Origin: a virus
Direction: 5' to 3' (one strand)
DNA length: 36,825 nucleotides
IMG/VR virus record: IMGVR_UViG_3300028837_002360
Span: 1 to 36,825 of that record
Shown here piece by piece: positions 1 through 36,825 of the stretch. The notes beneath the pieces were generated by a model. It saw nothing but the letters and a program-made list of their open reading frames with translations, was not told the DNA's origin and searched no databases. Numbering within the stretch: position 1 is the first letter of the stretch; each line of letters opens with the position of its first letter. The position numbers and the translations under genes were made by a program.

Positions 1-47
1 ATATTAGTTAAAATTTTGTCAACATGAACATTTTTAGGTTCTGGCAT
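1..47 (-). CDS. Major capsid protein, 5' fragment at contig edge
   Basis: These 47 bases repeat the first 15 codons of the capsid gene that is complete at 35832-36752. On the circular map the two are the same gene. It is listed only so that the left edge is not read as noncoding. Confidence 0.9.
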   Translation of the reverse strand, partial: MPEPKNVHVDKILTN

Positions 48-120
48 CTATTTTCAACTCCTTTCTTTTTTAAATTATTTATTAAGCACCAACTTTAAGA
101 TGCATTTTAGTAATCAGAAC
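1..120. repeat. Left copy of 120-bp direct terminal repeat
   Basis: Bases 1-120 are identical to 36706-36825. An exact overlap of this length at the contig ends shows that the molecule closes into a circle or is circularly permuted. The true unique length is about 36,705 bases. It may be an assembly overlap rather than a physical terminal repeat. Confidence 0.95.
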
Positions 121-462
121 TTCTATTATTTCATCTGCTCCTCCAGCAGCTTCCAGAGCTATTGCTCCGATATAATCTAAATTTGTATCTGCTACTACTC
201 CATGTCCATTAGCATCGCTTTTTATAGGGTCATTTTCGCTGCATGTTCCACCCATCACTAATTTACTTGTACCCAATAATCTTACCCGGGCAGCTTGCCC
301 AACAATATCGGGTTCATTTTGTAAAATTCCAATAGAAAGTTCATCAGCAACACAAGGAATAAGTCCACCACTTCCATCAAGTTTTACATAGTGATATTTT
401 AAATCAGTTAAGTCTGCACCAGCTTTAAAAGTTAAATCTAAAACACCGGCAGCTTGAGACAT
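82..462 (-). CDS. Capsid cement/decoration protein (DUF2190-like)
   Basis: This 126-residue protein has the small, glycine- and alanine-rich beta pattern of DUF2190 capsid cement proteins, which sit on the outside of HK97-fold capsids and stabilise them. Its place between the protease-scaffold and the major capsid gene supports the role. A GAGAGGTG ribosome binding site precedes the ATG. It has no signal peptide or membrane segment. The family call rests on overall pattern and position rather than on a catalytic motif. Confidence 0.7.
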   Translation of the reverse strand: MSQAAGVLDLTFKAGADLTDLKYHYVKLDGSGGLIPCVADELSIGILQNEPDIVGQAARVRLLGTSKLVMGGTCSENDPIKSDANGHGVVADTNLDYIGAIALEAAGGADEIIEVLITKMHLKVGA

Positions 463-499
463 TATTTAACACCTCTCTTCTTTATTTAATTTTATTAAA

Positions 500-1858
500 T
501 TATTTTTTCTTTTTAGGTTCAGTAGTATCTAAAACGGCCAATACCGCATCACGGTAAGATACGTCTTTATGCTCATCCATGTATTTCTGGACCTTCTTTT
601 CTTCTGGGGTTGATTTATCTTTGCCTTCTTCCTCTTCCTCTTCACCCTTGCTTAATTCAGCAAAAATGGAGTCAGAGAAATTAGGTTGAAGTTCGATAAA
701 TTTTTCCAGTAGTTCCCGCTGTGAAAGTTCGGTCTCTTTGTCATCTACCGTAAACTTGATTTTCTTTTCGTCAGAAGTGGACTCTACAAGAGCCATCAAA
801 ACTTCTTTCTGTTTAGGTAGAAAACGCATGTCTTTATCGGAGCAGTGATCATCAATTAAGGTTTTAATTTCAGCTTCTCTTTTTTCCTTAGAGATTTTAT
901 TTAGCTTTTCTTCTGCTTCTTTTGATTTTTTCTCTTCGGCCTCAAATTTCTCCTTAAATCCCTTAGCCTCCTCTTTCTCTTTTTCGATTGTCTCCTTCTC
1001 CTTTTCAATTTTCTCGTAATCTTCCACTGCGATAAATTTCTTGCCTTCTACTTCGGTGATCTTAATTCCGTTTGGCATGATATAAGTCTCCTTTCTTTTT
1101 TTATCGACCTTTTTAGTCGTTTTCTCATATATAATTAAATTGGCATCTTCATTAAAATCATATAAGGCAGCAATATCTTTTAAATTGGTTACCGCCGGTA
1201 GATCAGCACCTAAAAAAGCTATGGCCGAAAGGACCTTATTATATTTCTTTTTGGTGCTGGGCTCGGTATAACCATATAAAAGTTCGCTTGATATCCTCTT
1301 ATATGCTCCATTTTTGATTAATTGATATAAGACCTTAGGCACTTCCTTTATGTTAACTAAAATTTTATCCCCTACTCTCTTCAATTTGGTAATCCAGCCA
1401 CCTGCCGGCAATCCTGTCCTTTGTAATAGCGCCTGTTTATCGCCATGACCTAATTTTACCTTTGGTTTTAATTTATCGATTATTTCATTAGTGCCACTTA
1501 CGATATCATCAAGGTCCTTATCGGTTATTTTATTACCCTTCCATTCTCCAATACCAAATACCTCAACATCTTTTAATTCATAGGTCTGGGAATAGGCTTC
1601 CCATATTGCCAATTCCATAGTGTTTAAATTCCCTTGTGTTTCAGTTTTAACCCAGTTACCCTCTTTATCCTTTTTCCAACCTGCTTTTTTAAGTCCAGCC
1701 CAAGCAGTAGCAGAAGCTAAACCTTCTCTTTCTGCCCTATCTTTATACTGCTCATAAGCATTATTATAAATATCAATCCAGGTTTTTTGGGCTTCGGCGG
1801 GTAAACTTTTTATCCCTTCCGGGATATTACTCGGATACTTGTAAGGCATATAACTCAA
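500..1858 (-). CDS. Prohead protease-scaffold with N-terminal ChaB-like domain
   Basis: This 452-residue protein has three parts. Residues 1-70 resemble ChaB (PEGIKSLP, then AWAGLKKAGW). Residues 90-240 resemble the Mu I-type prohead protease, with candidate catalytic His in KLGHGD and Ser in RISSELL. From about residue 265 a highly charged Lys/Glu coiled coil begins, as in a scaffold. In Mu the I gene also yields a protease and a scaffold; the ChaB part is an addition seen in some phages. It overlaps the 3' end of the portal gene by 32 bases, indicating translational coupling. A Met beginning MPNGIK near residue 262, at the start of the coiled-coil part, could allow a separate scaffold product; this is inference. 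Confidence 0.75.
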   Translation of the reverse strand: MSYMPYKYPSNIPEGIKSLPAEAQKTWIDIYNNAYEQYKDRAEREGLASATAWAGLKKAGWKKDKEGNWVKTETQGNLNTMELAIWEAYSQTYELKDVEVFGIGEWKGNKITDKDLDDIVSGTNEIIDKLKPKVKLGHGDKQALLQRTGLPAGGWITKLKRVGDKILVNIKEVPKVLYQLIKNGAYKRISSELLYGYTEPSTKKKYNKVLSAIAFLGADLPAVTNLKDIAALYDFNEDANLIIYEKTTKKVDKKRKETYIMPNGIKITEVEGKKFIAVEDYEKIEKEKETIEKEKEEAKGFKEKFEAEEKKSKEAEEKLNKISKEKREAEIKTLIDDHCSDKDMRFLPKQKEVLMALVESTSDEKKIKFTVDDKETELSQRELLEKFIELQPNFSDSIFAELSKGEEEEEEGKDKSTPEEKKVQKYMDEHKDVSYRDAVLAVLDTTEPKKKK

Positions 1859-4016
1859 CTCCTTTTAAATTTATAAAATTTTTAGGCTTTATAGCCATGA
1901 TCCCCGCCTTTCTTTCTTTAGATATCGGGGTAAATTTTTCATACTTAGTTACCGGGACCAGAGTTCCCCTGCATTCATAATGATTAGGTGGTTTTACCCT
2001 AGCTAAATCAGGATCACCCTTTTCAAATACCTGGCCATCCAATCGCTCACATATCTCGGTAGTCCGATCATCCATGACAGCAGAATAGGCAACCGCCGGT
2101 ACAAGATCCCCCACGTCCGGATCGTTCATCATGGCCCAGCGTCCCTCATTGTAGGCATCGCTAAAATTGGTTCTAACCACATTTTCAAGGTGCCAGGGAG
2201 TTAATTCTCTCCCGGTTTTTATTTCTATCGCAGTAGTCCCGATATATTCCTTAAAGAATCCATCCAATTGAAACATTATTTCCGGGGTAGTGGTCCCGCC
2301 TTTTAAACCGTTATATAAGATCGCCCTTGCTTCCTTTAAGACGCTATCCCTTATCACCCCAGCAATCCAGAAGGATTTATTATTTAAATATTGCAAAGCC
2401 TTTTTGGGTGGCAAACCGGGGACTATATCGACAAATTTCATTTTACCCAGTTCGCTTTTTACCTCTTCCCGGCCATACTGCCATAAATCTCTTAGGTATT
2501 CCTGTATTTTGGTCTTTAATTCTCCCACGTGGGATAATTGAATCTTCTCTATTTGTGAAGCCGAATTAGTTTCAATGATCTTCCTTTTTAAGATATCTTT
2601 TTTAAGGGCTTCCTTCTGTTTGGTTATAATTTCTATAAGATCTTCTTTGGCCTTTGCTTCCCATTCATCTAAATTTTTTACTATCCTGGTAAAATTACAT
2701 TTTTTTTCGTACTGGTTAGGCTGCCTTAATAACCTGGCCTGATAATTTTCTATAAAGCCCCCGCCTTTAGGTTTAGGTTCAGGTAAAATTATCCCCTCTT
2801 CTTTGGCCGGGATCTTCAAAAATCCCCGGACCCATTCCTCTTCTTGATTGATTAACCCTGCATCGACTAACATTTTAGCAATTTCAGCTTTGGCCTTCTG
2901 GTCCTCTTTAATCAGGGATTCAAATTTAAAATAGGGATATTTAGGTTGAGTAAAATTAAAATCTATCAACCGCCTTATGATCTGTTCCCGGACTATGCTA
3001 TCTTCGGTTTCTGTACCTAAATAATCAAGGATATAAATAAAGATATCAAAGTGGGTTTTAGATAAAGCCCATGAGCCTTTTTCCCCAGTGTCCATTAAAA
3101 GAGTACCCACCAGCAAGGCCCGGGCAATCATGGCATTATTGGTGTCAAAGGCCGACTTATAACCTGCGTCTCCTCTCCTGGTAGCTTCCAAAAGTTCAGC
3201 CTCCAAGCCTTTGGGCATAACCATCGCGGTATTAGTCTGGATGTTCTTTAATATTTCTAAATACTCATCCTGTTTGATTTTGGGAGTACCGGCTTCATAA
3301 CGACCTATTACGGTGGGCTGGCCAAATTTTTCTAAAAAGACATTCCAGAACCTTTGGACGATATCATTGGAGAAATAATACCGGTAGGCAGCCCTAAAAT
3401 CGGACTCGCCATATAAGCTGTCTGCATCATCATCATTGGGATTATAGGTAAAGAGAATAAATTTATTGACCGGTAGAGGTTTATTGCCTGATTCAATTAA
3501 GCCCTTTTCTTCAATGTTGCCATGTTCATCACATTTAAACATATAATTTATAGCTTTTCGGACTTTGATATTGTCAATCCCGATCATCCCTTTAAATTCT
3601 CCGGTGGAAAGGATCTTATAATTAATTTCAGCCACCGAAAAACCGTCTCTCATGGCATTCCATATTTTAAGCAGGGTATTATTTACATTCCCCTTCATCT
3701 CTGAAAAACAATGCTCTATAAATTCAGCCTGTTTTACTGCATCCTGATCATCTTCATCTTCCGGTCTGATACTCCAGGGGGTAGATAACCGGGCATGCTT
3801 CTTTAACATAAATACAGCTTTAACCTGGCCATCTCGCCTCTGCATAGTCCGGTAAATTTCCAACCCTTTTTTTTCTACTAGATCATCAGGATTATAGATA
3901 GGAAGATTACCAATACCCCAGATATCAGTACCACTTTTACTTAATTCGCCCATTTCCGGCTTAACTAATTTTTTTATAGTCTCTTTAGTATTTTGAAATA
4001 TATCTTTTAAATCCAT
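1827..4016 (-). CDS. Portal protein (DUF935, Mu gp29-like) fused to Mu F-like head protein
   Basis: The 729 residues cover two proteins that are separate in phage Mu. Residues 1 to about 430 match the DUF935 portal pattern (PIYNPDDLVEKKGLEIYRTM, then a region on gene-product reuse for head entry). Residues 560-700 match the Phage_Mu_F minor head domain: LENVVRTNFSDAYNEGR, then MDDRTTEICERLDG and PPNHYECRGTLVPV. The portal forms the dodecameric DNA gate; the F-like part is a minor head protein thought to enter with DNA or help assembly. The gene starts after an AAAGGGG site just downstream of an attenuator-like terminator (4033-4100). Confidence 0.85.
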   Translation of the reverse strand: MDLKDIFQNTKETIKKLVKPEMGELSKSGTDIWGIGNLPIYNPDDLVEKKGLEIYRTMQRRDGQVKAVFMLKKHARLSTPWSIRPEDEDDQDAVKQAEFIEHCFSEMKGNVNNTLLKIWNAMRDGFSVAEINYKILSTGEFKGMIGIDNIKVRKAINYMFKCDEHGNIEEKGLIESGNKPLPVNKFILFTYNPNDDDADSLYGESDFRAAYRYYFSNDIVQRFWNVFLEKFGQPTVIGRYEAGTPKIKQDEYLEILKNIQTNTAMVMPKGLEAELLEATRRGDAGYKSAFDTNNAMIARALLVGTLLMDTGEKGSWALSKTHFDIFIYILDYLGTETEDSIVREQIIRRLIDFNFTQPKYPYFKFESLIKEDQKAKAEIAKMLVDAGLINQEEEWVRGFLKIPAKEEGIILPEPKPKGGGFIENYQARLLRQPNQYEKKCNFTRIVKNLDEWEAKAKEDLIEIITKQKEALKKDILKRKIIETNSASQIEKIQLSHVGELKTKIQEYLRDLWQYGREEVKSELGKMKFVDIVPGLPPKKALQYLNNKSFWIAGVIRDSVLKEARAILYNGLKGGTTTPEIMFQLDGFFKEYIGTTAIEIKTGRELTPWHLENVVRTNFSDAYNEGRWAMMNDPDVGDLVPAVAYSAVMDDRTTEICERLDGQVFEKGDPDLARVKPPNHYECRGTLVPVTKYEKFTPISKERKAGIMAIKPKNFINLKGVELYALQVSE

Positions 4017-4032
4017 AAATCCCCTTTAGAAA

Positions 4033-4100
4033 TAAAAAAGAGAGCCAAGATAAAAATGAATTAACATTTTAAAATTGGCTCTCTAAAAATGGAGCTCTAA
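4033..4100 (-). terminator. AGAGCTCC-box terminator, copy 1 (attenuator-like, upstream of portal)
   Basis: On the minus strand an AGAGCTCC box (4091-4098) is followed by a 9-bp stem, AGAGAGCCA (4084-4076) with TGGCTCTCT (4047-4039), and then a T run. This is a canonical intrinsic terminator. It lies between a candidate promoter (4122-4150) and the portal start, so it would stop transcription in a leader unless relieved. Two further copies occur at 7171-7236 and 25938-26005. Confidence 0.75.
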
Positions 4101-4121
4101 AAACAATATTTATTTTTTTCA

Positions 4122-4150
4122 AGAATAACACAAAATTATTTATTAGTCAA
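4122..4150 (-). promoter_or_regulatory. Candidate promoter upstream of portal gene
   Basis: TTGACT (4145-4150) and TATTCT (4122-4127) on the minus strand are 17 bp apart. The -35 match is good, the -10 moderate. Transcription from here would immediately enter the AGAGCTCC-box terminator. Confidence 0.5.
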
Positions 4151-4162
4151 ATTAAATCAATC

Positions 4163-4178
4163 TTCAACCATGGTTGAA
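4163..4178. promoter_or_regulatory. Perfect 16-bp palindrome upstream of portal promoter
   Basis: TTCAACCATGGTTGAA equals its own reverse complement. It lies 13 bp upstream of the -35 box of the candidate portal promoter, where an activator would bind. No protein can be assigned to it. Confidence 0.5.
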
Positions 4179-4213
4179 AGTCACTTTACATAAGGTTGAT
4201 TATAATACCCTTA

Positions 4214-5728
4214 TCACCAATCCTGCTCGGCACTTGGTCGTTCCCCGGCACTCTTTCCTTCTATTATAGACTCCGACTCTTCCGGAGCAGTTATCGCCCC
4301 ATAAACCGCCATAGCCAAAGCAATGGCCAGGTCGATTTTTTTAGTTCCTGATTTTTTGACGATTCTCCAACCCCGGGAAGAATAAACCACCTTACAATTA
4401 ATCAGGGATAGTCTGATTTCTTCTGATTCATAGAAGATTATCCCCTGGCTTTTAATCAGGTTAAAAAGGCATTGACTAAAGGCTATGCAATTCCCCTGGG
4501 TTTGAGGCAATTCCACCATATTAATCTTTTCTTTTTTTAAGTCCTGGCTTAATTGAATAGCTTGGTAAGGGTCAAAATATAAACTTTGAATATCATAAAT
4601 TTTAGATAATTCAATCAAGTATCTTTTAACATCATCAAATTGCAATTCTTCAGTTTCTAGGGGAATATAAACTTTATGGTCCACCGAAAAAATTTTATTA
4701 CCAACCTTTCCTACTCCACAAATAGCGGTATAGTCGTTTCTATATCCCACATCAAGCCCTAACCATATAGGAATTTTTATCTTCGGCCTTCTGACCAGCT
4801 TATAATCGATACAACCCCTAAATTCCTGATCAGTTATGAAAGAATCTTCTTCGCTTACCCAAAGATTTTTATGCAACCGCTTAAATAGATTAGGTCTCAT
4901 TCCCGGTTTATGTTCCTGGCTATCTAAATATTTTTTAGTTACGAAACTGCTCGGGTTTGCCTCTTCTCCCTGCTTGATATAGAAATAGCTTTCCGGAGTA
5001 TTACCTTTTTTTGATTCTTTAACTAAATCCCACAAGATCCCTTCTTCTGATCTTCCAGCAGTAGAAGTTACCAGGATAAGAGGATATTCGTATACCGGGG
5101 ATAATTGCAGTTCCTCAAAAAAGAATCTTAACGAATCCGTATCAAAAGAGGCCAGCTCGTCAATACAAATTAAAAGGCAATTAAGACCAGCACTTGACCG
5201 GTAAGACGAACTTAAACATCTTAAAATCGTTCCAGTTTTAATATTCTCGATATAATCGGTATAGATTCGGCACTTTTCATTAAGCTTCGGATTCTTTCTA
5301 ATCATAGAAACAATTTTCCGATAAGTGATAAAGCTGGATTGGTCCTTACTATTAGAGCAAATATAAATTTCCCCAGGCTCTTGGGTAATTAAAAACCAGT
5401 TTAAAACTATTGCCGAAAAGGTAGATTTACCGTTTTTTTTGGCCAGGCTTACGAGGATCAATCGAGGCCTATTCTTATAAAAACAGTCTATAAGAACCTC
5501 TCGCTCCCAGTCCTCGAGTGTAGTTAATTCTCCTTTTCCTTCCGGTAGATAAATCTCTTTTTCTGCAAACTGGATTATATCTTCTTTATATTTCAGGATA
5601 GAAAAGACCTCACCGGTTTTTGCTTTCTCTTTCCACCTTAGTTTTAAGTTATCAAGTTTCCTTTTTTTAGCTTTCACAGTTTTAGCGTCATAGCTTGATT
5701 TCGGTCTCCACTTCACATTTTTAGCCAT
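4214..5728 (-). CDS. terL: Terminase large subunit (HK97/Terminase_1 type)
   Basis: The 504 residues carry both terminase activities. The ATPase has a Walker A-like LAKKNGKS at 95-102 and Walker B LLICIDE at 185-191. The RNase H-type nuclease has GLDVGYRNDYT near 323, YFDPYQ near 388 and KIDLAIALAM near 471. This motif spelling is that of HK97-like Terminase_1 rather than the Mu gp28 type, although the portal and capsid genes next to it are Mu-like. The start follows an AAGGTGG site. No small terminase gene is adjacent: the integrase lies directly upstream. The protein packages DNA into the prohead through the portal. Confidence 0.9.
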   Translation of the reverse strand: MAKNVKWRPKSSYDAKTVKAKKRKLDNLKLRWKEKAKTGEVFSILKYKEDIIQFAEKEIYLPEGKGELTTLEDWEREVLIDCFYKNRPRLILVSLAKKNGKSTFSAIVLNWFLITQEPGEIYICSNSKDQSSFITYRKIVSMIRKNPKLNEKCRIYTDYIENIKTGTILRCLSSSYRSSAGLNCLLICIDELASFDTDSLRFFFEELQLSPVYEYPLILVTSTAGRSEEGILWDLVKESKKGNTPESYFYIKQGEEANPSSFVTKKYLDSQEHKPGMRPNLFKRLHKNLWVSEEDSFITDQEFRGCIDYKLVRRPKIKIPIWLGLDVGYRNDYTAICGVGKVGNKIFSVDHKVYIPLETEELQFDDVKRYLIELSKIYDIQSLYFDPYQAIQLSQDLKKEKINMVELPQTQGNCIAFSQCLFNLIKSQGIIFYESEEIRLSLINCKVVYSSRGWRIVKKSGTKKIDLAIALAMAVYGAITAPEESESIIEGKSAGERPSAEQDW

Positions 5729-5775
5729 ATTAAGTAATTTACCACCTTATCGTTAATTTCACTAAAAATAAAACG

Positions 5776-5788
5776 AACGTATGACGTT
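5776..5788. promoter_or_regulatory. Inverted repeat between integrase and terminase
   Basis: AACGT-ATG-ACGTT lies in the 134-base gap between integrase and terminase, where a packaging signal or late-gene control site could sit. Nothing in the sequence shows which. Confidence 0.3.
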
Positions 5789-5862
5789 TTTAAGGGGGAC
5801 CAAAAAAGACCGCTTGTCTCTATACCTATTTCCTAGCCTTTTCCGTTAAAAATTTGCACCCC

Positions 5863-6447
5863 TTAAATCCCGAATCCGTTAATAACCTCTTTATTTTCGT
5901 CATCATTTATCCCGATATACCTGAAAGTTACTTTAATATTTCTATGATTCAATAGGTTAGAGATCCTTTCGATACTAATTCCCTGCTTTCTCAGGTGATA
6001 ACCGAAAGTTTTTCTAAGCGTATGGCCTCCAACCTTCTGCTTAATTCCGACTCCCCGGCACCAGGCATTTATTAACTGGTAGGCCCTGATCCTGGTAATT
6101 GCTTTGTTCTTTTTTGATTTCTCGTTAGTGAATAGGTATTGATCCAGGTCGAATATATCAGTCTTTTTCAGATAATAATTTATAGCTTCTATGATCTGCT
6201 TATTGAAAAATACCTTTCGGTTCTTCCCGGTCTTCTGCTCTTTGATATCCAAATAGTCTTTTAGATCCCCCTGACTATTTTTAACATCTCCAAGTCTCAG
6301 GGATAATATGTCCCCGATCCTCAGACCGGAGTTAATACCAAAGACGAATAATAAATAATCTCTCGGATTTTTCTGTCGGTATAGATTCCCTCTAATCTGT
6401 TTTATTTGATTTTCTGATCTGATCGGCTCTACGATATTCATACTCAA
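5863..6447 (-). CDS. int: Short tyrosine recombinase (integrase), catalytic domain only
   Basis: The 194 residues hold the full tyrosine recombinase active site: Arg43 (SGLRIGD), Lys72 or Lys75 (QKTGK), His142 and Arg145 (GHTLRKTF), His168 (LLNHRN) and Tyr177 (TFRYIG). The N-terminal arm-binding and core-binding domains of lambda-type integrases (about 350 residues) are absent, as in compact FimB-like recombinases. It would integrate and excise the phage at att sites; the long noncoding stretch just upstream is the obvious place for attP. A promoter matching TTGCTT-17-TATAAT precedes it, with a GGGGG site before the start. The start may be either of two nearby ATG codons. Confidence 0.9.
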   Translation of the reverse strand: MSMNIVEPIRSENQIKQIRGNLYRQKNPRDYLLFVFGINSGLRIGDILSLRLGDVKNSQGDLKDYLDIKEQKTGKNRKVFFNKQIIEAINYYLKKTDIFDLDQYLFTNEKSKKNKAITRIRAYQLINAWCRGVGIKQKVGGHTLRKTFGYHLRKQGISIERISNLLNHRNIKVTFRYIGINDDENKEVINGFGI

Positions 6448-6515
6448 AAACCCCCTATATTTTGTTTAATCTTTCTAACAGAATTATAATATAGGTTAAA
6501 TAATAAAGCAAGTAT
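6408..6515 (-). repeat. Integrase 5' end and promoter, repeat copy A
   Basis: This stretch covers the first codons of the integrase and its promoter. It aligns with 6787-6879 at most positions outside a gap of about 29 bases that removes the ribosome binding site from copy B. Confidence 0.7.
6483..6511 (-). promoter_or_regulatory. Integrase promoter
   Basis: On the minus strand TTGCTT (6506-6511) and TATAAT (6483-6488) are 17 bp apart, ending about 35 bases before the integrase ATG. A diverged copy of this whole stretch lies at 6787-6879. Confidence 0.65.
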
Positions 6516-6636
6516 TATATTAAAATAAATTCAAATATTCTATAACCTTTATTTTGTAAGGCTTTCGGAATTATACACAATAAGCATTGTGTTAAATACA
6601 AATCTTTCCAAGTCACCATAGAAAGATCGAATCATT

Positions 6637-6947
6637 CCGAACCATTCGTAAAATCGAAAATTATTTTATAGCCTGTTTTTTGACTTTTTCCACACCGAGC
6701 CACTCCAATAAACCGAGCCACTCCGAAGCCACTCGTAGAATTAAAAAATAATCGTTGTAACCCTTATAAAATAACGTTTCTTTTTTTCTGATTTTCTGAC
6801 CTGATCGCCTCTTTGGTTCATTATGCTTAATCTATTTAACTAAATTGTAATATAGATTAAATAAAAAAAAGCAAATATTTTTTTTGACCCTCCGCTTTGA
6901 GTAAAACCGAGCCATTTTGATGAACTTTTCCATCCCGAAGCGTCTCC
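6637..6947. repeat. Cluster of CCGAgCCAcTC repeats
   Basis: Six related 11-13-base units, two of them identical (ACCGAGCCACTCC at 6694-6706 and 6712-6724, 18 bp apart). They flank the diverged integrase-promoter copy. They resemble arm-type binding sites. Confidence 0.55.
6787..6879 (-). repeat. Diverged copy B of integrase 5' end and promoter
   Basis: It shares GATTTTCTGA-CTGATCG-CTCT and the TTAATCT...TAATATA..TTAAATAA block with 6408-6515. Its -10 is TACAAT with a 19-bp spacer, and the frame after its ATG closes after 27 codons. It looks like a decayed second integrase start or a copied control region. Confidence 0.65.
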
Positions 6948-7170
6948 AATGACATGTTTGTTTCTATACATTTCAGAGCATTTATTCTATAAGACCCCTA
7001 TGATTATACACAATTGCCATTATATTAAGTGAAAAATAAGGGCTTTATTACTGGTTTCTCTAATAACTTCCGATTATTAAAAAAAGTCTTATATCCAATT
7101 TTTTGGACTTCTTACTTAACAAAAGTATCTTTCTCAACCTTTAATTTTCTCATGATCTTCCTTTCCAAAA

Positions 7171-7236
7171 ACAAAAAGCCAGACCAAAAAAGCAATTTCT
7201 GCTTTTTCAATCTGGCCCTCTAAATTGGAGCTCTGG
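7171..7236 (-). terminator. AGAGCTCC-box terminator, copy 2 (end of early operon)
   Basis: On the minus strand the AGAGCTCC box (7234-7227) precedes GCCAGA...TCTGGC (stem 7211-7216 with 7178-7183), with an inner AAAAGC/GCTTTT stem and then CTTTTTG. It closes the transcription unit that ends with the 58-residue gene. Confidence 0.75.
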
Positions 7237-7284
7237 AATATTTAATTTTCTAATTCACTTATTTTATTATCCTACTATCTAATA

Positions 7285-7461
7285 TTACCTAATACTATAG
7301 TAGTATATGTCTTCATAAGATTCTTCTCTTTGTTCATTTATTCTGAAATGAGGCAATAAACTTTCTTCTATCTTTGCGTACTTGCCTCTTTTAGTTTTTT
7401 CTAAGAAAGTTAATAACGCTTTTTCCTCTTTTTGTCTTAACTCTTTTCTTTTTACTTTCAT
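7285..7461 (-). CDS. Small charged protein, 58 aa
   Basis: It starts at an ATG preceded by a perfect GGAGGAGG ribosome binding site, just after the serine protease gene, and ends before the copy-2 terminator. The product is rich in Lys, Glu and Arg (MKVKRKELRQ at the start) and ends with tyrosines (EDIYYYSIR). No family is recognised. It is the last gene of the accessory cassette. Confidence 0.75.
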   Translation of the reverse strand: MKVKRKELRQKEEKALLTFLEKTKRGKYAKIEESLLPHFRINEQREESYEDIYYYSIR

Positions 7462-7476
7462 AATTCCTCCTCCTTG

Positions 7477-8655
7477 TTAAATAAGAACTTTTCTACCTAT
7501 TTTCATTTCAATTTGGTTTTTAATTCCTAAAAGATCTATTTCGAATCCACATTTACAAATGAGTTTAGCATCTTTTGGAAAAGGTATAAATCCTTTATTT
7601 TTAAAGTCTATATCAGTCTGGGGATTAGGTGCAAATTTTGCATATATTTTATGAATTTCCCCACACTTTGTGCATCTTTGTTCAAATTCAGCTACATCAA
7701 CTCTTACCTTCCCTGGTATTTTTATTGGAGTTCCAGCATGAACAGCATGTCTAAACATTTTATTATCCTGAGTTGCGCATATCTTATAAGACGTTGTACT
7801 TTCAAAAATCATTCTACAAACTGTTTGGATTCTATACACAATCTCAGCCAATTTTGGGTCATTATCTAGCCTTGTTATCTTTACTCCAATTTCCTCTAAA
7901 TTATCAATTTTTATTGACCTTCCATGTAATCTCCACTTAGAATGATTTGTTAATTCCTTTGCAATCTCCTCTGCTCGTTTCCTTTTCATTTCTTCAGTTA
8001 CAGGTATTTTATTGGTTTCGGTAACAGTCCAATTTTTGAATTTGTAATTTATCAACCATTCAACTACCAAATCTTCAGCAAATTTTAATGCATGGAATAC
8101 ACTACCTAATTCACCAGGGGTAATCTGTGCTACTATCGTAGCGTCAAATGGGTTTAACCTATTTTGTTTTTCTGCTTCTTCCCTTTTCTCTTTAACCCAT
8201 TCCATGTAGTCATATGCTGATATTATAGAACGTCCAATTTTCATTTGCGCATCAATCGGTCCCAAGCTCCCAGTTTCAGTCATTAAAATTTCGTTACCTG
8301 ATAAAACAATAATTGTGCCGGCGCTTTTAGCCTCCCCAGATATTACAAAGGATACCATATCAAAATTATTGTGTAGGAACTTGACTATTTCTTCTGCTGT
8401 TTCGCCACTTCCTCCCGGTGTTTCGATATACATATCAACTTTCTTAAAGTCTTTTTTGCTTGCCAATAAATCATGAATTACATAAAAGTCTGATTGTTCT
8501 AATGAAACAGCAGGGATTGGTTTTCCAATCGCAGCAGCAAAAACAAATAAATAGGTATCTCTCAATTTATTGTAATTTAATATTAATGTCATTAATTCGG
8601 ATTCTAATTCAGGTATACTTAATTTTCTTTTAATATATTCATCTATTAAGCTCAT
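7477..8655 (-). CDS. SDH_sah-type serine protease (ClpP/SppA fold) with C-terminal zinc site
   Basis: The 392 residues show the crotonase/ClpP fold of the serine dehydrogenase proteinase family (PF01972): oxyanion-type PGGSGE at 80-85, nucleophile candidate Ser111 in AKSAGT and GSLGPIDAQ at 129-137. Residues 328-369 add Cys pairs (CTKC and CKC), which suggests a zinc ribbon. SppA-like relatives cut membrane or signal peptides; the substrate here is unknown. There is no signal peptide. The ribosome binding site is weak. It sits in a non-structural cassette with a nuclease and a radical SAM enzyme, not beside the head genes, so it is not the prohead protease. Confidence 0.75.
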   Translation of the reverse strand: MSLIDEYIKRKLSIPELESELMTLILNYNKLRDTYLFVFAAAIGKPIPAVSLEQSDFYVIHDLLASKKDFKKVDMYIETPGGSGETAEEIVKFLHNNFDMVSFVISGEAKSAGTIIVLSGNEILMTETGSLGPIDAQMKIGRSIISAYDYMEWVKEKREEAEKQNRLNPFDATIVAQITPGELGSVFHALKFAEDLVVEWLINYKFKNWTVTETNKIPVTEEMKRKRAEEIAKELTNHSKWRLHGRSIKIDNLEEIGVKITRLDNDPKLAEIVYRIQTVCRMIFESTTSYKICATQDNKMFRHAVHAGTPIKIPGKVRVDVAEFEQRCTKCGEIHKIYAKFAPNPQTDIDFKNKGFIPFPKDAKLICKCGFEIDLLGIKNQIEMKIGRKVLI

Positions 8656-8725
8656 ATTTTTATCTCTTTATAAACTTTTTTATTTAATTTTATCACTTTT
8701 TCTCTTCTGATTCAATAGTTGTTTT

Positions 8726-8911
8726 TTAACTGTTGTTTTTTAATCTCACCATCACCTTTTCCTCAATCTCACAATTTACAATATTAATTTGATTGCAGCG
8801 GGGACATTTAATCTCAATTATTCTGCTTTCTCCATTTTTTATATCAAAGCCTGGTGATCCAATAAATAATTTTCGGTTACAATTTGCACATCTTACTTCT
8901 ATTTTTTTTAT
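8726..8911 (-). CDS. Com-like zinc finger protein, 61 aa, apparent ATA start
   Basis: The frame encodes two Cys pairs (VRCANC at 8-11 and CPRC at 36-39) spaced as in the Mu Com translational regulator, with the same RC..CN..LF...IEIKCPRC layout. In frame there is no ATG, GTG or TTG between the upstream TAG and the first Cys pair. An AGGTGG site lies 6 bases before an ATA codon at 8911, so ATA is the best-placed start; a second ATA lies at 8902. In Mu, Com unmasks the start of the mom modification gene. No mom homologue was seen here. The protein sequence is convincing; the start is inferred. Confidence 0.65.
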   Translation of the reverse strand: MKKIEVRCANCNRKLFIGSPGFDIKNGESRIIEIKCPRCNQINIVNCEIEEKVMVRLKNNS

Positions 8912-8940
8912 TTTATACCACCTGCCCTATTAAAGTCAAT

Positions 8941-9378
8941 TTACTCCCATCCGGGAATCAGCCTACCATATTTTTCTATCTCTTTATAGCTTATTATTTC
9001 TTCAAAGTCTATTCCCAGATCATCACATATAAATTTAATCATTTCTCCGTTGGCTTTATCCCTAGCGTACTTATCGGGAATTACAAATCTCAATCTCTTA
9101 AATTCCTCCGGATAATATTTTTTGAATCTCCTCAGTTTTGTTTTATCAACTGGCCTAGAATAGCCCTTTACCTCAATAAATACTCTTTGTTGTGTTGGCA
9201 AATAAAAATCAGGTTTATAATATTTTGTGCCTCTTTTAATATTTTCAAATTTATATTCCCTTGGTTCATAAAACCATATTATTTTTATATAATTAAAATA
9301 TCTCGCTATATTAGCTTCCATCTTACTCCGGAAATATTGCTTTAAATCTTCCCGGTAACCGCCTTTGGCTACTTCCAT
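8941..9378 (-). CDS. PD-(D/E)XK nuclease
   Basis: The 145 residues show Glu22 in KMEANIARYF, then YYKPDFYLP near residue 53 and VFIEVKGYS near 66: the E, PD and ExK elements of the PD-(D/E)XK nuclease fold. Small phage enzymes of this kind act as Holliday-junction or single-copy endonucleases, or as VRR-like nucleases. It overlaps the end of the radical SAM gene by 10 bases, so the two are coupled. The exact family and DNA target are not evident. Confidence 0.75.
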   Translation of the reverse strand: MEVAKGGYREDLKQYFRSKMEANIARYFNYIKIIWFYEPREYKFENIKRGTKYYKPDFYLPTQQRVFIEVKGYSRPVDKTKLRRFKKYYPEEFKRLRFVIPDKYARDKANGEMIKFICDDLGIDFEEIISYKEIEKYGRLIPGWE

Positions 9379-10262
9379 TTTCTATATTCCTCCCAGGTAC
9401 AAGATTTAAATATCCAGGGTCTATTCACCCATCTCATAAAATCTTTATATTTTCTACTTTTTAATTCATTGTTATAATTCATAACATAGGGCCTAATTGA
9501 TCCTCGACTATCTTTGATATTTCTTAATCTTTCTATTCTGTAAAGATCTTCCTCAAAAGTGGTGTCAAAACCGATCAGGACATATACAGTTATATTTCTT
9601 GGCTTGATTCCCGCCTTAATAACAAGATCTAATCCTCTTATTATTTCAGTTTCATCTTTAATATTATCCCAGGCAAATCTTATCATTTCCTTATGCTTTA
9701 TCTCGGCCAGCAGCTTAGCATTTTCTTTATTTACAAGTCGGACATCCAATCCCTGGTTAAAATCCATTCGCCAGCCCTTATCAATATATTTTTGTAATTT
9801 CTTAATATGAGAAGGCAAAGCCAGAAAATTATTATATAATAAAACTACTACGTTGGATTTAGGATTTAAAAATTCTTCTACTTCTGCATGCTCTCTGATC
9901 TTCCCTTCTTTCTCTGGTACTATACAAAATTTACAATTCCTGATACAGCCCCGGGTAGTAAAGCCTAAAGAATAGTCAAGATCATATAGTTCATAATCTG
10001 GCATAAAATGCTCCACCTCTCTTGGTAATTTTATTTCTAAGTCAAAACCTGATCCGCCAGCCCGATAAAAATTTTCAGGTATATAACATTCATTGATATT
10101 AAATTTTGTAAATATCTTTGAAATATATACCCTATCGTAAGTTTTTAAAAATAATGGACTATATAATTCTGTTTCATCGCCTTTTTGTTTATGATAAGCA
10201 GACAATTTCATTAAAGCTAAATTATGATATTTTGAATCAATATCAAATAGTCCGACCTTCAT
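9369..10262 (-). CDS. Radical SAM enzyme
   Basis: The CxxxCxxC cluster motif is C106-C110-C113 (RGCIRNCKFC) in the 297-residue product counted from the chosen start. A start 27 codons further upstream exists, but MKVGLFDIDS is the typical beginning of this phage/bacterial group, and the upstream gene ends 2 bases before this ATG. The N-terminal 100 residues look like a degenerate B12-binding-type domain, followed by a partial TIM barrel (WRMDFNQGLDVRL, then VYVLIGFDTTFEED). The substrate is unknown. It could modify a nucleic acid base or a protein, but nothing in the sequence decides this. Confidence 0.8.
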   Translation of the reverse strand: MKVGLFDIDSKYHNLALMKLSAYHKQKGDETELYSPLFLKTYDRVYISKIFTKFNINECYIPENFYRAGGSGFDLEIKLPREVEHFMPDYELYDLDYSLGFTTRGCIRNCKFCIVPEKEGKIREHAEVEEFLNPKSNVVVLLYNNFLALPSHIKKLQKYIDKGWRMDFNQGLDVRLVNKENAKLLAEIKHKEMIRFAWDNIKDETEIIRGLDLVIKAGIKPRNITVYVLIGFDTTFEEDLYRIERLRNIKDSRGSIRPYVMNYNNELKSRKYKDFMRWVNRPWIFKSCTWEEYRKWK

Positions 10263-10264
10263 GA

Positions 10265-10417
10265 TCAAATCTTGCCTAATATTTTTAATATAAAAATAAC
10301 TTCCATAATCACCACTGTCCCGAAAAGCGCCCACCAAGCCCAATCGTTAACCTCTTCTGCTTTTTTAACCGGGCTACTAAATCCTTTAATCTTTTCATAG
10401 CCTACTTTGAATTTCAT
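10265..10417 (-). CDS. Small single-pass membrane protein, 50 aa
   Basis: It starts at an ATG with a GAAGGTGATT site, directly after the stop of the preceding gene, and stops 2 bases before the radical SAM start. The N-terminal 27 residues are basic and hydrophilic; residues 27-48 (WAWWALFGTVVIMEVIFILK) form one membrane helix. It lies in a frame different from the longer start proposed for the radical SAM gene. The function is unknown. Confidence 0.75.
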   Translation of the reverse strand: MKFKVGYEKIKGFSSPVKKAEEVNDWAWWALFGTVVIMEVIFILKILGKI

Positions 10418-10699
10418 TTAATCACCTTCTTTAATTTCAAATAAATGAAATACCAATGTTCCGTTTCCCATTTGAAACGTTCCTATGTAATTAATTATTC
10501 TAAGATAATCATCGCCTAAAGGATGACCTGTCCCGGTTAATCTAAAATATCTTTTTTCTTTCTCTGTTTCTGAATCTACCATTGCCCATAATTGAGGAGT
10601 GCCTCTTTGTGTTTGGACCGTTAGTATTTCAGCATCTTTAGGCAACTCTAAAGTGAAATGGTCTTGTATAAGGACCGGATATTTGAAAATTGATAACAT
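10418..10699 (-). CDS. DUF7352-like phage protein
   Basis: 93 residues with a small beta-rich pattern (LPKDAEILTVQTQRG, LWAMVDSE, FRLTGTGHPLG) found in an uncharacterised phage family. There is no catalytic motif. It sits in a run of small early genes. Function unknown; the family name is from memory of the pattern. Confidence 0.65.
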   Translation of the reverse strand: MLSIFKYPVLIQDHFTLELPKDAEILTVQTQRGTPQLWAMVDSETEKEKRYFRLTGTGHPLGDDYLRIINYIGTFQMGNGTLVFHLFEIKEGD

Positions 10700-10716
10700 T
10701 TTTTCTCCTTTCTTTT

Positions 10717-10899
10717 TTAATCTGGATCAGTTCCGCCGACCTTGACCTTTTTAACTTCTTCCTTGGTATAAATTCCCAGTTCGGCCTCAACTGCCTTCAA
10801 TCGTTTTTCAAAATCTTCTAAAAGTGGAATCATGTTTTTCTTTATCTCTACACAATAAAACCTTTTTACCTTTTTTAATTCTTCTAAATTTTTATTCAT
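10717..10899 (-). CDS. Small coiled-coil protein, 60 aa
   Basis: A short, charged helical product (LEDFEKRLKAVEAELG) without a recognised family. The ATG overlaps the end of the upstream HTH gene (TTAAATG), which supports translation in the same operon. Confidence 0.6.
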   Translation of the reverse strand: MNKNLEELKKVKRFYCVEIKKNMIPLLEDFEKRLKAVEAELGIYTKEEVKKVKVGGTDPD

Positions 10900-11247
10900 T
10901 TAATCGCTTCCGTTTTTTTTAAATATATTCCGGACTAAAAATCTGTCATTTTTAATCTCAACTGTATTATAAAATTTTATATACTTATTGTTTATCCTGG
11001 TATTCTCTTTCATCTTGGCCTGTAATTCCGGGCTAAACTTTCGTTTTAAATTATTAACTTTATTCTTTTTCTTTTGATATACTTTTCGTTTTATAGGTAC
11101 ACCCCATATTTTTAAATGTCGCCACAGAGAAGTTGAGACTATTCCGTATTCTCTGGCAATGTCTAATATCGGGATATCGTCTTTATACATCTTGATTATT
11201 TTTTCCTTTTCAACTTTTATTCTCGCGCCGGTAAGATTTTTACTCAT
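10900..11247 (-). CDS. Helix-turn-helix protein
   Basis: 115 residues. Residues 14-52 (IIKMYKDDIPILDIAREYGI, then SLWRHLKIWG) form a homeodomain/resolvase-type helix-turn-helix, followed by a very basic stretch (KRKVYQKKKNK) suited to DNA binding. A clear AAAGGAG site precedes the ATG, downstream of the structured RNA at 11268-11356. It could be a regulator. A small-terminase role is conceivable because none is found near terL, but position argues against it. Confidence 0.65.
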   Translation of the reverse strand: MSKNLTGARIKVEKEKIIKMYKDDIPILDIAREYGIVSTSLWRHLKIWGVPIKRKVYQKKKNKVNNLKRKFSPELQAKMKENTRINNKYIKFYNTVEIKNDRFLVRNIFKKNGSD

Positions 11248-11267
11248 TAGATTAAACTCCTTTCTTT

Positions 11268-11356
11268 ATAAGGCCCTTTTGTTTAGGTGCTTGAGCCGGG
11301 AGCCAAAGTCCGGGTTTTGGGAAAACACCTGACTCCACCTTGCAGAAGGGCCTTAT
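11268..11356 (-). ncRNA. Structured intergenic RNA element
   Basis: An 11-bp perfect closing stem, ATAAGGCCCTT (11268-11278) with AAGGGCCTTAT (11346-11356), encloses nested pairs: AGGTG/CACCT (11285-11289 with 11336-11340), AGTC/GACT (11307-11310 with 11331-11334) and GTTTT/AAAAC (11314-11318 with 11322-11326). It lies between the replication gene and the HTH gene. No T run follows on the minus strand, so it is not a plain terminator. It may be a cis-regulatory or processing element. Confidence 0.5.
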
Positions 11357-12189
11357 TAATTTTCCTTATCTTCCTTAGCATATCCTTCTGCTCTTGCTAA
11401 CCAATCAAATATATAGATTGAGTAATTATTATTAAATCTATCCTTTATAATTTTTTCATATTTAGGATTCTTCTTAAAATGTACCCGGATTTTATTCAGT
11501 TCTATTTCTATATCTATATTAGGGAATATCTTTGCCCACCTGTCTTTAATATCATCGTCTATACCGTGCCAGCTCCATAACTCAAAATCGAACTCTATAT
11601 TGTTGGCTGGCTTCTTTTCTTTCCCTTCTTTAATTAATGGCTTAAAAGGCTTATTTTGTACTCTTTCTTTATTATCTTTATTATCTTTAAGAGTTTCTTT
11701 AGACAAATGTTCGCCCCCCCTGAGATCCTTATTTTTTATACTATCTCCTGAATTATTGGGTATGCCTAAACTTACCTTTTCCGTTAGTTTTACTTCCTTT
11801 TTTGGTAAGTTTTCCTTACCTTTTCCGTTAGTTTTCCTAACCTTTTCCGTTAGTTTTCCTTTATTAAAAACTTCCTTTTTCGGTAAGTTTTCCCATTTCT
11901 CATAATGTTCATTAAATTGATAACATTTGTCTTTTATAATTATTTTATTTTCAAGGATCATTTTATTAATAGTTTCACCAAGATGACTTTCATACATTCC
12001 TATATCATTGGCTATTTGTCTTTTTTTTAATTTTTTAGTCCAATCTTGCCTTCTTCCCATTCCATTAAAACCCCAAGACCAACGGATAATATAAAATATT
12101 ATCCTCATCTCATCTTTACTCAATAGACCTTTAGCAAGTATATCTATCAATATTTTATTTTTTATTGGAGTAGAATCCTTTGGGATCAT
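11356..12189 (-). CDS. Replication initiator, lambda O-like N-terminal domain
   Basis: 277 residues. Residues 1-100 follow the phage replication protein O / winged-helix pattern: a short N-terminus, then LSKDEMRIIFYIIRWSWGF, KKLKKRQIANDIGM and INKMILENKIIIKDKCYQFN. Residues 101-145 are repetitive (NLPKKEV and KLTEKV units) because the DNA there carries five iterons. The C-terminal part (FELWSWHGIDDDIKDRWAKI) may bind the helicase or its loader. No helicase is encoded, so host helicase is presumably recruited. The ATG overlaps the stop of a possible 35-codon leader. Confidence 0.75.
   Translation of the reverse strand: MIPKDSTPIKNKILIDILAKGLLSKDEMRIIFYIIRWSWGFNGMGRRQDWTKKLKKRQIANDIGMYESHLGETINKMILENKIIIKDKCYQFNEHYEKWENLPKKEVFNKGKLTEKVRKTNGKGKENLPKKEVKLTEKVSLGIPNNSGDSIKNKDLRGGEHLSKETLKDNKDNKERVQNKPFKPLIKEGKEKKPANNIEFDFELWSWHGIDDDIKDRWAKIFPNIDIEIELNKIRVHFKKNPKYEKIIKDRFNNNYSIYIFDWLARAEGYAKEDKEN
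11774..11894. repeat. Five iterons inside the O-like gene, candidate replication origin
   Basis: Units follow CCTTTTyCGkTAaGTTTTCC on the plus strand and begin at 11775, 11796, 11819, 11841 and 11874. Three read CCTTTTCCGTTAGTTTT; two read CCTTTTTyGGTAAGTTTTCC. The spacings are 21, 23, 22 and 33 bp, about two, two, two and three helical turns. Lambda also places its origin iterons inside gene O. Confidence 0.7.
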
Positions 12190-12293
12190 CTGTTAATCTT
12201 ATTTCCCCTTTTTCTATTACTTTTTTTAGGGGCAGGCCAATAGCCACAAAAACCTGCCCCCGCCACCTTAAACACTCTTATACAAAGAGACAT
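12186..12293 (-). CDS. Possible 35-aa leader ORF before replication gene
   Basis: It starts MSLCIRVFKV and stops with a TGA that overlaps the ATG of the replication gene, as in translational coupling. The nearest good ribosome site (GGGAGGTGG) is over 20 bases upstream, which is too far, and a strong hairpin lies within it. It may be a real leader peptide or chance. Confidence 0.25.
   Translation of the reverse strand: MSLCIRVFKVAGAGFCGYWPAPKKSNRKRGNKINR
12225..12256. other. Hairpin before replication gene
   Basis: GGGGCAGG pairs with CCTGCCCC around a loop of about 16 bases in the leader of the replication gene. No T run follows on the minus strand. Confidence 0.5.
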
Positions 12294-12330
12294 TAAACCA
12301 CAATCAAAGGCACCACCTCCCTTTAATCAG

Positions 12331-12420
12331 CCCTGCCCTACTTCTCAAGGTTTTTATATCGTAGGGCAGGGAACGGCAGTTCGGAGAACCCTGGAGAGAA
12401 AGCCGGACCGCCGGGATTCG
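12331..12420 (-). ncRNA. Multi-hairpin leader upstream of replication gene
   Basis: An 11-bp perfect stem, CCCTGCCCTAC (12331-12341) with GTAGGGCAGGG (12361-12371), lies next to a GC-rich part with GTTC-GGA-GAAC (12379-12389) enclosed by CGGC/GCCG (12374-12377 with 12402-12405). It occupies most of the 240-base gap before the replication gene, in a genome with very short gaps elsewhere. A role in controlling replication-gene expression is inference. Confidence 0.45.
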
Positions 12421-12429
12421 ATTCACTTT

Positions 12430-12636
12430 TTATTTATTTACCTCAATGGCCAATCTATAATACATAACCGGGTCTCTACTTTTTACTTTTTTCCTGTCAA
12501 TATCAGCAATTAAATTCTTAAAATAATTCTCCACTTCTGCCAGATCTACCCTAGTATTATTATTAATTTTAATCTCCCTGCCTTCCCTGATATCGTTCAG
12601 TAAATCTGTTACCGCAAACAATTCTTTATAGGTCAT
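12430..12636 (-). CDS. Small hypothetical protein, 68 aa
   Basis: A predicted helical, charged protein (VDLAEVENYFKNLIADIDRK) without a recognised family. It is in the early operon directly before the structured leader of the replication gene. Confidence 0.6.
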   Translation of the reverse strand: MTYKELFAVTDLLNDIREGREIKINNNTRVDLAEVENYFKNLIADIDRKKVKSRDPVMYYRLAIEVNK

Positions 12637-12640
12637 TGAT

Positions 12641-12802
12641 TTATATTCCCCCTTTTTTTATGAAATCTTCTAATCTTCCAAATGTTTCAGAACTTATTAC
12701 ATGCCAATCCCAAAGTGCCATAATGTATCCCTTCGTATAATCAACAGAATTAAATTTCAAACTACGCCTTACCGAAGATAAAATAATATCATAATCTTTC
12801 AT
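12641..12802 (-). CDS. Small hypothetical protein, 53 aa
   Basis: ATG preceded by GAAGGGAGA, stop 4 bases before the next gene, so it fills an otherwise unexplained 200-base gap. The product (MKDYDIILSS start; YIMALWDWHVIS in the middle) has no recognised family. Spacing and ribosome site favour a real gene. Confidence 0.7.
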   Translation of the reverse strand: MKDYDIILSSVRRSLKFNSVDYTKGYIMALWDWHVISSETFGRLEDFIKKGGI

Positions 12803-12841
12803 TTATAGTTCTCCCTTCTTTTTTTATAGTATTTTTTTATA

Positions 12842-13570
12842 TTATTTATAGTTAGGAAATATCTTTATCTTTTCCGGATAGATATTTTTTAGGCTATCCT
12901 TTAGATAAACCGGGATATTATTCCACTTACAATAATTTACTATATTCTCTATCCATTCTTTTTTTGGTATGATCTTTCCTTTCCTATTTCCGGTTTCTGC
13001 CCCCAGGATCACCCAATCAATATTTGCGTTTGAAAATGGTCTAGGGTTAATATGCTCGAGGATGGGTTCAACCGATACAAAAGTTATATGACAACTCGTA
13101 ACAAATAGACAAGGGATTCCTCTCTCAAAATCTTTTTCTCTTGTTATGGTTACCCCCAGCCAACAGTTCTTCGGGAAAATATGCCTATCGTAGACCTCCG
13201 GATATCTTGTCAGAAATTGGAAGATATGCTGGGGATATAATTTTACTTTTTCCAATACCTTTTCCAGCCATCTATCTTCCCAGTAAGCTATTTCGCTCAT
13301 CGATCCCACGAATATCTTTTGGGTTTTTTGGGGAAACTTTTTATCAAATTGAGCCCTTAAAAACGTAAGTTTAAAATCTTTTAATCCGGACAAATAATCT
13401 CCGGTCCAGGCCCAGGTGGGATGTTTTTTCCAATGGTGACAAAACTCAATTTCAGTCATTTGCTTATAACGGAAACTTGCTATCTTTCGAGCATAACAAT
13501 ATTCACATTTATTAAGACAGCCCCAAACCGGATTCCAGGTGGTATTACACCACCCAATTTTATTTTTCAT
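12842..13570 (-). CDS. DUF5131 (phage Gp37/Gp68) radical SAM-like protein
   Basis: 242 residues. The hallmark WNPVWGCLNKCEYCYA gives C18-C22-C25, a CxxxCxxC iron-sulfur motif. It continues with FVGSMSEIAYWEDRW, FQFLTRYP, WLGVTI and SVEPIL, as in the DUF5131 family common in phages and prophages. The reaction is unknown. It lies next to two DNA methyltransferases and in the replication/modification block, which hints at nucleic-acid modification, though this is only context. Confidence 0.85.
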   Translation of the reverse strand: MKNKIGWCNTTWNPVWGCLNKCEYCYARKIASFRYKQMTEIEFCHHWKKHPTWAWTGDYLSGLKDFKLTFLRAQFDKKFPQKTQKIFVGSMSEIAYWEDRWLEKVLEKVKLYPQHIFQFLTRYPEVYDRHIFPKNCWLGVTITREKDFERGIPCLFVTSCHITFVSVEPILEHINPRPFSNANIDWVILGAETGNRKGKIIPKKEWIENIVNYCKWNNIPVYLKDSLKNIYPEKIKIFPNYK

Positions 13571-13581
13571 ATTTGACCCCT

Positions 13582-15174
13582 TTAAAAAATTCTTTGCTGA
13601 ACTTTAGCTATTCTTCTTTTAGCCATATCGATATATTCCTGTTTTATCTCAATACCGATAAACCTTTTTCTTTGCTTTAAAGCCACCAATGCAGTGGTCC
13701 CGGCTCCCATAAATGGATCTAAAACTATCCCGCTTTCAAAACCTGCATTGCAGCCACAATCGGAATAGCCAATAAATTTTCTTGAAATACTTTTCCAATC
13801 TTCATTGTAATTTTGTTTTTCTTCTCCGCTTGCTTTTACTTGTGGACTCGGATAATCAACTTTAGCTCGGCGGACTCTTATATTCATTGAACCTTCCCTT
13901 TCTAATTCAAATATCTTTACCCTTGCCTTCCCACATTTTTTACATACAAATTCCGGACAACCTGCCTTAATCGGTATTTCAATCAACCCTTCCGGATATA
14001 CTGCAAAATGGGCTTCAGGGAATGGCTGGGTTGGTATGATCCAGACACAGCGCTTGTTTCGACCTTGACTAAAATTTATATGATCTTTATAAGGCTCATC
14101 TCTGTTTAATCCGCTTGAATGGTTGAAAGATTTAGTTCCAGGAGAACACCAATTATATTTTGCTCTTTTTATTGTGGCTTCTGCTATATCATCAAACTGC
14201 TGTTCAAACCAATAATCGTGGCTAGCCCAAAATGAAACTTTAATCTTACCTAATCCCTTACATCTTTTACATTCTTCTTGTTTTGTTATTCTGTGGTATC
14301 TGGCTCTTGGACTTCCCATATTTTCAGCATCTTTTTTATTTATCTTTGTTTCTCCACCAGTGCCTTGACATCTTGGACAGGGTCTCCATTCCCAATCTTT
14401 ACCTTCTATTCCCTTAATTCCCAGTGGGTTTTTGCTTACGCAGTCTAAAGTTTTTTCATTGGTCCAGAATATAGCTTTATTGTTTTTGGTAAAGAAAAAT
14501 AGATATTCAAAATCTATGGTGAATCTATTCGGGGCACTCGAAGGCATACAATTCGGTTTCCACCATATAATTGTATTTCTCTTGATCCAACCTCGGTTAA
14601 TCATTTCTATTGAAAATCGGTAGGGAATATCCAGTAAACTTTTTTCATAGCCTCTAGTAGCTTTTTGATTACCTTCTGTAGCTCCATATCCTATTGTCAA
14701 GCGGTTAAGATTAGAAGTTTCTAAAGTATGGCCACTACGATTGCCACTTCCACCATAGCTATCTCCTATATTTACCCAGCAGGTCCCGCCTTTCCTTAAT
14801 ACTCTTTTAACCTCATCAAAGATCTGGCACAAATGTTTTATATATAAATAAAAAGTAGGCTCGAGGCCCAGGCTACCACGCCAGGCACCGCATTTAATAC
14901 AAAAGCAATTACCTTTATCATCAGAAGCTCCTTTATCCTTAAACCAGCTTTCTTTACCCGGATTAGTTTCGCCTGATTTATGCTTTAAAGTAATAGTTTT
15001 ATTTCCCCAAATATGTTTACAGTTCTCATCCCCATCCCATATAACTGGATCAATCCCATAATCTCGGAGTCCCCAATAAGGTGGGGAGCATACACAGCAA
15101 TTAACCGATTCTGCCGGTAATTGTGTTAATATTTCTAGATCATTGCCGCATAATATTTTATTTATATAATCCAT
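13582..15174 (-). CDS. DNA methyltransferase, N4/N6 (beta-class) with zinc-ribbon inserts
   Basis: 530 residues. Motif IV is SPPY at 30-33 and comes first; the SAM-binding motif I, LDPFMGAGTTAL, is near residue 492, followed by FIGIEIKQEYIDMAKRR. That order is the beta class of amino-methyltransferases; SPPY is more usual for N4-cytosine, but N6-adenine is possible. The length exceeds a typical 280-350-residue enzyme because of Cys-rich inserts: CPRCQGTGG and CKRCKGLG (residues 267-310, DnaJ-like) and CKKCGK near 415. It would protect phage DNA from host restriction. No cognate endonuclease is adjacent. Confidence 0.85.
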   Translation of the reverse strand: MDYINKILCGNDLEILTQLPAESVNCCVCSPPYWGLRDYGIDPVIWDGDENCKHIWGNKTITLKHKSGETNPGKESWFKDKGASDDKGNCFCIKCGAWRGSLGLEPTFYLYIKHLCQIFDEVKRVLRKGGTCWVNIGDSYGGSGNRSGHTLETSNLNRLTIGYGATEGNQKATRGYEKSLLDIPYRFSIEMINRGWIKRNTIIWWKPNCMPSSAPNRFTIDFEYLFFFTKNNKAIFWTNEKTLDCVSKNPLGIKGIEGKDWEWRPCPRCQGTGGETKINKKDAENMGSPRARYHRITKQEECKRCKGLGKIKVSFWASHDYWFEQQFDDIAEATIKRAKYNWCSPGTKSFNHSSGLNRDEPYKDHINFSQGRNKRCVWIIPTQPFPEAHFAVYPEGLIEIPIKAGCPEFVCKKCGKARVKIFELEREGSMNIRVRRAKVDYPSPQVKASGEEKQNYNEDWKSISRKFIGYSDCGCNAGFESGIVLDPFMGAGTTALVALKQRKRFIGIEIKQEYIDMAKRRIAKVQQRIF

Positions 15175-15182
15175 GTTTTACC

Positions 15183-15815
15183 TCATTTATTCGCCTCAAA
15201 GAATGCTTGAGCAAAGCCCAGTGGAGTAATAGATTTAATTCTTCTGCTTATTTTCTTTGATTTTAAAGAGGCTTCATACATCATTTTAGACATCCTCTTA
15301 CCGCTTTTAAAATAAACGAATTCTGGCTCTACCCTATTTTTCTTCTTTGGTATATTGAAGTATCCCCATAAATATGTTCTCTTCGTATAGGGATCTCCAA
15401 AGTCGCAAGGATCGAAAGTAAATACAGGTTTACCCAGGAATTGATTTAAATATCCTCTCGGATTTTCCAAACACCAAAAAGCTAATTTAGTTTTATAACG
15501 ACATTCCCAGATAATATTTAAGCAGGCTATAACCAATTTCATACCTTCCCTAAAATCTCTCGGAGTTTTGGCTGTTGTCCTTGCCTTACTAAACATAGTA
15601 CAAATAGGTGAGGCTAATATTCCATAGATATCCGAAATTCTTACTATAAGTGTTTTTTCGCTACCACCTTGAAAAATTATATATTCGCTTCCAATTTCGG
15701 TTTTTAAGATATCATAAAAAGGCAAAGTAACATTAATTACCCTGTATCCTGCCTCTTTATATTTTTTACTCCACGCTCCGGTCCCACCGCATAGATCAAG
15801 AATTATTTTTGACAT
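15183..15815 (-). CDS. C5-cytosine methyltransferase-like protein, short, altered motif IV
   Basis: 210 residues. The SAM site is DLCGGTGAWS at 7-16. The segment ASPICTMFSKAR corresponds to motif IV, in which the usual Pro-Pro-Cys becomes Pro-Ile-Cys. Then come LENPRG and TKRTYLWG, and the final ITPLGFAQAFFEA resembles motifs IX/X. The target-recognition domain of true C5 enzymes is missing or very short. It may be active with relaxed specificity, methylate nucleotides or be degenerate. It directly precedes the amino-methyltransferase gene. Confidence 0.65.
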   Translation of the reverse strand: MSKIILDLCGGTGAWSKKYKEAGYRVINVTLPFYDILKTEIGSEYIIFQGGSEKTLIVRISDIYGILASPICTMFSKARTTAKTPRDFREGMKLVIACLNIIWECRYKTKLAFWCLENPRGYLNQFLGKPVFTFDPCDFGDPYTKRTYLWGYFNIPKKKNRVEPEFVYFKSGKRMSKMMYEASLKSKKISRRIKSITPLGFAQAFFEANK

Positions 15816-15936
15816 TTATGATTTCCTTTTTAATCTTTTTATTATTTCTCTTTCTTAGATATTCCAATAGCCTTAAAAGTTTAATATCGTTCTCTTTATT
15901 TAATTCTTTTAATTCTTCTGCAGTTCTATGAAACAT
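15796..15936 (-). CDS. Small basic coiled-coil protein
   Basis: With the ATG at 15936 the product has 46 residues (MFHRTAEELKELNKENDIK...), strongly charged and helical. A GTG at 15993 would add 19 residues but overlaps the upstream gene and lacks a good ribosome site. It overlaps the next gene by 20 bases. No family recognised. Confidence 0.5.
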   Translation of the reverse strand: MFHRTAEELKELNKENDIKLLRLLEYLRKRNNKKIKKEIINVKNNS

Positions 15937-15940
15937 GCTT

Positions 15941-16150
15941 TTAGTTATCAGCACTTTTATAATCCTCCAGGTAACACCAATGAGGTATTTCACCTTTTAA
16001 GGCAATCATCCTATTGATTATTCTATAAGTACGATATTTAGTTACGCATTCAGGATGTCTACAAATAAATCTACCGAGACTAGTCATTGTGTCATAAAAA
16101 TAATCATTATATTTACATTCCTCACAATGTCTGATTTTTAATATTTTCAT
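15941..16150 (-). CDS. Cys-rich putative zinc-binding protein, 69 aa
   Basis: Cysteines at HCEECK, FICRHPEC and HWCY suggest a small metal-binding fold. A GGAGG site lies 6 bases before the ATG. It follows the lipoprotein gene across a GC-rich hairpin. Such small zinc proteins are frequent in phage early operons; the role is unknown. Confidence 0.7.
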   Translation of the reverse strand: MKILKIRHCEECKYNDYFYDTMTSLGRFICRHPECVTKYRTYRIINRMIALKGEIPHWCYLEDYKSADN

Positions 16151-16187
16151 TTTTTACCTCCAAACAATTTTCTCCATCTTTATTTAG

Positions 16188-16211
16188 GGGGCTTGCCAGA
16201 CCTCAAGCCCC
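16188..16211 (+). terminator. Hairpin with T run (plus-strand terminator orientation)
   Basis: GGGGCTTG (16188-16195) pairs with CAAGCCCC (16204-16211) and is followed on the plus strand by CTCTTTTTTTTT. All genes here run on the minus strand, so it would stop antisense transcription, or act as an RNA stem after the lipoprotein gene. Confidence 0.5.
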
Positions 16212-16242
16212 TCTTTTTTTTAATGTGGACTATTTGCTCCTA

Positions 16243-16881
16243 TTAATGCACAATAACATTGATGTAGGTTGATGTATCTGCCCACTCTAAGCCAATGGGA
16301 TACTTATATGATGTTTTCTCGATATCAGTTGCTCCTCCAACCTTGATAACATCTCCTGACGAAAGAGCCATTGAAGCTAGCGGTACTTTCCATTCAGAAA
16401 TCCTCGTACCATCGAAAATAGTCTTGGTTTCAAGGTCTCCTGGTATATCATACTGCGTACCTTCAACAAGCCATTGTGTTTCATAATCATCGGTAAATCC
16501 AGAGCTAGGACCTTCCCATGCATCTGGATTTATGCCTGTTTGGAATAAGACGTCATATGGCTTTCCCCATAAACCTCCTTCAGTAGGGTTGATGTTTAAT
16601 CCGATTTTATCGTCTCCATATCCCTCACCAAGACGAACATCAGTTGAATCCACTAAATCAAATAGCATATATAGGTGATCCGTAGTTGCCAATACTTTGA
16701 CAGTACCTATTTCTCCTGTAACAGATATTTCGGTTGCATCATCCCACTCGCCTAAATTCACAATTCCATCCACTTCAGGAATTGTTAACCGTTCAGGAAA
16801 TAACCAATCGAGAAAATCACAACCAGTAAGAAATAAACCGGCAACTAACATAATCACCACCAATACAGTTAGCTTTTTCAT
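16243..16881 (-). CDS. Secreted lipoprotein with CBM9/DOMON-like beta-sandwich
   Basis: 212 residues. Signal peptide with lipobox LFLTGC, lipidated Cys21. The mature part (VDGIVNLGEWDDATEISVTG, then VKVLATTDHLYMLFDL) follows the CBM9-like pattern of surface and sugar-binding domains. A GAGGAGGTG site and a long structured leader precede the ATG. Exported lipoproteins in prophages often change the host surface or block superinfection; here the function is inferred from export only. It is unusual that it lies among replication genes. Confidence 0.75.
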   Translation of the reverse strand: MKKLTVLVVIMLVAGLFLTGCDFLDWLFPERLTIPEVDGIVNLGEWDDATEISVTGEIGTVKVLATTDHLYMLFDLVDSTDVRLGEGYGDDKIGLNINPTEGGLWGKPYDVLFQTGINPDAWEGPSSGFTDDYETQWLVEGTQYDIPGDLETKTIFDGTRISEWKVPLASMALSSGDVIKVGGATDIEKTSYKYPIGLEWADTSTYINVIVH

Positions 16882-16907
16882 TGTTTTTTTTCACCTCCTC
16901 TCTTGCG

Positions 16908-16985
16908 GGGTCTGGCCGGTTAAAAGGTCTGATAAATTACAATAGTCCTTAGTTTATTGCAATTTATAATAACCAAGCCAGACCC
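16908..16985 (-). other. Long nested hairpin in lipoprotein leader
   Basis: GGGTCTGGC (16908-16916) pairs with GCCAGACCC (16977-16985). Inside, a 13-bp stem joins ATAAATTACAATA (16932-16944) with TATTGCAATTTAT (16955-16967), one wobble. It ends a few bases before the GGAGGTG ribosome site, so folding could affect translation. Confidence 0.55.
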
Positions 16986-17014
16986 GATTTTTATTTTAAA
17001 TATCTTATAGTCCC

Positions 17015-18517
17015 TTACTCCTGTCCCTCCTCTTCTGCCCTGATCTTTGCCATCTTTATTATTTTTTCTACCGCTTCCGGATTATCAAGTAAGGTCCGTT
17101 TTAACCCCTCAATCGGGCTTCCCGGTTCTTTTAAATCGGCCAAACAGGCAAAATAAGCTATTTCTCTCCAAGTATCTAAATCTACTTCATTGAATTTTTT
17201 AAAGATCTTATCTAACTTTTCTTTGTCCTCATCAGTAGGTGGCTCCAAGGCTTTCATGAGATTGTCATATACCTCTTTATTGGTAGTTAATACCTTTTTG
17301 GCTATATGCTCGGTAAGTGTAGTTTTTATTATTCCCCGCTCCAAAGCAAAGTTCATTAATTCTTCAAAGGAATTAATTCCCACTTTTTGAGCCTTTAAGG
17401 CCATTTCGTTTAAGATCTTATCTCCTTCTTCAACCTTTTTTTTGTGGATTGCCTTCGACTCTTTGTAAGATTTAATTTTTTCCTTCCCCTCTTCCCGATC
17501 CTTCTTTAGCTGGGCTTCCCGGGCCCTTGATTCCTCAATTTCTTTTCTTAAATCCGGTTTTTCAGCTTTTTCCTGTTTTTCTTTAACTGGGGCCTTTTTT
17601 TCTTCCTTACCTTTAATTTCTTCCTCAATTTCAGGTTCCCCTATAACTGCCCCCTCTTTTTCGCTATCATATTTTGGGCTAATATCTTCTTCTCTTTCCG
17701 GTATTTGATATACTCTTCTTTGCCCTAAAAATAAGGTCTTGCCTTTCCTTATCTTTCTAATATCCTCTATAGGTAGATCCAATTCGCAGGTCAAGGGCCA
17801 GTGCTTATCTTTTCTACCCTCGTGCTGGGTTTCTTTTTGCATTCGCCTTAACTTAAAGGGGAGCATGGTTATGCTGTTATATTCATTAGTTATAGGATCT
17901 TTGAGTAATTCCAAAGCCAAATAGACCCCGCTCTGTATATCTACCATAGTATTCCAGGAGCCAGAATCAATTACATAAATACCGCCCATTGAGATTTTAG
18001 GTATAAAAAAGAAGAGGCTGGCTCGTTTACTGCAACCGTCCTTTTGTGCAAACTTATCGCAGGGGCATTCAACTTCTTCAAAGATCCCTTTTTCATTCGC
18101 TTTCATCGTGGTTTCTCCGTCCCCTACACATTTAAGACCCCTTGAACTACCATAATATTTGTAGGCCTGGGGAAATAAACCGCCAATATCCGGTAAACCA
18201 TTTTCATCTAAACCGGATAAGGGGAAGGCAATATCTAATTCGGTGGGTTCTTCTTCAAACATTTTTTTAACTTCTGAAGGGCATACAAAATAAGGGACAT
18301 CTTTAGGATGAAATTCTAATTCTCCAAATTTATCTCTTCTTTGCAAGGGATCTCCGTTCTGATCCTTTTTATACTTACCGTCTTTATCTCTTGCTATGGT
18401 AGGTATTTTTATGCCCAACCGGATTTTGCCCTTCCAGGTCAATCTCCGGATACTGCTAATTGGGTATTTACCTTTGATCTTAGTAAACCTCTTAAAAAAA
18501 CCTGTGCTATTATTCAT
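17015..18517 (-). CDS. Gp3-like (recombination directionality factor family) zinc protein
   Basis: 500 residues. Residues 20-290 follow the pattern KGKIRLGIKIP, DVPYFVCPSEV, LDIAFPL, then Cys-rich GLKCVGDGE, VECPCDKF and DGCSKRA, and GGIYVIDSGSWNT, as in the phage protein group that includes phiC31 gp3. Residues 295-390 are a Lys/Glu coiled coil, and the C-terminus is helical. phiC31 gp3 directs serine integrases, but here the integrase is a tyrosine type, so a DNA-binding or recombination role other than directionality may apply. The family call is from pattern memory. Confidence 0.5.
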   Translation of the reverse strand: MNNSTGFFKRFTKIKGKYPISSIRRLTWKGKIRLGIKIPTIARDKDGKYKKDQNGDPLQRRDKFGELEFHPKDVPYFVCPSEVKKMFEEEPTELDIAFPLSGLDENGLPDIGGLFPQAYKYYGSSRGLKCVGDGETTMKANEKGIFEEVECPCDKFAQKDGCSKRASLFFFIPKISMGGIYVIDSGSWNTMVDIQSGVYLALELLKDPITNEYNSITMLPFKLRRMQKETQHEGRKDKHWPLTCELDLPIEDIRKIRKGKTLFLGQRRVYQIPEREEDISPKYDSEKEGAVIGEPEIEEEIKGKEEKKAPVKEKQEKAEKPDLRKEIEESRAREAQLKKDREEGKEKIKSYKESKAIHKKKVEEGDKILNEMALKAQKVGINSFEELMNFALERGIIKTTLTEHIAKKVLTTNKEVYDNLMKALEPPTDEDKEKLDKIFKKFNEVDLDTWREIAYFACLADLKEPGSPIEGLKRTLLDNPEAVEKIIKMAKIRAEEEGQE

Positions 18518-18551
18518 TTTAATTACCTCCTAAAATTTTATTTTTCCAAAA

Positions 18552-18758
18552 TTAGCCAAAGGTGTCATCCTGGCACTTCTGACAGAGCCCCGAAATCTCA
18601 TATTCTTTAATTGATAACTGGTCTTTAAAATCCTCCATTTTTATTTCTTTGCCACAAAAAACACAAAGGTTTTTTTCTTTGGCCTCTGTCTGGGATCTGC
18701 CAAATGCCTTTTTAGTAAAAGTATCGAGAAAACTTTGTACTTCTTTGCTTCTTTCCAC
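18552..18758 (-). CDS. Zinc-ribbon protein, 68 aa, GTG start
   Basis: Cys pairs LCVFCG and LCQKCQ frame a DQLSIKEYEISG segment typical of a small phage protein that travels with Gp3-like genes, here directly downstream of it. The start codon is GTG after AAGGAGG. Likely DNA- or protein-binding; function unknown. Confidence 0.7.
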   Translation of the reverse strand: MERSKEVQSFLDTFTKKAFGRSQTEAKEKNLCVFCGKEIKMEDFKDQLSIKEYEISGLCQKCQDDTFG

Positions 18759-18760
18759 CC

Positions 18761-18874
18761 TTAAATTACCTCCTTAATTTTTAGCTTTTCTCCACAATCA
18801 CAAAAACAAACACTGTACTTTAAGGCCCAGCCATGCCAGACCTTTCCACATTTAGGACACTTTACTTTTGGCAT
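18761..18874 (-). CDS. Zinc-ribbon miniprotein, 37 aa
   Basis: ATG follows a perfect AAGGAGGTG site, and the stop lies 2 bases before the next GTG. The sequence has KCPKCGKVWHGW and CFCDCGEK, a compact two-knuckle metal site in 37 residues. Strong ribosome site, tight spacing and conserved Cys pairs all support a real gene. Confidence 0.8.
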   Translation of the reverse strand: MPKVKCPKCGKVWHGWALKYSVCFCDCGEKLKIKEVI

Positions 18875-18895
18875 CTATATTCACCTCCTTACTTA

Positions 18896-19084
18896 TTATT
18901 GATCCGGATTTGTGATTTGCCTGTGATATGCAAATCTTTCATTTAATATTTTAATATTACTCAATAAAAGATAATTTAATTTAACTCTTGTTAATCTGTT
19001 AGTATTTAATAAATTACAATATGCCTCTATAAAAGTTACTTTTCTTTTAGTACCTAACTTCATATCTTCTTCAATAATTATCAA
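18896..19084 (-). CDS. Small hypothetical protein, 62 aa, TTG start
   Basis: Begins at TTG about ten bases after AAGGAGGG. Basic and hydrophobic, helical (VTFIEAYCNLL, RVKLNYLLLSNIKILNERFAY). No family recognised. It is the first gene after the two nested hairpins at 19109-19272. Confidence 0.6.
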   Translation of the reverse strand: MIIIEEDMKLGTKRKVTFIEAYCNLLNTNRLTRVKLNYLLLSNIKILNERFAYHRQITNPDQ

Positions 19085-19108
19085 TTATTCTCACCCTCCT
19101 TAGAACAA

Positions 19109-19192
19109 AAATAGCCAAAACAAAAGAGACCAGACACTAACAGGAGCACCGAGAACCTGTTAAAATGTCCAGTCTGATTATTTTGGCTATTT
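19109..19192 (-). ncRNA. Long three-tier hairpin
   Basis: Three nested perfect or wobble stems: AAATAGCCAAAA/TTTTGGCTATTT (12 bp), AGACCAGACA/TGTCCAGTCT (10 bp, two wobbles) and AACAGG/CCTGTT (6 bp). It is followed by TTTTTG on the minus strand. It could be a very strong terminator or a small structured RNA. Confidence 0.55.
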
Positions 19193-19208
19193 GATTTTGA
19201 TTTTAAAT

Positions 19209-19272
19209 GATATAACATAAAAAACCCCGAACATCCTTAAATGTCCAGGGTATTATTGTTATATGTTATATC
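19209..19272 (-). terminator. Nested hairpin terminator after Cro-like gene
   Basis: On the minus strand ACCCTGGACAT and ATGTTCGGGGT (19224-19251) pair and are followed by TTTTTTA. A 10-bp outer stem, GATATAACAT/ATGTTATATC (19209-19218 with 19263-19272), encloses it and could compete with the T run. Confidence 0.6.
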
Positions 19273-19365
19273 AAGTGTTATATCCTGTAATATATCTTAT
19301 GTAAAGTAATAGCTAAAAAAACAAGATTTCAAAATTAACCCTGAAACATTTAAAAAATTTTTTAT

Positions 19366-19551
19366 TCAGTATCCGTTTTCTTTATAAAAACCAGCTAAGG
19401 CTTTTTGATATATCGGTAGTGGTTTTTTAGTCGTTCCTAATTCCCACCTAATTATGGTATGTTCCCGGCAACCGATTATATCTGCAAGTTCTCTCCTGGT
19501 TAATTCAGCTTTTTCTCTTAGTTCTCTTAATCTGCTTAAATCGATTTTCAT
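19366..19551 (-). CDS. Cro/CI-type helix-turn-helix regulator, 61 aa
   Basis: The product fits a single XRE-type helix-turn-helix (LRELREKAELTRRELADIIG, then HTIIRWELGTTKKP). It lacks the C-terminal dimer/protease domain of CI repressors, so it is Cro-like in size. It has its own promoter (19633-19661), which overlaps an imperfect palindrome, and its own terminator (19209-19272). It may control the lysis-lysogeny choice; no full-length CI repressor was found. Confidence 0.75.
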   Translation of the reverse strand: MKIDLSRLRELREKAELTRRELADIIGCREHTIIRWELGTTKKPLPIYQKALAGFYKENGY

Positions 19552-19563
19552 TCATCTTACGTC

Positions 19564-19584
19564 AACAATCAATTTATAATTGTT
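19564..19584. promoter_or_regulatory. Inverted repeat upstream of Cro-like gene
   Basis: AACAAT (19564-19569) and ATTGTT (19579-19584) lie 9 bases apart just before the start of the Cro-like gene; a possible operator. Confidence 0.35.
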
Positions 19585-19632
19585 TATCCTCCCATCTCAT
19601 AAGGGTTTTAAAGTAATGTTCTTACTAAAAAT

Positions 19633-19661
19633 ATTTTACCAAATGTAATGTTATTTGTCAA
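19633..19661 (-). promoter_or_regulatory. Promoter of Cro-like gene with overlapping operator
   Basis: TTGACA (19656-19661) and TAAAAT (19633-19638) are 17 bp apart. Within the spacer, CAAATgtaatgttATTTG (19640-19657) is an imperfect palindrome, a natural site for repression. Confidence 0.65.
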
Positions 19662-19667
19662 ATATTT

Positions 19668-19874
19668 TTAATAATCCCAATTATCTTTTTTACCTTCTTT
19701 GACCTTTTTCATGAACTCTTTTAGTGCTATCTGGCAAAAATCGGATAAACTGAGCTTGATAGGCTTAAATTTTTTGGCCAGTTCCCGGGCTTCCTCTTTT
19801 ACTTTGGCAGATCCCGCGCTAAAAGTGATTCTATCATCCTCTTCTTTATTTTTGATAATCTCTTTTTTAACCAT
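19668..19874 (-). CDS. Small charged protein, possible ribbon-helix-helix
   Basis: 68 residues, rich in Lys and Glu. RITFSAGSAKVKEEARELAK then LSLSDFCQIALKEFMKKVKE resembles the strand-helix-helix of ribbon-helix-helix regulators, but no firm match can be claimed. It directly precedes the Cro-like gene's promoter. Confidence 0.5.
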   Translation of the reverse strand: MVKKEIIKNKEEDDRITFSAGSAKVKEEARELAKKFKPIKLSLSDFCQIALKEFMKKVKEGKKDNWDY

Positions 19875-19917
19875 TATAATTTCTCCTTTATTTTATTGAT
19901 TTTAAGTAATCACAAAC

Positions 19918-19942
19918 CAGGGGACTTTTAAAATCCCCTGGG
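19918..19942. other. Perfect hairpin without T run
   Basis: CCAGGGGA pairs with TCCCCTGG around a short AT loop, between the secreted-protein gene and the next small gene. No T run follows on the minus strand, so it may stabilise RNA or separate expression levels. Confidence 0.5.
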
Positions 19943-19965
19943 ATCTGACTGCTTTTTATTATTAA

Positions 19966-20427
19966 TTATTCAACTGTAACAATTTTAATTTCCCAATCTG
20001 CTATTGCATTGATAGTTAAATAAAATGTCCCTCCTTTGGGATTATAAAAACTTCCTTTGCCAGGTTTATTTTGATTAGCTATTATACCAATTGGGGTTCC
20101 GTCCCCCTCCCATAGAGTAATGCCAAAATATATAACCCCCGTTCCATCATCTTTTGCATCCCATTGTATTTCCCAAGCAGTTTTAACAATAAATGGTCTT
20201 GTGGTTTGCATACCATTCCCCGAATAAGCCTTTATGATAGGGTCATCTGTAACCTTCAATCCCAGTTTTCCGGATAGGGTATCATACATTTCCAACCTAG
20301 TATCTCTGTTAGCAACAACGATAATTTTTTCCAGTTCAGCGATAATTTCCTCTTTTGATAAATCCCCGGCTAATATAGTTATCGAAAACAATAAAACAAA
20401 AATTATCAATACAATTAATTTTTTCAT
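19966..20427 (-). CDS. Secreted protein, 153 aa
   Basis: The N-terminus MKKLIVLIIFVLLFSITILA is a clear signal peptide with a likely cut after AG; there is no lipobox Cys. The mature part is beta-rich at its C-terminus (VIYFGITLWEGDGTPIG, then GGTFYLTINAIADWEIKI). A perfect AAAGGAGGTG site precedes the ATG. No family recognised. It is one of several exported proteins in this phage. Confidence 0.7.
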   Translation of the reverse strand: MKKLIVLIIFVLLFSITILAGDLSKEEIIAELEKIIVVANRDTRLEMYDTLSGKLGLKVTDDPIIKAYSGNGMQTTRPFIVKTAWEIQWDAKDDGTGVIYFGITLWEGDGTPIGIIANQNKPGKGSFYNPKGGTFYLTINAIADWEIKIVTVE

Positions 20428-20443
20428 ATTTTTTTCACCTCCT

Positions 20444-20860
20444 TTATAAAGATTTATTAACTAATTCTCTATATACCACAGCATTTGACCAGGCATTGAA
20501 CTTATTAAACCATTCCTGTTCGTTGTTTATGTCCTCAATTCCGTATTTTTTAGCAATATCAATTTTAGTTTTTTCCCGAATGTCGTCGGTGATCTTCCTA
20601 TCAACTGAAATATATTTTACGGTAGGATAATCCCTATTACTATAATAATTATAACAATCAGTCATACCGTCAAAATGTCCCGATTCATATTTATCAACTA
20701 ACTTTCTAACTTCATCCTCCGGTACTCCGTTAGTATAATAAATGTCTACACTATTCCCACCTGCAAAACATTCAGATCTGATAGAAAACTTAATGCCCGG
20801 GAACTTTTCTTTTAATTCCTTCCTTATGGTTTGGGCCACTTCAGCATGTTCGCTTTTCAT
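20444..20860 (-). CDS. LPD29-like domain protein
   Basis: 138 residues. The pattern IRKELKEKFPGIKFSIRS, SVDIYYTNG, then FDGMTDCYNYYSN matches the large polyvalent protein associated domain LPD29 found in phage and plasmid proteins. It overlaps the DUF2958 gene, a partner it often accompanies in mobile elements. No enzymatic role is known. Confidence 0.75.
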   Translation of the reverse strand: MKSEHAEVAQTIRKELKEKFPGIKFSIRSECFAGGNSVDIYYTNGVPEDEVRKLVDKYESGHFDGMTDCYNYYSNRDYPTVKYISVDRKITDDIREKTKIDIAKKYGIEDINNEQEWFNKFNAWSNAVVYRELVNKSL

Positions 20861-21285
20861 TTTATTAGTACCCCCCTTTCCTTTTTGAATTTTAAATAAC
20901 CTTCATAAATTAACTTCTTACCAATGTTAGCCAGGGTATATTCTATAAACAGATCAAAAGCCTCTTTATCAGGTTTATAGGCATGTTTTTTAAATTCATC
21001 TAATCTATGATCATAACCAAAATACAAATCTCTTTCAATTCCTAGCCCTCTTACCTTTACTTCCTCAAGCTGTCTTAAAGTGAAATACCCCAATTCTTTT
21101 TCAAAACCATCCACCAACCCAAAAAATAAAAAATCTCCATCCGGGTCTCTTTCCCCTTCTATCACATACCAGGTCCAGTCACTAAGCGGGTGAAAATATT
21201 TTACTATTATCTTTGGGTTCTCCTCATGTTCTTGTGAATATCGTTTCGGTAATTTCTTTTCGATTTCTTTGGTCATTAATTTCAT
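20857..21285 (-). CDS. DUF2958 protein
   Basis: From the ATG at 21285 (AAGGAG site) the product has 142 residues: MTKEIEKKLPKRYSQE, VKYFHPLSDWTWYVIEGE, FFGLVDGFEKELGYFTLRQL. That is the DUF2958 pattern of plasmid and phage proteins of unknown function. A longer open frame upstream overlaps another small gene and lacks a ribosome site, so the shorter start is preferred. Confidence 0.8.
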   Translation of the reverse strand: MKLMTKEIEKKLPKRYSQEHEENPKIIVKYFHPLSDWTWYVIEGERDPDGDFLFFGLVDGFEKELGYFTLRQLEEVKVRGLGIERDLYFGYDHRLDEFKKHAYKPDKEAFDLFIEYTLANIGKKLIYEGYLKFKKERGVLIK

Positions 21286-21443
21286 TTTATTGAACTCCTT
21301 TTTATAATTTGATTTGCTCTCCCTACCACCTTGTCTGCAATAGGTTGCATTACTTTCCACGTCTTATAAGATATGGGTCTGCAATTTTCTTCTTTCTTAA
21401 ATTCTTTAACGTATTTTAAATATTCTACTTTGCTATATTTCAT
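21282..21443 (-). CDS. Small basic protein, 53 aa
   Basis: ATG 2 bases after the previous stop, with GGGGGTG upstream. The TGA overlaps the ATG of the DUF2958 gene (ATGA), a classic coupling. Basic and helical (MKYSKVEYLKYVKEFKKEE start). No family recognised. It explains why the longer start of the next gene is unlikely. Confidence 0.7.
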   Translation of the reverse strand: MKYSKVEYLKYVKEFKKEENCRPISYKTWKVMQPIADKVVGRANQIIKRSSIK

Positions 21444-21444
21444 T

Positions 21445-21711
21445 TTAAAGCACCCCCACTTTAAATTTTATTATGATCTTCCGATCCAAATTAAAATCCT
21501 TCCGGTTTATCTGTTTTACAAATAATACTTCAGCCCCCGGTATCACCCTTTCAATAGTAAAAGCATAATCGCTAACGTCTGCCTGATCATGTCTGCTTTT
21601 TAACCAAGTAACCAAATAGGTCCTTTCCTTTTTATTATACCGGAGCCTCTCCGGGCAGATCAATTTAGAGCTTAACCTTTCTAAAATCCCGCTTCTGTCT
21701 ATCCTTTCCAC
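21445..21711 (-). CDS. First early gene, 88 aa, GTG start
   Basis: Begins at GTG after GGGGGG, about 35 bases downstream of the strong early promoter. A basic small alpha/beta protein (YLVTWLKSRHDQADVSDYAF). No family recognised. Its promoter-proximal place suggests an early regulatory or host-takeover role, but this is inference. Confidence 0.65.
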   Translation of the reverse strand: MERIDRSGILERLSSKLICPERLRYNKKERTYLVTWLKSRHDQADVSDYAFTIERVIPGAEVLFVKQINRKDFNLDRKIIIKFKVGVL

Positions 21712-21746
21712 TCTTTTATACCCCCCTTATTTATATCCTCTACCTA

Positions 21747-21779
21747 ATTATATTATACTCATTATTCAACCTTTGTCAA
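21747..21779 (-). promoter_or_regulatory. Strong early promoter
   Basis: TTGACA (21774-21779) with two overlapping TATAAT boxes (21752-21757 with 16-bp spacing; 21747-21752 with 21). It is the closest match to the sigma-70 consensus in the window and faces the early operon. Confidence 0.8.
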
Positions 21780-21917
21780 GTATTCTCTGCAAATAATATA
21801 AAATATTTTCAATTATTTCAGATAATTATATACTGAAAATTGGTTTTTTCTACTCTTTTTTTGCTTAAAATCGCTGTAACCGTTGTAAATAAAGGGTTTG
21901 CTTGATTTTTGAAGATG

Positions 21918-21938
21918 TTCATATACCGCGTATATGAA
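21918..21938. promoter_or_regulatory. 21-bp inverted repeat, candidate operator
   Basis: TTCATATAC-CGC-GTATATGAA has perfect 9-bp arms. It lies about 140 bp upstream of the early promoter in the noncoding control region and is not repeated elsewhere in the window. Confidence 0.55.
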
Positions 21939-22028
21939 GAAATTTTGAAGGGTCGCTTATGATTATACCTATAGGGGTAAAACACCCCCCTTAAAAACGA
22001 AATATGAAGGTTTATTCTTTAGTGATCT

Positions 22029-22063
22029 AAAAAATGACCTGCCGGGCCCTAGAATCCCGGCAG
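22029..22063 (-). terminator. Terminator of late/lysis operon
   Basis: CTGCCGGG (22039-22046) pairs with CCCGGCAG (22056-22063); on the minus strand a TTTTTT run follows 4 bases after the stem. Confidence 0.7.
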
Positions 22064-22110
22064 TTAGGAAGTGATTAAATGAAAAAGCGCAGGTTGGTGG
22101 TGATCGGTAT

Positions 22111-22335
22111 TTATTTTGGAAGGTCAGGGCATACAAACTCTTTTTCAGGGAATTTCTTGTCCATTAGCTCCCGGATCTGTTTTTTATTGCAATTTCTGAT
22201 ACTCTCTTGTATGTCATTGGCCACTAAATTTATATAGGTCTCATATCTCTTGCTATGAAGATATTCCCTATATTTTTCATGATAGTCAGCGTTATATATT
22301 CCCCAGGCCTTAAATAGTTTTTCCCAATAGGGCAT
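22111..22335 (-). CDS. Small hypothetical protein at end of lysis operon, 74 aa
   Basis: Helical, aromatic-rich (YWEKLFKAWGIYNADYHEKYREYL). No membrane segment. The ribosome site is weak. It follows the holin-like gene and is the last gene before the terminator. No family recognised. Confidence 0.55.
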   Translation of the reverse strand: MPYWEKLFKAWGIYNADYHEKYREYLHSKRYETYINLVANDIQESIRNCNKKQIRELMDKKFPEKEFVCPDLPK

Positions 22336-22379
22336 AGTCTTTTTTTCCAGCCAGGAATCGCCTAGGTATTGACGGTAAT

Positions 22380-22667
22380 TTATGTAGGGTTTTCGGTTTT
22401 ATGTTTGAATATGCCAACGAGATTAAAAAATGCCACAGCTATATCGATAAAATTCCCAGCAGAAGATAACAATTTTTCTTTAGTAATAGGTAATGGGAAT
22501 ATGGCTGCTACAGTATCATAAAACAAAGCAACGCTATCTAAAATGACCTTTCGTTTCTCGGGACCGAATCCAGGGACTTCTAGTTCTTTAATCAGATTTA
22601 AGATTAAAGGAACTATTCCAGCCAAAAATCCTAATAATTTTAATATGCTACTCATCTGTTTTTTCAC
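22380..22667 (-). CDS. Holin-like membrane protein, 95 aa
   Basis: Hydrophobic segments at residues 8-25 (ILKLLGFLAGIVPLILNLI) and 70-86 (GNFIDIAVAFFNLVGIF) separated by a polar region, with a charged tail. It overlaps the endolysin gene by 20 bases. Size, topology and place suit a holin or antiholin that controls timing of lysis. Confidence 0.6.
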   Translation of the reverse strand: MKKQMSSILKLLGFLAGIVPLILNLIKELEVPGFGPEKRKVILDSVALFYDTVAAIFPLPITKEKLLSSAGNFIDIAVAFFNLVGIFKHKTENPT

Positions 22668-23160
22668 CTTCCTTTCCTGTTAAAATTCTATCAAATTTTA
22701 ACAGATCATTGTTCTCTATGGAACCGGAGTAAATAGGCTTCTTCCCCAGGTAGATCCAGAAATTGCTCGGGCTTGGTGGCTTGACATCAACGTGAATCCC
22801 CCACTTAGCGATACCGATTCTCAAGCCTCCTACTTTTTCAGCTATTAAACCTAATTTAATTGGGGATATTCCTATAACTTTTATATCGGCTGCCTCCCCA
22901 TCAGGAGCCGGTATGTGTCCAGATCCCGGAAAACCACCTATCCTTTTATTTTCTTCTTCACATCTATTACCACTTAAAACAATTACCGGTTTATGAAAAT
23001 CAAGTCCCCTGTCTATAATTACTATCATCATTTCCAATTTAAATAGTAAGAGGCTACTTATCCGGACCTTTTTTCTCCTGCATTTCTGACAGGGGCAACG
23101 GAACTCTTTAGACCAGAAATTAGTCGAAAGATCACCTAGAGGGTCATTTTTTCTGTCCAT
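22648..23160 (-). CDS. Endolysin, peptidase M15 (D-Ala-D-Ala carboxypeptidase type)
   Basis: 170 residues. Zinc ligands are His82 (SGHIP), Asp92 (AADIK) and His123 (GIHVD), with SGNRCEEENKRIGG before them: the M15 peptidase pattern. N-terminal Cys (CPCQKC) may bind a second metal. It would cut peptidoglycan cross-bridge peptides at the end of infection. There is no signal peptide, so release through a holin is expected; holin-like genes flank it. Confidence 0.85.
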   Translation of the reverse strand: MDRKNDPLGDLSTNFWSKEFRCPCQKCRRKKVRISSLLLFKLEMMIVIIDRGLDFHKPVIVLSGNRCEEENKRIGGFPGSGHIPAPDGEAADIKVIGISPIKLGLIAEKVGGLRIGIAKWGIHVDVKPPSPSNFWIYLGKKPIYSGSIENNDLLKFDRILTGKEGEKTDE

Positions 23161-23461
23161 TTGTTTTATTAACCTTCTTTTTAAAATTCACCTTATCAGC
23201 ACATCCGTTAAAATAACGATTCAAATACTCAGTTAAAGCCCCTATCATGGTTATACTTTTCCGGTTTAACCTGGCATTAGTTTGATCCCCTTTATGCAAT
23301 GCTTTTAATTCTACTTTAAACATACTTAGAATACTTTTCATATTCTTACTTTGTTCTTTGATGAGATATCTAACCAACCAACAGATTAATACTAAAAATA
23401 TACCGGTTACAATCGCTATTCCATATTGGTCTATTGCTTTCCCTATTTCGATCCCTTCCAT
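23144..23461 (-). CDS. BhlA/UviB-like holin candidate, 105 aa
   Basis: One N-terminal membrane helix (IAIVTGIFLVLICWLVRYLI, residues 15-34), then a basic, helical cytoplasmic part. The start YGIAIVTGIFLVLICW is of the BhlA/UviB type. It lies just upstream of the endolysin and overlaps it by 17 bases. Confidence 0.6.
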   Translation of the reverse strand: MEGIEIGKAIDQYGIAIVTGIFLVLICWLVRYLIKEQSKNMKSILSMFKVELKALHKGDQTNARLNRKSITMIGALTEYLNRYFNGCADKVNFKKKVNKTNGQKK

Positions 23462-23473
23462 TGCATCATCTCC

Positions 23474-24049
23474 TTACTCCAGCCCATTCCATTTAGTAAA
23501 TTCTTTGGTATTCCACTTAGTTATGGTTTGGGTATTCCATTTATGATCCCAGCCGACAGCGCCTCCCGTTCCATAAAGACTTAAAGCATCGTCATCATAA
23601 GAATTAAACGTTATATCTGTACAAGGAATTTGATCGCCGCTCATATACCAAATACCACTAAAACCCGAACTATCTTTTTCCATATTGCCTACTGTGCAAA
23701 ACATACCGATATAATCGCCTTCTTGTACTTCCAAATCAACCCCAAAAATCTGTTTAGACCCTCCAGTAACAGAGCCAATAAATTCGGTATCACGAGTAGA
23801 TAGATTATTACCACTAACCACATAAAAAATACCAACTTCACAATTGGTTAGATCCCCCCAGGCCCAAATTTCAACCGATGTAATTGTCCCTGAGGCATTA
23901 GATGGAATACCCATATTCACCCAGGTATAATTTGCAGGGGCAGTGGTTCCTCTATTTATTGCAGGCATTCCTATATCAATATCAACCGCCAAAACATTAA
24001 TTGAGAGAATCATAATTATAATTAAAATTATTAATAATATTTTTTTCAT
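23474..24049 (-). CDS. Secreted protein with a domain shared with the tail hub protein
   Basis: 191 residues. Signal peptide at 1-22. Residues 40-165 (NCEVGIFY, LSTRDTEFIGSV, GSKQIFGVDLEV, EGDYIGMFCTVG, YGTGG) match residues 754-886 of the 1,072-residue tail protein almost step for step. The C-terminus repeats WNT..ITKWNT..FTKWNG. An exported free copy of a virion display domain is unusual. It may coat the cell surface, compete for receptor, or be a tail fibre piece whose signal peptide helps assembly. Confidence 0.7.
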   Translation of the reverse strand: MKKILLIILIIIMILSINVLAVDIDIGMPAINRGTTAPANYTWVNMGIPSNASGTITSVEIWAWGDLTNCEVGIFYVVSGNNLSTRDTEFIGSVTGGSKQIFGVDLEVQEGDYIGMFCTVGNMEKDSSGFSGIWYMSGDQIPCTDITFNSYDDDALSLYGTGGAVGWDHKWNTQTITKWNTKEFTKWNGLE

Positions 24050-24051
24050 AA

Positions 24052-25107
24052 TTAAATCTCTCCTACATCAATAGATGGATCAAAGAATAAAATATCGGCA
24101 GATTTTGCCACACCTACCCTTTGTAATTGCTGTCCAGTAGTAGAAGGGGCAGTAGAGGTTACGCCCCCAGCGGTGGCACTGGTATAAACCATCGCCCCTG
24201 TAAAATCCCATGCATCATCCCTGATATAGCCCATAACTAACATTTTGCAGAATTGACCATCAATTTTAGATTCAAGGGCAATCCTTAATCCTGGCATATT
24301 AGCCGCCAAATCTGCATCAGTCTTTTTCCATTCTTTGTCGGTCCAGTTAAAATATAGCAAATTCCCGAAAACTACAGATTCGCCGACAATCTGATAATCC
24401 ATAATTCCTGAATAGGTATGATCAGAACTTAATGAGACTGAAATATCTATACTATGCTCATTTAATCTGCAATCCCCGCCTAATTCTGGGGTAGGATCTT
24501 CTACCAAATTCTGCATATAATTTTTAGTGGTTTCGCAAAAATCATTTACCGCCTTTGAGGTAGGTACTTTAGCGTCAGAACCAACCGTCAAAGTGGTCTC
24601 AATCCCTACTCCTGAAAACTCCACCGCATTAGGAGTGGTATTAATTCTAAGTATCTCTCCGGCTTTCCCAATATAAGAAGATGGAGTGTCGGTTAATTCC
24701 AAAAAGGTAGTAATCCCAGCTCCTGGATAAACCTGGACCCAGTTCGCAGCCACAAAACATTTATAAACTTTTGTGGTATCGGTGGCCAAATACATATCAT
24801 TTGCCACTGGGACAGCAGGTTTAGAGGCATCAAGTCCATAATTTAACCGGCCCAAATAACCGCCAGTAGTACCATTTTTAGGGTATAGATCATTTCTAAG
24901 CGAATGACCTAATAAAAACCCTAGATCGTCGAGGATTTGCCTAACTTCATTGGAATCTTCCAGGGCATCGGCTTTGTCAGCAATCCCCACATAGAAATTA
25001 GTTCCGGACTCCTGGGTATATTTGTAATATGCAGTAAAACCGCTTATGCTAAATATTAGGAAGATAACCGATAAGATTATCCCTAACCATATTTTGTTTT
25101 TTAACAT
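24052..25107 (-). CDS. Tail fibre-like protein with N-terminal membrane segment
   Basis: 351 residues. Residues 5-27 (KIWLGIILSVIFLIFSISGF) form a membrane or signal segment. Then come fibre-type motifs: LATDTTKVYKCFVAANWVQV (a common fibre repeat), LTDTPSSYIGKAGEILRINT and VPTSKAVNDF. The C-terminus is beta-rich. The role is probably host recognition or cell-surface display; a hydrophobic N-terminus is atypical for a virion fibre. It overlaps the small upstream gene by 59 bases. Confidence 0.6.
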   Translation of the reverse strand: MLKNKIWLGIILSVIFLIFSISGFTAYYKYTQESGTNFYVGIADKADALEDSNEVRQILDDLGFLLGHSLRNDLYPKNGTTGGYLGRLNYGLDASKPAVPVANDMYLATDTTKVYKCFVAANWVQVYPGAGITTFLELTDTPSSYIGKAGEILRINTTPNAVEFSGVGIETTLTVGSDAKVPTSKAVNDFCETTKNYMQNLVEDPTPELGGDCRLNEHSIDISVSLSSDHTYSGIMDYQIVGESVVFGNLLYFNWTDKEWKKTDADLAANMPGLRIALESKIDGQFCKMLVMGYIRDDAWDFTGAMVYTSATAGGVTSTAPSTTGQQLQRVGVAKSADILFFDPSIDVGEI

Positions 25108-25264
25108 TATTTACCACCTCACCTTTAATCGGTTTATAATTTTTGATTTCATTTAAAATTATCTCTTTTAATGCAAGCGTAGAAAATTCACTTGACCTAT
25201 TGCCTAATTCTTGACGAGTAAAATTGAATAAAATTTGCTCAACCTTTTTAACCAGTCCTCCCAA
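25049..25264 (-). CDS. Small protein, 71 aa, TTG start
   Basis: Begins at TTG after a strong AAGGAGG site. Charged and helical (VEQILFNFTRQELGNRSSEF). It overlaps the start of the fibre-like gene by 59 bases. No family recognised. Confidence 0.6.
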   Translation of the reverse strand: MGGLVKKVEQILFNFTRQELGNRSSEFSTLALKEIILNEIKNYKPIKGEVVNNVKKQNMVRDNLIGYLPNI

Positions 25265-25296
25265 AATAATATCCTCCTTTTTCTTTTACAATCAGG

Positions 25297-25336
25297 ATAT
25301 AAATACTGCCTGGTTTTGTCCAGGCAGTATTTATAT
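25297..25336. other. 17-bp perfect stem-loop
   Basis: ATATAAATACTGCCTGG (25297-25313) and CCAGGCAGTATTTATAT (25320-25336) pair over the full 17 bp with a 6-base loop. It follows the transglutaminase-like lipoprotein gene. On the minus strand no long T run follows; on the plus strand ATTTTT does. A strong transcript end or RNA-stability element. Confidence 0.6.
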
Positions 25337-25344
25337 ATTTTTAA

Positions 25345-25911
25345 TTATTCTCCGTCATATATGCCTCTGCTTCCTATTTCGCTTAGATTGTAAACTTCTA
25401 TCCTACTACCTGCCCAGTTATATACTACATAAGAAGCTACTGTTATACCCTTACGTCTTGCCCAATCGTCTATACAAGCTTTAAAGGTTGTACCGCCATA
25501 ATAATAATGTCCAGTAGATGTATAATAGTAATTAGCACCCATATCATAGATACATATTCTATGAGCTTTATCAGTTGTATAAAGTATATATGTTTGATAG
25601 GTAGTATAACCGTTTTCATGTCCAACATACGAACTAAGGACAGCATATTCACTACAATCCCCCCAACGTTTTGTCCAAAATTCATAAGGACTAAAAACCG
25701 CCTTATGAGTTTGATAGGTACAATTACTATACATCCAGGATGCTATCTTGCTGGGATGGTTCATACTATTTACAAAACTGGTAAATGCAGAATCACTGGG
25801 TGGATTCCAGGGACTAAGATTATAATAATCCGTTGTACCACCGCAACCGACAGATAATAATAGTAGTCCTAGAATCACGATTAAAGCAAAATTTCTTATT
25901 AACTTTTTCAT
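25345..25911 (-). CDS. Transglutaminase-like lipoprotein
   Basis: 188 residues. Lipobox LLSVGC with Cys23. The mature part has Cys86 (RWGDCSEYAVL), His117 (KAHRICIYD) and Asp123, in the order and spacing of a transglutaminase-like cysteine protease triad. It would act on the outer face of the membrane, possibly on cell wall or surface proteins. A GGAGGTG site precedes the ATG. It lies after the tail hub gene with another lipoprotein, separated by the copy-3 terminator, so it may be expressed from its own transcript. Confidence 0.7.
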   Translation of the reverse strand: MKKLIRNFALIVILGLLLLSVGCGGTTDYYNLSPWNPPSDSAFTSFVNSMNHPSKIASWMYSNCTYQTHKAVFSPYEFWTKRWGDCSEYAVLSSYVGHENGYTTYQTYILYTTDKAHRICIYDMGANYYYTSTGHYYYGGTTFKACIDDWARRKGITVASYVVYNWAGSRIEVYNLSEIGSRGIYDGE

Positions 25912-25937
25912 TATTTTTTCACCTCCTTTCTTACAAA

Positions 25938-26005
25938 ATAAAAAAGAGCCATCAAAAAAAACTATTATAGTTTTTTAAAATGGCTCTCTAAAAATGGAGC
26001 TCTAA
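25938..26005 (-). terminator. AGAGCTCC-box terminator, copy 3
   Basis: On the minus strand the AGAGCTCC box (26003-25996) is followed by AGAGAGCCA...TGGCTCT (25981-25987 with 25945-25951), an inner AAAACTATTATAGTTTT stem and then TTTTTTA. It separates two lipoprotein genes. Confidence 0.75.
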
Positions 26006-26085
26006 AATTATTTAATTTTTAGACTTTATTTAAGCATTCAACCTCCAGTAATTTTAGAAAAAAGTCGAATCACTAGGAATTATTC

Positions 26086-26469
26086 CTATCCACCAGGATA
26101 AATGAAAGCTTCTAATTGCCAACCAGTAACCTCAACCGAGACAACTGTTTTATTTTTATCTACCTCTAAAAAGCAAATATTATTGTCATAATACCCTGTG
26201 TAAATCCAATGTCCGGTAGAAGATCCTTTATAACTGTTCCCATCTTCACAATAAGCGATAAACCAGACTTCATAATCACCGATTGTTTCATTCCCGGTAT
26301 TAAAAATTTTATACCAGATCTCTACCTGATCACTCCCCGTCTCGAAATATCTCTGCTCCCAATCATCAATTATAATAGTAGCTCGCAATGTTTCCATTTC
26401 GAGGAAACAACCCGATAGCAATACAACTAATATTAAAAATAATACTATCCAAAAAACTTTCCTTTTCAT
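26086..26469 (-). CDS. Small lipoprotein with Ig-like domain
   Basis: 127 residues. Lipobox VLLSGC, Cys21. The mature part (VEIWYKIFNTGNETIGDYEVWF, then TVVSVEVTGWQ) follows the FxLYD/Ig-like beta sandwich of small bacterial lipoproteins. It has its own promoter (26545-26573) and a terminator (copy 3), so it can be expressed from a lysogen. Superinfection exclusion is a plausible role, by analogy with other prophage lipoproteins. Confidence 0.7.
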   Translation of the reverse strand: MKRKVFWIVLFLILVVLLSGCFLEMETLRATIIIDDWEQRYFETGSDQVEIWYKIFNTGNETIGDYEVWFIAYCEDGNSYKGSSTGHWIYTGYYDNNICFLEVDKNKTVVSVEVTGWQLEAFIYPGG

Positions 26470-26544
26470 TGCTTATACCCCCTTAAATTATCTTTAAACC
26501 ACCAATATATAATACGATACAAGCAAGGGAAAGTTACCATCAAT

Positions 26545-26573
26545 ATTATAAATCTTTTTTCTATAATTTACAA
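26545..26573 (-). promoter_or_regulatory. Promoter of lipoprotein gene
   Basis: TTGTAA (26568-26573) and TATAAT (26545-26550) are 17 bp apart, directly after the stop of the tail hub gene and about 75 bases before the lipoprotein start. Confidence 0.65.
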
Positions 26574-29500
26574 TTATTTTATGCTCTCATCAGCCCGGCC
26601 TAATAAGTAAATAAATAGATCTTCTAATTTTCTAAATTTATTGGCAATGGTAACACTAAAAATATAATATATAATCTCTCCACCCGAATCGGCAGGTTTA
26701 TAAGGTACTTCGGCTTCAGCAGCCGGTTTATATCCTATCACCGCTTCAGCAGCAGGTTTATATGGTACTTCGGCAGCACCATAATACTCAATTACATCAA
26801 CCCTTACCAATTCTACCCTCTGGACTATAAACTGCTGGTTAATATCTCTTTTGGTAGAGCTTAAGGTTATTATCTGACCGCTTCTAATATCATTTCGATT
26901 AGTAATAAAAGTGGCTTTTATAGCCAAATTAGCATTTTTTAATAGATCAGCCTTAGCGGTCTCATTGGCCCAGGCTATACTGTCAATATTATTATCCACC
27001 AGGCAAAATTCAATAATACCATCCCCACCTTCAAGGGCCTTAATAGCGTCTATGGAATCTTGATCTTCTCTTTTAAAACAAATCGGAACTCCGGAAACAG
27101 AATAACCAATAAGTATTTCACTCCCTATAGTTAATTCTCCTTCCCCAATGCTCCCCGTGCCATAGATACTAGATGTATCATTTGTTGTACTGGCATTAAA
27201 AATTTGATTGGTACAAGGTATCTTATCCTCATTAAGATACCATTTACCGCTATATCCTGGCTCATCAGCACAAAGATAACCAGCAGTAAAATAAATACCT
27301 ATATAATCACCTTCTACCACATCTAAATCAACTTCAAAGACTTGTTTCGAGCCCGACACTACAGTGCCAATATATTCGGTATCCCGGGTAGAAAGATTAT
27401 CGGGGAAATTATCCGGATCAGGACGGTAAAAAATAGCCACCTTACAATTAGATAAATTATAATAGGCATACATTTCTATTCGGGTGATCTTTCCGGTTTT
27501 ATTAGCAGGGTTACTTTTATTTATATGCGTAAACTTTGGATATGCTACAACTTCAGATTTACTTATCAAAGTCCCGACATCAATCATTTCGCCCCCTGCA
27601 GCTCCGATCGATAATACTTTCGTTGTCTCATTTAACATAAAATCATAATAAAGAGGGTTGTCCACCCCATCCCAGCCGATTGTTTTAGTTACTCCATCCA
27701 CTTTTATAGTAGGTAAAAATTGTTTATATATAATAATATTGGGATCGGAAAAATATCCTATTGCTAAATATTTATTATTATGTGAAAATATTGCTCCCTT
27801 ACCATTACCGCCGGGCAAATCGTCAGGGTCGGGTTGTTTGCCTAAGATATCCCCTGAACGAGTATATATAGTTACAAAGGGTGTGGTAGAATGAGCGACT
27901 GCCAACTGTATCCCATCAGGAGAAAAATCTACTCCGTAACAGGCCCCAGCAGGTAGTTCAGCAGGATCGGCTATCTTGGTGAATACATCAAGAGCCCTTT
28001 TATATACTGTTACCCAGGGAGTTACATCATGACTAACAGCCAGATAAACAGAATCAGGAGTCCAGGCCACATTAAGTCCCCATCCAGCAGGTAAGGCAGC
28101 CGGGTTATTTAATTTAGTAAAGGTATCCCCATCACGTTTATATATGGTAATAAAGGGAGTAGTCTTATGAGCCACCGCTAAATAAACACCATCAGGGGAA
28201 AATTTGCATCCATAGGCATCCCCAGCAGGTAAATCGGCTGGGTTGTCAAGTTTGGTAAAGGTGTCTCCACTTCTTTTGTAGATAGTAATATAGGGTGAAT
28301 TATTATGGGCCACCGCCAGATAAACCCCATCAGGAGAAAAATCACAGCCCCAACCTACCCCGGTAGGCAAGATATCAGGGTTAGTTAATTTAGTGAAGGT
28401 ATCTTCATCTCTTTTATAAATCATCACGTATGGAGTACCGGCATGCGCTAACGCCAGATAGGTAGAATCAGGAGAGAAAGAAGCTTCATGTCCATCATCA
28501 TTAGGGGTAACATCGGGATAGTTTAATATTTCAAATGAATCATTCTCTCTTTTATATATATAAATGCCTTTGTTTGCTGCCACTACATGCTCATAAGGTA
28601 CAGCTAAATAAATATCATCATGGGAAAAATCGCATCTCCAAATACCCTGCTCTCGGGGTGGTCGATCTGGGTCCGGCAATTTTTCCCGCCCCCGGTTAAT
28701 GGGTGCAAATTTACAGGTCCACTGATCAGCCACGCCATCATAGATAAAAATTTCCCCAAAAGTATCTTTTAGTCCTGAACTTTTTATAAAAATTCTATTC
28801 CTCAATTGAGATATATCAGTATTTATTATTAGATCTTTATAATCTGCCTGGTTATCATCCAATTGGAAAGGTGCCGGATAAGTATTTTTAGCAAAGAAAT
28901 GTATATCCTTGTCATAATCCACATACCACTCGTAACCGCAAATTTCAGCTATTTTAGTTAAGGCTTCAGATATTTGAACATAATCGAAAGCTATTTCGCT
29001 TATAGTGGGGCCATCGCTGACATTATTAGTAGTAAAGTCAGTAGCAGATATGCCAAAATTAAATTCACAAAGGTGAGCTCCTAGTGAAGAAGAATAACTA
29101 TTATAAAATCTTATCCTTGCTTTAGTAATGGAATAATTTCCGCTAAGCGATTTTTCCTCCCAAATCTTATCTGCAAAAGTTCCTTCATAAACATTATGCC
29201 AAGCACCATCGTAATAAACATCAATATCTATTTCAGTTATATATTCCGAAAGAGGATCTGCAAAAAAGCGAATTTTATTGCAAAGTATTGAATCTATATT
29301 TAGTTCAAGAAAACTACCCCAGGAGAGTAGTTCGATTTCAGTATAAGCATACGTTTCAACATCGTTATCATATACACTAATTTCATATATCCATTTACTA
29401 TCAGGATCATTATATCCCGTAGGAATGCCAATTTTGCTATATTTATAGATAATATCTTTTATGATATCCCCGGCTTTTTGATCTTTGTAGGATTCTGCCA

Positions 29501-29792
29501 CTAATTTTTTATCTAAATCCCGAGTATGATCGATACATTCAACCGGATATTTTAAGAGATTAGGGGGCAAAAAACTTTCTTCTTTAGATAAGATCCTTCC
29601 AGAAAACAATTTTTTAGCGCCTTCTTCAATTAAAACCGATTGACCGGGTTTGGGGGCAACAGCGATATTATTACATATAAAATCAAATGAAGCAGAATTA
29701 ACCTTACTGGTTAGCTCGTCCCTTATGCTAAGGGTCCGGGCATCCACATATTCGGTTTTATCCACTCCCCCGATTTTAACCGATATACCCAA
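26574..29792 (-). CDS. Tail hub/tip protein with seven-bladed propeller and display domain
   Basis: 1,072 residues. Residues 1-110 (VKIGGVDKTEY, VLIEEGAKKLFSGRI, YPVECIDHTRDLD) are the beta hub start of baseplate/Tal-type proteins. A beta domain follows at about 150-250. Residues 384-690 hold seven FSPDGVYLAVAH...ITIYKR repeats, a closed WD/YVTN-type propeller. Residues 754-886 are a domain shared with the secreted protein at 23474-24049. The C-terminus holds three YKPAAEA-type repeats (about 1001-1034). It would sit at the tail tip and bind the host; the propeller probably contacts sugars or a receptor. The spacing to the tape measure gene (1 base) fits a tail operon. Confidence 0.8.
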   Translation of the reverse strand: MGISVKIGGVDKTEYVDARTLSIRDELTSKVNSASFDFICNNIAVAPKPGQSVLIEEGAKKLFSGRILSKEESFLPPNLLKYPVECIDHTRDLDKKLVAESYKDQKAGDIIKDIIYKYSKIGIPTGYNDPDSKWIYEISVYDNDVETYAYTEIELLSWGSFLELNIDSILCNKIRFFADPLSEYITEIDIDVYYDGAWHNVYEGTFADKIWEEKSLSGNYSITKARIRFYNSYSSSLGAHLCEFNFGISATDFTTNNVSDGPTISEIAFDYVQISEALTKIAEICGYEWYVDYDKDIHFFAKNTYPAPFQLDDNQADYKDLIINTDISQLRNRIFIKSSGLKDTFGEIFIYDGVADQWTCKFAPINRGREKLPDPDRPPREQGIWRCDFSHDDIYLAVPYEHVVAANKGIYIYKRENDSFEILNYPDVTPNDDGHEASFSPDSTYLALAHAGTPYVMIYKRDEDTFTKLTNPDILPTGVGWGCDFSPDGVYLAVAHNNSPYITIYKRSGDTFTKLDNPADLPAGDAYGCKFSPDGVYLAVAHKTTPFITIYKRDGDTFTKLNNPAALPAGWGLNVAWTPDSVYLAVSHDVTPWVTVYKRALDVFTKIADPAELPAGACYGVDFSPDGIQLAVAHSTTPFVTIYTRSGDILGKQPDPDDLPGGNGKGAIFSHNNKYLAIGYFSDPNIIIYKQFLPTIKVDGVTKTIGWDGVDNPLYYDFMLNETTKVLSIGAAGGEMIDVGTLISKSEVVAYPKFTHINKSNPANKTGKITRIEMYAYYNLSNCKVAIFYRPDPDNFPDNLSTRDTEYIGTVVSGSKQVFEVDLDVVEGDYIGIYFTAGYLCADEPGYSGKWYLNEDKIPCTNQIFNASTTNDTSSIYGTGSIGEGELTIGSEILIGYSVSGVPICFKREDQDSIDAIKALEGGDGIIEFCLVDNNIDSIAWANETAKADLLKNANLAIKATFITNRNDIRSGQIITLSSTKRDINQQFIVQRVELVRVDVIEYYGAAEVPYKPAAEAVIGYKPAAEAEVPYKPADSGGEIIYYIFSVTIANKFRKLEDLFIYLLGRADESIK

Positions 29793-29793
29793 T

Positions 29794-31800
29794 TTAATGT
29801 CTCCTCTTTAATTCTATTTTTCTTAATACCTCATCACTTATGGTTATTGCCAATCTCTTAATGTCTACATTATCAGAGATCCTATTATCGTGAATATCAA
29901 TATTTATTTTAGTCTCGCCAAAACTCGAGGTTGTAATATTCGGAGTGCTTACTATTCCACCACCGGCAAAAGCAGGGACCGGAGTAGGTAAACCCCGGGA
30001 AACAGCCTCTATTAAATTTTGAGGGATCATCTTAAATCTCTTAATAAAATCAGTCATGGGTTTAGATATTACATATTCCCCGATATCTAATTTTGCCATT
30101 ACCGTATCGGCCAACCCGCCAAACTGATATTTTTTAACTTCACTACCAGACTGATATCCTACTCCACCGCCTTTATTAAATCCTAATATACCGGAAAGCA
30201 GACCGCCACCGGGAAAAATTAAATTTACTATCCAGGAAGCAGCAAGTTTGGCTATCTGCTGAAGAATGGCATCTATCATATCTTTCCAAAGATCTTTCAT
30301 GGCTTCCCCAAAAGTTTTAGCACCTGAAAGTACACTATAAAAAGCACTACTTAAACCGCTTTCCATAGCATTTTTTAAGTCAGATATAAGATCACTAACA
30401 GCGGAAGTGGTATCCTCGACAGTTTCTTCTATCTTTTCACCGGTATATTTTAAAGGCTCTAATACTAAATCCATATTGCCGGTAATACCTGTACCGAACA
30501 TAGCCATCATATTAGGCATCCATTGATCAGACGTAGAAAGAGGACCTTCAATCGGTGGGGATTCAAAACCAAAGAAATTTTTAACTTTATTGGCTGCACC
30601 TTTAAGGGAATCGCCTAAATCGCCTACTTTAGATTTAATACCTTCACTAAAACCTGATATAGCCCCTTTTCCCCATTCCATCATCTTTTTAGGCAAATTG
30701 GCCAGATCTTTAAATTTTTCAATTATCCAATCTATCATTTCAGTTACTTTTTGAACAGCCATATCTTTTAAGTCTGTAAGAAATTTTATTATATCTTCCA
30801 CAAAGCCCGATACAAATTCAACAATTTTATCCCAGTTTTTCCAGATTGCAATTATGGCAGTAACCGCTATAATAAGTAATCCGATTGGCCCGGTAGCTAT
30901 TGTTCCTATTAAAGCTATTGCCGGAGCCACCGCACTAAAAGCAGAAACTAACATCAGGATTGGCCCACCTACCGCAGCAGCAACCCCCACTACCGCAGCT
31001 ACCTTTGTTATCGTGGCTACCAATTCGGGGTTTTCTTTAGTCCAGGCAACTACTTTTCCTACAATTCCGGTAACTTTTTCTATTAGGGGAATAATAGCCG
31101 GGATTAAAGTATCCCCGATAGTCCTTCCAGCACCGGCCAAAGATCCTTTTAAATCGGTTATTCTATCGGTAAATTCAGCAGCTTTGGTGGCCGCTTCGGT
31201 GGACATGGTTATACCCAGTTCTTTAGCCCGGGTCATTAAATCTTCAATACCGCCTTCACCGGCTTTAAGTAAAGGCAATAATTGAGGACCTGCTCTTGCT
31301 CCGAATAAATCCATAGCAAGGGCTGCCTGTTTTGTGGGGTTTTCTATTGCAGATATTTTAAGGGCTGCTTCTTTTAATACATCAACGGTAGGTCTTAAAT
31401 TGCCTTCGGTATCTACAACGGAAATATCCAATAACTCAAAGGCTTCCATACCTTCACCAATTCCCATTGAAGCATCATCCATCACTTTGGTAAGACCCTT
31501 TAAACCTTTTTCCAATGTTCCAATATCTGTTCCGGATATATCGGCAGCGTAGGCCAGGGCTGACAAATCCTCTACTGCAACCCCGGTTCTTAGGCTCATT
31601 TTATCGAACTGATCACCGACTTGAGCAGTTTTTGTTACAATGGTAGCAAAGGCAGCGGTAACTATACCACCGGCAACCGTTGCAATTTTACCAATCTTCC
31701 CTATTTTTTCAGAGAAACTGGAAACGTGGCCTTCTGCATTACCCAAAGCACCCTTTAATTTTGTAGCATCACCTAAAATATTAACAAAGATATCAGCCAA
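29794..31800 (-). CDS. Tail tape measure protein
   Basis: 668 residues. The N-terminus (LGDATKLKGALGNAEGHVSS, then MSLRTGVAVEDLSALAYAAD) is the TP901-type tape measure start. Hydrophobic Ala/Ile-rich stretches occur at 33-55 and 265-325, as in most tape measures. Residues 350-420 are amphipathic helix, and a glycine-rich hydrophobic part lies near 550-600. It sets tail length and is ejected with DNA. It starts 1 base after the frameshift extension of the tail chaperone. Confidence 0.9.
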   Translation of the reverse strand: MADIFVNILGDATKLKGALGNAEGHVSSFSEKIGKIGKIATVAGGIVTAAFATIVTKTAQVGDQFDKMSLRTGVAVEDLSALAYAADISGTDIGTLEKGLKGLTKVMDDASMGIGEGMEAFELLDISVVDTEGNLRPTVDVLKEAALKISAIENPTKQAALAMDLFGARAGPQLLPLLKAGEGGIEDLMTRAKELGITMSTEAATKAAEFTDRITDLKGSLAGAGRTIGDTLIPAIIPLIEKVTGIVGKVVAWTKENPELVATITKVAAVVGVAAAVGGPILMLVSAFSAVAPAIALIGTIATGPIGLLIIAVTAIIAIWKNWDKIVEFVSGFVEDIIKFLTDLKDMAVQKVTEMIDWIIEKFKDLANLPKKMMEWGKGAISGFSEGIKSKVGDLGDSLKGAANKVKNFFGFESPPIEGPLSTSDQWMPNMMAMFGTGITGNMDLVLEPLKYTGEKIEETVEDTTSAVSDLISDLKNAMESGLSSAFYSVLSGAKTFGEAMKDLWKDMIDAILQQIAKLAASWIVNLIFPGGGLLSGILGFNKGGGVGYQSGSEVKKYQFGGLADTVMAKLDIGEYVISKPMTDFIKRFKMIPQNLIEAVSRGLPTPVPAFAGGGIVSTPNITTSSFGETKINIDIHDNRISDNVDIKRLAITISDEVLRKIELKRRH

Positions 31801-31801
31801 T

Positions 31802-31975
31802 CTATTTTTTCACCCCCATAAAAGCCAAAAATGCCTTATAAAAAAGCATTTTTAGCTCATAAACTTCAATAGCATCTTTCATTATCCAGTCTAAATCATC
31901 AGGGGGAATTGCCAGGATATCTCTATACTTATAATTATAAGCAAAAGATAAGACTTTTGTTATTTCCCGGAATCC
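31802..31975 (-). CDS. T-part of tail chaperone, made by -1 frameshift
   Basis: This frame has no start codon suited to it and continues the chaperone in the -1 frame, from a GGGGG run (31974-31978) to a TAG at 31802. It adds 57 residues (FREITKVLSFAYNYKYRDIL, DDLDWIMKDAIEVYELK), giving a GT product of about 181. That layout (short G, G-T fusion, then tape measure) is conserved in long-tailed phages. The slippery site would be CCGGGGGA, less standard than lambda's. Confidence 0.65.
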   Translation of the reverse strand, partial: GFREITKVLSFAYNYKYRDILAIPPDDLDWIMKDAIEVYELKMLFYKAFLAFMGVKK

Positions 31976-32346
31976 CCCGGCTTGAAATATTTTTTTAACC
32001 CAGATATTTTAATGATAGAAGCCTGTACTCTTTCAAACTCAAGAATGTCAATCATATCTTCAAATTGATCTAAAGTTAAATCTTTTGTTTCAGGATTAAA
32101 TTTCTTAACTACAGCCAATAAACTATAGAAACTAAAATCATAGGTTGCAGTTTCATCCCCTTCTTTTATCTTCCTTTTTTCTATGTTTAATTTCTTGATA
32201 TCCAGCATAGAAAGAGGCTTGATTATATACTCTTTATCCCCTATTTTAACCGGGGAAGTATAGACTTTCTCTTCCTCAACCTTTGGAATATAGCCTTTAT
32301 CCCCGCCAATGATATTTGGTTTTTTGATCTCTTTATTTTTAGACAT
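31960..32346 (-). CDS. Tail assembly chaperone (G-type)
   Basis: 128 residues, between the tail tube and tape measure genes. The middle (YIIKPLSMLDIKKLNIEK, then FYSLLAVVKKFNPETKDLTL) resembles tail assembly chaperones of siphoviruses. The last codons hold a G run where ribosomes can slip into the -1 frame. It binds the tape measure during tail building and is not in the virion. Confidence 0.7.
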   Translation of the reverse strand: MSKNKEIKKPNIIGGDKGYIPKVEEEKVYTSPVKIGDKEYIIKPLSMLDIKKLNIEKRKIKEGDETATYDFSFYSLLAVVKKFNPETKDLTLDQFEDMIDILEFERVQASIIKISGLKKYFKPGDSGK

Positions 32347-32363
32347 AATACTCCTTCCTTATG

Positions 32364-32378
32364 GTTAGATAATCTAAC
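32364..32378. promoter_or_regulatory. Inverted repeat before tail chaperone
   Basis: GTTAGAT-A-ATCTAAC, a perfect 7-bp inverted repeat in the gap between tail tube and chaperone. A separate AAGGGG/CCCCTT tetraloop hairpin (32436-32451) lies at the stop of the tail tube gene. Together they may moderate the ratio of tube to chaperone. Confidence 0.35.
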
Positions 32379-32449
32379 AGAATACCCTCAAATCGCTAAC
32401 CTGAATACCCTACATAATGAAATTTTATCCTACCTAAGGGGTTTACCCC

Positions 32450-33886
32450 TTAATACCCGGTTTCAAGGTTAATCAGGGTAATTTTGAAAGGATATCCTAA
32501 ACTTGCATCGTATTTGGCCTTACCGGTAACTCCGCAGATTATTGGTCCTGGTCCACCCATATTGATTGGGAAAGTCAAATATCTAAATTTAGGTATATCG
32601 ATTATTAGAGTATAATAATATCCGGCTTCACATTCTGCACCTACAAATTTAACTTGGAAGGCCTGTTCTGTGCCATCTTTAAATTTAGTATATTCAACCC
32701 GGTCTATAAAATCGATAGTAAAGCTAACCGGTATCTCTCTAAAACCACTTCTAATAATTTTTCTCAATATAGCGGTATTGTTAAGGGCATATTTTCCTAC
32801 ACATTTATTATCGTAATTTATCCCGAAACTTTCAATATCATTGTTAGGAGATCCAGCTATCGAAATAATTGACTGCTCCCAGGTAAAAGGATCGGTAGTT
32901 TCAAAAGATGGAGCGGTCTTTGGTGTATCGCCTAGATTCTTAGCAATGATCCCATTGGTAGCCTTTAAAATTTTATCGGTAGTAGAAAAATTTAAAGCCA
33001 GGGTATTAACTATTCCACCTAAAAACTGGAAGGCATCCCCTTGATCCCGGTAGACTTCTAAAGTATAAGGGTTAATTGGACAATCCGCACTAAAATCGGT
33101 AGCCTGTCTGGGAATAAAGATATGCTGTTTAGCATTTGTCGCATCGGTAGTGGTTACCTTTCTAACAGTATCTATATTTATAATACATTCCCCTAAATCG
33201 GTTACGTATTTTAAGCCCATACTGATTACCGCGGTCAAAGCTGCTGGGGTTGCAATAGCCAAAGTTACCTCTTTCCATACTCCAGCGGTTAAAGCCGGGA
33301 TATCTAAAAGTTCAAGCGGTGAAGCACAGTTCTCTGATTCATCAAGTAAAAATTGTAAACCTCCTAAGGCAGTTTCAACCGAGCATTTGATCCATAATTT
33401 TATATGGGTTGAAGCGGTCATATTATTAGAAGCAATTGCTTCGGTGGCTAAAATAGCCCCCGCTGCCACTCCAGAAGAAACTCTTAATTTTACCGATTTA
33501 GTTCCTTTTTTATAATCGCTGGCATCTACCTCGGATATTACTCCACCTTCTACTAACTCATCCCATTTATCCTCACAATCCTCGATTACGGTTTCTGCTG
33601 TACCTGCAGGGGTTGCCGCTTCCGGTTCATTAATTGCACTTCTTAACAGGTGGCCTAAACTTGCGGGATATACTTCCACTACAACATCACCACCGAAAGC
33701 CCTTTCACCCTGGTATGATTTTGGCTCATCGAGTATTCCCTTTTGGGCAGCAGATAAAACTTCTTCGATATTTGGGATTAGAGTTTCAGATACGAATGGT
33801 AAGAAAAAATCATTAACGCCTGTTTCTTTCTGTCCCCAGATTAATTCTTTTTTAATTCCTATGTGTCCTCTTGATCCTTGTGCCAT
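32450..33886 (-). CDS. Major tail (tube) protein with inserted jelly-roll domain
   Basis: 478 residues. Residues 1-90 (GHIGIKKELIWGQKE, ASLGHLLRSA) and 270-478 (RQATDFSADCPINPYTLEVY, IDIPKFRYLTFPINMGGPGP, YPFKITLINLETGY) make the tail tube fold. Residues about 96-268 (EDCEDKWDELVEGGVISEVD, KGTKSVKLRVS, HIKLWIKCSVE, WKEVTLAI) look like a carbohydrate-binding jelly roll inserted in it, displayed on the tail surface. A typical tube protein has 200-300 residues. AAAGGAG precedes the ATG. Confidence 0.75.
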   Translation of the reverse strand: MAQGSRGHIGIKKELIWGQKETGVNDFFLPFVSETLIPNIEEVLSAAQKGILDEPKSYQGERAFGGDVVVEVYPASLGHLLRSAINEPEAATPAGTAETVIEDCEDKWDELVEGGVISEVDASDYKKGTKSVKLRVSSGVAAGAILATEAIASNNMTASTHIKLWIKCSVETALGGLQFLLDESENCASPLELLDIPALTAGVWKEVTLAIATPAALTAVISMGLKYVTDLGECIINIDTVRKVTTTDATNAKQHIFIPRQATDFSADCPINPYTLEVYRDQGDAFQFLGGIVNTLALNFSTTDKILKATNGIIAKNLGDTPKTAPSFETTDPFTWEQSIISIAGSPNNDIESFGINYDNKCVGKYALNNTAILRKIIRSGFREIPVSFTIDFIDRVEYTKFKDGTEQAFQVKFVGAECEAGYYYTLIIDIPKFRYLTFPINMGGPGPIICGVTGKAKYDASLGYPFKITLINLETGY

Positions 33887-34073
33887 TATTTGTCAACTCC
33901 TTTCTTTTTAAATTTTTAACTTTTATCTTTTTCTCTTTGACTAAATCAAAATAGCCGGTATCTAAATATTTTTTTGCCTTCTCTTCATCTCCAACTACTA
34001 TAAATTGATTAGGCTGGAAAATACCCAATCCGACTACTTCCAATTCAATATCCCGATTATATTTTAATAACAT
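33852..34073 (-). CDS. Small tail-operon protein (DUF2635-like)
   Basis: 73 residues, basic C-terminus (VKNLKRKELTNNGTRIKR). Its place between the tail terminator and the tail tube, size and start pattern resemble the small Mu-type DUF2635 gene; the match is positional. AAGGTGA precedes the ATG. It overlaps the tube gene's start by 35 bases. Confidence 0.5.
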   Translation of the reverse strand: MLLKYNRDIELEVVGLGIFQPNQFIVVGDEEKAKKYLDTGYFDLVKEKKIKVKNLKRKELTNNGTRIKRTHRN

Positions 34074-34088
34074 AAGATCACCTTCTTT

Positions 34089-34772
34089 TTATTCTCTAGT
34101 AACGAAGCTCTGCCTTAAAGTTATTTTCATATCAATCCCTACTCCCCTGAACGGATAAGAGCTAAAATCAAACCTGGTATTCGGGAAGCTAAAATATAGA
34201 CATTCTCCATCCAGATCAATATGCGCACCTAGGGCTTTTTTAATATCGAAATTTAGATCAAGAATACCTTTAATAATATTAATGGTTAAAATATTTATAG
34301 TCGCTGAATTACCGCTTCCACCAGTTACCGCCAAACCGTCAGCCACAGCATAACCAGAACCCCCATTTAAAAGAGTTACGGTCAAAATAACACCGGAATC
34401 ATCAACAGTATTGACAGTCACCGTTCCAAGGGAACCACCTGTCTGAACTACAGTAATAATATCCCCTGCGGTATATCCTGTTCCGCCAGATTCGAGGGAT
34501 ATTGTTTTAATGGTAGTATCCCCGATCATCTGCTTATCCACATCATAAATTTTTATATAAGCCCAGATAGTAATAGTAAAATTTATCTCTGTATTATGTG
34601 GCATGGTTACCGGCTCTTCCGGTGCATTGGTAGGCTCCAAGATAATACAGGGAAACATATTAACTGGAATATTGTCCCTGGTCCCCGAATATACCACTTT
34701 AATATAAGGGCTTAAAACGATATCCTCTTCTAAAATGGTTTTAATTTTATTCCAAATTGTCTCTAATTTCAT
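34089..34772 (-). CDS. Tail terminator candidate with inserted GGxGY repeat domain
   Basis: 227 residues. Residues 1-88 (WNKIKTILEEDIVLSPYIKV, MFPCIILEPTNAPEE, TIWAYIKIYD) and 166-227 form a tail-terminator/minor-tail-like fold. Residues 89-164 are an insert with two GGTGYTAGD / GGSGYAVADG repeats, a module that occurs in fibres and other phage surface proteins. The start overlaps the upstream stop (ATGA). Confidence 0.65.
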   Translation of the reverse strand: MKLETIWNKIKTILEEDIVLSPYIKVVYSGTRDNIPVNMFPCIILEPTNAPEEPVTMPHNTEINFTITIWAYIKIYDVDKQMIGDTTIKTISLESGGTGYTAGDIITVVQTGGSLGTVTVNTVDDSGVILTVTLLNGGSGYAVADGLAVTGGSGNSATINILTINIIKGILDLNFDIKKALGAHIDLDGECLYFSFPNTRFDFSSYPFRGVGIDMKITLRQSFVTRE

Positions 34773-35332
34773 CTGGTTATTTCCTCTAAATATTCGATAA
34801 AAATATTAACTATATTCTTTTTATCATCTTCCTGAAAAAGTAAAAATTTACGCTGGGGTATTTTGGCAGTCCTTGCCTTCTGGTGAACGTGCATAGCAAA
34901 AATATCTTCCCCTGTCTTAGAATCAACCCAATGTAAAACCCTCGCTTTTACCGGGTAGATATCCCTGGCCGGTATCTTAATTGAGCCACCTTCCTGGTGT
35001 ATTCTCATATAATCGCGCCGAGTTCCTATCTGTACCTTCTGATCAGATACGACTTCATAGACGATAGATCCCTTACCCATTCCGGTATCTTGAAGGATCT
35101 TCGCTCCCTTTCCTTTTTTTCTCCGCATAGCAATAGTCATGGGGCTAAGCGGAGCCCATTTTTTAGGTCTGCCTTCTTCCTTAAAATTTTTATCGATAGA
35201 TCTTAGCATTAAAATACCGCACCGCTTTAAAGGGATTCTAAGATCCTTAGCTTTATCCCCAGCCTTTCTCAATAAGGCTTTTACCTTCTCATCGTTTTTA
35301 ATTTCATAACTGATTAGTGCTCCGTTAGTCAT
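34769..35332 (-). CDS. Virion morphogenesis protein (Mu gpG-like, Phage_tail_S)
   Basis: 187 residues. The pattern DLRIPLKRCGILMLRSIDKN, WAPLSPMTIAMRRKKGKG, ILQDTGMGKGSIVYEV, IGTRRDYMRIHQEGG, IPQRKFLLF is that of the phage virion morphogenesis family, which works in head completion or tail joining. It overlaps both neighbours by a few bases. Confidence 0.85.
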   Translation of the reverse strand: MTNGALISYEIKNDEKVKALLRKAGDKAKDLRIPLKRCGILMLRSIDKNFKEEGRPKKWAPLSPMTIAMRRKKGKGAKILQDTGMGKGSIVYEVVSDQKVQIGTRRDYMRIHQEGGSIKIPARDIYPVKARVLHWVDSKTGEDIFAMHVHQKARTAKIPQRKFLLFQEDDKKNIVNIFIEYLEEITR

Positions 35333-35771
35333 CAGCCAAATCCTCTAATTTATCAGGATCGGTTTTCCAGTTAGTCTCATCCCTTTCATCAAAAGTCCTT
35401 TTATAATCTTTAGTGGTAGATTGAACAGCCCCCACGTCTACGGTAATACCTTCAATCTGTTTCGTGCCATCAGCAATATCTCTAAGGGTATCTTTGGCCT
35501 CTTTATATTTATCGATCCAAACATTTATACTGGGGGTCTTTCCTGAATATAATCCCCGCATAACATAATAGGCTGCAATATCTTCGGATAAAGATTTTAT
35601 AATAGCTGGGGTAGTTTCTAAAGCATCGATGGCAGTCAATAGATCGGATGAAAAAGGTGACCTTATTTCTGCGTCTGCTTTAATAATAGCTTTGGCCAAT
35701 AATGCTTCAGGAACATCAGTCACTTTCATATTCAAATTAGTTAATACATCAGTATCTTCACAAAAAGCCAT
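35325..35771 (-). CDS. Head-tail connector (DUF1320, Mu gp36-like)
   Basis: 148 residues. ALLAKAIIKADAEIRSPF, then IKSLSEDIAAYYVMRGLYSG and YKEAKDTLRDIADGTKQI are the DUF1320 pattern. It forms the ring below the portal. It is the first gene after the major capsid gene. Confidence 0.8.
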   Translation of the reverse strand: MAFCEDTDVLTNLNMKVTDVPEALLAKAIIKADAEIRSPFSSDLLTAIDALETTPAIIKSLSEDIAAYYVMRGLYSGKTPSINVWIDKYKEAKDTLRDIADGTKQIEGITVDVGAVQSTTKDYKRTFDERDETNWKTDPDKLEDLADD

Positions 35772-35791
35772 TTATTTCTCCTATTATTATT

Positions 35792-35820
35792 AGAGGGAGA
35801 GAACATAATCCTCCCCCTCT
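35792..35820 (-). other. Imperfect hairpin after major capsid gene
   Basis: AGAGGG (35792-35797) pairs with CCCTCT (35815-35820), with further imperfect pairing inside. A partial terminator after the capsid gene would keep its transcript in excess, as in other phages. Confidence 0.35.
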
Positions 35821-35831
35821 AGATTTATTTA

Positions 35832-36752
35832 TTAAGTTATTGCTGGAGATATCCTATATCCGCAGGCAGCACAAATTATTTTTTCTACTTCTTTATCTCC
35901 TACTTCAATCCAGTCACTATGTTTTGTTTCTATTCTTGCTCTTCTGGTTTGAAATTTTTGAGATTGGAAGGTATAACCTAAAGAGAATTTCTTTAATCCA
36001 GGTTTAGGTTCTACATAAGCCAATATGGCATTCTTGCCCCAAAGATAAGATAAACTTTCAGCCTTTCCTTCTTTGGCTGTATTATAACCAGCTTTACCGA
36101 TTATTACTCTATCCACTCCGAATAATTCAGCCATAAGGTCAGCAGTAATTACACCCTTTTGGCTATATTTAATCCGCTCCAAAATTTTAGGATGATGTTT
36201 CAACTTATCGTAAACAGGTTTTGCCAATAACAATATATTAGGATCTCTGAAAATTACCGCATGTACAGCTTCCTTCCCTTCTTCAATATCAGCTATTGGG
36301 TCAGTCCCGGTAGCTTCAGTATAATCAGACCAAACACCACTTGTAGGAGCATTGGCCGATAAGGCTGCTTCTAACATAGTTTTAATTCTCATCTCTAAAC
36401 TTAATTGAACGATATCAGTTAAAAATTCTGTAGTATCTACATCAATGTTCAAAGGTTTATCAGCGTTGTCTCTTTCATCATCATCAATTAAATCATTTAA
36501 GGCATATTCATTACAGACATAGCCATCAGTGTCCACTTTCCAATCTACGGTTCTTGAATCAGTCTTAGGGGCCCGCAAAGTTTTGGGAATCCTAAACCGA
36601 TCAGCTTTTGAATTATATATATAATATATATCCGATTTCTTTTTTACCGGCACAACCGGCACTATTTGCAATCCGACATAGGCCTCATTGCTATATTTTA
36701 TGGATATATTAGTTAAAATTTTGTCAACATGAACATTTTTAGGTTCTGGCAT
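35832..36752 (-). CDS. Major capsid protein (HK97 fold)
   Basis: 306 residues, in capsid position after the cement protein. The pattern VHVDKILTNISIKYSNEAYV, IVPVVPVKKKSDIYYIYNSK, DDLIDDDERDNADKPLNIDV, LLAKPVYDKLKHHPKILERI, KKFSLGYTFQS is that of a phage major capsid group with a Mu/HK97-like fold. It has a strong AAAGGAG site before the ATG. The gene spans the ends of the circular map; its start is repeated at 1-47. Confidence 0.8.
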   Translation of the reverse strand: MPEPKNVHVDKILTNISIKYSNEAYVGLQIVPVVPVKKKSDIYYIYNSKADRFRIPKTLRAPKTDSRTVDWKVDTDGYVCNEYALNDLIDDDERDNADKPLNIDVDTTEFLTDIVQLSLEMRIKTMLEAALSANAPTSGVWSDYTEATGTDPIADIEEGKEAVHAVIFRDPNILLLAKPVYDKLKHHPKILERIKYSQKGVITADLMAELFGVDRVIIGKAGYNTAKEGKAESLSYLWGKNAILAYVEPKPGLKKFSLGYTFQSQKFQTRRARIETKHSDWIEVGDKEVEKIICAACGYRISPAIT

Positions 36753-36825
36753 CTATTTTCAACTCCTTTCTTTTTTAAATTATTTATTAAGCACCAACTT
36801 TAAGATGCATTTTAGTAATCAGAAC
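36706..36825. repeat. Right copy of 120-bp direct terminal repeat
   Basis: Exact copy of bases 1-120. It contains the start of the major capsid gene and the last 39 bases of the capsid cement gene, so both genes are continuous on the circular molecule. Confidence 0.95.
36787..36825 (-). CDS. Capsid cement protein, 3' fragment at contig edge
   Basis: Repeats the last 13 codons (including the stop) of the cement gene that is complete at 82-462. Confidence 0.9.
   Translation of the reverse strand, partial: VLITKMHLKVGA

Follow-up and report, generated by a model that had tools for sequence, protein, structure and literature searches.

Do the six compact genes read in the same direction at positions 7285 to 10417 of the window (the whole 36,825-nucleotide stretch of viral DNA analysed here, IMG/VR record IMGVR_UViG_3300028837_002360) form one functional unit, and what might they do for the phage that carries them? 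The first-pass annotation had treated them as a single accessory cassette. The six ORFs were indeed present at that place on the minus strand, with slightly corrected boundaries, but the implied unity was not borne out. The genes are listed below, together with an integrase-like gene given for context.

5863 to 6447, minus strand: catalytic-domain-only tyrosine recombinase, integrase-like (PF00589, 5.5e-26; phrog_216, 4e-56)
7285 to 7461, minus strand: 58-aa partner protein, family A, with the conserved C-terminal tail YYYSIR (homologue directly 3' of the protease at 11 loci)
7477 to 8655, minus strand: predicted SDH-type ClpP-fold serine protease, 392 aa (PF01972 SDH_protease; phrog_11747)
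8726 to 8911, minus strand: Com-like zinc protein, ATA start (syntenic homologues)
8941 to 9378, minus strand: PD-(D/E)XK nuclease (KPDFYLP...FIEVKG), resolvase-like (phrog_945, 4e-12; phrog_9019, 3e-11; 80+ relatives)
9369 to 10262, minus strand: radical SAM protein, CX3CX2C, phrog_9298 family (2.5e-85; beside the nuclease in about 20 contigs)
10265 to 10417, minus strand: 50-aa single-span membrane peptide (syntenic homologues 5' of the radical SAM or nuclease gene in about 30 contigs)

About 20 contigs of related phages kept the genes for the membrane peptide, radical SAM enzyme, nuclease and Com-like protein in synteny, and about 10 further contigs carried the peptide, nuclease and Com genes with the radical SAM gene missing. 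The protease gene was absent from all of these relatives, with or without radical SAM. The protease and its partner were found elsewhere without the other four genes. Checked against the first-pass annotation's refuting condition, that the genes never co-occur, radical SAM and nuclease genes widely occurred together, whereas the SDH gene accompanied both only in two near-identical contigs. A single cassette of six genes is suggested by their compact, unidirectional layout in this genome; since four of them are kept without the other two, which travel alone, this reading was rejected on synteny and we give it almost no credence. Gene order indicates that the stretch consists of two things, a conserved early-region block and an inserted mobile two-gene module.

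The claim of cargo at this place did hold for the protease and 58-aa genes, which constitute an insert absent from relatives colinear on both sides. The relevant features are as follows.

7174 to 7220, minus strand: early-operon intrinsic terminator, part of the backbone and outside the insert (20-bp stem, -28.4 kcal/mol, z -6.4)
7269 to 8721, minus strand: inserted protease-partner module of about 1.45 kb, flanked by the stop codon of com and the terminator of the early operon
8687 to 8715, minus strand: promoter-like site upstream of the protease, TTGAAT-N17-TAAAAT with TG before the -10

Relative L063 was colinear across the insert, window positions 9177-8722 corresponding to 8007-8479 of L063 and 7164-7104 to 8479-8539. 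In L048, com was joined to window positions 7268-7134, and a 57-aa ORF occupied the slot of the insert in L041 and L042. The terminator was conserved in L042 and L048. The promoter-like site is a weak candidate because such sites in the region numbered 37 against 28 +/- 5 by chance, only slightly above expectation. No RNA family of Rfam was matched in the window. Missing from close colinear relatives and transferred horizontally, the pair is taken to be a moron-type insert.

Within the conserved block, the radical SAM gene starts at ATG 10262 (MKVGLFDID...) and not at TTG 10343; therefore, it begins 2 nt after the membrane peptide gene without overlapping it. It overlaps the nuclease gene by 10 nt. 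The cluster-motif cysteines C106, C110 and C113 were invariant in 12 relatives, and the score against PF04055 was 26.2 bits, just below the curated cut-off of 29.5. An AlphaFold model (pLDDT 74) gave TIM-barrel-type matches without significance, none in the PDB reaching E <= 0.001. Sequence similarity to MiaB/RimO was weak, too little to name a substrate. The phrog_9298 radical SAM proteins of LoVEphage and Methanomassiliicoccales vir215 belong to the same family, with 36-39% identity to the window protein; unlike in the window, their genes do not adjoin nuclease or com genes. Radical SAM is an optional member of the early-region block of this phage group. The nuclease was related to phrog_945/9019, endonuclease and Holliday junction resolvase families (phrog_9019 being the latter), and scored 20.4 bits against Phage endonuclease I PF05367, below the curated cut-off of 29.1. 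The Com-like gene has no ATG, GTG or TTG start; where a start is expected, ATA alone is available, and several relatives keep it. Among distinct homologue sequences, the start codon was ATG in 16, ATA in 6 and ATT in 1.

The product of the 7477-8655 gene matched PF01972 at 48.3 bits (9e-13), above the curated cut-off of 31.3, and phrog_11747 at 6e-46; its 53.6 bits against the NCBIfam equivalog NF047768 Clp_like_SDH were far below the cut-off of 250. In PF01972 proteases, the catalytic residues come in the order Ser, Asp, His. The putative triad S111-D135-H244 of the window protease was among 15 columns invariant in 19/19 aligned homologues. Its AlphaFold model (pLDDT 82) matched 1510-N (Z 12.9), ClpP (about 12.5) and SppA in the PDB. 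The core fold is thus common to these solved structures, the first of which is the NfeD stomatin-specific protease. Catalysis in 1510-N and SppA, both membrane linked, is by Ser-Lys; ClpP has a Ser-His-Asp triad and works with an ATPase. Neither a signal peptide nor an ATPase gene was apparent for the window protease. These features suggest a cytosolic ClpP-fold protein with intact, putatively catalytic Ser-Asp-His residues. It shares fold and residue order with the PF01972 proteinases, and adds to them a C-terminal zinc-ribbon-like domain (CxxC...CxCG) and a small partner that looks obligate. Head maturation in the window phage was also considered as its function, since it weakly resembles head maturation families related to ClpP (phrog_53, 2e-8; NF045542, 34 bits). 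However, the NF045542 score of 34.1 bits compares with a cut-off of 120, the gene lies between com and the terminator outside the head gene cluster, and it is missing from relatives that share the head genes; score and position rule this function out for practical purposes.

The 58-aa ORF matched no library family. It is nevertheless a real gene because an HMM built without it recovered it at 2e-22, above every shuffle; leave-one-out recovery exceeded all shuffles for 11/11 members of partner family A and 13/14 of family B. The family A homologues came from 11 loci of several phyla, each directly downstream of a protease gene. The Leptospira partner had no BLAST match to the window 58-aa protein, and their homology was visible only with the family profile.

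Independent viral contigs with a protease gene directly followed by a gene for a 53-75-aa partner numbered about 19; the same arrangement was found on a Leptospira plasmid, in several MAGs or genomes and in a BREX operon. A scan of genome contigs with the single window protein returned three relatives only; more came from genome searches and from scanning viral contigs with an alignment. The window protease was 76% identical to that of a Proteobacteria MAG, about 60% to those of Clostridium and Chitinivibrionia MAGs, and 54% to that of the Leptospira plasmid. Essentially every long-form locus examined with the downstream end on the contig had a small same-strand ORF 3' of the protease. Moreover, both partner families mapped without exception onto single clades of the protease tree (100/99 and 98/96 support), a fit that 0/500 shuffles equalled. 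The pair is a recurring mobile protease-partner module, and this is well supported. In a distant short-form branch, a small downstream gene was found in lambdoid E. coli prophages, where the pair is rare (19/5426 genomes), and in multiubiquitin/E1/DUF6527 operons; the Klebsiella/Acidiphilium type of this branch had no clear downstream partner.

The neighbours of the pair were diverse. In the BREX operon, the order was BrxC-PglX-PglZ-BrxL-SDH-partner, with brxL and SDH overlapping. Other pairs lay beside TIR, Tsp45I REase and MTase genes, beside MTase, DUF3800 and AbiEi/AbiEii, or beside MTase and HsdS-like genes, and GmrSD adjoined the pair in a phage. Short-form relatives occurred as multiubiquitin-E1-DUF6527-SDH in three Rhizobium plasmids. 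Expressing adjacency to repressors and integrases as plain counts, we found the pair directly after S24 repressors at four loci (L161, L163, L171, L180), the short-form pair immediately 3' of LexA/cI-type repressors in two lambdoid E. coli backgrounds, the order ImmA-SDH-partner-integrase in a Bacillota prophage, and the pair beside integrases at two loci (L162, L174). Away from defence and lysogeny genes, it was located between V- and F-type ATPase operons (L116) and at the ends of tail operons (L120, L175, L181). In the window phage, the pair ends the lytic-direction early operon and is not in a recognised repressor unit.

Since the pair directly follows S24/LexA-type repressors or lies beside ImmA or integrase in many temperate phages, the protease could cleave a repressor or the small partner and thereby govern induction, in the manner of ImmA and ImmR. 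However, the adjoining repressor types are mutually unrelated, no repressor is adjacent in the window, and the pair also closes a BREX operon and sits in RM/TIR/AbiE islands and on plasmids with no phage repressor adjoining. A role in lysogeny regulation thus seems unlikely, if the strongest of the competing explanations. Somewhat less probable still is an addiction pair of the toxin-antitoxin kind, with the protease as toxin and the partner as its inhibitor, serving to stabilise phage or plasmid. The two-gene layout, the co-inheritance of the small partner and the presence on plasmids and beside HicAB/AbiE pairs agree with it; the downstream position of the partner and the rarity of the pair in E. 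coli do not. This explanation overlaps with defence because many toxin-antitoxin pairs defend.

The reverse role, in which an infecting phage uses the protease to destroy host defence proteins, might be read from the position of the window pair at the end of the early operon, a common site of anti-restriction genes, and from one lambdoid copy near ral. Nevertheless, host defence operons and islands contain this pair too, and most temperate phages place it on the lysogeny side, so that we regard anti-defence as improbable. The defence or anti-defence role suggested in the first-pass annotation is plausible for part of the stretch, but not for the six genes as one unit.

On the strength of the insert, the co-inherited pair with its intact triad, its spread across phyla and its defence and lysogeny neighbourhoods, we consider it rather probable that the pair is a mobile protease-partner defence module, i.e., a superinfection-exclusion module carried as a moron. 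The loci away from defence and lysogeny genes, the place of the window pair in the lytic-direction early operon and the short-form type with no clear downstream partner weigh against this reading. Prophage-borne superinfection-exclusion genes are known at the repressor locus, as in the lambda rexAB position and BstA (PMC8585504). Temperate phages carry these, too, as accessory genes at their lysogeny locus, and some relatives of the pair are likewise directly 3' of a repressor; the proteins of the known exclusion genes are unrelated to the protease and partner, for which we infer protection. At the ends of BREX and multiubiquitin/E1/DUF6527 operons, the protease family provides additional genes, whereas the window pair stands alone without such genes. 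PADLOC-DB 2.0.0 gave no match for the protease or the partner, which removed a known defence system from the candidates. In a literature search of incomplete coverage, hence no proof of novelty, nothing linked the protease family to defence or to a ubiquitin-like operon.

As a defence module, the pair would protect the cell of the carrier phage, plasmid or island from other phages. We speculate that the small partner binds the protease, probably with its conserved C-terminal tail in the groove of the active site, and keeps the protease silent or aims it; a comparable case is the solved structure of SppA, in which the protein's own C-termini occupy the active sites. Infection by another phage might disturb this arrangement, and the freed protease would cut a phage or host protein and stop the infection. 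Such tail gating and an infection trigger are speculative. More broadly, and with slightly less than even confidence, we propose that SDH-type proteases with a tail-bearing small partner make up an antiphage family, widespread but undescribed, whose members work as stand-alone systems of phages, plasmids and islands. The partner's conserved C-terminus would gate the Ser-Asp-His ClpP-fold protease until freed by a phage trigger, and BREX and multiubiquitin operons would have recruited this protease as an additional effector.

If this is true, a protease-plus-small-partner family would join the known antiphage systems, in a compact form, two genes in about 1.4 kb, which phages and plasmids carry from phylum to phylum. 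The pairs of E. coli prophages allow direct testing in laboratory strains. A family long annotated only as 'serine dehydrogenase proteinase' would thereby gain a testable function, which would also suggest why the same protease appears in BREX and bacterial ubiquitin-like operons.

All six genes that the first-pass annotation had read as one accessory cassette were found, each on the minus strand:

10265-10417 (-): membrane peptide, 50 aa
9369-10262 (-): radical SAM protein (phrog_9298, 2.5e-85)
8941-9378 (-): PD-(D/E)XK nuclease (phrog_945/9019)
8726-8911 (-): Com-like protein
7477-8655 (-): SDH-type protease, 392 aa (PF01972, 9e-13; phrog_11747, 6e-46)
7285-7461 (-): 58-aa protein, for which a family search gave no match

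With its start at ATG 10262, the radical SAM gene follows the membrane peptide gene after a gap of 2 nt. The 36,825-bp phage record is catalogued as a virus and looks complete; judging from its 120-bp direct terminal repeat (1-120 and 36706-36825), it probably represents an entire circular genome of ~36.7 kb.

The six genes, however, did not form one cassette. When all window genes were mapped on the compared loci, the membrane peptide, radical SAM, nuclease, and com genes kept a fixed order in ~20 contigs, and ~ten further contigs lacked the radical SAM gene and kept the remainder of the block. The protease and 58-aa genes were present in none of these block-bearing contigs. In the viral contig scans, the radical SAM was found in 30 contigs and the nuclease in at least 80, but the protease in only two near-identical ones. 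Conservation of neighbourhood held for the radical SAM and the nuclease, and for the protease only in those two contigs. Pairwise DNA alignment showed that contig L063 is colinear on either side of an insert (window 9177-8722 and 7164-7104 join at L063 8479), and that in contig L048 com runs directly into the terminator region (window 7268-7134). These colinear relatives give the boundaries of the inserted pair, ~8721-7269. On one side of the pair is the stop codon of com, on the other a strong terminator with a 20-bp stem (z -6.4). This site is a cargo slot, which in contigs L041/L042 is filled by a different 57-aa ORF. The proposed cargo location applies to the insert; the other four genes are a syntenic block conserved in relatives. 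A promoter-like site was seen upstream of the protease gene, with the frequency of such sites here near chance.

Within the conserved block, the nuclease probably resolves recombination or replication junctions, as judged by its PD...EVK residues and its resolvase relatives. In contigs L009 (2973-3272) and L018 (8488-8787), an unrelated small ORF, VRR-NUC-like when read by eye, lies between the radical SAM and com genes, an apparent non-homologous replacement in the nuclease slot. The radical SAM protein belongs to a known phage family; its CX3CX2C motif is invariant, its similarity to MiaB/RimO is weak, and a fold search gave nothing informative. Its relatives occur in Bacteroides, Oscillospiraceae, and methanogen viruses, several of them near DNA methyltransferases, and a putative role in nucleic-acid modification is possible. 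The window com gene has no canonical start and begins at ATA. Among ~25 distinct syntenic homologues, the start codon was ATG in 16, ATA in 6, and ATT in 1, with intact frames; the non-canonical start recurred in L007, L041, L043, L048, L063, and L009, and may be likened to that of infC, which starts at AUU.

In the window region 12842-15174 (minus strand), another radical SAM gene adjoins that of a 530-aa DNA methyltransferase; its product resembles 'radical SAM mobile pair protein A', with a score below that family's cut-off. In the relatives L007 (4826-6681), L010 (1834-3489), L048 (8745-10600), and L018 (9620-11372), com and the terminase genes are separated by a ParB-like gene together with the gene for a second radical SAM protein (372-404 aa).

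The protease has spread horizontally. A Leptospira plasmid (54%) and MAGs of Proteobacteria (76%), Clostridium (61%), and Chitinivibrionia (59%) encode full-length relatives, as do further genomes and ~19 independent viral contigs. Where a contig extended beyond the downstream end of a long-form protease gene, that gene was directly followed on its own strand, in essentially all cases, by an ORF of 53-75 aa starting within ~90 nt. These small partners split into two families. In family A, to which the window 58-aa protein belongs, a helix-like part is combined with a 'GKYAK' region, and the tail is of the YYYSxR / FGLS type. Family B proteins show D(F/Y)SIIF close to the N-terminus, and their tails read, for example, MTFS, TTFA, or YTMT. 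In leave-one-out HMMs, 11/11 members of A and 13/14 of B scored above every shuffled sequence. The small downstream ORFs of L122 and L167 could be assigned to neither family. Each family corresponded to one clade of a maximum-likelihood tree of 33 proteases (supports 100/99 and 98/96; 0/500 shuffles as good), and protease and partner are therefore co-inherited.

The AlphaFold model of the protease (pLDDT 82) matched 1510-N, ClpP, and SppA. Ser111, Asp135, and His244 were invariant in 19 homologues, also in the ~300-aa short forms, which lack the zinc-ribbon-like C-terminal part; this is the Ser-Asp-His order of PF01972.

Defence and lysogeny contexts recurred around the pair. Those of L143, L115, L146, L148, and L176 are of the defence type; those of L161, L163, L171, L180, L156/L160, L162, and L174, like those of the E. 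coli prophages, are of the lysogeny type.

Gene neighbourhoods of the pair, or of the short-form protease in Rhizobium, in compared loci
L143: BrxC-PglX-PglZ-BrxL-protease-partner, brxL overlapping the protease gene
L115: TIR protein (ThsB-like), Tsp45I endonuclease, methyltransferase
L146: methyltransferase, DUF3800, AbiEi/AbiEii
L148: N6-MTase, HsdS-like genes
L176 (phage): GmrSD adjoining the pair
L128, L183, L184 (three Rhizobium plasmids): multiubiquitin, ThiF-type E1, DUF6527, short-form protease, in a row
L161, L163, L171, L180: pair directly after an S24-type repressor
L156/L160: pair between an IrrE/ImmA-like peptidase and an integrase
L162, L174: pair adjoining an integrase

In the Rhizobium plasmid operons, the short-form protease is the last enzyme, and the DUF6527 gene is annotated as hypothetical in one of the three. 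In E. coli, the short-form pair was present in 19/5426 genomes, just downstream of a LexA/cI-type repressor in both prophage backgrounds inspected, which is the lambda rexAB position. Exceptions were L116, where the pair is flanked by ATPase operons, and several copies in phages, placed at the ends of tail operons.

The integrase-like protein of the window (5863-6447, 194 aa) consists of the catalytic domain only, and a protein of the same kind is encoded directly upstream of the protease in L174 (5225-5767). An imperfect 33-nt direct repeat (76%; 6570-6602 and 7003-7035) lies in non-coding DNA upstream of the integrase gene and may mark sites for a recombinase or a regulator.

The findings are explained most simply by a mobile module of two genes, protease and partner, that the phage carries as a moron. 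As to its function, lysogeny control is the foremost alternative to defence; the neighbouring repressors and integrases speak for it, and the defence-type loci against it. The constant pairing with a small partner could be read as an addiction pair, which ranks behind lysogeny control, and a service in anti-defence ranks third. PADLOC has no model for the protease-partner pair, and no account of it was found in the searchable literature. The protease family itself is already known; the small partners, their co-inheritance with the protease, and the defence and lysogeny contexts appear to be new. Speculatively, the C-terminal tail of the partner would gate the protease active site and infection would release the protease, an idea motivated by the top structural match, SppA 4kwb, in whose solved structure the protein's own C-termini occupy the active sites. 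The most likely role of the module is in defence or superinfection exclusion, protection against other phages being the step that we infer.
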